A stretch of DNA of 37,961 nt from a virus. Location: the IMG/VR virus record IMGVR_UViG_3300036770_000744, positions 1 to 37,961 of that record; one strand, 5' to 3'. This document shows, in pieces, positions 1-37,961 of this stretch. Below the pieces are notes generated by a model. That model was not told the DNA's origin, did no database searches, and worked only from the letters and a program-made list of their open reading frames with translations. A program made the position numbers and the translations under genes. How positions within the stretch are numbered: position 1 is the stretch's first letter; the number at the start of each line of letters is the position of its first letter.

Positions 1-57
1 GTAGTTATGCCTAACCTTCGGCTCTGGCAATGGCACCTCTTTTGTTATCTCGTACAT
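1..57 (-). CDS. Partial gene running off the left edge, unknown phage protein (N-terminus only)
   Basis: Only the first 19 codons are present, reading MYEITKEVPLPEPKVRHNY, and the rest lies left of the window. The ATG at 57-55 has a very strong ribosome binding site (GGAGGAA, complement of 61-67) at good spacing, so it is a real start. The P-L-P-x-P-K pattern after a short start resembles the N-terminus of small phage/plasmid proteins that continue into a YPF..M.VGDSF-type DNA-binding-like domain, but that domain is not visible here and function is not assigned. It is transcribed away from the early genes, behind its own promoter (85-114), so a regulatory role is plausible. Confidence 0.6.
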   Translation of the reverse strand, partial: MYEITKEVPLPEPKVRHNY

Positions 58-84
58 CTATTCCTCCATACACGCTATAGACCA

Positions 85-114
85 ATCATATACGCAAACT
101 ATGCGTACATGCAA
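85..114 (-). promoter_or_regulatory. Putative sigma70 promoter with embedded operator for the leftward edge gene
   Basis: On the minus strand a -35 like TTGCAT (114-109) is followed after 18 bases by TATGAT (90-85), a near-consensus -10. The spacer carries a perfect inverted repeat, TACGCA (91-96) and TGCGTA (102-107), with a 5-base gap. That placement is typical of a repressor site. Promoter function is inferred from sequence only. Confidence 0.5.
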
Positions 115-457
115 AGTCATAGAAAACCGGATTTTTCTTTGGTGCGGGGACGGTAGAGGGGCACGCAAACAGAGAGGCCAAGTCCCATTTGATCGACCGA
201 CATTGCAGGCCTTATTCGATGCACTGCAAGCATGTTTTAGAGCATAGCTCTAGGTAGGCTTAAACGTGCGTGTAACGGGCTTTGCCCATTTAGCTAGTTA
301 CCCCATTGACCCATAACCCCGAAGCCCTAAAAAGGCTAACTGCCGGGCCGGTTGGTTACCCCTATAAGCACATAACCCTACTGATCCTTGGATACACGTA
401 TAGGCATATAAGAACCTGCCTATATAGGTCTTATATTATAAATGTATGCTTATAGTA

Positions 458-481
458 TACGTCTAACTATCGTTAGACGTA
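458..481. repeat. Perfect inverted repeat, candidate operator
   Basis: TACGTCTAAC (458-467) and GTTAGACGTA (472-481) are exact inverse complements separated by TATC. A 10-bp arm with a 4-base gap in a TATA-rich intergenic region fits a dimeric repressor site or a small hairpin. No poly-T follows, so a terminator is unlikely. Confidence 0.6.
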
Positions 482-529
482 AACCTATAGAAAAAAAATA
501 ACGTATAGCTATTGAACTATAGAGTAAAC

Positions 530-553
530 GTGCTACTCTTATATACGTAGCAC
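530..553. repeat. Inverted repeat flanking a TATATA box, candidate early operator/promoter
   Basis: GTGCTAC (530-536) and GTAGCAC (547-553) are perfect inverse complements around the AT-rich core TCTTATATAC. A TTGAAC (512-517) lies upstream, but the spacing to a good -10 is not ideal, so the exact promoter is unclear. The site lies 36 bases before the first rightward gene and just before the leader element TTTCCTAATC. Confidence 0.45.
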
Positions 554-588
554 TTAGTACTTTCCTAATCAATTTAAAGGGGTTCACC

Positions 589-738
589 ATGCTAGACATC
601 ATGTTAAAAATAGACTCAAACCCAAGCCATCTGTCGTATCGCATTCGCAGGCAGGGCTTTAAACGTGCCTATTGGCATTTAAGAGACCTAGGCGCCACAC
701 GGTATCAGGCGCTGCGTTCAATCTTTTTTGCACTCTAA
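589..738 (+). CDS. Small basic protein, first gene of the rightward early block
   Basis: This 49-residue ORF begins MLDIMLKIDSNPSHLSY and ends with a hydrophobic SIFFAL. It is rich in Arg and Tyr (R-I-R-R-Q-G-F-K-R around 18-26), which suggests nucleic-acid or membrane contact, but no family is recognised. The start is supported by AAAGGGG eight bases upstream. Its initiation region, AAGGGG-N5-CCATGCTAGACATC, is almost identical to that of the next gene, including the first four codons (MLDI), which suggests duplication of a start cassette. It ends 10 bases before the ArdC-like gene and is likely co-transcribed with it. Confidence 0.65.
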   Translation: MLDIMLKIDSNPSHLSYRIRRQGFKRAYWHLRDLGATRYQALRSIFFAL

Positions 739-748
739 GGGGAACACC

Positions 749-1639
749 ATGCTAGACATCGCACAGACAATTACAGACCGCATCATTTGTGAGCTAGAAA
801 AGGGTTCTACGCCTTGGATTAAACCGTGGAAAAACTTAAGGGGCACCCCGGGCCACGGTATGCCATATAACCCGGTATCAGGCACCCTATATCGGGGAAT
901 AAACCATTTTTGGCTTTCAATGGCTCAGGGTTCTTACACTAGCCCCTATTGGCTTACATTTAAGCAAGCGCAAGGCTTAGGGGCTAGCGTAAAAGCTGGC
1001 TCTAAAGGCTTGCCTGTAGTTTACTGGTCAATCAATAAAAAAGAATCGAAAGACGGTAAGGGGGAAACCGTGACCAATGCCTATGCTTTTATCAAGCACT
1101 ACTATGTTTTCAATGTCGAGCAAATCGATGACCTAGTTATCCCGGCCATGCCTGAGACACCTAAGGCCGATTTTGACGCTAACCCTAGAGTTATGGCCTT
1201 AGTCGATAAGCTAGGGCTAGAGAATGGGCTAACGCATGGCGGCGATAGTGCGTTTTATAGCCCGGGCCGTGACCAAATCAGTATGCCAGCTATGGCCGCT
1301 TTTAATGACGCTGATGGATACCATGCCACGCTATTGCATGAAAGCGTACATGCTACCGGGCACAAGTCTAGGTTAGACCGGGATTTTACTAAGGCTAAGC
1401 GCTTCGGGGATGAAGCATATGCTTTTGAAGAACTAGTGGCCGAACTTGGTGCCGCTATGCTCTGTGCCTACACTGGCGTTAATGGCCAAATGCAGTCTAA
1501 CCATGTCGCCTATATTGCCAATTGGCTTAAGGTTCTTAAGAATGATAAGAAAGCCATTCTTACAGCAGCCGCTAAAGCGCAACAAGCCTTAGACTATTTC
1601 ACAATGGCCAAGCAAGTAGAAGAAGAATTGGCCGCTTAG
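749..1639 (+). CDS. ardC: ArdC-like antirestriction protein (ssDNA-binding domain plus zinc metallopeptidase domain)
   Basis: The 296-residue product has the two-part layout of ArdC. Residues about 5-125 form the N-terminal ssDNA-binding domain with the hallmarks TPWIKPW (22-28), LYRGIN and YWLTFKQA, and G-L-P-V-V-Y-W. Residues about 150-290 form a zincin-like domain with HESVH (H197-H201) and a glutamate-rich helix AFEELVAELGA near 227 that would supply the third ligand. ArdC proteins protect incoming single-stranded plasmid or phage DNA from host restriction and are best known from conjugative plasmids. I start at ATG 749 (AAGGGG upstream); a TTG at 728 in the same frame lies inside the previous gene. 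Its position right after the control region fits expression immediately on entry. Confidence 0.9.
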   Translation: MLDIAQTITDRIICELEKGSTPWIKPWKNLRGTPGHGMPYNPVSGTLYRGINHFWLSMAQGSYTSPYWLTFKQAQGLGASVKAGSKGLPVVYWSINKKESKDGKGETVTNAYAFIKHYYVFNVEQIDDLVIPAMPETPKADFDANPRVMALVDKLGLENGLTHGGDSAFYSPGRDQISMPAMAAFNDADGYHATLLHESVHATGHKSRLDRDFTKAKRFGDEAYAFEELVAELGAAMLCAYTGVNGQMQSNHVAYIANWLKVLKNDKKAILTAAAKAQQALDYFTMAKQVEEELAA

Positions 1640-1646
1640 CCTTTAG

Positions 1647-1675
1647 CGTATAGCCCCTTATATGGGGGCTATGCG
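1647..1675 (+). terminator. Intercistronic hairpin after the ArdC-like gene
   Basis: CGTATAGCCCC (1647-1657) pairs with GGGGCTATGCG (1665-1675), 11 bp with one G-T wobble and a 7-base loop. It starts 7 bases after the stop codon. No T-tract follows, so it could be an RNA-stabilising or attenuating hairpin rather than a full terminator. Confidence 0.5.
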
Positions 1676-1725
1676 ATACGGGTTACCGTGTCATTTCCTA
1701 ATCTAACCTTTTAAGGGGCTTTACT

Positions 1726-1971
1726 ATGCTTACACTTCAAGACCGATTAGATCAGCTAATCAATGACGCTAGGCTTGAGTTTTTTAATAGCAGGGGTTCT
1801 CTAGTCACTGACGAAAACGTGCTAGGGGTTTTAATCTCTACGCATTTTCAATGGGACGGGCGAGCATGCTTTGAGACCATGCAAGTAGCGTTAGATGATT
1901 CTAATTTTCACCGGGTTAACCGAGCGTTAGGGGAAACTTGGCAAGCTATCGAAGGGGCTAACCATGCATAA
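1726..1971 (+). CDS. Small acidic hypothetical early protein
   Basis: The 81-residue product begins MLTLQDRLDQLINDARLEFF and is predicted mainly helical; no family is recognised. It is preceded by AAGGGG and by the leader element TTTCCTAATC (1694-1703) that also precedes the genes at 589 and 5414. Its last codons, for GANHA, contain the ribosome binding site and start codon of the next gene (AAGGGGCTAACCATGC), so translation of the two is directly coupled. Confidence 0.7.
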   Translation: MLTLQDRLDQLINDARLEFFNSRGSLVTDENVLGVLISTHFQWDGRACFETMQVALDDSNFHRVNRALGETWQAIEGANHA

Positions 1972-2152
1972 GATCAAAGCCTATAAAAACGGCCATGCTT
2001 CAATTGAAAGGCTTTTCCCTAGCGGCATGTATTTAGTTCAATGCTACAGGGGAAGCGAGCTAGCCGATAAAGTGCGTTGTGATACCTACAAGGTAGCATG
2101 CGAGTATTACAAGGCTTTTCAAGCTATAGCGAAAGGGGCTAACCATGCTTGA
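1964..2152 (+). CDS. Small hypothetical early protein
   Basis: The 62-residue product begins MHKIKAYKNGHASIERLF and has a C-terminal helix (YKVACEYYKAFQAIAK). It overlaps the upstream gene by 8 bases. Like that gene it ends in GANHA because the same AAAGGGGCTAACCATGC start cassette for the following gene is embedded in its 3' end. The fold (K-I-K-A-Y-K then F-P-S-G-M-Y-L-V) looks like a small beta-hairpin plus helix. Function is unknown. Confidence 0.65.
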   Translation: MHKIKAYKNGHASIERLFPSGMYLVQCYRGSELADKVRCDTYKVACEYYKAFQAIAKGANHA

Positions 2153-2237
2153 CGCTTTCAAGTTTATTCTCGGCGCTGTAGCCTTCTACGGTAGCCTTTG
2201 GCTTATCTTAGTGCTTGGCAGCATAGCCGGGTTTTAA
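2145..2237 (+). CDS. 30-residue single-pass membrane miniprotein
   Basis: ATG 2145 overlaps the stop of the previous gene by 8 bases and uses AAAGGGG inside it. The product begins MLDAFKFILGAVAFYG and is hydrophobic almost throughout, consistent with a single transmembrane helix at about residues 7-29. Very small inner-membrane proteins of this kind in early phage regions can affect superinfection or host membrane functions, but nothing here identifies a role. It is the last gene before the terminator at 2261. Confidence 0.55.
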   Translation: MLDAFKFILGAVAFYGSLWLILVLGSIAGF

Positions 2238-2260
2238 TGCCTACCCTTTAACCCTCTTAT

Positions 2261-2285
2261 AAGCCCCTTTAGGGGCTTTTCTTTT
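2261..2285 (+). terminator. Rho-independent terminator of the first early block
   Basis: AAGCCCC (2261-2267) pairs perfectly with GGGGCTT (2272-2278) across a TTTA loop, followed by TTCTTTT. It stands 23 bases after the miniprotein stop codon. A second, weaker hairpin, AAGCCCTT-AC-AAGGGCTT (2321-2338), follows without a clear T-tract. Confidence 0.85.
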
Positions 2286-2415
2286 ATGGTCTAGGGCTAG
2301 CCTATGCCCTAACCACTACAAAGCCCTTACAAGGGCTTATAAGGGGCTTTATGCCCTGCCCTATCCTATGCCCTGCCCTTAGTTGAGCAGGTGAACCCAA
2401 GTGGATCAGGTCAAT

Positions 2416-2535
2416 TGGATACGGCATAACAGACTGGATACGGAGTTTACCCATGCGCACGCCCGTGTGTGGGCTGGATACGGCACCATTGGTTCCATTG
2501 GCACCATTGGTTCCAGAGTTTCCCATTGGATACGG
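2416..2535 (+). repeat. Four TGGATACGG repeats (iteron-like)
   Basis: Exact 9-mers lie at 2416-2424, 2435-2443, 2475-2483 and 2527-2535, all in the same orientation; a degenerate copy TGGATCAGG lies at 2402-2410. Three of the four continue as TGGATACGGCA. The start-to-start distances (19, 40 and 52) are irregular, unlike classical iterons. An interrupted copy (TTGGATACACG) also lies near 389. Confidence 0.7.
2482..2515 (+). repeat. 18-bp tandem repeat between the TGGATACGG copies
   Basis: GGCACCATTGGTTCCA occurs at 2482-2497 and again at 2500-2515, an 18-base period. The first copy overlaps the end of the third TGGATACGG. Confidence 0.8.
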
Positions 2536-2624
2536 CACCAAAGAGGTCAACCCCTTTGCTGCCCCATGTCCCACTGGCCCCGGCCCTTAAAGGCCAAGGG
2601 GCCAAGTCCACCCTATAAGCCTAT

Positions 2625-2640
2625 AACTATAGCTATAGTT
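2625..2640. repeat. Perfect 16-bp palindrome
   Basis: AACTATAGCTATAGTT reads the same on both strands. Its core CTATAGCTA recurs in the 18-bp AT-rich repeats at 2738-2772, so both may bind the same protein. Confidence 0.7.
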
Positions 2641-2737
2641 CAACACAATCGTAGAATGTAGTTATAACGTAGAACTAAGGTAGACGTATAACCTCACGTA
2701 TATGTTTTTTTTTATTGTAGGTTTACTCTACGACTAC

Positions 2738-2790
2738 GTTCTTACTATAGCTACAGTTCTTACTATAGCTACGGTTCTTCTTATACTACC
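2738..2790 (+). repeat. AT-rich 18-bp direct repeats, candidate DNA-unwinding element
   Basis: GTTCTTACTATAGCTAC occurs at 2738-2754 and 2756-2772, and a degenerate third copy starts at 2774 (GGTTCTTCTTATACTACC). They are followed by TATATATATATAGG and end about 20 bases before the first DnaA box. This resembles the AT-rich direct repeats that melt next to DnaA boxes in bacterial and plasmid origins. Confidence 0.6.
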
Positions 2791-2811
2791 TATATATATA
2801 TAGGGGAGAAG

Positions 2812-2844
2812 TTATCCACAGAGTTATCCACAGAGTTATCCACA
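2812..2844 (+). repeat. Three perfect tandem DnaA boxes
   Basis: TTATCCACA, the consensus strong DnaA box, occurs at 2812-2820, 2824-2832 and 2836-2844 with an exact 12-base period, all in one orientation. The repeat unit is GAGTTATCCACA. Chance occurrence of three identical consensus boxes in 33 bases is very unlikely. Confidence 0.85.
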
Positions 2845-2856
2845 TGCAAAAAGATG

Positions 2857-2885
2857 TTGACAGAGCCTATACTGTGTACTAGTGT
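2857..2885 (+). promoter_or_regulatory. Putative promoter for the second early operon, next to the DnaA boxes
   Basis: A consensus -35 TTGACA (2857-2862) begins 12 bases after the last DnaA box. A 17-base spacer leads to TAGTGT (2880-2885), a weak -10. The DnaA boxes lie where an upstream regulator would bind. Positions 2886-3010 form the leader; an open frame from 2892 has no ribosome binding site and I do not call it. Confidence 0.45.
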
Positions 2886-3010
2886 AAGCATGAGTCCAGC
2901 CGGCGGTGACCTCTTAGACGAAACAACACCGGCAGCCGGGGTCAGGTTTCCTTGTATTGATCCTTTTCCTGATGACCCGGCACCCTTTAATCCTAATCGT
3001 GGAGGCTTAC

Positions 3011-3160
3011 ATGTACGAACTGTTAGACCAGATACGGCAGCTAGAGATAGAGCTTGCCCAAGCCCTTAATCGTGCTAAAGACAGCGTAGCCTTGCTTGAA
3101 GAAGCTGTGCAGAGGCTGAAGGACTACAGGCTAGACATTGAGGGGGAGGACAGGGAATGA
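3011..3160 (+). CDS. Small coiled-coil hypothetical protein
   Basis: The 49-residue product begins MYELLDQIRQLEIELAQALN and shows heptad-like leucine spacing across nearly its whole length, consistent with a short coiled coil. ATG 3011 has GGAGG six bases upstream; longer starts in this frame lack a ribosome binding site. Its stop overlaps the next start (ATGA). No family is recognised. Confidence 0.65.
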   Translation: MYELLDQIRQLEIELAQALNRAKDSVALLEEAVQRLKDYRLDIEGEDRE

Positions 3161-3372
3161 CCAAAGACGAAATAGGCGACATGATCGCAGCACTGCCTGA
3201 AGGCTTAGAGCCTGACGAGTTGATCTTCAGGCTAGTCAATTGGGCAGTAGACAGAGAGCGTGAGGCGTGTGCGATGGTGTGTGAAAACATAGCAGAGGAA
3301 TTTGCGTATGAACCGCACGACCCAGACCCAATGTATTGCGCCGAAGCAATCCGAAAAAGGGGTGAGAAATGA
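3157..3372 (+). CDS. Hypothetical phage accessory protein with EREACA motif
   Basis: The 71-residue product contains D-R-E-R-E-A-C-A-M-V-C-E (about 33-44) and ends with CAEAIRKRGEK. The pair 'REREACA..CE' and 'CA.AIR.RG' is a well-known signature of small uncharacterised phage proteins found in accessory operons. The three spaced cysteines (about 39, 43 and 61) could bind metal, but this is not shown. It overlaps both neighbours by 4 bases, so the genes are translationally coupled. Confidence 0.75.
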   Translation: MTKDEIGDMIAALPEGLEPDELIFRLVNWAVDREREACAMVCENIAEEFAYEPHDPDPMYCAEAIRKRGEK

Positions 3373-3581
3373 GTAAGGTAATCCAATTCAGCGGTATCAC
3401 TAGGCTGGATCTTGAGCCTGATGTCGTACTTGAAAACCTCAAGGGCAAACTGGAAGGCTTTGTTATCGTCGGTTATGGCATTGATGACTCTGAGTTTTTT
3501 GCCAGCACTTACGCCGATGGTGGTGTTGCACTGTGGTTGCTGGAGCGTCTCAAAAAGCAGCTATTGGAGGATCAAGAATGA
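3369..3581 (+). CDS. Hypothetical accessory protein
   Basis: The 70-residue product begins MSKVIQFSGITRLDLEPDVV. It reads as a small alpha/beta protein: V-L-E-N-L-K-G-K-L-E-G-F-V-I-V-G-Y followed by F-F-A-S-T-Y-A-D-G-G and a C-terminal helix W-L-L-E-R-L-K-K-Q-L. Similar short proteins occur in other phage accessory operons, without known function. It starts inside the previous gene (ATGA overlap) and ends four bases into the next. Confidence 0.65.
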   Translation: MSKVIQFSGITRLDLEPDVVLENLKGKLEGFVIVGYGIDDSEFFASTYADGGVALWLLERLKKQLLEDQE

Positions 3582-3757
3582 CCATCAAAGCAATGAAGCA
3601 AGCCGTTCATGTTGTCCCACTCAACGATCTGCGTGAACACATTGCCAGCTTAGATTGCTGGTGCAAACCAACCGAGGAGGACGAGTGGCCCGATGTCTTG
3701 GTGCATAACTCGATGGATCGCAGAGAAGAGTATGAGGCAGGGAGGGAGAAAAACTGA
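3578..3757 (+). CDS. Hypothetical accessory protein with CWC...VHN.MDRRE motif
   Basis: The 59-residue product has the pattern H-V-V-P-L-N-D-L-R-E-H...C-W-C-K-P-T...V-L-V-H-N-S-M-D-R-R-E. This is a recurrent signature of small uncharacterised phage/plasmid proteins; the cysteines and the acidic HN.MDRRE segment suggest a small metal-binding fold. I place the start at ATG 3578 (overlapping the preceding stop and preceded by TTGGAGG) rather than at upstream starts inside the neighbour. Its first residues, M-T-I-K-A-M-K-Q-A, mirror those of the next gene (M-S-I-E-A-M-K-Q-A). Confidence 0.7.
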   Translation: MTIKAMKQAVHVVPLNDLREHIASLDCWCKPTEEDEWPDVLVHNSMDRREEYEAGREKN

Positions 3758-4140
3758 TGAGCATCGAGGCAATGAAGCAAGCATTGCAGGCTTTAGAGTT
3801 TGCGGGTGATCTGATAGCCCCAATTACCGAAAATTGCCAATGCAAAATTTGTTTAGCGCATACCGCACTACGCCAAGCCATCGCAGAGGCAGAGAAGCAA
3901 GAGCCTGTGGCATTTGTATCGAAGTGCAACGATGGTGAGTGCTTAATCAGCCTAATAAATCCAGCGGCGGTTTTTTACACCGCACCTGTACACGCCAGCG
4001 ACATAAGCCAAGAACGTGTCGATGAAACAGCAAAAGATCGACATATATCTTATGTCTGCCCAAATTGTCATTGGTCACTTAATCGTCAGGAGCCTGATAC
4101 CGACATCTACGACGTTTGGAAGGAGAAGAACCGTGGCTGA
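3757..4140 (+). CDS. Hypothetical accessory protein of the AMKQALQALE / EPVA..YTAP type, with Cys pairs
   Basis: The 127-residue product joins modules seen in many phage accessory proteins: an N-terminal helix S-I-E-A-M-K-Q-A-L-Q-A-L-E, a helix ending in A-L-R-Q-A-I-A-E-A-E-K-Q, an E-P-V-A-F-V...F-Y-T-A-P-V beta unit (about 50-80) and a C-terminal part with C-P-N-C. Two cysteine groups, CQCKIC (28-33) and CPNC, could form a zinc site. It starts in a TGATG overlap with the previous stop. Such proteins are mosaic and poorly understood; no function is assigned. Confidence 0.7.
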   Translation: MSIEAMKQALQALEFAGDLIAPITENCQCKICLAHTALRQAIAEAEKQEPVAFVSKCNDGECLISLINPAAVFYTAPVHASDISQERVDETAKDRHISYVCPNCHWSLNRQEPDTDIYDVWKEKNRG

Positions 4141-4357
4141 TTTGTCAGATTACGATTGGTATGAGCCGTCTTACTCCGAGTCACATAAAGACATAAGAAG
4201 TTTTGAATGGACGTGTAAGGATGGAAGAAAGATACCTATTGGCAAAATGACAGATGACCATTTGCTGAACGCATACAAAAAGTGTGGTGACGAAGATTTG
4301 CTGAAAGAAATGGTTGTTAGGTTGTTTGAAGCCAAACTAAAGGAGAAGAACTCGTGA
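4133..4357 (+). CDS. Hypothetical accessory protein (GTG start)
   Basis: The 74-residue product carries F-E-W-T-C-K-D-G-R-K-I-P-I-G-K-M-T-D-D-H-L-L-N-A (about 23-46), matching the 'W.T.DGR.I.I..M...HL.N' pattern of widespread small phage proteins. The GTG at 4133 has AGGAGAAG upstream, inside the previous gene, and overlaps it by 8 bases; the longer frame from 4016 would overlap by 125 bases and is unlikely. The gene ends in a GTGA overlap with the next start. Function is unknown. Confidence 0.65.
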   Translation: MADLSDYDWYEPSYSESHKDIRSFEWTCKDGRKIPIGKMTDDHLLNAYKKCGDEDLLKEMVVRLFEAKLKEKNS

Positions 4358-4584
4358 ATTGGCTACTAGGCTTTGTCATGGGCGTGCTACTGGCCGCAGG
4401 GTATAACCGCATTACAGACATTCAAGAAGAAAAGCGAAGGCTGGAAGAGGCGCCTATAGCCTTTGGTGTGCCCGAGGTCTTAGAGAGCTACCGGGCAGGC
4501 AGAAAGGACGCACTTAAGACCAATCCCGTGAGCTTTGAATTGGAGCAGACATGTCTGGAAGTCTGGGCAAACAAACAACCGTAA
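4354..4584 (+). CDS. Small N-terminally anchored membrane protein (GTG start)
   Basis: The 76-residue product begins with a hydrophobic stretch, N-W-L-L-G-F-V-M-G-V-L-L-A-A-G-Y (2-17), consistent with a membrane anchor, followed by a charged soluble part with a helix DIQEEKRRLEEA. The GTG overlaps the preceding TGA and has AGGAGAAG upstream. The next small gene begins within its 3' end. No family is recognised. Confidence 0.6.
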   Translation: MNWLLGFVMGVLLAAGYNRITDIQEEKRRLEEAPIAFGVPEVLESYRAGRKDALKTNPVSFELEQTCLEVWANKQP

Positions 4585-4673
4585 GGTGGCGACTATGCAA
4601 GCGTTGCTGTCAACGATTCCACTGGAAACCAAAAACCAAGTATTGCGTCAAGTGCAGAAAGATCATTCTATGA
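4551..4673 (+). CDS. 40-residue zinc-ribbon-like miniprotein
   Basis: A short gene lies between the membrane protein and the glycosyltransferase. The product has C-K-R-C-C at about 16-20 and C-V-K-C at about 32-35, a CxxC...CxxC arrangement separated by a basic segment (Q-R-F-H-W-K-P-K-T-K-Y). This is the minimal pattern of a zinc ribbon, with strong positive charge suggesting nucleic-acid binding. TTGGAG stands 6 bases before ATG 4551, and its stop overlaps the next ATG (ATGA, 4670-4673), so it is embedded in a coupled operon. The cysteine spacing and start signals make it credible despite its size. Confidence 0.6.
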   Translation: MSGSLGKQTTVRWRLCKRCCQRFHWKPKTKYCVKCRKIIL

Positions 4674-5374
4674 CCCCAATTTGTGTGTGTTCCACAACCA
4701 ACAAGAAGGGCTTGGAGCTTTTCTTCAAGTCCATGAAGTTGTACCTACCCAAAGACGTGCCGATATACCTTGCAAGCCGTCAGAAACCGCTTCTAAGCCC
4801 CGCACCGTATAAATGGATACCCAACACCTATAAATCGTTCGGAGAGGCTTATAACGCTTGCATGAAGGAGGCGTTTCTTGATGGCCACCAAGAGGTCATC
4901 ATTGCTAACGATGACATAGTGCTAGATCCGACAAGCTATACGTTGCTTCTTGAAGACCGTAAGCAGTTGCAGGCTAAGAATGTAAAGGTAGGCTTCTTGG
5001 GTGCTAGAACCAACATGAGCAGCCTGCACATGAACGTGAGGAATAGGCTGACTGAAGACCACTGGAACGGTATGCAGTGGGCGTCTGAGCAGCTAATTAT
5101 TCAGGTACCTTGGGTTGCCCCTATCTTTGCCTCTGTGGGCATTGATGGCTGGCCGGGCTTCCCGCACTTGAATTGGTATTCAGATAATGTGGCTTGTGAC
5201 GACATGGCCAAGGACGGGTTTGTACACTTCCTGAGCAGGTCTTATGTCCACCATGCTTGCTCTCAAACCATTGGTAGAAGCCAAGAAGCCAATACCAAGA
5301 ATCACAAAGATGCAGAGCCGTGGCTAAAAAACAACAGGCCTGAGTTGCATAAGTTGTACTATGGTGTAAACTAG
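4670..5374 (+). CDS. Glycosyltransferase-like protein (GT-A fold, predicted)
   Basis: The 234-residue product starts with a beta strand P-I-C-V-C-S-T-T-N and carries V-I-I-A-N-D-D-I-V-L with N80-D81-D82 at the place where GT-A enzymes have their DxD metal/nucleotide-sugar site. The order strand, helix, Y-N-A-C-M-K-E-A, then the acidic motif matches family 2-like glycosyltransferases. Later W-P-G-F-P-H-L-N-W-Y-S-D-N and V-H-H-A-C-S could form the acceptor side. ATG 4670 overlaps the zinc-ribbon gene stop; the longer frame from 4535 crosses that gene and is not preferred. Substrate is unknown: DNA bases, virion proteins or host surface glycans are all possible. Confidence 0.6.
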   Translation: MTPICVCSTTNKKGLELFFKSMKLYLPKDVPIYLASRQKPLLSPAPYKWIPNTYKSFGEAYNACMKEAFLDGHQEVIIANDDIVLDPTSYTLLLEDRKQLQAKNVKVGFLGARTNMSSLHMNVRNRLTEDHWNGMQWASEQLIIQVPWVAPIFASVGIDGWPGFPHLNWYSDNVACDDMAKDGFVHFLSRSYVHHACSQTIGRSQEANTKNHKDAEPWLKNNRPELHKLYYGVN

Positions 5375-5386
5375 TAAACGTAGTAT

Positions 5387-5409
5387 CTTCCTAATCTTCG
5401 AAAGGGGTA
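5387..5409 (+). promoter_or_regulatory. Third copy of the TTCCTAATC...AAAGGGG leader element
   Basis: CTTCCTAATC (5387-5396) followed by AAAGGGG (5401-5407) matches TTTCCTAATC at 561-570 and 1694-1703, which also precede AAGGGG and a start codon. Upstream ACGTAGTA (5379-5386) resembles ACGTAG...AGTA before the first copy. It occurs only where a new block begins after a gap, which suggests a promoter-proximal or leader element. Confidence 0.45.
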
Positions 5410-5413
5410 TCAC

Positions 5414-5593
5414 ATGAGTACACAAATGGAGCTTAACGGCGTGACTGAGGTTTACATCTCGGACGCTACACGCACGACTGACAACAGCCGCACATGGCGA
5501 ACAATTCGAATTAAAACCGAAGAAGGCACAGTGCTAGAGCTGTCGCTTTGGGCAAACGATTTCGGATTACCCATCACACTCGGGGAGGACTAA
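5414..5593 (+). CDS. Small hypothetical protein ahead of the recombination genes
   Basis: The 59-residue product begins MSTQMELNGVTEVYISDATR and ends with LWANDFGLPITLGED. It is predicted beta-rich: T-W-R-T-I-R-I-K-T then G-T-V-L-E-L-S-L-W-A. The start has AAAGGGG eight bases upstream plus the repeated leader element. It ends 2 bases before the exonuclease gene, and its last codons contain that gene's ribosome binding site. The family is not recognised. Confidence 0.65.
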   Translation: MSTQMELNGVTEVYISDATRTTDNSRTWRTIRIKTEEGTVLELSLWANDFGLPITLGED

Positions 5594-5595
5594 CA

Positions 5596-6495
5596 ATGGC
5601 ACTTTCAGCACACGACATAGAGATTCGGCCTAACCACATCTGGGCAGGCGATGCAGGGCAGATTGCAGCAGGTAAGGCGGGTGAGGTCTATATGCTTAAA
5701 ACAGGCCAGAAAGAGCCTGAAGACCTTAGCGGCAATGAGGCGGTAGAGATGGGCCTTGTTATGCAAGAACCGATTATGAGGGCTGCAGCAGGGCGTTGGG
5801 GACTGGAGTTTAAGGATGCCGACTACCACTTAATCCATCCACGGCATACGTTCTTAGCTAGTCACTTTGACTACATTAGTAGCGACGGTAAGACCTTATA
5901 CGAGGTCAAAAACCTTGGGCACCACCAGCGCAAACACTACGGAGACTCGGGCAGTGAGCAGGTTTCTGATCGCTACCGTGCCCAATGTATGCATGAACTC
6001 ATTGTCCACCAAGTCGAGAACATCGAGCTTATCGTTTTGTTTGGTGGGCAGGAGTTGTGCAGGTTCCCGCAGACCGTCACAGAGTTAGAGCAAGAGGCGC
6101 ATATACGTGCTATGGCTGAGTTCTGGGCGCAAGTGCAGACCAAGAGCTTTAACCCGCAGACAATGGCAGACGTGGTGAAGGATGTTTACCGGGTTGATGA
6201 CGGTAGTTCTATCGTTGCCAATGCCAGCATTGAGACAGCCTGTATCCAGTTGCAGCAGTTAAAGGCCAAGATGAAGGAGTTTGAAGAGGCTGAGGATGGG
6301 CTGAAAGAGTTTATCCAGAGCTGGATGAAGGAAAAGGCCACCGTGACAGCCTATGACGGTTCTATCTTAGCCACATGGAAGACTGCTAAACCATCTAAGC
6401 GTTTTAGTGCAGAGCTTCTAAAATCAGCCATGCCACAGATTTATGAGCAGTTTGTAGTGGAATCACCCGGTTCACGCCGGTTCCTAATCAAATAA
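5596..6495 (+). CDS. YqaJ-family viral recombinase exonuclease
   Basis: The 299-residue product has the PD-(D/E)XK core of YqaJ/lambda-exonuclease-type alkaline nucleases: an N-terminal E-P-I-M-R-A-A-A-G-R-W-G helix near 57-68, the metal-binding D92 in L-A-S-H-F-D-Y, and Y-E-V-K-N with E103 and K105. A coiled segment follows (about 215-240). These enzymes resect 5' strands of double-stranded DNA so that an annealing protein can load. The partner is the next gene, 10 bases downstream. ATG 5596 with GGGGAGG is chosen; the GTG at 5548 lies inside the preceding gene. Confidence 0.85.
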   Translation: MALSAHDIEIRPNHIWAGDAGQIAAGKAGEVYMLKTGQKEPEDLSGNEAVEMGLVMQEPIMRAAAGRWGLEFKDADYHLIHPRHTFLASHFDYISSDGKTLYEVKNLGHHQRKHYGDSGSEQVSDRYRAQCMHELIVHQVENIELIVLFGGQELCRFPQTVTELEQEAHIRAMAEFWAQVQTKSFNPQTMADVVKDVYRVDDGSSIVANASIETACIQLQQLKAKMKEFEEAEDGLKEFIQSWMKEKATVTAYDGSILATWKTAKPSKRFSAELLKSAMPQIYEQFVVESPGSRRFLIK

Positions 6496-6505
6496 GGGGA
6501 ACATT

Positions 6506-7342
6506 ATGACCAATGTAGTCAGCATGAAAGAAGGGGCGATTCTTGACCCCAAAGTGATCGAATCCATTGTGATGAATGGCGATCTAAGCAAGCTACAGCC
6601 AGCACAGAAAGTGGCGTACTACAACTACAGATGCAGCCAAGCAGGGCTAGACCCCGCTGCCAAGCCATTTGATTTGCTCAAACTCAATGGGAAGGAAATC
6701 TTATATGCCAACGCACAATGCACTCAGCAACTGTGTGCTATCCATAAACTTAGCACCCAAGTCACGCACCGAGAAAAGATGGATGACATATACCTTGTCT
6801 CAGTGCGAGTTACAGGCGCTGACGGTAGACTTTCTGAGAACCAAGGGGCAGTGGCAATTGCACACCTCAAAGGGGACGCCCTTGCCAATGCAGTCCTCAA
6901 AGCGACCACGAAAGCGATTAGGCGTGCAGTCCTCGCCCACTGTGGCCTCGGGATGCTTGACGAAACGGAAGCCGAAACAATCCCAAACGCAAGAATGGAA
7001 CCAATGGTTCAAGTTTCAACACAAGCCGCCCCGTCAATTAGTGAAATCCTTGCAAAGCCTGCCGACGGCATTGCTCTGATGGTGCCGGGTACTGATGAAC
7101 CCTATGCTTATTACGAGACGATGGACAAGTGGGTGGATGCTTTCCTAACCATGTTCGACAAGATTGCAGCCAATAAAAAGATGGACGCAGGCACCAAGCT
7201 GTTAAAAATGTCCGACTTTGAGAAGTGCAATACACGCACCATTCACGAACTCGCTAGGAACCATGAAGGCCTATATTCGGTTTTTTCTGGTGGCGTGGGC
7301 AGTGCGAGAGCTTTTGCCAGTGAAGAAGCAAAAAAGCAGTAG
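6506..7342 (+). CDS. RecT-like single-stranded DNA annealing protein
   Basis: The 278-residue product has the conserved core of phage annealing proteins: Y-R-C-S-Q-A-G-L-D-P (about 42-52), G-K-E-I-L-Y-A-N-A-Q-C-T-Q-Q-L and K-A-T-T-K-A-I-R-R-A-V-L-A-H-C-G-L-G-M-L-D-E-T-E (about 132-155). The TKAIRR...GLG.LDE.E block is typical of RecT-like proteins. After about residue 170 a variable C-terminal part follows. It would pair complementary single strands made by the upstream exonuclease. The last codons are GCA AAA AAG CAG TAG, placing a perfect A-AAA-AAG slippery heptamer in frame (7330-7336); see the next entries. AAGGGG precedes the ATG. Confidence 0.75.
   Translation: MTNVVSMKEGAILDPKVIESIVMNGDLSKLQPAQKVAYYNYRCSQAGLDPAAKPFDLLKLNGKEILYANAQCTQQLCAIHKLSTQVTHREKMDDIYLVSVRVTGADGRLSENQGAVAIAHLKGDALANAVLKATTKAIRRAVLAHCGLGMLDETEAETIPNARMEPMVQVSTQAAPSISEILAKPADGIALMVPGTDEPYAYYETMDKWVDAFLTMFDKIAANKKMDAGTKLLKMSDFEKCNTRTIHELARNHEGLYSVFSGGVGSARAFASEEAKKQ
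7330..7336 (+). promoter_or_regulatory. Putative programmed -1 frameshift site A-AAA-AAG
   Basis: The heptamer is in the correct X-XXY-YYZ phase of the annealing-protein frame, followed by CAG and the TAG stop. A -1 slip enters the frame of the HTH domain, which is open from 7324 with no ATG, GTG or TTG until 7393. Possible downstream structure: CAGTCAGAGT (7369-7378) pairs perfectly with ACTCTGACTG (7408-7417), and GCGG-CAC-CCGC is a short hairpin at 7352-7362. The long stem lies farther away than usual. A read error in the A6 run is the main alternative. Confidence 0.5.
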
Positions 7343-7392
7343 AGCCAGTCGGCGGCACCCGCTTCAGTCAGTCAGAGTTAATCCTTCGCTAC

Positions 7393-7575
7393 ATGGATAA
7401 GGGCCACACTCTGACTGCACTGGAAGCCTTGCAGATGATGGGCGTGTTTAGACTGGCGGCACGCATTGATGATTTGCGTAAGAAGGGTCACAACATCGTG
7501 ACAGAGGAAGTCATAGAGGGCGGTAAGACGTTTGCCCGTTATCATTTAGTGAAAGGAGTTGGACATGGCGTATGA
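7393..7575 (+). CDS. Helix-turn-helix domain protein, probably made as a -1 frameshift extension of the annealing protein
   Basis: From ATG 7393 the frame gives 60 residues with a winged-helix-like domain: T-L-T-A-L-E-A-L-Q-M-M-G-V-F-R-L-A-A-R-I-D-D-L-R-K-K-G-H-N-I followed by T-E-E-V...F-A-R-Y-H-L-V. This matches the phage HTH family with the 'LT..EAL...G..RLA.RI.DLRK.G..I' pattern. The first helix of that family, S-Q-S-E-L-I-L-R-Y-M, is encoded just upstream in the same open frame, but no start codon or ribosome binding site precedes it, and ATG 7393 has none either. A -1 shift at 7330-7336 would give a fusion of about 356 residues. Otherwise it is a truncated HTH protein or uses a non-standard start. 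Confidence 0.7.
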   Translation: MDKGHTLTALEALQMMGVFRLAARIDDLRKKGHNIVTEEVIEGGKTFARYHLVKGVGHGV

Positions 7576-7840
7576 CAGACCACCGGGCACAGGTGCCCTA
7601 TTCGGACAGAGCAAACCTGATGGCAGCAAAGGGCCAGACTGGAAGGGTGAGCTGTTGCTTGACCAAGACTATAAGGCAGGCGACGTACTCAAGATGGCAG
7701 GCTGGATTAAGCAGACCGCTAGAGGGCCGCTTATCAGCCTCAAAGAAGACACTTGGAAGCCAGACCCCAACTATCGTCAGAACCAGCAACCAACGCCTTC
7801 TAAGAGCTTTGATGACATTGACGGGGAAGTCCCTTTTTGA
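7565..7840 (+). CDS. Small single-stranded-DNA-binding-like protein with acidic SSB-type C-terminus
   Basis: The 91-residue product contains W-K-G-E-L-L-L (about 27-33), a short beta-rich core and W-I-K-Q-T-A-R-G-P-L-I-S-L, then a flexible tail ending D-D-I-D-G-E-V-P-F. Bacterial SSB proteins end in D-D-D-I-P-F, the tip that recruits replication and repair partners; this end looks like a variant of it. Together with the exonuclease and annealing genes upstream, a role as ssDNA-binding accessory protein is likely but not proven. ATG 7565 has AAAGGAG at good spacing inside the HTH gene; the TTG at 7559 is less likely. Confidence 0.6.
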   Translation: MAYDRPPGTGALFGQSKPDGSKGPDWKGELLLDQDYKAGDVLKMAGWIKQTARGPLISLKEDTWKPDPNYRQNQQPTPSKSFDDIDGEVPF

Positions 7841-7842
7841 GC

Positions 7843-8802
7843 ATGAATAAGATCGAGTTTGGTGATTGCCGAGAAACCATGCGCCGCTGGAAAGAACAAG
7901 GAATCAAAGCACAGACTTGCGTGACCAGCCCACCCTACTACGGTTTGCGGAACTATGGTCACGATGGGCAGATCGGAATGGAAGAAACACCAGATGAATA
8001 CATCAAGGCAATGGTGGAAGTGTTTCGCTGTGTGTGGGATGTGCTGGAAGATGACGGCACGCTGTGGCTCAACATTGGCGACAGCTACTACAACTACCGA
8101 CCCGGCAAAGGTCAGGCGCTGGTGCAGCAATCAGTTTCAAACAACAGCCAAGACTTGCCGCAGGTATGTGCAAGGCGAGGCAACAAACTCGATGGCCTCA
8201 AGGAAAAGGATTTGATCGGCATACCTTGGATGCTTGCTTTTGCTCTCAGGGCTGACGGATGGTATTTGCGGCAAGACATCATCTGGCACAAACCAAACCC
8301 TATGCCTGAATCTGTGCAAGACCGTTGCACAAAAGCGCATGAGTATATTTTTTTGTTGAGCAAGTCTCAGAAGTATTACTACGATAGTAAATCTATTGCT
8401 GAACCTCATAAGGATGTTTCTGTTCAAAGGTGGGGGAATGGTGGTGAAGACACGATAAATACAAAATACGATAAAGAGACTCCGCAAACATCGGTTGGCA
8501 ATTTAAGAAATGGGAGCAATCCACTGAGGGATGGTGGAGCAAACAAAAGAAGCGTTTGGACGGTTACTACCAAGCCATACGAAGGCGCTCACTTTGCCGT
8601 GTTTCCTACTGACTTGATAGAACCATGTATTCTTGCTGGTGCGACTGCTGGTGGCATTGTCTTAGACCCTTTTATGGGTTCAGGCACTACCGCACAGGTT
8701 GCTCAGAATCTTGGCAGGAAATACCTTGGCTGTGAGTTGAATCCTGATTACAAGCCATTGCAAGAACAGCGTTTAATGCAACAGTCATTGGAGTTTGTGT
8801 AG
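7843..8802 (+). CDS. DNA (N4-cytosine or N6-adenine) methyltransferase, beta class
   Basis: The 319-residue product has catalytic T-S-P-P-Y-Y-G (28-34) near the N-terminus and the S-adenosylmethionine motif D-P-F-M-G-S-G-T-T starting at D275, so motif order is the beta class. The stretch about 185-245 is the probable target-recognition region. The SPPY form suits N4-cytosine or N6-adenine transfer; which base is modified cannot be told. No restriction enzyme of a clear type II pair is beside it, so it is probably an orphan phage enzyme that protects phage DNA. ATG 7843 follows the preceding stop by 2 bases; a TTG at 7837 in frame overlaps it. Confidence 0.85.
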   Translation: MNKIEFGDCRETMRRWKEQGIKAQTCVTSPPYYGLRNYGHDGQIGMEETPDEYIKAMVEVFRCVWDVLEDDGTLWLNIGDSYYNYRPGKGQALVQQSVSNNSQDLPQVCARRGNKLDGLKEKDLIGIPWMLAFALRADGWYLRQDIIWHKPNPMPESVQDRCTKAHEYIFLLSKSQKYYYDSKSIAEPHKDVSVQRWGNGGEDTINTKYDKETPQTSVGNLRNGSNPLRDGGANKRSVWTVTTKPYEGAHFAVFPTDLIEPCILAGATAGGIVLDPFMGSGTTAQVAQNLGRKYLGCELNPDYKPLQEQRLMQQSLEFV

Positions 8803-9164
8803 TGTCTAAACTTGCACGGGACAGAGGGGCGAACTACGAGCGAGAGGTTGCCGCAGCCGTCTTTGATGCGACTGGCATCAAGATCAAGCGCAACCTTCAG
8901 CAGTACCAGACCGCAGAGTTAGGCGACTTAGAGCTTGGCCCCTTCCTCATTGAGTGCAAGCGCAGACGTAAGGTAGCAGTCTACGAATGGATGGAACAGG
9001 CCGACAAAGCATGTGACGCAGATCACATTCCCGTTGTAATTTTTAGGGGGGATGGCAAGAAGAGCATGGTTATGTTCCACCTAGAAGACGCATTGAAGCT
9101 GATGGGCAATGAGTTAACCCCACCTGAGCCAGAGCAGGGAGTTCCCGCAAAAGGAACAGATTAG
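8802..9164 (+). CDS. PD-(D/E)XK-fold nuclease, Holliday-junction-resolvase-like
   Basis: The 120-residue product has the small-resolvase layout: an N-terminal helix R-G-A-N-Y-E-R-E-V-A-A-A-V with E13/E15, then D42 in E-L-G-D-L-E-L and E51-C-K53 in L-I-E-C-K-R-R-R, followed by a helix and strand (P-V-V-I-F-R-G-D-G). This fits Hjc-like or related endonucleases that would resolve branched DNA made by the annealing pathway. The GTG at 8802 overlaps the methyltransferase stop (TAGTG). An alternative is a restriction-like partner of the methyltransferase, but it has no DNA-recognition domain. Confidence 0.7.
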   Translation: MSKLARDRGANYEREVAAAVFDATGIKIKRNLQQYQTAELGDLELGPFLIECKRRRKVAVYEWMEQADKACDADHIPVVIFRGDGKKSMVMFHLEDALKLMGNELTPPEPEQGVPAKGTD

Positions 9165-9219
9165 GACGTTGACGGTGGGCAACGGTTCTGGCACCCACCA
9201 CCTAACATAAGAGGACATC

Positions 9220-10059
9220 ATGCCACGTAAGAAGAAAGAAGCTATACCTACGCTACCTGAAATACGCATACAACTGGCTACACCGATGTATGGTGGGCAG
9301 TGTACCGGGGTCTTTGTTCAATCCCTGCTTGAGCTAACTGGGATGTTAAACAGCCAGAACATACGCCTAGCCTGTGCCTTCATGTTTAACGAGAGCCTTA
9401 TCACTCGGGCAAGAAACAACCTAGCCGACCAGTTTTTGCAGACCGATAACACGCACTTACTCTTCATTGATGCTGACATGAAGTTTCGGGCAATTGACAT
9501 CCTAAACATGATTCTTGCTGACGTGGATGTGATTACCGCCATCTGCCCAAAGAAGGAGATTAACTGGAACACCGTGCGAGAGGCGGCACTGGCAGGCGAG
9601 GAGAACCTTGCCAAGCGCACGGGCAGCTTTGTAGTCAACCTGCTTACTAACACCTCCCATATCTCTGTGCCACAGAACCGGCCTTTCGAGATTGCGGCAG
9701 GCGGCACTGGCATCATGCTAATTAAACGCCGTGTCTTTGATAAGATGAAAAAGCACGTTCCTTTTTTCCGCAACGACATGAGCCACATGCCCGGTGGCAA
9801 GCCTGTCTTCCAGTTCTTTACCGAAAGCATTGATGAGAAGACGGGCCGGTTACTTAGTGAGGATTATCATTTCTGCCACAAATGGCGCTCACTAAAGGGT
9901 AAAGTTTGGGGGGCACCGTGGTGCAAGATTGGGCACTTTGGTAGCTACTTGTTTGAGGGGCAGTTAATCGAAGACGTACCACCACCGGGAGTAAAGAATG
10001 GATCAAGTAATGGGGCTACCAAGCGACGAGGAAAGGTTCAACCACGAAGTGCAAAGTGA
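9220..10059 (+). CDS. GT-A glycosyltransferase-like protein
   Basis: The 279-residue product shows I-Q-L-A-T-P-M-Y-G (17-25), a region R-A-R-N-N-L-A-D-Q-F-L and L-L-F-I-D-A-D-M-K-F with D84-A-D86, the DxD motif that binds metal and nucleotide sugar. E-D-Y-H-F-C near 210 is the usual place of the catalytic base. Family 2-like enzymes of this shape occur in many phages and may modify DNA bases or virion proteins. It is the second such gene in the window; the first (4670) has a different sequence. The C-terminus is basic (K-R-R-G-K-V-Q-P-R). The ATG has AAGAGGA upstream. Confidence 0.75.
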   Translation: MPRKKKEAIPTLPEIRIQLATPMYGGQCTGVFVQSLLELTGMLNSQNIRLACAFMFNESLITRARNNLADQFLQTDNTHLLFIDADMKFRAIDILNMILADVDVITAICPKKEINWNTVREAALAGEENLAKRTGSFVVNLLTNTSHISVPQNRPFEIAAGGTGIMLIKRRVFDKMKKHVPFFRNDMSHMPGGKPVFQFFTESIDEKTGRLLSEDYHFCHKWRSLKGKVWGAPWCKIGHFGSYLFEGQLIEDVPPPGVKNGSSNGATKRRGKVQPRSAK

Positions 10060-10234
10060 ACAAGAATGGGTGCATGACATGCTCGGCACCCCGTGGGCAG
10101 CAGAGGTAGGCAAGGACGGGGTTATGAGGATCATCGACAAGGACGGGGTGTTGGTCTTTAAGATCGACTCCAGAAGCCCTGAGTACGCAGCACTGTCAGC
10201 CGCAGTCATCATTGAGTCTGTGAATGGAGCGTAA
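9998..10234 (+). CDS. Small acidic hypothetical protein
   Basis: The 78-residue product begins MDQVMGLPSDEERFNHEVQS and contains an alternating-strand part: W-A-A-E-V-G-K-D-G-V-M-R-I-I-D-K-D-G-V-L-V-F. It overlaps the glycosyltransferase gene by 62 bases and the following gene by 11, a large overlap that is still credible because GGGAG precedes the ATG and both flanking genes have clear family features. No family is recognised. Confidence 0.55.
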   Translation: MDQVMGLPSDEERFNHEVQSEQEWVHDMLGTPWAAEVGKDGVMRIIDKDGVLVFKIDSRSPEYAALSAAVIIESVNGA

Positions 10235-10712
10235 AGCCTTCGATCAAATTCTCCATGATGAGAATGACACAATAGCTAAGGAGGTTGTCAGGAGCTTCCT
10301 AGAGGCTGTTTGGGGCTACCCTGTCACTGAGGGTGGTCAGTACGACGTAGACCTGCTGATCTATGAGGAGGACACGATCTGTGGCTATGTCGAGGTTGAG
10401 CGTAGGCACAACTGGGATAAGCAGCACTTCCCTTTTGATACGCTTCATATCCCAGAGCGTAAGCGCAAGTTCTTCACGCTCGACCAGCCAAGCCTATTGT
10501 TTGCCGTAAGTAAAGATTGCAAGTGGGCGGTGTTTGTGCCGGGTGAGATTGTTTTGCAGTGCCCAGTCAAGATGCTGGACAACAAGTTCTGCTTTCAAGA
10601 GCCGTTCTTCGTGGTGCCGATTGAATACTGTATGTTGGTTGATCTCGAAAAAAAACCCGACGGGGTAAAAACACCGCCGGGTCAACCCTGTGACTCAGGG
10701 GGGGAGGATTAA
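10224..10712 (+). CDS. PD-(D/E)XK nuclease-like protein
   Basis: The 162-residue product has Y-D-V-D-L-L-I-Y (D41/D43) followed by G-Y-V-E-V-E-R-R (E57/E59), then F-P-F-D-T-L-H-I-P-E-R-K-R-K-F-F and beta strands. This resembles PD-(D/E)XK-like proteins of phages, although the usual lysine is replaced by a Glu/Arg-rich stretch, so activity is uncertain. The C-terminal tail contains the leftward terminator hairpin (10655-10682) within its coding sequence. It ends in a 4-base convergent overlap with the first leftward gene. Confidence 0.6.
   Translation: MERKAFDQILHDENDTIAKEVVRSFLEAVWGYPVTEGGQYDVDLLIYEEDTICGYVEVERRHNWDKQHFPFDTLHIPERKRKFFTLDQPSLLFAVSKDCKWAVFVPGEIVLQCPVKMLDNKFCFQEPFFVVPIEYCMLVDLEKKPDGVKTPPGQPCDSGGED
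10648..10682 (-). terminator. Rho-independent terminator of the leftward late operon
   Basis: On the minus strand ACCCG-G-CGG pairs with CCG-T-CGGGT (5 bp, one mismatch, 3 bp) around a T-rich loop, followed by eight T residues (complement of A at 10648-10655). It lies 27 bases past the stop of the last leftward gene. It sits inside the coding end of the convergent gene at 10224-10712. There is no T-tract for the rightward direction. Confidence 0.8.
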
Positions 10713-10864
10713 CTTTTACGTTTGGCTGTGCGTGCAGACTGCTTGAAAGCCTTTGCAGTAGGGGCACCCTTGGTACCGGGTTTCCTCATTCTCTCGCCAC
10801 TACCGGCAGCGATACGTTTACGTTTGGCGTTAATGTTTGAATAGAGTCCACGTTTTACCGACAT
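10709..10864 (-). CDS. Small highly basic phage protein
   Basis: The 51-residue product begins MSVKRGLYSNINAKRKRIAA and contains G-S-G-E-R-M-R-K-P-G-T-K-G-A-P-T-A-K-A-F. The pattern 'GLY.NI.AKR.RI..GSGE.MR..G.KGAPT..AF' is common among small virion-cluster proteins of aquatic phages. Its strong positive charge suggests it binds DNA, RNA or the capsid interior. It is the last gene of the leftward operon and overlaps the upstream gene by 10 bases. Confidence 0.75.
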   Translation of the reverse strand: MSVKRGLYSNINAKRKRIAAGSGERMRKPGTKGAPTAKAFKQSARTAKRKS

Positions 10865-11121
10865 TTCCATCTCCTTAGCGATGCTCTAGCCCGTGTAGCA
10901 GGGCCTTTGGCTTTGGCAACAACGCCACGCATACGGGCACAAAACGACTTCTTACGCCCTTCATCCTTCTTTGTCTTGGGATTGGGGGCAGGTGCCTTGA
11001 GCTTGCTGCCTGTCGCTCTATTGTACTTGGCACGGCCCTTGGCTGTTAAGCCAGCACCCTGCTTTACGGAGAGCTTTTCACCCCGTCCAAGTGATAAAGA
11101 GACACCTTTCTTCTCAGCCAT
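10855..11121 (-). CDS. Basic phage protein, DUF6321-like
   Basis: The 88-residue product contains G-V-S-L-S-L-G-R-G-E-K-L (5-16), Q-G-A-G-L-T-A-K-G-R-A-K-Y-N-R, and K-S-F-C-A-R-M-R-G-V-V...A-S-L-R-R-W-K-C. This matches the uncharacterised family with 'LT.KGR.KYNRATGS.LK.P...' and a C-terminal 'SFCARM.GV', found next to lysis and virion genes in aquatic phages. It is very Lys/Arg rich, so nucleic-acid binding is likely. It begins one base from the endolysin stop. Confidence 0.75.
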   Translation of the reverse strand: MAEKKGVSLSLGRGEKLSVKQGAGLTAKGRAKYNRATGSKLKAPAPNPKTKKDEGRKKSFCARMRGVVAKAKGPATRARASLRRWKCR

Positions 11122-11586
11122 TTAAGCAACCAATCCGTCTAGGTACTCCGTTTTACCGTCCTTCACCTTAGCCGTCAAGACCTGCTTCTTAAGATCGTAG
11201 GCGTTGTAACTGACATGAACCCATCCGCTATCAGGTATGCCGGGCGTGTAAAACTCCAGAATAACTTGGGTGTAGTTCAGGTTATCCACAATGAATTGTG
11301 CCAAGTCAGCGTTAGCAATCCCCGGAATCTCAATGTCAGCGGCCATCCCTTTGCAGTGATCTGACCTCGGACTGCCGCCAACCTTAGCGTTTACTAGAGG
11401 ATGACGGTAGCCACTGTTGACCTTCACACCACGGTTGTAGTGGTTGCGTATCGGTTGCAAGACCTTTTCGCAGAGAATGATAAGGTTCTGTAACTCCGTA
11501 TCGCCGGGATGATTGCCCATGCTAAAGCGCAGCGCAGTCTCCGATTTGGTCATTTCCTCAAAGGTAAAGTTCTTAGTCAGGTTCAT
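11122..11586 (-). CDS. Endolysin, peptidase M15A-type D-Ala-D-Ala carboxypeptidase/endopeptidase
   Basis: The 154-residue product has the zinc-site signature S-D-H-C-K-G-M-A-A-D (H77, D84) and the third ligand in W-V-H-V-S (H124), with V-N-S-G-Y-R-H-P (57-63) ahead of it. This is the layout of Peptidase_M15 lytic enzymes that cut peptidoglycan cross-bridge peptides. The length is typical for a single-domain endolysin without a binding domain, which suits a Gram-negative host. No signal peptide is visible, so it should need the holin, whose gene overlaps it by 4 bases upstream. Confidence 0.9.
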   Translation of the reverse strand: MNLTKNFTFEEMTKSETALRFSMGNHPGDTELQNLIILCEKVLQPIRNHYNRGVKVNSGYRHPLVNAKVGGSPRSDHCKGMAADIEIPGIANADLAQFIVDNLNYTQVILEFYTPGIPDSGWVHVSYNAYDLKKQVLTAKVKDGKTEYLDGLVA

Positions 11587-12020
11587 TTCTTCTCCATGAT
11601 TTCATCAAGCTGCTGTGACTTTTCTTTACTGCCGACAGAAGACCCAAAATAGTAACCAAGGATCATAGTCACGGCACTGGTCAAGGCACCTAGCACATAG
11701 ATGATGATGTCTTTACTGGCCTGATCGACAGGTACAAATAGAATGACCGCAAACAGAACAAACGAAAGGCTGACGGTGCCAAGCGCAAGCACGGGTGTGA
11801 CTATCTTGTTGAGCGTGGGTGCGTTGGCGCTTATGGCAATCTGAACCTCCCGGTCACGGGCAGACTGCATGTCTTTAACATGAGCCTCCAGTTGGGCTAA
11901 TTCTCCTTGCTGTGCCATCTCCATGAGCTTGGCTTGAGCTTGGGCTTTGGCCTCTGGGTTAGGCAGAACCTTGTCAAGAACCTTCTCGCCAATCGAGAGT
12001 ATTGCGGCTAATGGGGTCAT
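11583..12020 (-). CDS. Holin (phage holin with C-terminal membrane segments)
   Basis: The 145-residue product starts with a short amphipathic part, then a charged helix (A-K-A-Q-A-Q-A-K-L-M-E-M-A), and two strong transmembrane segments at about 74-97 and 105-126, ending in a charged tail S-K-E-K-S-Q-Q. The signature 'PE(A)KAQAQ.KL.E..QQGELAQLEA...SAR.REV' matches phage holins of the 3TM type. It would form membrane lesions that release the endolysin. It overlaps both neighbours by 4 bases. Confidence 0.8.
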   Translation of the reverse strand: MTPLAAILSIGEKVLDKVLPNPEAKAQAQAKLMEMAQQGELAQLEAHVKDMQSARDREVQIAISANAPTLNKIVTPVLALGTVSLSFVLFAVILFVPVDQASKDIIIYVLGALTSAVTMILGYYFGSSVGSKEKSQQLDEIMEKK

Positions 12021-12502
12021 TTTGCGTACCTGAAGATAAAGTCAACTGCCATGTATAAAAGCAGGCACCCAACCACCACGACGGTTGAACTGCCACCATA
12101 AAGGAACATGTCGTCCCAGAACTTCTTTTGCATCATCTCTTGCTCTTGCTTCATGCGGATGCGGTCTGCCCGTATTTTCCTGCGCATTTCAAGGAACTTG
12201 CGGTAGCCGTCCATCGAGCCGTAGCCACCTTCAAGGTTGGCAAACGCACCATAGAGGAACTCATGCCTAATCTCACGTTCCATCTCAGCCAGCTTATGCT
12301 CGGCTTCAAAGACGTTGAAGGCTTCTTGCGTGTCATTGTTTGAGTCTAGTTTGCCAAAGAGTTTGGGTTTCTGAGGCTTGTTTTTCGCAGTTATTATGTG
12401 CTGTTCTAGTTGATCGGCTAGCCCAACATACTTACTTAACTGCGACCAAACGCCTTCAGCCTCTTGAGCGAACTCAGAGGCTTTCTTTATTCCACTCCAC
12501 AC
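12017..12502 (-). CDS. Helical membrane protein upstream of the holin, possibly lysis-related
   Basis: From GTG 12502 the product is 161 residues, with long charged helices (E-A-E-H-K-L-A-E-M-E-R-E-I-R; L-E-M-R-R-K-I-R-A-D-R-I-R-M-K-Q-E) and a single C-terminal membrane segment (about 134-156). The same frame stays open upstream to 12547 and encodes I-I-D-P-V-T-I-L-A-A-C-S-A-V, which matches the usual 'M(I)(x)DPVTI' beginning of this family of phage proteins, so the real start is probably an ATC (12541 or 12538) just after GGGGG. Position beside holin and endolysin suggests a spanin-like or other lysis role, unproven. Confidence 0.65.
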   Translation of the reverse strand: MWSGIKKASEFAQEAEGVWSQLSKYVGLADQLEQHIITAKNKPQKPKLFGKLDSNNDTQEAFNVFEAEHKLAEMEREIRHEFLYGAFANLEGGYGSMDGYRKFLEMRRKIRADRIRMKQEQEMMQKKFWDDMFLYGGSSTVVVVGCLLLYMAVDFIFRYAK

Positions 12503-12573
12503 CGCTGAACAAGCAGCAAGTATCGTTACTGGGTCGATGATAACCCCCTATCACAACCAAGCCCCTAACATAC

Positions 12574-12924
12574 CTACAGGCCCTCACCGGGCGTTATGTA
12601 CAGTCGAGCATTGTTATGCGTCGAGATAATACGAACATACACAGTTTTTGTTGCACTGACTTGTGGGCCAGTGAAAGTCTTTTCCGTGTATGGGGCAATT
12701 GCTACTACTGCCGCACTAGCGCCATCGACAGGAATGGTAGCCGTTAACGTATCTGACTCGCCATAGGCCGCAAACACGGGGTCATTTTTGTCTGGATTGA
12801 AGACAAAGTATTGATTGCATGGGCTAACAGCAGTAATGAGAGCGACGTTGCCTTGCGTATTTGCAGTAGCCGCAAACACCGCCACCGTGTTACCCATCGG
12901 TTGAAAGGCGATGTTGTTAGCCAT
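12574..12924 (-). CDS. Small beta-rich virion-type protein, paralogue of the 23614 gene
   Basis: The 116-residue product begins MANNIAFQPMGNTVAVFAA and ends R-L-Y-I-T-P-G-E-G-L. It shares this ending and a general pattern (N-Q-Y-x-V-x-N, alternating hydrophobics, T-K-T-V-Y-V-R-I) with the protein at 23614-23958, which ends L-Y-I-T-P-G-D-G-L. Both look like small immunoglobulin-like or jelly-roll folds used as phage decoration or tail accessory proteins. ATG 12924 has AGAGGTT upstream; the longer frame to 12999 overlaps the neighbouring gene and is not used. Confidence 0.7.
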   Translation of the reverse strand: MANNIAFQPMGNTVAVFAATANTQGNVALITAVSPCNQYFVFNPDKNDPVFAAYGESDTLTATIPVDGASAAVVAIAPYTEKTFTGPQVSATKTVYVRIISTHNNARLYITPGEGL

Positions 12925-13151
12925 TAGTAGAACCTCTTTTTGAATCCCGTAACACCCGGCGTGGTAGGCGACTTCTTCTGATCGCCACTGCCAAAACACA
13001 TCATAGGCATAAAGCCGCCTACAGGGTTGGTACGGCTAGGCTTACCCATGCCGTAGGTGTCGGCAATGGAGGCTTGACGAACGGGCTTACCGGCACTGCC
13101 CATGTTCATAGCAGAGGCGTACACCTCAGTCTTCTTGATGCTTACTTTCAT
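12924..13151 (-). CDS. Small hypothetical protein of the late cluster
   Basis: The 75-residue product begins MKVSIKKTEVYASAMNMGSAGK and is low in hydrophobic residues, rich in Gly, Pro and Lys, and probably extended. ATG 13151 has GAAAGGAAA upstream; the longer frame to 13262 would overlap the membrane-protein gene and lacks a ribosome binding site. It touches the next stop/start by 1 base. No family is recognised. Confidence 0.6.
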   Translation of the reverse strand: MKVSIKKTEVYASAMNMGSAGKPVRQASIADTYGMGKPSRTNPVGGFMPMMCFGSGDQKKSPTTPGVTGFKKRFY

Positions 13152-13353
13152 CTTTTTTCCTTTCAATGCTAATGCAAGGTAAAAACACGCAAACGCTGAA
13201 AAACGCAGCCATAGCCATTCTCTCGTATGTAGGCTCGAACATCGTCCAGACGGCCAAGGCAAATGACATCGCCATTGCTAGGATCGTCAACAATCGCATA
13301 GAGATGGTCTGCACGGCAACTCGTACTATCTTCAACAACATTGTTTCTTCCAT
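13126..13353 (-). CDS. Small membrane protein
   Basis: The 75-residue product has two hydrophobic segments, about 17-36 (including L-L-T-I-L-A-M-A-M-S-F-A-L-A-V-W) and 45-60 (M-A-A-F-F-S-V-C-V-F-L-P-C-I), and a highly charged tail (E-R-K-K-D-E-S-K-H-Q-E-D). ATG 13353 has AAGGGG at good spacing. It lies among small late genes near the lysis genes, so an auxiliary lysis or superinfection function is possible, but nothing identifies it. Confidence 0.6.
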   Translation of the reverse strand: MEETMLLKIVRVAVQTISMRLLTILAMAMSFALAVWTMFEPTYERMAMAAFFSVCVFLPCISIERKKDESKHQED

Positions 13354-13355
13354 AA

Positions 13356-13556
13356 TCAATCCCCTTCGTCATCGTTATAAAATCCTTTGCCCCATTCATC
13401 GTCGCTAATCTTTTGCTTGATCTGCTCAAGTTTTAGCGCCCGATCTAGGACTTTTGTTTTGTCAGTCAGGCTTGCAGCAGGGTCAGCCATTACCTCTTTG
13501 AGTAACGTGCCAACAGCTTCTTCAAGCTCTGGGTTTAGCCCCTTAACCTTCTTCAT
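13356..13556 (-). CDS. Small acidic helical hypothetical protein
   Basis: The 66-residue product begins [20 protein letters not shown] and contains D-P-A-A-S-L-T-D-K-T-K-V-L-D-R-A-L-K-L-E, then an acidic tail ending N-D-D-E-G-D. The 'LT.K.KV.DRAL.LE..K' pattern recurs in small phage proteins beside internal virion genes. It overlaps the previous gene's stop in a TGATG arrangement and ends 2 bases before the next start. No function is known. Confidence 0.7.
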   Translation of the reverse strand: MKKVKGLNPELEEAVGTLLKEVMADPAASLTDKTKVLDRALKLEQIKQKISDDEWGKGFYNDDEGD

Positions 13557-13708
13557 CGCTCCATCTTTCTCCCGGAGCGTTTATCACGCTTCATCCGCAT
13601 AATGACCTCTCCACCGTTATTCTGGCGTATAGGCATAGGCGCACCCTGCTTCAGATTGCGGTCAGGGTTACGCATCTCGTCGTACTTACGATCTCTCGGT
13701 TCGGCCAT
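13553..13708 (-). CDS. Small basic hypothetical protein
   Basis: The 51-residue product begins [20 protein letters not shown] and ends [14 protein letters not shown]. It is strongly charged, with no hydrophobic core, and is probably disordered or nucleic-acid bound. It begins inside the preceding gene (23-base overlap) and ends in a TGATG overlap with the next gene, so it is part of a tightly packed set of five small genes. Confidence 0.55.
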
Positions 13709-13847
13709 TTTTACGACTCTCTTTCTTAGCTGTGCGTGCCGTGTTCAATGCTATCGCAATAGCTTGTTTCTGTGGTTTACCACGTTTCATTTCCTTGCTA
13801 ATGTTACTACTAACCGACTTTTGGCTATAGCCTTTATTGAGTGGCAT
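13686..13847 (-). CDS. Small basic protein, DUF6496-like
   Basis: The 53-residue product begins [20 protein letters not shown] and contains [18 protein letters not shown]. The 'SK.(A/V)S.NI..E...GKP.KQA.AIAL..AR' pattern is seen in many small phage proteins of virion clusters. ATG 13847 lies 6 bases after GGAGG, itself inside the end of the large upstream gene (14-base overlap). Likely nucleic-acid-associated; function unknown. Confidence 0.7.
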
Positions 13848-16629
13848 TTTCATCCTCCATCACAGACATAACTTCACGGCCAATAGTGGGGCCACCGTAA
13901 CTAACAATAGCGTTTTTGAGCAAGCTCTTAACTAGTGTCAGCTTTTGCCCTGCATTTACAGGCGTTACAAGAATCTCTTGCAACTGACCTGCAAGCTGTT
14001 GGTTGAACCGCTGGTCAATAAGGCCAGCATCAATAAGCCTGTCGCCAATGTACTTCCATTTGTCAGCAGCAGTCTTGGGGCTAGAACTAGCTAAATCAGC
14101 AACCACTTGCGATACGGCATCTGCAAAACGTTCTTTGCCAGCAGGGTTAGCAAGAATGACTTTAGCTGTCTCAGTAAGCTCATTGGTCTTTTCAGACATA
14201 ACAAGATCACGCACCCTAGCAGGCCCAGATTGATCGCCTCTGGTAAGTAGATCAGCCGTTTCTTGAGCAGACTTCCTAAGCGCTGCAGCCTCTTTGGTTA
14301 GCCCGGTAGCTACCTGTTCAGCCGCACCAACTTCAGTTTTACCGGCACGCTCTGCCTGCTCTTGCAAAGCACGCTGTTGGCGTTGTACTGCTTTAGCAGA
14401 AGCGCCTAGCTGTTGTTCTGCTCCACCAGTAATGTCACGAAATTGCTGTTCGCCAGCGGTAATGGCTTGCTGAGATTGTCGCTCACCGGCTGCGGTAAGC
14501 TCGCCTACTCTACGCTCACCAGTACGCTCTGCACGCTCTGCGGCTCTTTTTCCAGCCTCTTCAACACGGCGAGTAGCGGTTTCAGTGGTGCGAGGAATAG
14601 TACGCATTTCAGTGCCTAAAGCCTCTGCTAACTTGCCACGACGACCTGATACACGCTCGGCAGTGCCAAGACGCTGTGCGCCAGTCATAAGCTCTTGTTG
14701 AAGGCGTGGGAAGGTATCTAGCCAGTCTTGCGTCTTGCGGTCAGTAAGGAATCGTTGAACAGCAGGGCCATCTGCATTTTGAAGAGTATTTGCAACATAG
14801 CTACGTGCAATGTTTTCTGCTTGTTCTGGGCCAACAGTCTCTACTAACTGCGATACACCCTGTTTAGATGAAAACACATTGTCAGCCAGACTAGCGGGGT
14901 CAACCTTAAATTGAGCAAAGTCAGCTTCTTCACGGCCTGTAACTCGTTTGGCTAAGTTATTAACAAACCGATTAATAGGTTGCGAGTCAGCTTTGTACCT
15001 TTCTAAAAAGGAAGCAAATTTAGGCGCAAACTCTTTTTGTGTGGATTCAACTAAGTCAGATAATCGACCAGCCATTTGTTGACCAATAGCGTCATATCCC
15101 TCTGCGGGTAAACCCGATGCACGATCACGCAAACTACGGCGAATGATCTCTAGCTGCTCAAACGAGGGGCGTAGCGCCACATCAATGACTTGGCCGCCAT
15201 CGCCTTGGGCACGACGAAATCCTTGCAATACGTCTCTGATGCTTTGTATTTGGTTGCGAATCGTACCCTCTGGAACACCTACGGTGCCCGTTACAGGGTT
15301 TCGCAACATTGTGTTTAGTTCTTGAACCGCATTTTGCGCCGATTTGGTTTGGGAAAAGGAAGCGCCAGCCGCCTCTTTTTGGAAGGCTTCGCCAAATGCT
15401 TCTTGAGAATACGTCTTAGCATTGTCAGACCTTGTTTTGCGTAAACCATCAAGTACCGACGTAAAACCTTCACGAATGTCTGTGCCAATATCGCTAATTT
15501 TTTTAGGCTCGCCCACTTGAAACTGGGCTTGTTGCACTCGCTGTTGACCAGTAGTGCGCAAACGCTCTCGTACACCACGCAATCTTTGTATTCTTTGTTG
15601 TGCCTGCGCCGCAATCTGGTCAGCCTGTTGCTGTGCTTGCGCTATGGCTTGGTCAGCATCAATACGGGCCACCGACTGCAACTGTAGAGACTGGCCCTGC
15701 ACTTGTTGCATGATTTGATTGGCACGCTGTCTACCCGCTTCAATAGCCTGCCTTGCACGGGTTTCTGCATCTTGCCGCAACCCTATGGAGGCGTTTTCAA
15801 ACTGGCTTTGTAGGGCACCAATACGCTGTTGGGTATTGGCATCAATCTGACCTGCACGGGTTTGCGCTGCCGTAAGTAGTTCATCTGCCTGTCGCTCAAG
15901 TGTAAGCGCCTGTTGCTCTGCTTGAGACACCCTTTGTTGGGCTGTACGGGCAAGCATATCGGCCACTTCTTTTTGGGCTTGCAGACTGGACTTGCCGCCA
16001 CGGATTTCGTTGACTTTTTGTTGGATAAACGCCCGTTGCTCGGCAGTCATGCTACCCGGCTGTGCCGCTTCACGCTCTAACATTTGACCAATAGTGGCTG
16101 TTTTGGAGGCTCCGGGCACTCCCATTGCCTGCAACCCACGGCCAATAACAGTGCTACCTAAACCGCCTAACTGACGAGGAATCTCAGGGCCAAACGTGCC
16201 AGCCAAGAAACGTGCAACCTCTGCTTGCATAGGAGTGCCACCACGGGCCTCTACAACTTGTCCACCAGTCTCGCCAATCAAGCCACCAAGTAAACCGTAT
16301 CCAGCCTGCCCAAGCCTTTGGCCTCGCATTGCTTGCCCAGTAGAAAGGAGAAAGGGCGCAGCAGGTGCGGTAACAGGAAAAGCGGCGGCAGCGCCACCAG
16401 CTAGTGTAAATAGGTCTGGAGCAACAGCACCTAACGCAGCGCCTAAGCCGCCAGCAGTGCCAATCTCTGTGCCACGTTCTTTAAGAGTTTTGCGTTGCGT
16501 AGGTTGTTTTGGCTCAACATCAAGCCGGGGCATTTCCATTTCGCCAATTTGCGGTAAATCGTCTTGAGGGACGGGTCGTCGTCGTGGTGTTACTTGATCG
16601 GGCAAATCATCAAATGGAACTACGGCCAT
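13834..16629 (-). CDS. Large internal virion / ejection-type protein
   Basis: The 931-residue product has an N-terminal tail with F-D-D-L-P-D-Q and Q-D-D-L-P-Q, a Gly/Ala-rich hydrophobic region at about 55-135 that could insert in membranes, and then about 450 residues of Gln/Ala/Arg-rich coiled coil with many repeats such as [12 protein letters not shown]. The C-terminus is helical. Proteins of this size and composition, three or four in a row downstream of the tail genes, are typical podoviral proteins ejected into the cell with DNA. The assignment rests on position and composition, not on a recognised family. It starts at the last base of the upstream gene. Confidence 0.65.
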
Positions 16630-18191
16630 TATTTATACTCCCACTCGCCATTTCTAAACACAATAGCCCGACCACTACGGGAAGTAGACTCATCACCTTC
16701 CCGTGGGCTTTGGGTAAGAGTTTGTTGTGTCGGCTGATTGTCTACGATGGTTCCAAACAAAGCAGGCTGACGCAGTAAGGCTTGCGTAGACTGACTAAGG
16801 CTGCGCTGACCACCCGGCAGTATTTTGAGAACATCATCAACACTGTAGGGCAATAAACCGTCTACTTGTTTTTTAAGTTCTTCGATTTTCTTAAACTGCT
16901 GCTCATTCGCACCAGAATTGGTTTCAAAAACCTCTAAGCCAATGTCAATCTCTTGCTTGAGTCGGGCAAGATACAGCGCCATATTGATTGCTTTGTCACC
17001 TGCCTTGGGCCTCAAAGCGTCAAAAGATCGAATGTTGGCTTGCGTCGTGCCACTAGCCAAGCCTTGAGCTTCGATCCTAGCAAGTGATGCAGCAATCTGC
17101 TCACTAAGCTGTTGAAAGGCACGCTCATCTTCTGTGGTCATGTCACGGGCAGCTAGCGCTGTGAGGCTGCCAAGCACTGTATTTGGGTCGGCGGCAATGA
17201 TTCCAGCAAAAGCAGGCATAGCGGCTGTTTCTGGCGAATCAAGAAGGTTTTTGAAGTCTTGAACAACGCCCACCAGCGCAGTAAATGTGCGCAGTGCAAA
17301 GCTACGTTCCCGCACGCCAGCTTGAGCGGCTTTGGGAGGCGCTTTGCCAATAACGCCGGGAGAGCCTACTCTAAGATTTGACGGGTTAAAACCTGCGGCA
17401 TTAACGTCAACCACCAATGGAACGGTTTTGCCGTTTTCATCCACTCCTTCAATGGTTGTAAGCCTTGGAGCTAGGCTTTTAGGTTTGATGCCGGCCTCAA
17501 ACGCTTTTAATGTCATTTGTTGCCCGAGCTTTTCCATGTCCTTGATGGCCGAGCCATAGCTTTTAAGGTCGTCAAGGCGTAAATGGGCGGCAGCTACGCT
17601 ATCTTGCAACTCGGGTGCAAAGGCTTTGAGGCGTGCAATACCAGCACCACGCTTGGCAGCCTCTTCTTTCATTGCCATTTCATAAACGCTTTTAGCATTA
17701 GAAACTTTGTCTTTGTACGCTTGCAGTTCAGACTCAAACTGCTTTACTGAACGCTCATAAAGGTCTTGCTTGCCGGCACGGTAGCCCTCTGTAATACCCT
17801 TCATTGACGTTAAGGCAGCTTGACCACTTACTGAGCCAGCAAAAGCACCAAGAAGGGCAGTCATAGCAGCCAGTTCAAGACCTGCTTTAGGGTCAAAATC
17901 TTCAACTTGGCGTACTGGCATTTGCTCCATTGCGCCTTGCAACTGCCGATTGGCTTGGCCCATGCCAGTTGCAAAACCTTCTTCTACGGTTACTTCTTCT
18001 TGAACTTGACGACGTTTAGCACCAAGTTCAGCCTGCGATTTTTGGCGACGGGCCTCAGATTCTTGACGCAATATTTCAGGCTGCGCCTCTTTTGCCATTT
18101 GAAACTGTTTTCTAGGCGACTTTTCGGCAGCAATTCGGCTAAAGCCAAAAGGTTCGTTAGCTTGGTTAATAGTTTGGGCTAACTCAGCCAT
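16629..18191 (-). CDS. Internal virion-type protein, helical
   Basis: The 520-residue product begins MAELAQTINQANEPFGFSRI, with a charged coiled-coil part (about 25-75), a small hydrophobic stretch G-L-E-L-A-A-M-T-A-L-L-G-A-F-A-G-S-V (about 103-120) and another coiled region (130-190). The C-terminal 60 residues are Gln/Ser rich, ending V-F-R-N-G-E-W-E-Y-K. It sits between the 365- and 931-residue genes without gaps, and the set probably forms one ejection complex. Function is inferred from context. Confidence 0.6.
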   Translation of the reverse strand: MAELAQTINQANEPFGFSRIAAEKSPRKQFQMAKEAQPEILRQESEARRQKSQAELGAKRRQVQEEVTVEEGFATGMGQANRQLQGAMEQMPVRQVEDFDPKAGLELAAMTALLGAFAGSVSGQAALTSMKGITEGYRAGKQDLYERSVKQFESELQAYKDKVSNAKSVYEMAMKEEAAKRGAGIARLKAFAPELQDSVAAAHLRLDDLKSYGSAIKDMEKLGQQMTLKAFEAGIKPKSLAPRLTTIEGVDENGKTVPLVVDVNAAGFNPSNLRVGSPGVIGKAPPKAAQAGVRERSFALRTFTALVGVVQDFKNLLDSPETAAMPAFAGIIAADPNTVLGSLTALAARDMTTEDERAFQQLSEQIAASLARIEAQGLASGTTQANIRSFDALRPKAGDKAINMALYLARLKQEIDIGLEVFETNSGANEQQFKKIEELKKQVDGLLPYSVDDVLKILPGGQRSLSQSTQALLRQPALFGTIVDNQPTQQTLTQSPREGDESTSRSGRAIVFRNGEWEYK

Positions 18192-19289
18192 TTATCTCAC
18201 CTCGGGTCGTCGTGTTACAGCAGCTTCTTGTGTCATTTGAGGCTGAATTTGCTGTTGAGTCTGTTGTCCACCACGGGGTTGACCTGCGGTTGCTCTGGCT
18301 AGGTCGCCCATAATGCTTGCAAGAATCTGTGCCGTCTGCGTATCTGACTGCAACTTGGCACGAATCGCCGCCTCGTCGTAAGCATTGGCAAGGTTAAGCT
18401 GCTTAATGGCATTGTTTAGATTTGTTTCAGACAACCCTGCACGCTCTCTAGCCAAAGTGTTCTCAATCATGGCCTGCTGTGTGCCACTAGTTGCCCCACG
18501 GGTTGAGGCCGCTTGACGCATAGAAGCCCTGCGTGCCTCTTCTTGCCGTGCCTGTTGAGGCGTAAGACCACCAGTAAGGGCTTGTTGGCGTAAGGCTTCG
18601 CCTTGTTCACGCAATGGCTGACCAAGGGCACGCAACTCATTTGCGGCAGACCTGCCTTCACGTCTTGCACTTCTAGCGGCTAGCAGGCTAGGCAGGCTTG
18701 CAGCGCCCGTGGTAAGTAGGCGAGAAAGCATTGGGTAGCTTTGACTAAATTCACCGTATTTTGCTTCTAAGCCACGCAGACGGTCGCCAATGCCAGCAGG
18801 TTGAGCTTGATCGTCGGCACTAAATCGCTCAAATTGATCTGGTGTCATGCCACGCACACCACGGGTGGGACTTAATTCTAATCCTTGAGTTTGTGGCATA
18901 GCAGGTTGAAACTGTCCGGGGCCAAACCCAATGTCCGTTAAATTAGTTACATTTGTGCCATAAAAGCCACCGGGCTGCGCCTCTACATCATAGTTATACT
19001 GAGGTTGCGGTTGATTGTAAATGTAATCCTCAAACGAAGATGGATCAAGAGGTTGTTGAGGTTGATTGTAAATGTAGTCCTCAAACGAGGCTGGATCGGG
19101 TTCAGGTTGAAACTCAGGTAAACCCGTCATAGGGTTCATTCTACCGCTGCCACCTGACTCAAGAAGCATCTGCGCTTCCTCTGGTGTAATATGAGCCAAC
19201 ATGCTGTCAGGGCCACGGCCCATTTGACGCAACAACTCGGCTAATTCTTGGGCGTTTCCAAGGCCACCCATGCCCGTTAAAGTTTTCAT
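18192..19289 (-). CDS. Internal virion-type protein with SFEDYIYNQP repeat
   Basis: The 365-residue product begins MKTLTGMGGLGNAQELAELLRQ. Residues about 68-100 contain a tandem duplication of S-F-E-D-Y-I-Y-N-Q-P with a 17-residue period, followed by a Gly/Gln-rich linker and a C-terminal half rich in Ala, Arg and Gln (A-R-S-A-R-R-E-G-R-S-A-A-N-E-L). I start at ATG 19289, which overlaps the upstream stop (ATGA); the longer frame to 19331 lies wholly inside the upstream gene. The Gln-rich end is low complexity. Role inferred from its neighbours. Confidence 0.6.
   Translation of the reverse strand: MKTLTGMGGLGNAQELAELLRQMGRGPDSMLAHITPEEAQMLLESGGSGRMNPMTGLPEFQPEPDPASFEDYIYNQPQQPLDPSSFEDYIYNQPQPQYNYDVEAQPGGFYGTNVTNLTDIGFGPGQFQPAMPQTQGLELSPTRGVRGMTPDQFERFSADDQAQPAGIGDRLRGLEAKYGEFSQSYPMLSRLLTTGAASLPSLLAARSARREGRSAANELRALGQPLREQGEALRQQALTGGLTPQQARQEEARRASMRQAASTRGATSGTQQAMIENTLARERAGLSETNLNNAIKQLNLANAYDEAAIRAKLQSDTQTAQILASIMGDLARATAGQPRGGQQTQQQIQPQMTQEAAVTRRPEVR
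19009..19097 (-). repeat. 51-bp-period direct repeat encoding SFEDYIYNQP twice
   Basis: A 38-base unit at 19009-19046 recurs at 19060-19097 with three differences, all A/G or A/C changes that keep the encoded motif. The difference pattern suggests an old in-frame duplication under protein-level selection. Confidence 0.8.
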
Positions 19290-22273
19290 AGACCTAACGC
19301 CCTTCGTAGTCGCAACGAACGTCGGTTCCAAACGGCCCGTTGTTCGTCTGGATCGCCGCCAAATAACGGCTCTTTAGCCCCTAGAATACCCGCTAACGCC
19401 TCTCCTGTCACTCTACTTGCAAAGGGTGTGGCAGGTCTTCCATCGGGCGAATCGAATATAGTTACGGGCCTTAATGGAGATATATCCTCTCCCGCACCGC
19501 CTTCGCCTTTACCGCCCCCACCAGTGCCCTCACCTTCTCGACCTGCACCCGGCCCAAACCCTCCTGTGCCCGATCCCGGCCCTTCGCCTTCAGCGCCAGA
19601 GCCACTTCCAGCACCTTCTCGACCCGCACCGGGGCCTGCACCACCACCTAACCCGCCCGTGCCTGCACCCTCGTCGCCGGGTAAGCCCGTACCAAAACCT
19701 CCTTGCACTAAGTCGCCAATGACTTCGCTGCTAGGTCTGCCTCTATCACCTTCTTGTTGCGATGCACCAATATCGCTAATTCTGGTTCCGAGGGAAGACT
19801 CCGTTGCGCTTATTGCGTTTACTTGCTCCTCTAAAGTCGCTATTTCAGCGTCCAACATCTCTTGTAAATCTGGCCCCAAAGCGGTCAAAAGACCCTGTTC
19901 ACGCAATCTTTCTTGCTGTTCGAGCGCACGGGCAAGGTTATTTTCAACTTGTTCACGTTCTTTAGCGGTATCTTGCAGCCTGCTCTCAAGAAGATTGAGT
20001 TCAAAGCGCAAGGCCTCTTGTAGCGTGCCGGGAGTAGCGCCGCCGGGTGTGCCACTGGCACCTTCTGCGCCTTCCGCACCCGTTGCGCCCTCTTCATCTT
20101 TAGCCTTTTCGCCCGGTTGCAACGATTCTGGCTTGGGACGTGTTTCAGGTTGTTCAATGTTGCGTTGTACTTCATTGACACTGGTTGGCGTAAGCACAAC
20201 ATTGTTGTCAATAACGTCAGGATAAAAAACAAGTGCGGAAGTGTCCGATGCAAACACTCGGTCGTTATTGGGCAGCACAATTAGAGTAAATCCTTCGCCC
20301 CCAATATTGAATTTTTGGTTTCCTCGGTCATCTGTGCCAAGAAGATTAAATGGCAATCCACTGCGAGTTTGACCAAACCCACCACCGCCAATAATTGCAT
20401 AACCTTGTCCACCAGCCTCAGATGTAAATTGGCGCAAATCTATACCACTACTAGCGCCAGCAACTTGGTTATACAACCCACTTAAATAGTCTTGAGTCTC
20501 AGATATAAAACGCTGCAAATTACTACGATCAGCATCGTTGAGGTCGGGCATCATCTCAAGCGCATCTTGAGCGTTGCGCAAAGCGTCTTCAGTATTTGTA
20601 ATTTCAGCTTGCAATTCGTCTGATGGCGCAAATAATCCGCTTACGCCCTCCCCGCCAGCAACTTGCACGCCCTCGCCTGATAAACCGCCAGTTTGTAACT
20701 GGTCTTCAAGAATAGCGGCAATACGATCTGCTTCTGTTTGTGGTCGCTCTAAACCAGATAAACCTGCTTGCAGAACAATGCTTGGGCCGGCAGCTTTAAC
20801 AGCATCTCCAACATCTTCCCCTCTAACTGCTGCATCTGTTGCTACTTGTGCAAACCCTTTTGCGCCATTGAAAACTGCTGTCAAGGCTTGTGGGTTTGTT
20901 GTAAGGTTCTTGCTTACGAAATCCACCGTTTTGTTAGCAGCCGCCGTTCCTACGCCACGGGCTACAAGACTTGCTCCCAATGCCGTGCCGAAGCCATCAC
21001 GATTTTGAGCGTCAGCAACAACAGCATCAGCAATTGAGCTTGCAATAATGTCTTGCGCCTGTTTTAAACCCAAACCAGTTGCATTAGCAATGTCTTGCAC
21101 GTTTTGTTCGCCACCTAACAAGGTGTTAGCAATGTCTGCGGAACTGGCAATGGCACCCCCAACAATGGCACCCGTAATCATAGACTGCTCAACATTGCCG
21201 CCCGTAGCTACGGCAATAAGCCCACTAACCCCTGAATTGACAACAGCATTACCAACAACTTTAGCTGTTGCAGTATTAGCAAGCTCAGTAGGTAAAACGC
21301 TATTACCAACCTTTGTTGCATAGTCAGCACTTGCAAATTCAGTGCCTATGTAAGTAGTGGCCGCAGCCATTGCTACTCGCTTAGGGTCAATTTCCCCGGT
21401 TGCAACATATTGCCCAAAGGCACTTCCAACCGCCGCACCGGGAACGCCACCATAGTAAGCGCCGACAATAACTGCAATTGGCTCAATAAAAGCGTTTAAA
21501 TCACGTCCAAGTAACTGTTGACCAATGGATTTGGTCTTTTCGTGAACGGGAAACAAAACCGCACGGCCTTGGGTGTCAAACTGGATGCCGAAGTTAGCAC
21601 CATCCTTAACGCCACCAAACACATCACCCCATTTATCGGCACCTGTATCACGATCTTTTGTAATCCTAAAAAGCGTTTCGTTGGTTTCTCGGTTTACAAC
21701 GAACCTTTTACCATCGTCATCCTTTTTTTCGGTAAGCTGCGCAAGACTGCCAATGCCTTTATCTGCTAATTTTTTGGCTTGCTCTGTAAATATTTTGTCT
21801 AAATCGCTTTGCCTGCCGCCGTAACGTGCTTTGGGTTCGTACTCTAGAATGGTGCCGTACATGCTTTTAAGCTGCGTAGTCAGGTTACTAACCCGATCAT
21901 CGTAGCTTGCAGGGGCAGTAGGAGTGGGTGGCGCAACATTAGATACGCCCGGAGGCACTTGTACCGTTGCTCCTATTAAGTCTTCAAACGACATTTCGTT
22001 AACAGGACTTTCAGGTAACGGAATGGTTTGAACAGGGCTAGTGAAAGACGGAGAAAGCGTAAGCGTTTGGGACGGGCTTGGCGTAATTCTAAGTGTCTGC
22101 GTTGTAGAGGGCGCAGGGATAGGTTGATTGATCGTAATGCTTTGTGGCCCTTGCGTTGCAGTGTTTGCAACCGAACCTGTTGGCGAGGGTGGCCCCATAT
22201 TTAGAAAAGGAGAACTAGAGGCCCTCTGTGCTGATGCCAAAAGGTCTTCAAAGCTAAGGTTTTGAATCGCCAT
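19286..22273 (-). CDS. Large internal virion-type protein with glycine-rich C-terminal repeats
   Basis: The 995-residue product starts M-A-I-Q-N-L-S-F-E-D-L-L-A-S-A-Q and has a second S-F-E-D-L near 94. A Pro/Ser/Thr-rich linker (20-90) follows the start. Residues about 255-480 are Gly/Ala-rich, with hydrophobic stretches (P-I-A-V-I-V-G-A-Y-Y-G-G; M-I-T-G-A-I-V-G-G-A-I) that resemble membrane-inserting segments. A coiled coil lies at about 745-830, and residues 860-940 are a Gly/Glu repeat with G-P-G-A-G-R-E-G twice. Size and setting suit a podoviral ejection or internal core protein. A tail or head-fibre role cannot be excluded. Confidence 0.6.
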   Translation of the reverse strand: MAIQNLSFEDLLASAQRASSSPFLNMGPPSPTGSVANTATQGPQSITINQPIPAPSTTQTLRITPSPSQTLTLSPSFTSPVQTIPLPESPVNEMSFEDLIGATVQVPPGVSNVAPPTPTAPASYDDRVSNLTTQLKSMYGTILEYEPKARYGGRQSDLDKIFTEQAKKLADKGIGSLAQLTEKKDDDGKRFVVNRETNETLFRITKDRDTGADKWGDVFGGVKDGANFGIQFDTQGRAVLFPVHEKTKSIGQQLLGRDLNAFIEPIAVIVGAYYGGVPGAAVGSAFGQYVATGEIDPKRVAMAAATTYIGTEFASADYATKVGNSVLPTELANTATAKVVGNAVVNSGVSGLIAVATGGNVEQSMITGAIVGGAIASSADIANTLLGGEQNVQDIANATGLGLKQAQDIIASSIADAVVADAQNRDGFGTALGASLVARGVGTAAANKTVDFVSKNLTTNPQALTAVFNGAKGFAQVATDAAVRGEDVGDAVKAAGPSIVLQAGLSGLERPQTEADRIAAILEDQLQTGGLSGEGVQVAGGEGVSGLFAPSDELQAEITNTEDALRNAQDALEMMPDLNDADRSNLQRFISETQDYLSGLYNQVAGASSGIDLRQFTSEAGGQGYAIIGGGGFGQTRSGLPFNLLGTDDRGNQKFNIGGEGFTLIVLPNNDRVFASDTSALVFYPDVIDNNVVLTPTSVNEVQRNIEQPETRPKPESLQPGEKAKDEEGATGAEGAEGASGTPGGATPGTLQEALRFELNLLESRLQDTAKEREQVENNLARALEQQERLREQGLLTALGPDLQEMLDAEIATLEEQVNAISATESSLGTRISDIGASQQEGDRGRPSSEVIGDLVQGGFGTGLPGDEGAGTGGLGGGAGPGAGREGAGSGSGAEGEGPGSGTGGFGPGAGREGEGTGGGGKGEGGAGEDISPLRPVTIFDSPDGRPATPFASRVTGEALAGILGAKEPLFGGDPDEQRAVWNRRSLRLRRALGL

Positions 22274-22274
22274 C

Positions 22275-22619
22275 TTAGGCTCCTAAACGTCGAGCAATCT
22301 GCTCATGGATAAGCAAATGTTGCTGTATCCAGTCATAAAAGTCATCTTCTTGGTTCCAGTCGCTATCAAGAAGGTTAAACGGATTGTCCAGATCAAGGAT
22401 TGTGGCAAACGACTGATGCTCAATCTGATGAATAGCCAGCCAATCGTCCAAGTCTTCTACGTCAGCATCAATAAGCGGGTAGCGTGGCACCTGAAAACCA
22501 GAGTCTTGCAAGCGTTCAGCAAAGGATTGATGCTGGATACCGTTCTCAAAGAGAAACTCATTGAGGCCATCCGGGTCGCCAAAGCGCACCTGAGACAAAG
22601 CATCCATGTTGTAAGCCAT
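22275..22619 (-). CDS. Small acidic protein with three HQ-type repeats
   Basis: The 114-residue product contains three related helical units: F-L-F-E-N-G-I-Q-H-Q-S-F-A-E-R-L, W-L-A-I-H-Q-I-E-H-Q-S-F-A-T-I-L and W-I-Q-Q-H-L-L-I-H-E-Q-I-A-R-R-L. Each has an aromatic-L/I start, histidines and a following hydrophobic face, separated by acidic D-rich linkers. Similar three-repeat proteins are found in aquatic phages near virion genes. The histidines could be structural or bind metal. Function is unknown. Confidence 0.65.
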   Translation of the reverse strand: MAYNMDALSQVRFGDPDGLNEFLFENGIQHQSFAERLQDSGFQVPRYPLIDADVEDLDDWLAIHQIEHQSFATILDLDNPFNLLDSDWNQEDDFYDWIQQHLLIHEQIARRLGA

Positions 22620-22852
22620 TACTTATCAGCTTTCTTGCGCAATTCTTGATAAATGTCGGTCAACATCTGTTTGATCTCTTTGAAGTCGTCCTTGACATCA
22701 TCCCTTTGGGCGTAGGTCTTAGGCAACTCTTCCCGTAGCTTGGCAAGATCGGTTTTAAGTTCTTTGACGGCTGACCAAAGCTCCCGGGCAAACCAGCCCA
22801 GTCCAGTAAGTCCAATGCCACCAACGAGATTAAGTAGGTCTTGTAAGGCCAC
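22619..22852 (-). CDS. Small membrane-anchored coiled-coil protein (GTG start)
   Basis: The 77-residue product has an N-terminal hydrophobic segment (L-L-N-L-V-G-G-I-G-L-T-G-L-G-W-F-A) and a long charged helix with K-E-L-K-T-D-L-A-K-L-R-E-E-L-P-K-T-Y-A and D-D-F-K-E-I-K-Q-M-L. The layout fits a small phage membrane protein (spanin-like or tail-associated), common next to tail-fibre genes of aquatic phages. I use GTG 22852, one base after the previous stop; the longer frame to 22945 lies inside the fibre gene. Its stop shares a base with the next start. Confidence 0.65.
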   Translation of the reverse strand: MALQDLLNLVGGIGLTGLGWFARELWSAVKELKTDLAKLREELPKTYAQRDDVKDDFKEIKQMLTDIYQELRKKADK

Positions 22853-22853
22853 G

Positions 22854-23603
22854 TCACACTCCGTAGTAAGGGATTTTTTTGGTTGTACCGTTAACGACAA
22901 TCGAAACATAGCCTTCAGGCACCAATGGCAACTCATCGGTTGCAAACGTAGCCGTTGCTGCCGTAGCTAAGTTAGCAAATAGGTTAGCCGTCACTGACAC
23001 ATTGGCTGCCGTAAGGTTAGCTACCTCAATTACGCCGCCGCTAATGTTGACGTTACTAGCATCTTGCGTAGACATTGTGCCAAGGCCAGAGACTTCAGCA
23101 TTGGTAATGCTTACCGTGACGTTAGAAGCGGCTGTAAGCCTGCCTTGCTGGTCTACGGTAAACGTGGCAATGGTATTAGCACCGCCGTAAGAGTCGGGTG
23201 TAACCGCAGTATTGGCTATAAAGACGTTGACGTTGGCTTCTAGGTTGCCGCCACCGCCTAATCCTGTGCCTGCTATGACATAGACATTGCTTGCGGCAGC
23301 ATTGACATTGGCAGCCGTTAGTACAACCGTGCCGACCTGCCCGTTTACAGAGCTAACAGAGTCGGTGTTATCAACTTTTTCCCAGACGCTACCGTTGAAT
23401 ATGGCCCAGTCGCCAATCTGCCAATCGGTAATACCGTCAAGGTTAGTGCTACCGGCTACGTTGACCACATAGTAGTCGCCTTGTATGCCAGTGCCAGAGG
23501 CCAAAGTAGGCGTGTTGGTAGAAGCGTTCCAAGTACCTCTGTACGTTACAGCACCTACGCCACCACCGCCTGTTACTGCAAAGCCCCCAAGCGCCTTAAG
23601 CAT
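22854..23603 (-). CDS. Tail fibre-type protein with beta repeats
   Basis: The 249-residue product has a Gly-rich start (G-G-F-A-V-T-G-G-G-G-V-G), a carbohydrate-module-like segment T-Y-R-G-T-W-N-A-S-T-N-T-P with G-D-Y-Y-V-V-N-V-A-G and W-Q-I-G-D-W-A-I-F-N-G-S-V-W-E-K-V (about 20-80), and then many short V-N-I-S-G-G-V-I / N-V-T-V-S-I-T-N-A repeats. The first part is the 'YRGTWNA...G..GDYY.V...G' module of many phage fibres, and the repeats suit a trimeric beta-helix shaft. It ends K-K-I-P-Y-Y-G-V. Host receptor binding is likely. Confidence 0.75.
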   Translation of the reverse strand: MLKALGGFAVTGGGGVGAVTYRGTWNASTNTPTLASGTGIQGDYYVVNVAGSTNLDGITDWQIGDWAIFNGSVWEKVDNTDSVSSVNGQVGTVVLTAANVNAAASNVYVIAGTGLGGGGNLEANVNVFIANTAVTPDSYGGANTIATFTVDQQGRLTAASNVTVSITNAEVSGLGTMSTQDASNVNISGGVIEVANLTAANVSVTANLFANLATAATATFATDELPLVPEGYVSIVVNGTTKKIPYYGV

Positions 23604-23613
23604 GATTTACTCC

Positions 23614-23958
23614 TTAAAGTCCATCTCCCGGCGTGATGTACAAGTCGGCAGTGCCAGAGCTTGTAATTGCCGTGAAGTAAGCATTAGGAACAAACGACAA
23701 AATCTCGTCTGTCTGCGGTAATAGTGTAAGCACTGCGGTGCTGTTTGCGCCATCGCCAGTGGGGATTACGCAGTTCGTCGTAGAATCGGCTGAAACTTGA
23801 GCATAAGCTAACCAGCAGGCCGTGTTGCTCGACAGGTTGATAACCCTATACTGGTTCCCACCTAGCGTGGTGGACGGCACCTGAACGGGCGTAGGAGGCG
23901 TTACCGCAGCAACCAGCTTGACGGTCTTACCGAGGGATGTAAAGGCGTTAATTCCCAT
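23614..23958 (-). CDS. Small beta-rich virion-type protein, paralogue of the 12574 gene
   Basis: The 114-residue product begins MGINAFTSLGKTVKLVAAVT and ends D-L-Y-I-T-P-G-D-G-L. It is beta-rich with A-C-W-L-A-Y-A-Q-V-S-A-D and V-L-T-L-L-P-Q-T-D-E-I-L. The ending and layout repeat those of the protein at 12574-12924. Proteins of this shape are common among small phage tail or head accessory proteins. It lies between the tail-fibre and the DUF4376-like genes. Confidence 0.65.
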   Translation of the reverse strand: MGINAFTSLGKTVKLVAAVTPPTPVQVPSTTLGGNQYRVINLSSNTACWLAYAQVSADSTTNCVIPTGDGANSTAVLTLLPQTDEILSFVPNAYFTAITSSGTADLYITPGDGL

Positions 23959-23959
23959 A

Positions 23960-24538
23960 TTAGGCTCCTGTTACGGCGGTTATAAGTTCTTCAATCGTCG
24001 TGGAAGCCGCAATCGCCGCCTCTTTCGCTTCACAGTCTGCAATGATCTTGGCTCGCTCTGCAACAATGTCAGCAGGGATTTCTACACCACGCTCTGCCTT
24101 GCGTACTACCACCCAGTCTGTAGCAGCCAATGCCTTGTTAGCAGAGTCTTTAGCTTGAGCAATGAACTGAGACTTTAAGCCCTTAGTCACCAGCCGTTCC
24201 GCAGAGTCAACCATTGCTGGTTCACCGTCTACCTCACCCAAGACTTTTACATACATTGGGTTTCCGTCCTCGTCTACTTCTTCCCTGTCCTCTAGCTCTT
24301 TAGGGGTGCTGATATACAGCCGAGTAGGGATACCGTTCACAAGTTGGAGGGAGGGATTCGCAGGTGTTACCCAGTAGAAGCGTTGGTCTTTCTGCTCCCC
24401 GTCTACTACCTCTACAATCCCGTTCTCAGCCTTAAACTCCGCAGATGGCCCAGAGGCAGGAAAAGAGATGTTGGGAAATAAAGGTCGGATAGACCCTGAT
24501 GTTTTTACTATTTGGTTGTCTTTGATAATTGCAAACAT
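23960..24538 (-). CDS. Tail-fibre assembly/tip-type protein
   Basis: The 192-residue product begins M-F-A-I-I-K-D-N-Q-I-V-K, with F-P-N-I-S-F-P near 22-28 and V-D-G-E-Q-K-D-Q-R-F-Y-W-V-T-P (44-59), the usual start of phage proteins that follow large tail proteins. The C-terminal half has L-A-A-T-D-W-V-V-V-R-K-A-E-R-G-V-E-I-P, which matches the 'L..TDW...R..E.G..IP' pattern of DUF4376/fibre-assembly-like proteins, then an Ala/Glu-rich helix. It could be a chaperone or a structural end piece of the adhesin encoded just upstream in the operon. Confidence 0.65.
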   Translation of the reverse strand: MFAIIKDNQIVKTSGSIRPLFPNISFPASGPSAEFKAENGIVEVVDGEQKDQRFYWVTPANPSLQLVNGIPTRLYISTPKELEDREEVDEDGNPMYVKVLGEVDGEPAMVDSAERLVTKGLKSQFIAQAKDSANKALAATDWVVVRKAERGVEIPADIVAERAKIIADCEAKEAAIAASTTIEELITAVTGA

Positions 24539-24548
24539 TTGTTACTCC

Positions 24549-26906
24549 TTAACGGGCAAGAGATATCTTAAAGGGGTTGGAAGCAAACGCCATATAAATC
24601 ATAATGTCAGTAGAGTTGTAATTTTGATCGTTTTTTCTAGCTTTGAATCCATTGCTTAATATGTCAATATCTCTGCTACTAACTTCATCTGTATCAGTAT
24701 TGGCTAGTAAAACAACACTTGCTGGATTGTATGGGTCTGTTTTGTTGTCCCAAATAAACCAGTTTGTTATTTGTGCCGTATTTTTAACCAAAATAAACGC
24801 TGGCCTAAAGCCCGTGTACACAAATGTTCCGTCCGTAGAACCATTGCCTGTGTATGACCCAAACTTGCTAAAGCCTTCCACCTCTGCGAAACAGTAGGCG
24901 ACATAGTTATTGCTTGTAGTGTTTGCGGTTGCTGTGGAATTTAAGTAAAAAACCGAGGATGTTGGTGCTGTGTCTGCCCATATTGGATCGGATGCCGCCG
25001 CATTAGTAAGATTTAACAATATCCATTGTGTTGCTCCTAGTGCGCTGTGATAAACAGCCCAGTTCCTTGTCCCATCGCCTCTATTTTTAACAATAATCAT
25101 TTTTGGCGTGGAACCTAAACCATGTCCAACAGTAGCCCCGTCTGTCGAATTGCCACTATAAGTAACAATAGAGAACCCACTTGTCGTATTGACTGAGACT
25201 GTACTGGTTATTGTTCCGTCTGTGTTAGATACGCCAGCACCGTTGGCTTTCCAGTTCCATGCGACATAGGTATCCGCAGAAGTGTTTAATTGAGCAAGCG
25301 CACCAACAGTAAAGCCGTCCGTACCAAACGCTGTTAGACCTGTGGCCTCCGCAGTCTCTGCGGTAGTGGTGTTGCTCTCAAGCTGGTTCTGAACCCCTCT
25401 AACGGCATCATAAAGCCCGTGGTCAGCCGCACCGTTTCTCTCTTTAATCCACACCCAGTCAGGCTGGAAACCTACACCTGTTACACCAAGGCTTGATCCT
25501 GTACCCGTATACAACACCGTATTAAAGTAATCATCGCCCTGCACCACCGTTGGGTCTGGTAGGTTAGTTGTAACAAGGGCTTTGAAACCTGATGGGGCTG
25601 TGTGGGCGAAGGGGCGTTGACCGAAGTTTGCAACGACTGTAACATTGTTTGCGTGAACAAAAGGACGCCAAGTTAGTCCAGATGTGATTCCTGTAATTGC
25701 ACCTTGACTGGAATTGTTTTTGTAAAAAGTAATGGATAAAGCGTCAGCATCAAATGCCACACCAATTACATCATTTGTTGTCCATGTTGCACCGTATGCA
25801 GAACCAGACCCATTAACGATTTTGTTTCCGTTAGAGTCATAGGTATACATATCACCCGAAAAATTAGTTGACATTGATGCTGTATCGCTTGCAATACCAA
25901 CAACACATCCAGGGGTTCCCGACGTAACAACAATTTCAAAATACCATTTACCAGACCTTACCCCAAGTGTTCCTCGGCAATTGTTATTTGGGTTAGTTGA
26001 ACTGCTAGTCTGCAAGTTTCCTTGTGAAAATGTTAAATTGGTTCCTGCGTCCAAAGGATTCAGCGTACAGTAATTCCCTCTTACCTCTCCACCCGCACCT
26101 GTGTCTGTGCCATACCTTGTAGGTGAGTCCACAAGAGAATCGTTACCTGCACCAGCCGCAACAGAGAAGTTGTTCAACGTCCAGTCATTGCCGTTGCCAG
26201 AGAGGTCATCACCAAGCGTGGTGGTCGAGGTATTGTCAGAGAAGTTCAGATAAAACCCGTTAGTGCCGTAGGTTCCAGCGTAGCGGATAGGCGACCATAC
26301 GCCTGTGGTTTCATCCGTTTCACCGAAAGATGATGGGGTTAGTTGCTGACCGTCAATGAAGTGGATTTCGGTCATGTAGCCGTTGAAAAAGTCAATGGCC
26401 CCATCGTAAGAGCCAATGCGATGAACAGTAGCAGTATTGAATTGGAAATTATCGTTTTGGTTTGGATATGTTGCCGTTCCAAATGCCGTAACTTGGCTTC
26501 CATTTATATAAATTTTTACTCGGTTTGTATTTGTTGCTTGTGTTGTATCTACTGCGACAACAACATGATACCAAGCCGACACATCCCGAAACACTTGCGT
26601 TGTTTCTAGTTGACAAGTTGTTACGCCACTAACACGATTAAAAAGTAAGAATGTATCTGACGAACGAAAGTCAAAATAAGCACGATTACTTGCGTCTGTG
26701 TACTGGGCCATTAATTGATGATCCGCACCTGTGGCGCACCTTTTCACCCAACCAGACCATGTAAATTTTTGACGATCTCCAGCACTCGCTGGTGTACGAG
26801 ACAGATAAGCAGAGTCAGCAGAGTTGAACCGCAGAGAGCGTTCGATTTCGTATTCGCCGCCAACAGCACCAGCAGCAGCAGATAACATTGCGATAAGGTC
26901 AGCCAT
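24549..26906 (-). CDS. Tail adhesin with LamG/concanavalin-like and SPRY-like domains
   Basis: The 785-residue product has an N-terminal concanavalin-like lectin domain (about 22-215): S-L-R-F-N-S-A-D-S-A-Y-L-S-R-T, F-T-W-S-G-W-V-K-R, W-Y-H-V-V-V-A-V-D and Y-I-N-G-S-Q-V. A SPRY/B30.2-like domain follows (about 280-435): G-K-W-Y-F-E-I-V-V...V-V-G-I-A-S...I-G-V-A-F-D-A-D. The C-terminal 340 residues carry repeats of the form G-F-Q-P-D-W-V-W-I-K and T-Y-V-A-W-N-W-K, as in phage appendage proteins of the DUF7483 type. It should bind a host-surface sugar and is likely to vary rapidly between related phages. Confidence 0.75.
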   Translation of the reverse strand: MADLIAMLSAAAGAVGGEYEIERSLRFNSADSAYLSRTPASAGDRQKFTWSGWVKRCATGADHQLMAQYTDASNRAYFDFRSSDTFLLFNRVSGVTTCQLETTQVFRDVSAWYHVVVAVDTTQATNTNRVKIYINGSQVTAFGTATYPNQNDNFQFNTATVHRIGSYDGAIDFFNGYMTEIHFIDGQQLTPSSFGETDETTGVWSPIRYAGTYGTNGFYLNFSDNTSTTTLGDDLSGNGNDWTLNNFSVAAGAGNDSLVDSPTRYGTDTGAGGEVRGNYCTLNPLDAGTNLTFSQGNLQTSSSTNPNNNCRGTLGVRSGKWYFEIVVTSGTPGCVVGIASDTASMSTNFSGDMYTYDSNGNKIVNGSGSAYGATWTTNDVIGVAFDADALSITFYKNNSSQGAITGITSGLTWRPFVHANNVTVVANFGQRPFAHTAPSGFKALVTTNLPDPTVVQGDDYFNTVLYTGTGSSLGVTGVGFQPDWVWIKERNGAADHGLYDAVRGVQNQLESNTTTAETAEATGLTAFGTDGFTVGALAQLNTSADTYVAWNWKANGAGVSNTDGTITSTVSVNTTSGFSIVTYSGNSTDGATVGHGLGSTPKMIIVKNRGDGTRNWAVYHSALGATQWILLNLTNAAASDPIWADTAPTSSVFYLNSTATANTTSNNYVAYCFAEVEGFSKFGSYTGNGSTDGTFVYTGFRPAFILVKNTAQITNWFIWDNKTDPYNPASVVLLANTDTDEVSSRDIDILSNGFKARKNDQNYNSTDIMIYMAFASNPFKISLAR

Positions 26907-27517
26907 TATTGTGAGTCCAAAGAAGCAGGCATACCGTTCCAGTTTGCCCCTGCGTCATACGAGACAAACACCAGAATATCTAAGCCATTTGCCGTCAATG
27001 AAGGCGCTAAACCGCCTGACCACGCTACGTTTGTCCATGTCTGTGTATCAGCACCACCGTTACTAAGGGCAAGCACCACACCACTTAACGTATTAGCAGG
27101 CGACGCATTGGCAAACGTCCACGTTGCATTGGCGTTAGTCGTTGCGCTATAGAAATTTGCGGTAGCTAGGCTGATCGTTACGTTGCCACTGGTAACGCCC
27201 AATGCGCTTCCCTCAATGTTGTAGAACTTGAGCTTAGGTTGGGTAGCCAGATTGCCTACAAAGTCTACAGAGACGTTTGTAAGGCTTGCATTAGCTACGT
27301 TTAGCCCATTGCTTGTGCCCGTGGTAATCGTAACGTTGGACACGCTAATGTTGTTAAATGACCCACCAGTAACCTGTACGTTAGCAAGCGTCTCTACGCC
27401 ATTGGCAATGCCGTTTATGGCGTTAGATAGACTGTTAAAGTTAGCGTCAAGCTGTGATAGCGGAATGGAGGCGGTAGCGCCTGCAAAGGTATTGGGGACG
27501 GTGACGGGGAGTGCCAT
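26906..27517 (-). CDS. Tail fibre-type protein with V-T-I repeats
   Basis: The 203-residue product begins MALPVTVPNTFAGATASIPL, includes S-Q-L-D-A-N-F-N-S-L-S-N-A-I-N-G (a short coiled trimerisation-type helix at 22-37) and a stretch of V-x-N-V-T-I-T-T-G-T-S-N-G-L repeats (50-90). The end has a small beta domain with F-V-S-Y-D-A-G-A-N-W-N. 'VP.TFA..T..IPLSQLD.NF..L' is a common start of phage tail-fibre or collar proteins, where the first 20 residues attach to the tail. It lies just after the neck genes, fitting a fibre docking to the tail hub. Confidence 0.7.
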   Translation of the reverse strand: MALPVTVPNTFAGATASIPLSQLDANFNSLSNAINGIANGVETLANVQVTGGSFNNISVSNVTITTGTSNGLNVANASLTNVSVDFVGNLATQPKLKFYNIEGSALGVTSGNVTISLATANFYSATTNANATWTFANASPANTLSGVVLALSNGGADTQTWTNVAWSGGLAPSLTANGLDILVFVSYDAGANWNGMPASLDSQ

Positions 27518-27518
27518 A

Positions 27519-29249
27519 TTAGAACCTCGCTCTTAATTCATGTTCAAGTTGGAAGCCGTTAATTGTAAACGGCGTGGTGTTTCCAGTAAGGGTTAAGCCT
27601 AGATACTTACCATACATTTTTGCATCAGATCGGTATAAAAAGTAACCACTCGTTACAGAGCCGCCCTGACTTGTCCAGCCGATTTGTTGGCTACTGTTAT
27701 TGATCCACGGGATGACTGTGCCGACGTTATTGACCCAAAAGACAGTGTTAGCAAAGTCAATGGCCGCTGATTGTTGATTTTCAGAGTCAATAAACGCTTG
27801 CATAGAGGCAAAGCCAGACCCTAAAGTTGCTTCTACGCCCACTTTAAGTGCTTGTTTGTCCCGTATAGGATCACCCATAGGCCAGAGCGCAGTTTCTAGC
27901 TCCCAATCAATGCCCGTGGCGTTGTTGGAATAAAACTTAATTAAATTGCTGCCTGTGGTGCCGTACATAAGGATGTTGCCTGCAAGCGTTGCTGAGGCTG
28001 TACGGGTAATTGTGCTGCCCTGACTGGTTACAAACCACTTACGGTCAAAGAAAACCAGTTGTATGGTGCGTGGGGTGCCTGCATCGTTGTACACAAACGT
28101 CCAAGCAGCGCACAAAATGTTGTTAATAAGGACTTGGCCTGAGGTAATTGGCAAGGAAAAGTCAATGTCCGTGAATATATCGTCGATGGAATCGCTGATT
28201 TTGGTGGTGGTTGCACCCACAAGGGCGTACACACCATAACGATTAAGGAACAACATGCTTCGGAAGTACGGAAAAATAGCGTATTTGAAGCCAGAGCCAA
28301 TGGATGCTGACACATTGGTGTTGGTAAATAGGGTTTCCCCTGTGACAGAGTTCACACGCACGTCGGAAAAGACGTTGATTGAGTCCTCGCCAAAGATGTA
28401 CAGGAAGTTATTGGCCGCAATAATGGTTGCAATATTGGTTCTAAGCGTGGAATCTGTCAGCGTTAGGAAGCCCGAACTGACGTTTATGAAGTCGTTATAG
28501 GTGTCAGCGGCACTGTAATAGACCGTTCGTTCCTCGCTAATCCATGTACGACCTGAAAAAGTTGCTATACCTGTGCCATTTTGATTAAATATCGTACAAG
28601 TTGCATTGGCATTTGACCCACCAGCATCGGTAATCGTGATGCTTGGCGCTGCTGTATAGCCTGTACCGGCTTCCGTAACAAGAATTTGTGCGATTGTATT
28701 AGCTAAAGTAACAGCCTCACCTGTTGCTTGCACACCACCCGTTTGATTTGGTGCGCTAAACGTCACCGTGACGTTGGTGTAGTTGCTACCACCATCATTG
28801 ATTGTGACTGAGGCAACTGAACCTATATCGACAAGATTTGTGCCATCCCATGTTTTGTACCCGTTTGCAGGGTCAATGATAAGGATTCTCTCGTTTTTCC
28901 ACTGCACGATCTGCACGTTGGAATTGGAAAAGGTGTTGGCTGCGGCTAGGTTGCCTTGCGTATTGTTTTCAATGTTGACGTACTGCGCCGAACCGTCTTC
29001 TTGAAAGGCAAACAAAAACTCGGTGTTTTGAATGTTTGCCGAGGCCATGTAAGTGACCGTATTAGCAAACGTAACGGTATCTATTGTGTCAGGCGCATTG
29101 ACGATCTTGACGTTACCAAAACCAATGGGCTGCGTGTTCTCCAACCACGAAAACTCACCCTCACCAATGGCGGTACGGTTGTTCGTAACATTGATGCCCT
29201 TAAAGTCTTTGGCTACAAAGTAAGACTTTTTCTGCTCTAACGCTGCCAT
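27519..29249 (-). CDS. P22 gp10-like tail hub / packaged-DNA stabilisation protein
   Basis: The 576-residue product is beta-rich throughout, with repeats such as F-L-F-A-F-Q-E-D-G-S, W-K-N-E-R-I-L-I-I-D-P-A-N-G-Y-K-T-W-D-G and F-L-Y-I-F-G-E-D-S-I-N-V-F-S-D. The pattern '(F/L)..Y.FG.DS(I/V).V..D' and a later R-S-M-L-F-L-N-R-Y-G-V-Y-A-L fits propeller-like gp10 proteins that plug the podoviral tail. Length is close to the family's usual 470-600. The C-terminus has a beta domain ending H-E-L-R-A-R-F. Its gene follows the gp4-like gene, as in P22. Confidence 0.7.
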   Translation of the reverse strand: MAALEQKKSYFVAKDFKGINVTNNRTAIGEGEFSWLENTQPIGFGNVKIVNAPDTIDTVTFANTVTYMASANIQNTEFLFAFQEDGSAQYVNIENNTQGNLAAANTFSNSNVQIVQWKNERILIIDPANGYKTWDGTNLVDIGSVASVTINDGGSNYTNVTVTFSAPNQTGGVQATGEAVTLANTIAQILVTEAGTGYTAAPSITITDAGGSNANATCTIFNQNGTGIATFSGRTWISEERTVYYSAADTYNDFINVSSGFLTLTDSTLRTNIATIIAANNFLYIFGEDSINVFSDVRVNSVTGETLFTNTNVSASIGSGFKYAIFPYFRSMLFLNRYGVYALVGATTTKISDSIDDIFTDIDFSLPITSGQVLINNILCAAWTFVYNDAGTPRTIQLVFFDRKWFVTSQGSTITRTASATLAGNILMYGTTGSNLIKFYSNNATGIDWELETALWPMGDPIRDKQALKVGVEATLGSGFASMQAFIDSENQQSAAIDFANTVFWVNNVGTVIPWINNSSQQIGWTSQGGSVTSGYFLYRSDAKMYGKYLGLTLTGNTTPFTINGFQLEHELRARF

Positions 29250-29888
29250 TTAATACCCCGATTGGTAAGCAGACGGCAGACGACGTGTGAACGTGCTGTT
29301 TAAGGCTCCAAGGACTTGTTTGGTGTACTCTTGTTTGAAGATTTCTGACTCGCCGTAGCTTTGCTCTTGGTACTTTGCCTTATGCGCTGCAAAATACGCA
29401 ACGGCCTCACTAAATGGCGTAGGAATGTCAAGTTCTTCGTCACTCACATTAACGAGTGCCGTTGGCAACACGACGGTATCAAGCTCTAGCTCATAGGTCT
29501 GATCGGGCTTGGGGCCGATGTAAATGGTTTTTACACCATAGATTGAGAAGCCAACCGGCCTGCCGTTGTAATTTTGCCAAAAACGCAACTGGGCGTTGAA
29601 GTCTGTCCACGCCATGTAGTACATGGGAAAGCGACTGTCACCCCAATAAAGGTTGATGTTAAGCACATCAATGGTGTTGTTGCCTTGCGGCAGCGTAGAG
29701 TAGGCAATGGTTTCTTGACCAACTGCCATTGTGTAAGACTGAATAACTCTTTTGCACCCAGAGTCTTGTACGACGTGAATGCGACCGTCGTTAACGTAAT
29801 CGGTTATCTCTTGGGTTGTCCAGAAATTTCCACTTACATCATGTAGTAGTCGCCGGGTTTCGACGATGTAATCGTTTAGCGTAGGCAT
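29250..29888 (-). CDS. Head-tail adaptor (P22 gp4-like / DUF6682-like)
   Basis: The 212-residue product begins MPTLNDYIVETRRLLHDVSG and has W-T-T-Q-E-I-T-D-Y-V-N-D-G-R, the 'W...EL.DY.N.A' helix of phage neck adaptors, then beta strands (Q-E-T-I-A-Y-S-T-L-P; N-T-I-D-V-L-N-I-N-L) and a C-terminal helix with F-S-E-A-V-A-Y-F-A-A-H-K-A-K-Y. It should form the ring between portal and tail hub. It is next to the gp10-like gene with no gap. Confidence 0.7.
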   Translation of the reverse strand: MPTLNDYIVETRRLLHDVSGNFWTTQEITDYVNDGRIHVVQDSGCKRVIQSYTMAVGQETIAYSTLPQGNNTIDVLNINLYWGDSRFPMYYMAWTDFNAQLRFWQNYNGRPVGFSIYGVKTIYIGPKPDQTYELELDTVVLPTALVNVSDEELDIPTPFSEAVAYFAAHKAKYQEQSYGESEIFKQEYTKQVLGALNSTFTRRLPSAYQSGY

Positions 29889-29900
29889 ACATGCTCATAT

Positions 29901-30251
29901 TCAATGGGCATGGACTTTGGCCGCACCTTTACCACGGGCTTTGAACTCGGGCATTGGTGCGGCTACTCGCTCCACCACCGGGGCTGACAAGTGGACGGGT
30001 TTAGTTGGCTCAGAAGAAAAAACAAACTCAGACATGCGTTGCAGTGCAATGGGCAAGTCTGTGTTCATTTTCATCCACCCAAGCCGAACAAAGTAAGGCT
30101 CTTTATTATCCACACCATAACCAAAAATATGCTTTGCAATGTCTAAAGAAATTTCAACCTCCTTGCCGCAATGAAAAACGTACTCCCTGTTTTCAAAGCG
30201 ACCAGTGACGGGCAAATTTCCTTTATTGGTTACAAAGATGCTTTTGCTCAT
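29901..30251 (-). CDS. Small virion-cluster protein of unknown function
   Basis: The 116-residue product begins MSKSIFVTNKGNLPVTGRFE and has a beta-rich first part with F-H-C-G-K-E-V-E-I-S-L and H-I-F-G-Y-G (about 27-46), then a Pro/Ala/Lys-rich tail ending K-V-H-A-H. It lies between coat-associated and neck genes and overlaps the upstream gene by 4 bases. The 'V..A.H.FGYG...' piece recurs in small phage proteins in this position; a head-completion role is possible but unproven. Confidence 0.65.
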   Translation of the reverse strand: MSKSIFVTNKGNLPVTGRFENREYVFHCGKEVEISLDIAKHIFGYGVDNKEPYFVRLGWMKMNTDLPIALQRMSEFVFSSEPTKPVHLSAPVVERVAAPMPEFKARGKGAAKVHAH

Positions 30252-30664
30252 AGCGTAATAATATCTCCATAGACATAAACATCGGCTGTTGCGGCACCAC
30301 CTTGGGCAGTTGTCAAAGACAAAAACAAATTTTTGACAGTCAAAATATCACCACCCGAGGTGTAGGCAGATGCAATTGTCAGATCAACAAATTTTGTTGC
30401 AGCGGTCAAACCTGAGAAGACTTGCGAGTTGGCAACAACAGCGGTACCACCCTTACTTACAGCAGGGTAGATACCGCCCACAGCCGTTGACAAACCAACT
30501 GACGCATTGGTTGCAACAATACGGCGAACAATAAACTTAGCCGGTGCAGAAAACATCGTAATCTGCTGATCGTCCGTGGAGTTCATATTGGCACTAATGA
30601 GCTGCCCAAGAAGAATCTGTCCGAATCGACTTGGCAGTTGCGTACCTACAGCATTAGCGTCCAT
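30248..30664 (-). CDS. Putative capsid-associated beta protein
   Basis: The 138-residue product begins MDANAVGTQLPSRFGQILLG and is beta-rich with A-K-F-I-V-R-R-I-V-A-T-N-A-S (45-58) and A-D-V-Y-V-Y-G-D-I-I-T-L at the end. Placement two genes downstream of the coat gene suggests a capsid decoration or head-tail joining protein. It overlaps the next gene by 4 bases. Family not recognised. Confidence 0.6.
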   Translation of the reverse strand: MDANAVGTQLPSRFGQILLGQLISANMNSTDDQQITMFSAPAKFIVRRIVATNASVGLSTAVGGIYPAVSKGGTAVVANSQVFSGLTAATKFVDLTIASAYTSGGDILTVKNLFLSLTTAQGGAATADVYVYGDIITL

Positions 30665-30675
30665 TTAGCCCTCCT

Positions 30676-31011
30676 TTAGGTGTTGTAAGTGCCGGGAGCC
30701 GCTTGCTCACTACCCACAATAACGTAGGTAGAGGTTACAAGCTGGTTGCCAAGGTTGCTAAGACGCACGTTCGTACCATCAGAAACGATGAAACCACCGG
30801 CGTTGTTGGCAAGAACGGTTGCAAAACCCGTTCCAGCCGACGCATTGTTAACCTGAACCGCCACGTTGACGGTTGGATAAACAATATAAGCACCTGCGGC
30901 AAGCACCACATTGGCGGCATTGGTTAGTCCTTGCGAACCAGCCGTAAAATAAGCCGCCGTACTGTTGGCATTAGCATCAGCAATGAGAATTTTATTTAAG
31001 GCGAGTGACAT
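30676..31011 (-). CDS. Putative capsid decoration protein
   Basis: The 111-residue product begins MSLALNKILIADANANSTAA and is a small beta-rich protein (N-V-V-L-A-A-G-A-Y-I-V-Y; F-I-V-S-D-G-T-N-V-R-L; T-S-T-Y-V-I-V-G-S). It is the first gene after the coat protein, 12 bases downstream, with TAAGGAG upstream of its ATG region. Small beta proteins there are often head decoration proteins, but this is inference from position. Confidence 0.6.
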   Translation of the reverse strand: MSLALNKILIADANANSTAAYFTAGSQGLTNAANVVLAAGAYIVYPTVNVAVQVNNASAGTGFATVLANNAGGFIVSDGTNVRLSNLGNQLVTSTYVIVGSEQAAPGTYNT

Positions 31012-31023
31012 GGTTATTTCTCC

Positions 31024-32025
31024 TTAAAGCGTGAGAGAGTTGTAGCCAGTCACCTTCGTCATCGACTTGGGCTTGGTGCTAACCATTTCAGCAATCATTA
31101 GCACGGCACCGACATAACCGATTTGGAAGTTGGGCAGAGTAGATTCAAACCCAGTAAACGCAAACGAAGCCTGTTCATGGATGTACATGGACAGATAGTT
31201 AGTGTTTAGCAGGTAGAGCGTACCCTCTGGGCAGTAGGGGTCTGGATAGACAGGAACACCAGCAACCATCAAAGCACGGAAAGCTGCCTGTGGGCCGTTA
31301 GCATCACCGTCAAAACCCGATCCCGGGGTAATCATGTACTGCTCTTGACCGACGTAATCTTGAGCAAGCAGCGTCCATGTACCAAAACCGCAAACGCCAA
31401 AAGTAGGCACTTCAGCGCAGTGTTTAACTGTGCCAGAGATGTACTGAAGGACATTTTGACGGGTTGGGTTCACAGAACCAGCCGCATACTCTTTCGACTG
31501 CCACCAATCGTAAGTGGAGCGATTGATATTTCCGTAAGTGCCGGAAGAATCAACTGCCAAAGGCAGGCCTGTAAATTGTTGCGTGTCGCTGGTGTTGTTG
31601 TACAGCGCAGTTGCCATAGCGTCCATCATCACGTTGGTCGCATCGTTCATGCGAGCTTCGATCAAAGGAATAATGGCGTAGTCTTGCTGTACGGCACCTT
31701 CCATACCGAGAAACGGTACAGGAGAGACGAGCAGTTTCAGGTTAAACTCAGCGTTATAAGCGCCTTGTTGCACTGAAGGTTGAGCAAAGGAGCCAGAGTA
31801 ATCTGACCACTGAGCGTTGACGAACTGCGACCCTTGGACGGGCACCGTCACCGACGACACACCGCCTGAAGCGGTCTGACTGTTGGCGATCAGTGCGGCC
31901 ATAAGGGGCGTAGAGTTATAAATCTGCACGACCATTTTCGGGATAAACGCACGCCGAGTAACATAAGTTAACTCAGTGAACTGATTACTACCCGAGGCCG
32001 GTAAAATTCCACCGCCGATAGGCAT
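31024..32025 (-). CDS. Major capsid protein (HK97-fold, predicted)
   Basis: The 333-residue product begins MPIGGGILPASGSNQFTELT and has the features of HK97-type coat proteins of aquatic podoviruses and siphoviruses: L-T-Y-V-T-R-R-A-F-I-P-K-M-V-V-Q-I-Y (about 18-35), S-S-V-T-V-P-V-Q-G-S and A-E-F-N-L-K-L-L-V-S-P-V-P, then E-A-R-M-N-D-A-T-N-V-M-M-D-A-M-A. There is no prohead-protease domain or extended N-terminal delta domain, which suits a separate scaffold. ATG has AGGAGATCGTT directly upstream, the strongest initiation site of the late operon, consistent with high expression. It lies 46 bases after the scaffold gene. Confidence 0.85.
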   Translation of the reverse strand: MPIGGGILPASGSNQFTELTYVTRRAFIPKMVVQIYNSTPLMAALIANSQTASGGVSSVTVPVQGSQFVNAQWSDYSGSFAQPSVQQGAYNAEFNLKLLVSPVPFLGMEGAVQQDYAIIPLIEARMNDATNVMMDAMATALYNNTSDTQQFTGLPLAVDSSGTYGNINRSTYDWWQSKEYAAGSVNPTRQNVLQYISGTVKHCAEVPTFGVCGFGTWTLLAQDYVGQEQYMITPGSGFDGDANGPQAAFRALMVAGVPVYPDPYCPEGTLYLLNTNYLSMYIHEQASFAFTGFESTLPNFQIGYVGAVLMIAEMVSTKPKSMTKVTGYNSLTL

Positions 32026-32071
32026 AACGATCTCCTAAACTAAAAAGCCCCTAAAACAAATAAATAGAATC

Positions 32072-32602
32072 CTAAAACCCGATGGCCCGAGGATTCTTCC
32101 TAAATTCTGCTAATGCAGCATGTGCGGCATCACGGGCAGCACCCACAGGATTCTTCATGTAGTCCTGAGTATTGAACCTACTCATAACTGGCTGAGGAAA
32201 CTGGGAGGGTGTTGGAGCCGCTGCTTGCTTCATCCACGAATGGTATTCAGCAGCAGTTTCGTGATTGGCAATGCCTTTTTCAATCATCAACTTTTCAATG
32301 TCTGCAATGTCAGCGTCAGAGTCAGCAAGTTGTTTTGTTTTTAAGTTGTTGCGCCGACGCTCAAGTTCTTCCTTAGCGTCTTTTGCACGCAACTTAGCCT
32401 CCAAGCTCTCAACCCGTTTGTTGGCTGTTTCCAACACGGCGTTAGTGCGCTCTTCAATTTCAATCTCAGGGATTGGAACATCAGGACGCACTTGCTTCGT
32501 CAGTTGCAAGAACTGCTTACGAGTCTTTGGGTCTTCAGCCAATGACTTGGCTAAGGCTGCAAGCTCTGCTTGTGCTTCAAGTGAAAGATTTTCTAATGAC
32601 AT
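32072..32602 (-). CDS. Scaffolding protein (capsid assembly)
   Basis: The 176-residue product is highly charged and helical. It has L-E-A-Q-A-E-L-A-A-L-A-K-S-L-A-E-D-P at the start, a coiled coil A-N-K-R-V-E-S-L-E-A-K-L-R-A-K-D-A-K-E-E-L-E-R-R-R (about 60-87), and a Pro/Gln-rich part near 130-140 before a basic C-terminal helix A-L-A-E-F-R-K-N-P-R. This composition and its place right before the coat gene are typical of scaffolds that direct procapsid assembly and bind coat through a C-terminal basic helix. Confidence 0.75.
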   Translation of the reverse strand: MSLENLSLEAQAELAALAKSLAEDPKTRKQFLQLTKQVRPDVPIPEIEIEERTNAVLETANKRVESLEAKLRAKDAKEELERRRNNLKTKQLADSDADIADIEKLMIEKGIANHETAAEYHSWMKQAAAPTPSQFPQPVMSRFNTQDYMKNPVGAARDAAHAALAEFRKNPRAIGF

Positions 32603-32623
32603 AAGTTAGCCCCTTTGCTGTGT

Positions 32624-32809
32624 CTAGATAACCTTTTTACCATCACCGGGTTTGCTAAGAGTCATCTTATTCTTAGACCCGATTTTGGCTGCGTCTTTAA
32701 GACCGCCAAAAGTTGCGTAACGAGGCGTGTTAACAATCTGCCCGTTTTGTTGCGTGTTGTCCGTAGGACGACGGGGAGACATGTTGCCCCGAGGCTTAAA
32801 AAGTTCCAT
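32624..32809 (-). CDS. Small basic hypothetical protein
   Basis: The 61-residue product begins MELFKPRGNMSPRRPTDNTQ and ends K-P-G-D-G-K-K-V-I. It is basic, Gly/Asn/Pro-rich and probably disordered. The ATG has GGAGTT upstream. It lies between the Met/Pro-rich protein and the scaffold, 21 bases before the scaffold start; no function is assigned. Confidence 0.55.
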   Translation of the reverse strand: MELFKPRGNMSPRRPTDNTQQNGQIVNTPRYATFGGLKDAAKIGSKNKMTLSKPGDGKKVI

Positions 32810-32818
32810 GTGTAACTC

Positions 32819-33241
32819 CTATATGGGCATGGGTGGTTGCTGAGTACCGGGTACTGGCGCTTGAGCAATGGCCCTTGCCTCGGGCGTTGCGCCTCCCGCC
32901 TGCGGCAAGGTTTGAATAAGATTCATAATTTCGGCAGGCATGAGTTCTCGGGTTGAGGATTCACGTTGCCCAAACTGATTAGTAATGTCGCCGACCACTT
33001 TTTGAAGCGCCATGCCCTCTTCGGATTCCATGCCAAACTCTTGCAAGGCGTTTTGCAGCATGTCCAAGGCCATCATCACATTGAGACGGGCCTGCTCCAT
33101 GTTGCCTTCTTGCGGTTCGGGGGTTGTCATCGGGCTAGACATAGGTGCAGTCATTGCACCCTGCTCACTTGGCGGGGGTGTTTGCTCAGGCATTTGATCT
33201 GCCTTAAGCATGTCCATCATTTCTCTGTTTGAAACGGCCAT
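32819..33241 (-). CDS. Met/Pro/Gln-rich hypothetical protein of the head cluster
   Basis: The 140-residue product begins MAVSNREMMDMLKADQMPEQ, followed by a Pro/Met-rich low-complexity part (about 18-50), a helical core A-R-L-N-V-M-M-A-L-D-M-L-Q-N-A-L-Q-E-F-G (51-70) and another Pro/Gln-rich end. Such proteins occur between portal and scaffold in aquatic phages and may be assembly aids. A 90-base gap with a possible promoter precedes it. Confidence 0.6.
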   Translation of the reverse strand: MAVSNREMMDMLKADQMPEQTPPPSEQGAMTAPMSSPMTTPEPQEGNMEQARLNVMMALDMLQNALQEFGMESEEGMALQKVVGDITNQFGQRESSTRELMPAEIMNLIQTLPQAGGATPEARAIAQAPVPGTQQPPMPI

Positions 33242-33268
33242 GTGTTTACCTTTAACTATGTTGGGTCG

Positions 33269-33298
33269 ATTGTTTGTTCATAGAAACTATCGTGTCAA
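33269..33298 (-). promoter_or_regulatory. Weak candidate promoter in the portal-scaffold gap
   Basis: On the minus strand a perfect TTGACA (33298-33293) is followed after 18 bases by AACAAT (33274-33269), only 4 of 6 matches to a -10. It is in one of the few gaps of the late operon (33242-33331). It could boost expression of the scaffold and coat genes. Confidence 0.3.
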
Positions 33299-33331
33299 CC
33301 AAAAAAAGGGTGTACAAATGAATTTCCCCAC

Positions 33332-33502
33332 TTAGCGTTTGCTCATTGAACGACCATAACCGCCTTTAGGCATAGGCCCACGTTGGGCTTGGCGGGTATA
33401 ACTGATGCGTCCCATGTCTTTATTGCCAGTATTAAGTTGTTTTTGTGTCATTCGGGGCTGATCGCCGCCTTTAATCATACCTTGGTTGCCATTTTGCGCC
33501 AT
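33332..33502 (-). CDS. Small basic Gly/Met-rich hypothetical protein
   Basis: The 56-residue product begins MAQNGNQGMIKGGDQPRMTQ and ends Y-G-R-S-M-S-K-R. It is basic and disordered-looking. It begins one base after the portal stop, with AAGGAG inside the portal end. Short Gly-rich proteins of this kind follow the portal gene in several aquatic phages; function unknown. Confidence 0.55.
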   Translation of the reverse strand: MAQNGNQGMIKGGDQPRMTQKQLNTGNKDMGRISYTRQAQRGPMPKGGYGRSMSKR

Positions 33503-33503
33503 T

Positions 33504-35141
33504 TTAAGCTCCTTGCGGGGGTGGTAGGGCTGGTTGTGCCCCTTCAGGTTGCGGAATAGCAGGCGATTGGGGTGTTTCGCCCACGTTTATCGTCTGTTTT
33601 TTCAAATCTTCAAGCAAAAGTTGCTTCATTGGTGGGTCAAGCATGTCAATAAGGCGCTCTTTGCTGATTGCACCAGCATTAAATAGGTTGAATGCAAGGT
33701 CACGTTGGTCTTCCATGAAGATCGGGCTGTTGCTATGCGCATCAACTTTGACGTTAAAGTCGTTGGTGAACTGCGCAGCAATGAATTTATTGCCATCTTC
33801 ATCGACGTATTGGGTGTCGTCGTAGATCATCATTAGCTTCAAATAGATCGTTGCTAGCTTTTCTAGACTGGATTCGATAACCAAAGCACGTTTTTTTGCC
33901 CTTGAAGAGCCTAAACGGGCTAGTTGAGAGGCGTGCCCTGCGCTTCTAACGCCGCTTTCACCCCTGCCTTGCAGCACATTGACGATGCCAGAGGCCTCAG
34001 CAAACATCGCATCAATCTCTCCGATCTCCCTAAAGATGTCATTAGGGATGTCGGGCATGAATTGTTCGACCCGAGCGTTGGGCATATCGTTGGCTATCAA
34101 GCCACCGGCACGCCTAAGTGCAAAGGATTTCTCATCCAAGATGCCGCCAAAGCCCATTAAAGCCGTTGGTGGGTCAACTTGTTTGTCTAAAAGCTGCATG
34201 ATCTGCGTGGTGCGCTTATTACGCATGTCTTGCAAGAAGACAAGCCGCTGCACCTCAGACTGCCCCCAGTAGTAATCGTACTGTGGGTTGGGGCAGACTT
34301 GGACAAAGGGCACTTCGCCCTCTAAAAACATCTTCCTCGACGGGCGGTCATAGATCACCACATCGGGGTCAGCAATAGTTACGCAAACGTAATCGTTAAT
34401 CTCATCATCAAAGACCCACAGCTCCCGCATCTTGACGGTTTCTTCGGCAATCTGCGCAACATAACGGTTGACACCCTCAAGGCTTAGGTTGATGTTGCCG
34501 TAGATGGTGGGGTTGGTGGCCGAGGTAATGACCCGGTCAATGCCGCCTGCACTGGTTTCTGTTTGCTGCTCAGAAAATGTGATGCGCTGCACCAATTCAT
34601 CCCGCTTGGGGTGGCTATACAGGCGTGAGAAAAGCTCACTGCGGGTCATGTAATACTCTTGCACCATCGCTTCTTGGCGGTCTGTATAGGGCGTATCCTC
34701 ACGCAAAACGCCCATAACAGAGGGTTCTACCATGTAGGGATGGATGCCATTGCGCCAAATGGGTTTAATAAAGGTGGTGCTAAAGCAAAAAGACCAGTTC
34801 ACAGCCTGCCCAAAGACCTGATCGGTGTTGCTGTTAAGCCAATAGTCGTAAAGTGCCTTGGTTAGGATGGGCACCATCTTGTGAAACTGGGTGGGTTGGC
34901 TTGCACCAATGTTGATTGAGAACCGTGTGCTGTCGGCTGCGTACATAAAGGCCGAGAGTTGATCGATGTGCGGAAAGATTTTGTTGTATTGAGCAGGCGA
35001 TTCTTCGGGGCCAGCGCCAAAAAGGTAATAGGAGCGCAGTCCGTCGTAGCCCATCTTGCGGTTTTCAAGGGACACCATGCACTTTTGCATGATGTCGATG
35101 TAGAAAAATTCTCTTTGGAGTGGGTCGCTTGGGATTCTCAT
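33504..35141 (-). CDS. Portal protein
   Basis: The 545-residue product begins M-R-I-P-S-D-P-L-Q-R-E-F and has portal features: V-F-G-Q-A-V-N-W-S-F-C-F-S-T-T-F-I-K-P-I-W (108-130), a segment with V-P-F-V-Q-V-C-P-N-P-Q-Y-D-Y-Y-W-G-Q-S-E-V-Q-R-L (about 277-300), the stem helix Q-D-M-R-N-K-R-T-T-Q-I-M-Q-L-L-D, and A-S-G-I-V-N-V-L-Q-G-R-G-E-S-G-V-R-S-A. The 'YYWG.SEV..L..LQ...N.R..QI..' pattern and length agree with phage portal proteins; a Pro/Gln-rich tail follows. It forms the dodecameric gate through which DNA is packaged and ejected. Confidence 0.9.
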   Translation of the reverse strand: MRIPSDPLQREFFYIDIMQKCMVSLENRKMGYDGLRSYYLFGAGPEESPAQYNKIFPHIDQLSAFMYAADSTRFSINIGASQPTQFHKMVPILTKALYDYWLNSNTDQVFGQAVNWSFCFSTTFIKPIWRNGIHPYMVEPSVMGVLREDTPYTDRQEAMVQEYYMTRSELFSRLYSHPKRDELVQRITFSEQQTETSAGGIDRVITSATNPTIYGNINLSLEGVNRYVAQIAEETVKMRELWVFDDEINDYVCVTIADPDVVIYDRPSRKMFLEGEVPFVQVCPNPQYDYYWGQSEVQRLVFLQDMRNKRTTQIMQLLDKQVDPPTALMGFGGILDEKSFALRRAGGLIANDMPNARVEQFMPDIPNDIFREIGEIDAMFAEASGIVNVLQGRGESGVRSAGHASQLARLGSSRAKKRALVIESSLEKLATIYLKLMMIYDDTQYVDEDGNKFIAAQFTNDFNVKVDAHSNSPIFMEDQRDLAFNLFNAGAISKERLIDMLDPPMKQLLLEDLKKQTINVGETPQSPAIPQPEGAQPALPPPQGA

Positions 35142-35557
35142 TTCTTCATCTGCAAGTTCTGATGGTCAGCAATGTAAGAACCCACCTTTGGCCCTGTTAG
35201 CTTCGTATCTTGTTTAATGGCCCCAATTCCACTTACGTTTTCACCGGCAACGGGTCTTAGGTTAAACCCTGATAGGTCGCCCGGACTGCCCCATTTAGGA
35301 GCAAAAGGATTATCAGGCTTTTGTTGAGCAAACCGTGGCGGTTGCGCTTCGCCTTCTCGGACTGACTTAACATCGTTCATATTAAAGTCCATTGCCAATT
35401 GTCGAACCGTCTTGTCGCTGCCCTTGGTACGATCCGACATCGTGCCCACAGGTTGCAAAAAGACCTGTTGTACATCGCTGCATCCATGAGGACACACTGC
35501 TTTTCGTGATTCAAAATACCCGTGAGCCGGGCATTTATAGTCATGCACTACGCTCAT
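35138..35557 (-). CDS. Hypothetical protein with an N-terminal zinc-ribbon-like motif
   Basis: The 139-residue product starts with C9-P-A-H-G and C22-P-H-G-C, two Cys/His knuckles that could bind one zinc ion. The rest is charged and probably flexible (K-G-S-D-K-T-V-R-Q-L-A; P-K-W-G-S-P-G-D-L-S-G-F). Similar proteins starting 'DY.C..HG.FE......CPHGC' lie between terminase and portal in aquatic phages. It overlaps the portal start by 4 bases, so production is linked to the portal. Confidence 0.65.
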   Translation of the reverse strand: MSVVHDYKCPAHGYFESRKAVCPHGCSDVQQVFLQPVGTMSDRTKGSDKTVRQLAMDFNMNDVKSVREGEAQPPRFAQQKPDNPFAPKWGSPGDLSGFNLRPVAGENVSGIGAIKQDTKLTGPKVGSYIADHQNLQMKK

Positions 35558-35574
35558 ACTAGCCCCTTTCTTTC

Positions 35575-35955
35575 TCAGTCATCAAGTCTTTTAGTAGAAA
35601 AACTGTATTTGTTTTGCAAACCGATAGCTATTTTGAATCCATCTCTGGTCTTTTCTATGCCCATAGAGCGCCGGTAGACGGGCTTGGGCTTAGGGTGGTA
35701 GCCAATAAAACGCTTGCCAAGGATGTCCATTCTGGGGCCAGCCTCGCCCTTCTCAAGGGCTAGCAGGGCTTTGGATACCTTACGCTGACTGCTTTCAGTA
35801 AAGGTGTCTTTCCTGTCCCTAAGTACAGCCTCAAAGTGCCGGTAGTTCATGCAGGCAAACTCGGCAAACATCTTCATAGAAAAACCTTTACGCCGGTTTT
35901 TACGCATAGCGTCAACCCGACGGTAAATTTCATCTTTCGGAAGAACTGTGTACAT
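35575..35955 (-). CDS. HTH DNA-binding-like protein beside the terminase, candidate packaging or regulatory factor
   Basis: The 126-residue product has M-K-M-F-A-E-F-A-C-M-N-Y-R-H-F-E-A-V-L-R-D-R-K (27-49), an HTH-like pattern close to 'FAELAGVSYRHLE.V', then Q-R-K-V-S-K-A-L-L-A-L-E-K-G-E. The C-terminal part is basic with a strand-like G-F-K-I-A-I-G-L-Q-N-K. No small terminase subunit is otherwise seen, so this could fill that role, or it could be a late regulator. It is 2 bases downstream of the terminase gene. Confidence 0.6.
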   Translation of the reverse strand: MYTVLPKDEIYRRVDAMRKNRRKGFSMKMFAEFACMNYRHFEAVLRDRKDTFTESSQRKVSKALLALEKGEAGPRMDILGKRFIGYHPKPKPVYRRSMGIEKTRDGFKIAIGLQNKYSFSTKRLDD

Positions 35956-35957
35956 AG

Positions 35958-37715
35958 CTAGAAGCCCAACGCTTTAAGGTAGTTGCCGACTTGCTTTTGG
36001 ACTTGAGCAACTTCGGCACTTTCTGAACCGTCTTGGTTGGCCTTTTGTTCTCTGGTAAGTCGCATGGCAAGCAGTCTTGGCTGGACTTGCTCGGCATAGG
36101 CTGCACAGGCCAACGCTGAAGCAATAACCCGATCATCTTTTCCCCTTCCGTAGGCGGCAATGGTTCCTTGATCTCGAACGATTCCCTTCATCTCGTCCAA
36201 TAACTCGGTGCTGTAAACGTGCAACATGTTGCGTTCAAAGTAATCTTTGAAGTAGTTAAGCATCCGTTCTTTGCTGTTGTGTGTCGTGACCCATCCTATT
36301 GAGTTCGATACATTGCCAAAGTTGTCGTTTCTACGCCAGAGGTAGTGCTGCATGTTGCCAAGCACGTCGTGCAGGCTTTTACCTTCTTGACCACCTATGC
36401 TGGTGGCCTGCCGTTTAAGATTTCTCATCTCGTTAATCACAGCCTGACCGGGGCCGTTAACTTCTAAGTTAAGCGTGGAGTTGCGATAAGCGCCAGCAAG
36501 GTAGCAAATCACCCAAGCAAACTGAAACGTATTGAGTTCACTGGTACAGAACTCAGCGACTTGATCCAGCCCGTCGGCATAGCAACGGTAGACCTGCACG
36601 CAAAAGCGGTCTGCCCAATCACTGCTGCCATAGGCAGGGTCAGCACCAATCACGTAATAGCCTTGCGGCATTGGCTCTTCCCAAATCGTCATGGTGGACA
36701 GTCTGGCATTGCTTTTTAGTAACTCGGTGTCTTGAAAGTTAGCGCCCATACTAAAGCGAAAATAGTTTGCCTCAATGCGTTTAGCCACCTTCATAGCGTC
36801 TGTACATCGGGCAGTGGAGAAGAAGCTGCTGCCCGTCATAATGAAGGCATAGTCTTCAGTAGGCGGGAATTCCTGATACATCAGGGATTCGTCTTTGAGG
36901 CCTTCGTAGAGCTTCCAGCGCCACCACGCCATTTGCCTGCTGTTGATCTCAAAGTTGTAAATCTTACGAACTTCCCGAGTCCATTCTTTTTCTTCGGCAC
37001 TTAGCTTGCCATCCCAGTAGGTGCGGTAAACGTCACTTTTAGGATCAGCCGCATAGAGTTGGTTGCGCCACCAGCCGCAGAAGATTGCCTTTTGCGTCTT
37101 TGCCTTTTTAGCAACCGTCCACATGTCGTGGTACATATTGAAACCTCTAGCAGTGCTTTCAAACATGTAGTAGCGCAAGGGGTTGGTTTCCGCTAAGGAG
37201 GCCAGCAGGGAGGCTAGGCCTTCTTCATCACCCCAAGATGATGTCTCTGTGCCATGCAAGAAGGTAATGCCCTTACCACGGCCTAGCGTGCCCTTAGAGC
37301 GTGTACCCGCCACTTGGTAGAACATGCGACTGCGGTTCTTTAATACCATTTGATTGCGGTTATGGCTCATCAAGGGAATCTTGTATTCCTTAGGCAGGCC
37401 ATCCATGTACATCTGAAGGGTGCTTCTAAACTGCTCCCGGTTTTCTTCTGTATCGGTTGTTAGGGTGCCTTGCATCCCCGGGTTAAGAAAATGCCAGTAC
37501 AAGTCCATTGCCAGACTAATCGTCGTGATACCAAGCTGTCTACCCTTGAGAACAATAAAGAAGTGAATGTTGTCTTCTAAGCCTTTAGCCACCTCATCAA
37601 TCACATAGGTCTGGGTGCCAAGCAGGGTATCGCCTAGCGTAATCATCCCTTGCTCTTTGGATTCAATCCTTAAGTGTTTACAAAACTGGTAGAACTTCTT
37701 GGTGTCAAAGTTCAT
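35958..37715 (-). CDS. terL: Terminase large subunit
   Basis: The 585-residue product has an N-terminal ATPase with L-K-G-R-Q-L-G-I-T-T (56-65) as the adenine/phosphate-binding Walker A variant and G-I-T-F-L-H-G-T-E-T-S-S-W as the region after Walker B. The nuclease domain has V-I-G-A-D-P-A-Y-G-S-S-D-W (D359) and a C-terminal acidic site R-G-K-D-D-R-V-I-A-S-A-L-A near 527. This is the DNA-packaging motor that cuts and pumps phage DNA through the portal. The 'LKGRQLG.TT' form is common in terminases of aquatic phages. It overlaps the edge gene by 11 bases. Confidence 0.9.
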   Translation of the reverse strand: MNFDTKKFYQFCKHLRIESKEQGMITLGDTLLGTQTYVIDEVAKGLEDNIHFFIVLKGRQLGITTISLAMDLYWHFLNPGMQGTLTTDTEENREQFRSTLQMYMDGLPKEYKIPLMSHNRNQMVLKNRSRMFYQVAGTRSKGTLGRGKGITFLHGTETSSWGDEEGLASLLASLAETNPLRYYMFESTARGFNMYHDMWTVAKKAKTQKAIFCGWWRNQLYAADPKSDVYRTYWDGKLSAEEKEWTREVRKIYNFEINSRQMAWWRWKLYEGLKDESLMYQEFPPTEDYAFIMTGSSFFSTARCTDAMKVAKRIEANYFRFSMGANFQDTELLKSNARLSTMTIWEEPMPQGYYVIGADPAYGSSDWADRFCVQVYRCYADGLDQVAEFCTSELNTFQFAWVICYLAGAYRNSTLNLEVNGPGQAVINEMRNLKRQATSIGGQEGKSLHDVLGNMQHYLWRRNDNFGNVSNSIGWVTTHNSKERMLNYFKDYFERNMLHVYSTELLDEMKGIVRDQGTIAAYGRGKDDRVIASALACAAYAEQVQPRLLAMRLTREQKANQDGSESAEVAQVQKQVGNYLKALGF

Positions 37716-37961
37716 TGGTTTTTTCTAAAACGCACAAACCGTGGCAGTTTTCATGCCAGTCTTTAATACGCCAATTGGTGTACTCAGCTAAAAAGTCTTG
37801 GATAGCAGGTTGCAACCCCTCTTTAGGGCTGCCATCTTTAATCTCATTCTTTGTCCCATAGGGTGCTTCCACATCGTGCATGACAATGTACTTGCGTGCT
37901 TTCTTATTGTGCAGACTTAGCTCTAAGGTCAACTGCCCATAGGTGTGCAAGGTGTCAATAA
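37705..37961 (-). CDS. Partial gene at the right edge: C-terminal part of a putative class I methyltransferase/hydroxylase-like protein
   Basis: Only the last 85 codons or so are inside the window. The frame stays open to the edge and reads I-D-T-L-H-T-Y-G-Q-L-T-L-E-L-S-L-H-N-K-K-A-R-K-Y-I-V-M-H-D, then I-Q-D-F-L-A-E-Y-T-N-W and N-C-H-G-L-C-V-L-E-K. The 'DTLHTY.QL..EL.LH...ARKYI..HD' and 'GL.VLER' patterns are those of class I, CmcI-like methyltransferases that phages often carry beside glycosyltransferases. The TTG inside that motif is not a start. The true 5' end lies beyond the right edge. Confidence 0.6.
   Translation of the reverse strand, partial: IDTLHTYGQLTLELSLHNKKARKYIVMHDVEAPYGTKNEIKDGSPKEGLQPAIQDFLAEYTNWRIKDWHENCHGLCVLEKTNEL

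Follow-up and report, generated by a model that had tools for sequence, protein, structure and literature searches.

Tandem DnaA boxes beside an AT-rich block and an early promoter in a phage without recognizable replisome genes

We analysed a virus record of 37,961 bp over its whole length (the window). No end repeats were found, and the record represents a near-complete phage genome that is not quite whole. Pfam and PHROG searches identified TerL, an SU10-type portal and adaptor, capsid, endolysin and holin, along with a RecE/YqaJ exonuclease, a Rad52-like annealase, a methyltransferase, a PDDEXK/RusA-like nuclease and a small winged-helix protein. No tRNA or Rfam element occurs anywhere in the window. 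Near its left end, a gap of 773 bp separates the ArdC gene group, which ends at 2237, from the early operon, which begins at 3011. The features in and around this gap are as follows.

728–1639, + strand: ArdC-like protein with an ArdcN ssDNA-binding domain and a zincin-like metallopeptidase (PF08401 1e-34; PF18818 6e-45)
2238–3010, no strand: non-coding control region, flanked by the ArdC gene group and the early operon; no conserved ORF
2409–2492, + strand: core with TGGATACGG repeats, 80–86% conserved even in the box-less relatives L121–L125
2416–2424, + strand: TGGATACGG repeat 1
2435–2443, + strand: TGGATACGG repeat 2
2475–2483, + strand: TGGATACGG repeat 3
about 2482–2515, + strand: 9/18-bp tandem repeat GGCACCATTGGTTCCATT, unit CCATTGG(TT/CA)
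2527–2535, + strand: TGGATACGG repeat 4
2614–2813, no strand: AT-rich, easily melted block, including a palindrome (2625–2640) and AT-rich repeats (2734–2779)
2812–2820, + strand: DnaA box 1, TTATCCACA, exact match
2824–2832, + strand: DnaA box 2, TTATCCACA, exact match
2836–2844, + strand: DnaA box 3, TTATCCACA, exact match
2857–2885, + strand: early promoter-like TTGACA-N17-TAGTGT, hexamers conserved in relatives
3011–3160, + strand: first early gene, 49-aa protein, 43–97% identity in G001, G002, G004 and G005

We take this block to be the main cis-acting control region of the phage. A first-pass annotation had described it as a non-coding stretch between two operons, and indeed the small ORFs within 2238–3010 have neither family nor conservation support. 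The individual elements also stood up to closer inspection. Four of the repeated TGGATACGG sites lie in the gap and a fifth lies far off at 16295 (− strand), giving five in the window against 0.13 expected, a count reached by 0/100 dinucleotide shuffles. The three DnaA boxes are tandem with a 12-bp period, and single TTATCCACA copies occur inside genes at 11282 and 30106. The resulting five copies compare with 0.23 expected and were not reached by any dinucleotide shuffle, placing the boxes beyond chance. The palindrome AACTATAGCTATAGTT (16 bp) and the AT-rich 18-bp direct repeats (period 18, 2.6 copies) were likewise recovered. The reported 18-bp tandem repeat is present, but is really a 9/18-bp repeat. 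The TGGATACGG sites and the DnaA boxes have a TATCCA core in common, from which we considered, without claiming it, that TGGATACGG might act as a weak DnaA box.

Among 200-bp stretches of the window, the AT-rich block ranks second in instability (z −4.8). The other stability minimum, at 420–620 upstream of ArdC, has CGTATAG/TATAG motifs in common with it. As a single strand the repeat block shows nothing special in its secondary structure (z −0.73). The promoter-like element begins 12 nt after box 3. A consensus promoter scanner misses it, its −10 score being too low and below threshold; we nevertheless accept it because relatives keep both hexamers and the 17 nt between them. The 49-aa product encoded immediately after this promoter is conserved in that position and is probably a coiled coil.

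The first-pass annotation had also noted the lack of visible replisome genes, and this was substantiated. No polymerase, helicase, primase or Rep was detected by Pfam among the 52 ORFs of the window or in PHROG scans, none is annotated in the circular, complete relative MW202753, and the near-complete relatives have none either. A complete replisome set in the missing part of the genome, with a different origin, had been named as one finding that would overturn the proposal. The relative G001 is a circular permutation of the window, each lacking one short piece present in the other, and neither piece contains a replisome gene: the ~636 bp of G001 that span the window's end junction and are absent from the window carry a methyltransferase-like ORF. 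What had been overlooked is an SSB-like protein, encoded within the recombination module, so that genes of replication type are not wholly absent.

5548–6495, + strand: RecE/YqaJ-type exonuclease (PHROG 434 1e-46; PF09588)
6506–7342, + strand: Rad52-like single-strand annealing protein (PF04098 8e-5)
7393–7575, + strand: 60-aa winged helix-turn-helix protein (PF14090 2.8e-10), present in 8/9 relatives compared
7565–7840, + strand: SSB-like protein with a conserved C-terminal DDIDGEVPF tail (PHROG 18154, E 0.003)
8802–9164, + strand: PDDEXK/RusA-like nuclease (PHROG 244 1.6e-20; PF24608)

The exonuclease, annealase, winged-helix, SSB-like and PDDEXK proteins, together with a glycosyltransferase-like protein, make up the non-structural core of nearly all relatives. 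The SSB-like protein (91 aa) matches PHROG 18154 weakly in the window and better in G003 (1.4e-5), and as regards the OB fold of bacterial-type SSB, its AlphaFold2 model is of low confidence (pLDDT 58.8), with four strands only. Its acidic C-terminal tip ends in PF, as DGEVPF in the window and DDDVPF or DDDEIPF in relatives, and this SSB-type tail is kept in every full-length relative aligned, the most distant included. It resembles the C-terminal tip with which bacterial SSB contacts replication and repair proteins of the host. A spurious ORF at 7572–7850 overlaps the SSB-like gene.

The suggestion that the left block derives from a plasmid did not survive. The ArdC-like gene, whose start codon is probably the ATG at 749, is syntenic throughout the phage family. 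Outside close relatives its best match is phage MW202753 (47%), with phiCbK-like phages at about 44%, whereas identity to plasmid ArdC is at most 44.6% among the matches listed; the gene is widespread in plasmids and equally so in phages. No Rep, Par or relaxase was found in the window. We therefore rejected a plasmid-derived module: a recent plasmid source is not supported by these sequences, although a remote one is conceivable. Iteron plasmid origins (P1, RK2, pSC101 type) bring together direct repeats, AT-rich DNA and DnaA boxes within a single non-coding stretch, and direct repeats are also found here as the four TGGATACGG sites. Such origins need a cognate Rep, however, and the window and its relatives have no Rep gene. 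A further difference from an iteron origin is that the AT block and boxes reach into more distant relatives, while the TGGATACGG repeats are found in the closest ones only.

We next consider the conservation of the region. ArdC-based retrieval gave 75 related loci, and most relatives covering the region have the same order of AT block, one to four same-strand boxes and promoter. In 13 of 14 non-redundant relatives, the AT block is separated from TTGACA-N17-TAnTnT by one to four exact boxes that share a strand. In most of the related loci covering the region the boxes are mainly 11–12 or 21–22 bp apart, and boxes are present in 25 of the 33 phages scored. The relatives' AT block is built of TATAG-type repeats and their promoter reads TTGAC[AT]-N17-TAnTnT. 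Aligned relatives preserve the 9-mers letter for letter amid spacers and flanks that change and gain or lose bases. Distances vary too: that from box to promoter is not fixed within the window's clade, ranging from 12 to about 60 nt. In the window and in G004, G005, G006 and G007 the AT block by the boxes is the first or second weakest 200 bp, and the other minimum lies upstream of ArdC.

The proposed comparison with related genomes thus found the layout kept in most of them, but the nearest relatives lack boxes. These are L121/L122 (ArdC 92% identical) and L124/L125 (85%); L129/L130 and L168 are likewise without boxes. Not one exact box occurs in the 38 kb of G001, whose DNA is about 83% identical, or in the whole record of G003. 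L125 and L168 lack the box segment but retain an intact AT block and promoter, so the boxes are not essential. On the ArdC tree, no fewer than four gains or losses of the boxes are required, the window being nested among box-less phages. Judged from these sequences, the boxes look like a genuine yet optional route to host DnaA, usually kept and cleanly lost several times. In L121 (7830–8340), the closest box-less relative, an unrelated, GC-richer segment of ~500 bp replaces the AT block and boxes. In G003 a protein with a beta-clamp central domain (L216:15399–16046, − strand; PF02767 2.5e-7) adjoins ArdC; beta-clamp domain 3 was not found in the relatives.

Repeated loss in close relatives, and the readiness with which tandem repeats expand and contract, would also fit a relic or hitchhiking repeat that is functionless today and slowly decaying. 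We regard this as improbable, since the 9-mers remain exact in many separate lineages though the DNA around them has diverged, and boxes are found over most of the tree.

The 12-bp triple array also occurs in bacteria. At least 48 of 117 bacterial loci carrying it (at least 41%) have dnaA, dnaN or recF on the same piece, this neighbourhood being scored on pieces of at most 8 kb. This geometry is hence a signature of chromosomal origin/dnaA regions. None of 119 viral triple-array loci has dnaA, dnaN or recF beside it; the viral arrays are therefore not misplaced chromosome, and a mis-binned bacterial origin was rejected as an explanation. Among the viral arrays, 54/119 fall within ORFs 100 aa or longer, where they may represent coding repeats. 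PolA was found in 3/50 array-bearing viral contigs against 9/35 random contigs (p 0.02), DnaB in 8/50 against 11/35 (p 0.12) and either of the two in 9/50 against 13/35 (p 0.08), a weak contrast given that the contigs are incomplete, that array contigs are shorter and that arrays within long ORFs behave alike; our argument does not mainly rest on it.

Bacterial oriC/dnaA promoter regions have the same exact 12-bp tandem array with AT-rich, melt-prone DNA alongside. In the window, consensus DnaA boxes are clustered in a non-coding stretch and an AT-rich unwinding element adjoins them, two features expected of an oriC-type origin. The window departs from a bacterial oriC in three respects. In E. 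coli oriC the melted side lies 3′ of TTATCCACA in R1, whereas in the window and its relatives the AT block lies 5′ of TTATCCACA; bacterial triple arrays near dnaA have no consistent AT side, so this mismatch weighs moderately. The boxes also lack the conservation expected of an essential element, being often lost, and the window's clade has only one to four of them. GC skew, proposed in cumulative form as a check on the origin, neither supports nor refutes it: skew tracks the orientation of the genes, and no ori/ter pair or switch is seen at fourfold sites.

The reading that we favour, with a probability of about 0.45, is that phage DNA synthesis starts at this block with help from DnaA and coupled to transcription. 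Host DnaA would bind the three high-affinity boxes beside the unwinding-prone AT block and the early promoter, and bound DnaA would help to open the AT block, boost early transcription, or both. Host DnaB and Pol III would then load, and the exonuclease, Rad52-like annealase and SSB-like protein would continue by recombination-dependent replication, with the SSB-like tail possibly recruiting host replication proteins. We infer DnaA binding, origin activity and recruitment through this tail from the features described above. On the favourable side we count the excess of boxes and repeats, the conserved layout, the weak AT block, the dnaA-type array geometry, the missing replisome, the conserved recombination/SSB-like core and two points taken up below, a cassette in ~14-kb siphophages and the precedent of phage lambda. 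Against it we count the box-less nearest relatives, the 5′ position of the AT block, the lack of a skew switch (uninformative in itself), the variable box-to-promoter distance and the occurrence of box clusters in phages that bear, or probably bear, a replisome. The original proposal, that the phage starts replication by recruiting host DnaA, is thus retained in part. The origin-like layout, the lack of a replisome and the dnaA/dnaN-type geometry agree with it; DnaA as a required initiator is unsupported because relatives with 85–92% identical ArdC, G001, L125 and L168 have no boxes. DnaA input would be optional, several relatives having lost the boxes.

In lambda, host DnaA stimulates the transcription that activates the origin (PMC3985674). 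Lambda pR/pO and oriLambda likewise have DnaA sites near an early promoter by the replication region, with DnaA as a helper and not the sole initiator, and a helper role of this kind would account for sites that are widespread and can nevertheless be dispensed with. Lambda differs in that it encodes an initiator (O) and a helicase loader (P) of its own, whereas the window has no recognizable initiator or loader; unlike in lambda, the window's boxes are exact, tandem and upstream of the promoter.

The same arrangement might instead be a DnaA-regulated early promoter with no origin function, in which DnaA, bound just upstream of TTGACA, would switch the early operon or set its timing in response to host growth or DnaA level. 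Replication would then start independently of DnaA by recombination or restart, through the exonuclease, the annealase and the SSB tail. We think this doubtful but quite possible. The boxes lie upstream of conserved TTGACA-N17-TAnTnT hexamers, and box-less relatives retain the promoter along with the AT block. By itself, however, such a promoter explains neither the very weak AT block nor replication initiation, and the 12 to about 60 nt between boxes and promoter in the window's clade is more variation than it would suggest.

Further evidence on this point came from a search for paired boxes with TTGACA 10–40 nt downstream, which yielded an unrelated clade of ~14-kb siphophages. These have actinophage-like terminases and carry near one genome end (L485, L587–L666 and others) a cassette of two boxes, an inverted TGTGGA, TTGACA 37 nt past the last box and TATACT, in 54 distinct sequences. 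The 37-nt distance holds in 57/57 members analysed, a constancy inflated by common descent and by their selection as a 64-nt class. Among ~14-kb relatives fetched regardless of boxes, 63/76 carry one or more exact boxes within the 260 bp that precede the next gene. Both counts favour DnaA control of the promoter, the first within the limit just given. The cassette had no match in the annotated phage collection. In L485 (14,298 bp, 20 ORFs), the sole ~14-kb member scanned for replication genes, none was recognizable, the recognized genes being of packaging, capsid, lysis-type and Dam-type function only.

Returning to a DnaA-assisted start, a wider version of it would be that unrelated replisome-less tailed phages, namely this SU10-type-portal clade and the ~14-kb siphophages, independently took up DnaA-box cassettes, start synthesis via host DnaA at an early promoter and finish with host enzymes and phage recombination/SSB-like proteins. 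We put this forward as speculative and on balance unlikely. If true, cassettes in unrelated replisome-poor phages would tie phage development to the host replication initiator. The question bears on how small phages that encode no polymerase, helicase or initiator begin to replicate. In the literature searched we found no phages described as both DnaA-dependent and without replication genes, an absence that is not proof. The region offers a concrete site, consisting of three 9-mers, an AT block and a promoter, and the related phages that have the AT block and promoter but no boxes constitute a natural experiment.

DnaA-box clusters are not confined to such phages. The T7-like Berlinvirus A7 (MK685668.1, L208:1–150) has four exact and several near boxes at its left end, Lactococcus phage 949 has a cluster in non-coding DNA, and phages of 103–121 kb have clusters that lie near both ends in 4/6 records. 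Like the window, these phages thus have several non-coding TTATCCACA boxes. The groups to which they belong have a replisome of their own, or probably do, so their boxes need not replace a missing initiator. Boxes alone are hence no proof of an origin, since several box-bearing phages are in groups that replicate with their own enzymes; this is also compatible with control of a promoter.

Clusters in phages that should not need DnaA could further point to a DnaA sink or DnaA-cycle element, datA- or DARS-like, whereby the boxes of a multicopy phage stop or disturb initiation of the host chromosome. There are precedents, in that datA titrates DnaA and the ColE1 DARS consists of three DnaA boxes within 70 bp (PMC5835720), and the phage boxes are clustered and of high affinity. 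With merely one to four boxes, and with a regular position by an AT block and promoter that titration does not need, we consider this very improbable.

Two further arrangements of boxes were observed in other viruses. In G095–G098 (L484, L491, L495 and L511; 108–121 kb), paired boxes precede TTGACA near both ends, probably inside long terminal repeats. In the microvirus PQ006258.1 (L196:1783–1837, about 3776–3830), five exact boxes lie in intergenic DNA directly after the Rep gene.

Follow-up and report, generated by a model that had tools for sequence, protein, structure and literature searches.

How a helix-turn-helix (HTH) domain can be translated when its reading frame opens within the end of another gene, with no start codon ahead of the close of its first helix, is the question raised by a stretch of viral DNA taken from IMG/VR, a virus record of 37,961 bp that is called the window here. 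All of the features concerned lie on the forward strand, in the order exonuclease gene (5596-6495), annealing-protein gene (6506-7342), HTH frame (to 7575) and SSB-like gene (7565-7840), the start of the last overlapping the end of the HTH frame. The exonuclease gene, whose ATG is preceded by the ribosome binding site GGGGAGGA, encodes a RecE/YqaJ-like partner for the annealing protein (PF09588, E 9.5e-8; phrog_434 RecE-like exonuclease, E 1e-46), and the downstream partner is an SSB-like protein with an acidic EVPF tail and a weak match to phrog_18154, single strand DNA binding protein (E 0.003). The gene between them encodes a protein of 278 aa that matches PF04098 Rad52_Rad22 above the profile cutoff (E 8.4e-5). 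Its AlphaFold model (pLDDT 70.9) has human RAD52 as its best Foldseek match (E 5.7e-5, prob 1.00), with a TM score of only 0.3-0.45 and a model of moderate quality. By the sequence and predicted fold of its N-terminal domain the product is of the Rad52 type, and its predicted annealing activity is supported by the exonuclease gene before it and the SSB-like gene after it.

An earlier note on this DNA proposed that a -1 ribosomal frameshift joins the annealing protein to the HTH, and what it had read directly from the letters holds. The 0-frame gene ends GAA GAA GCA AAA AAG CAG TAG, such that the heptamer A-AAA-AAG (7330-7336) is in exact phase with the annealing frame and one codon ahead of the stop (TAG, 7340-7342). 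The -1 frame is open from 7324, between a TGA at 7321-7323 and its own TGA at 7573-7575; its first transframe codon would be 7336-7338, followed by a linker and a winged HTH (7337-7575). The predicted frameshift product has 277 + 79 = 356 aa, with the junction EEAKK-AVEPVGG. A-AAA-AAG and the related C-CCA-AAG are both highly shift-prone in E. coli (PMC5009743), values that serve as a proxy for those of the phage host and may differ from them. As a bare word AAAAAAG, with 7 occurrences in the window against 12 expected, is not rare, and its count is uninformative; the significance of the heptamer lies in its phase, position and conservation.

The -1 frame translates as AVEPVGGTRFSQSELILRYMDKGHTLTALEALQMMGVFRLAARIDDLRKKGHNIVTEEVIEGGKTFARYHLVKGVGHGV and matches the PF14090 HTH_39 profile (E 1.1e-12) and phrog_4973 (E 1.5e-15). 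Its AlphaFold model (pLDDT 78.5) has an H-E-H-H-E-E topology, and the best match in the PDB is the winged helix of Stf76 (2mlg; TM about 0.67, prob 1.00); when the PDB was searched by sequence, the HTH and RecT profiles returned either no match or spurious matches to designed proteins. This fold, together with the conserved basic residues of the RLAARIDDLRKKGH helix, suggests that the domain binds DNA. As the earlier note stated, no ATG, GTG or TTG occurs in the -1 frame before the ATG at 7393, and that codon has no Shine-Dalgarno (SD) sequence and falls at the end of predicted helix 1 (residues 14-23 of the model, the ATG being residue 22 counted from 7330). Past the overlap, dN/dS among relatives is 0.12-0.34 in 16 of 17 pairs and 0.46 in the remaining one, a pattern of purifying selection on the HTH frame.

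Relatives were collected from five protein-motif scans of viral contigs, a genome scan and phage records, about 350 loci in all. The seeds were nearly all HTH or annealing-protein motifs away from the heptamer, the exception being one of six seeds in a single viral-contig scan (KKAVEPVG), which touched it. In the profile survey all 132 non-redundant annealing/HTH junctions are -1 overlaps, 131 of them with a shifty heptamer in phase (111 C-CCA-AAG, 16 A-AAA-AAG and 4 C-CCA-AAA); none of the 132 is an in-frame fusion, and no separate HTH gene was found downstream of an annealing gene. Canonical heptamers in the overlaps of the relatives are in phase in 131 cases and out of phase in one, and upstream of the overlaps the same genes carry them at 3 of 23,657 in-phase positions. 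When a subset of 81 junctions is clustered at 65% HTH identity, 17 of the 18 clusters have the heptamer, and both heptamer types occur inside one cluster (that of L022). The alignment of homologues that the earlier note had called for thus shows heptamer and phase to be kept while the type varies between A-AAA-AAG and C-CCA-AAG, always as an in-phase X-XXY-YYZ. The sole junction that lacks a canonical heptamer (L148:2488-2510) reads GCC CAA AAG TAA, a weaker sequence in phase with its HTH that is possibly an A-site slip of lower strength or an assembly error. One survey outlier, L007, has a broken annealing frame. At the L022 locus (2498-2977) the HTH frame continues in frame into an SSB-like protein ending DDDDDVPF, and a frameshift there would therefore give an annealing-HTH-SSB triple fusion.

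In RecT relatives without the HTH an SSB-like gene mostly follows at once, and a shift heptamer in phase near the stop is mostly lacking, the exceptions being L218/L245, L233 and two distant ones. The RecT genes of L218 and L245, the latter from a beta-proteobacterial MAG, have an in-phase CCCAAAG and a -1 frame of only about 51 codons with no HTH, perhaps a relic or some other extension. In L227 and L243 (about 2093-2300) RecT has no -1 HTH, and a stand-alone HTH_39 gene with its own ATG lies just upstream of it. Genomes scanned with the HTH alignment gave no match; a second scan, by RecT-type proteins, gave a relative in a beta-proteobacterial MAG that has no HTH. RecT homologues of the cultured phages phiKX1, P8625 and Salinibacter phage 5_14 carry no cassette of C-terminal domain, slip site and HTH, which among the phage records examined is present in the metagenomic MW202825.1 only. 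In another GenBank record, MW202753.1, the RecT-type gene (L267:2501-3304) is unannotated.

Constraint on the slip site is evident at the level of single codons. The codon before CCA AAR encodes any of 12 amino acids (S, N, L, D, H, G, T, P, F, V, Y, A), and its last base is C in all 87 distinct contexts, where codon usage predicts 36.8; these contexts were selected by the heptamer, yet only one of the 132 junctions did not qualify. Counting one event per amino acid, the probability of the invariant C is about 1e-5. The proline codon at the site is CCA in 115 of 115 cases (usage 0.30).

The candidate elements that would stimulate slippage are specific to the family of annealing protein, an upstream SD in RecT-type genes and a long-range downstream stem in Rad52-type genes. 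In the RecT type an SD-like motif lies 9-10 nt upstream, its end 8-11 nt before the heptamer in most of 25 clusters, and over these clusters anti-SD pairing has a sharp peak at -7.9 kcal/mol. The mean best pairing, -8.72, is stronger than in all of 200 synonymous reshuffles (-6.98 +/- 0.45). For -1 frameshifting an SD spacing of 9-14 nt has been described (PMC5009743). In L110 the GGAGG stands in another codon register, encoding Met-Glu-Glu in place of the usual Ala-Gly-Gly, which argues that the SD is not simply a by-product of the peptide. Three RecT-type loci (L167, L175, L217) have an extra hairpin of about 12 bp some 5-8 nt downstream.

In the Rad52-type genes, the window included, the anti-SD pairing analysis found no upstream SD. 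A general scan of 60 nt for 3' structure was weak on average, which led to a test for a longer-range stem. In the window GCCAGTC (7344-7350), 7 nt after the heptamer, pairs with GACTGGC (7451-7457) inside the RLAA codons of the HTH. Across 27 Rad52-type loci the 5' arm of this closing stem begins 5-7 nt after the heptamer and the loop is 92-117 nt long; in 20 unique Rad-type sequences 97% of cells are paired, a level that no other register among 3,779 attains. L130 and L131 pair only partly. The covariation score of the stem is reached by 1 of 500 shuffles and comes from a single compensatory pair, G-C to A-U in the L024 group, with the 3' arm lying within conserved RLAA codons. The 128-nt fold of the window has a predicted energy of -50.2 kcal/mol against -32.5 +/- 4.2 for synonymous-codon shuffles, and six clade members have z values of -2.8 to -4.2 by the same comparison. 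The earlier note had pointed to the pairing of CAGTCAGAGT (7369-7378) with ACTCTGACTG (7408-7417); the pairing itself is borne out as part of a longer predicted hairpin (arms 7363-7378 and 7408-7424), and it lies about 26-32 nt past the slip site. Within the clade, 9 of 11 degenerate-codon positions in the hairpin arms are invariant, compared with 23 of 51 elsewhere, and the hairpin is not preserved in the L011 clade. This 10-bp hairpin is probably an inner branch of the larger fold, and the closing stem is the better candidate stimulator.

Of the other ways in which the HTH might be made, the one that survives best is independent synthesis as a small protein of its own, with coupled translation or reinitiation past the annealing stop that begins at the ATG at 7393 or at a non-AUG codon. 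The close overlap of the frames is as found in coupled genes, and close stand-alone HTH_39 homologues do exist, nearly all of which begin at an ATG of their own in M-[ST]-Q, as a rule 29 residues ahead of RLAAR; the overlapped HTH frames, however, do not have this ATG at its fixed place. The expectation in the earlier note that homologues would share the absence of a start codon proved correct for most of them: 60 of 76 junctions have no ATG, GTG or TTG between the heptamer and helix 1, and 16 have one, mostly TTG. Similarly, HTH homologues with a start of their own, which it had named as grounds for rejecting the frameshift, do occur as stand-alone genes and never as a separate gene downstream of an annealing gene. 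Translation of a separate protein would give no reason for the X-XXY-YYZ heptamer or for a C that never varies ahead of CCA, and the SD of the RecT type is 15-16 nt from the codon that follows the heptamer, itself variable (GTG, GTC, GTT, GCC). Separate translation is accordingly very improbable.

Still less credit can be given to transcriptional slippage on the A6 run, by which messages with an extra A would make the fusion. Runs of A can cause such slippage, about 9 A or T being cited for bacteria (PMC5009743), but that of the window has 6 A only, and most relatives carry CCCAAAG, which has no such run and on which ribosomes of E. coli are highly prone to shift; the spacing of the SD and of the stem, moreover, matches ribosomes and not RNA polymerase. 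That an assembly or sequencing error (a missed seventh A, as the earlier note had allowed) or a recent mutation has disguised a plain fusion gene or a decayed one is the least probable reading of all, for although metagenomic contigs with a homopolymer could mislead for a single sequence, and the annealing frame of L007 has such a break, an error of this kind is ruled out in general by more than 100 non-redundant junctions from many samples, all -1 and some in lineages without an A-run, by the low dN/dS of the HTH frame and by the absence of an in-frame version throughout the survey.

Programmed -1 ribosomal frameshifting that yields a minority annealing-HTH fusion is thus very probably the explanation. 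At the level of sequence it rests on the conserved in-phase slip site, the frame relation, the coding selection on the HTH frame, the stimulators and the absence of another start. Ribosomes on the annealing gene would meet A-AAA-AAG, or C-CCA-AAG in many relatives, and in some passages the two tRNAs on the heptamer would re-pair one base back, a step that the conserved slip site strongly supports. The slip would be aided in the Rad52 type by the branched mRNA structure with its closing stem 7 nt downstream, and in the RecT type by the internal SD 9-10 nt upstream. Ribosomes that do not shift would terminate to give the plain 278-aa annealing protein, and those that do would contribute, as some share of the product set by the efficiency of the shift, the 356-aa fusion with its C-terminal winged HTH.

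The slip site and HTH are accompanied by a third shared part. The annealing protein of the window has a small C-terminal domain (about residues 188-250; 7067-7255) in common with the RecT-type proteins that carry the HTH. The C-terminal domains of the Rad type and RecT type are plainly related (hhalign prob 99.6, E 4e-24), whereas the N-terminal domains are barely alike in sequence (hhalign prob 37), a pattern that suggests a single exchangeable, mobile cassette, made up of C-terminal domain, slip site and HTH and common to Rad52-type and RecT-type annealing proteins. The small C-terminal domain of Redbeta binds lambda exonuclease and potentially SSB (PMC9512822), and Redbeta without it still anneals but has lost recombination (PMC5052646); by analogy the C-terminal domain of the cassette may bind partners in the same way. 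Unshifted RecT-type proteins (e.g. L039, L168, L174) frequently have acidic-P-[IVL]-F ends (SEIPF, SEPVF, NEPIF) that resemble the SSB tip, and these 0-frame tails may arise because the same bases also encode the TQRxxIL of HTH helix 1, or they may have a significance of their own.

A role of the fusion in targeting or regulating a recombinase, as the earlier note suggested, is plausible. Annealing proteins act as rings or filaments of many subunits, and the shift would therefore set a fixed share of subunits with a DNA-binding arm. We tentatively suggest that the fusion enters oligomers of the 278-aa form, and that within a given ring or filament the HTH-bearing subunits, their share set by translation, hold on to double-stranded DNA or to a particular phage site and so tether or position the annealing reaction. 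It is conceivable, with about the same reserve, that the presence of the cassette on different annealing families reflects a phage-wide control of recombinase composition in which the frameshift rate is a dial for stoichiometry, as in dnaX and lambda G/GT. Alternatively, the fusion might serve in autoregulation as a DNA-binding protein, or in contact with a protein partner. If the frameshift is real, the annealing proteins as annotated have an overlooked isoform with one more domain, a matter relevant to the targeting of annealing recombinases. Recombineering relies on annealing proteins as its tools, and a DNA-binding isoform that occurs in nature could be put to a direct test there. Gene callers miss the HTH, and in MW202825.1 (L110:2980-3189) it is annotated from an internal ATG and hence shortened.

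Documented programmed frameshifts in phages are mainly in tail and capsid genes; one conserved among the genes of annealing proteins would add a new functional class to these. The open-access literature searched held no report of frameshifting in annealing genes, nor is it mentioned in GeneTack, PRFect or the studies and surveys of annealing proteins consulted. The HTH-bearing annealing protein, which the earlier note took for a new way to target or regulate a recombinase, has precedents: RecT, Rad52/Sak3/Erf and Sak4 members with a C-terminal DNA-binding HTH in frame, remotely homologous to the Redbeta C-terminal domain and ParD, have been reported and read as domain shuffling (PMC8093625). 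Those, however, are not described as frameshifted, and the HTH of the cassette is a PF14090 domain that lies beyond a distinct C-terminal domain and can be read only through the frameshift, such that its making is what is new.

Parallels with well-studied frameshifts are instructive. E. coli dnaX, the source of tau and gamma, shares the A-AAA-AAG, the SD 9-10 nt upstream seen here in RecT-type relatives and at times a 3' hairpin, and its product likewise belongs to an oligomeric machine of DNA metabolism; the gene and domain are unrelated, and in E. coli the frameshift product is the shorter, while that of the annealing gene is the longer, a reversal also found in a few other bacteria (PMC5009743). 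The -1 frameshift of the lambda G/GT tail chaperone, unlike the present one, concerns a structural assembly factor and not recombination. According to the passage of PMC11963761 that cites it, a programmed ribosomal frameshift controls FseA, the DNA-excision regulator of the ICE of Mesorhizobium japonicum R7A, which as described there is a transcription activator, not a recombinase, in a single element system. In IS3-type elements such as IS911, two partly overlapping ORFs (OrfA/OrfB) are also fused by -1 frameshifting, and the product is also a DNA recombination enzyme. IS elements encode their HTH in the upstream frame and obtain the catalytic part through the shift; in the annealing-HTH fusion, in contrast, the HTH comes last. 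The IS911 frameshift has a three-way junction as its 3' structure (PMC5009743), which the predicted branched fold of the window resembles in outline. The annealing-HTH frameshift, as read from these sequences, is a known decoding mechanism in a new class of gene, with a new domain as its outcome.
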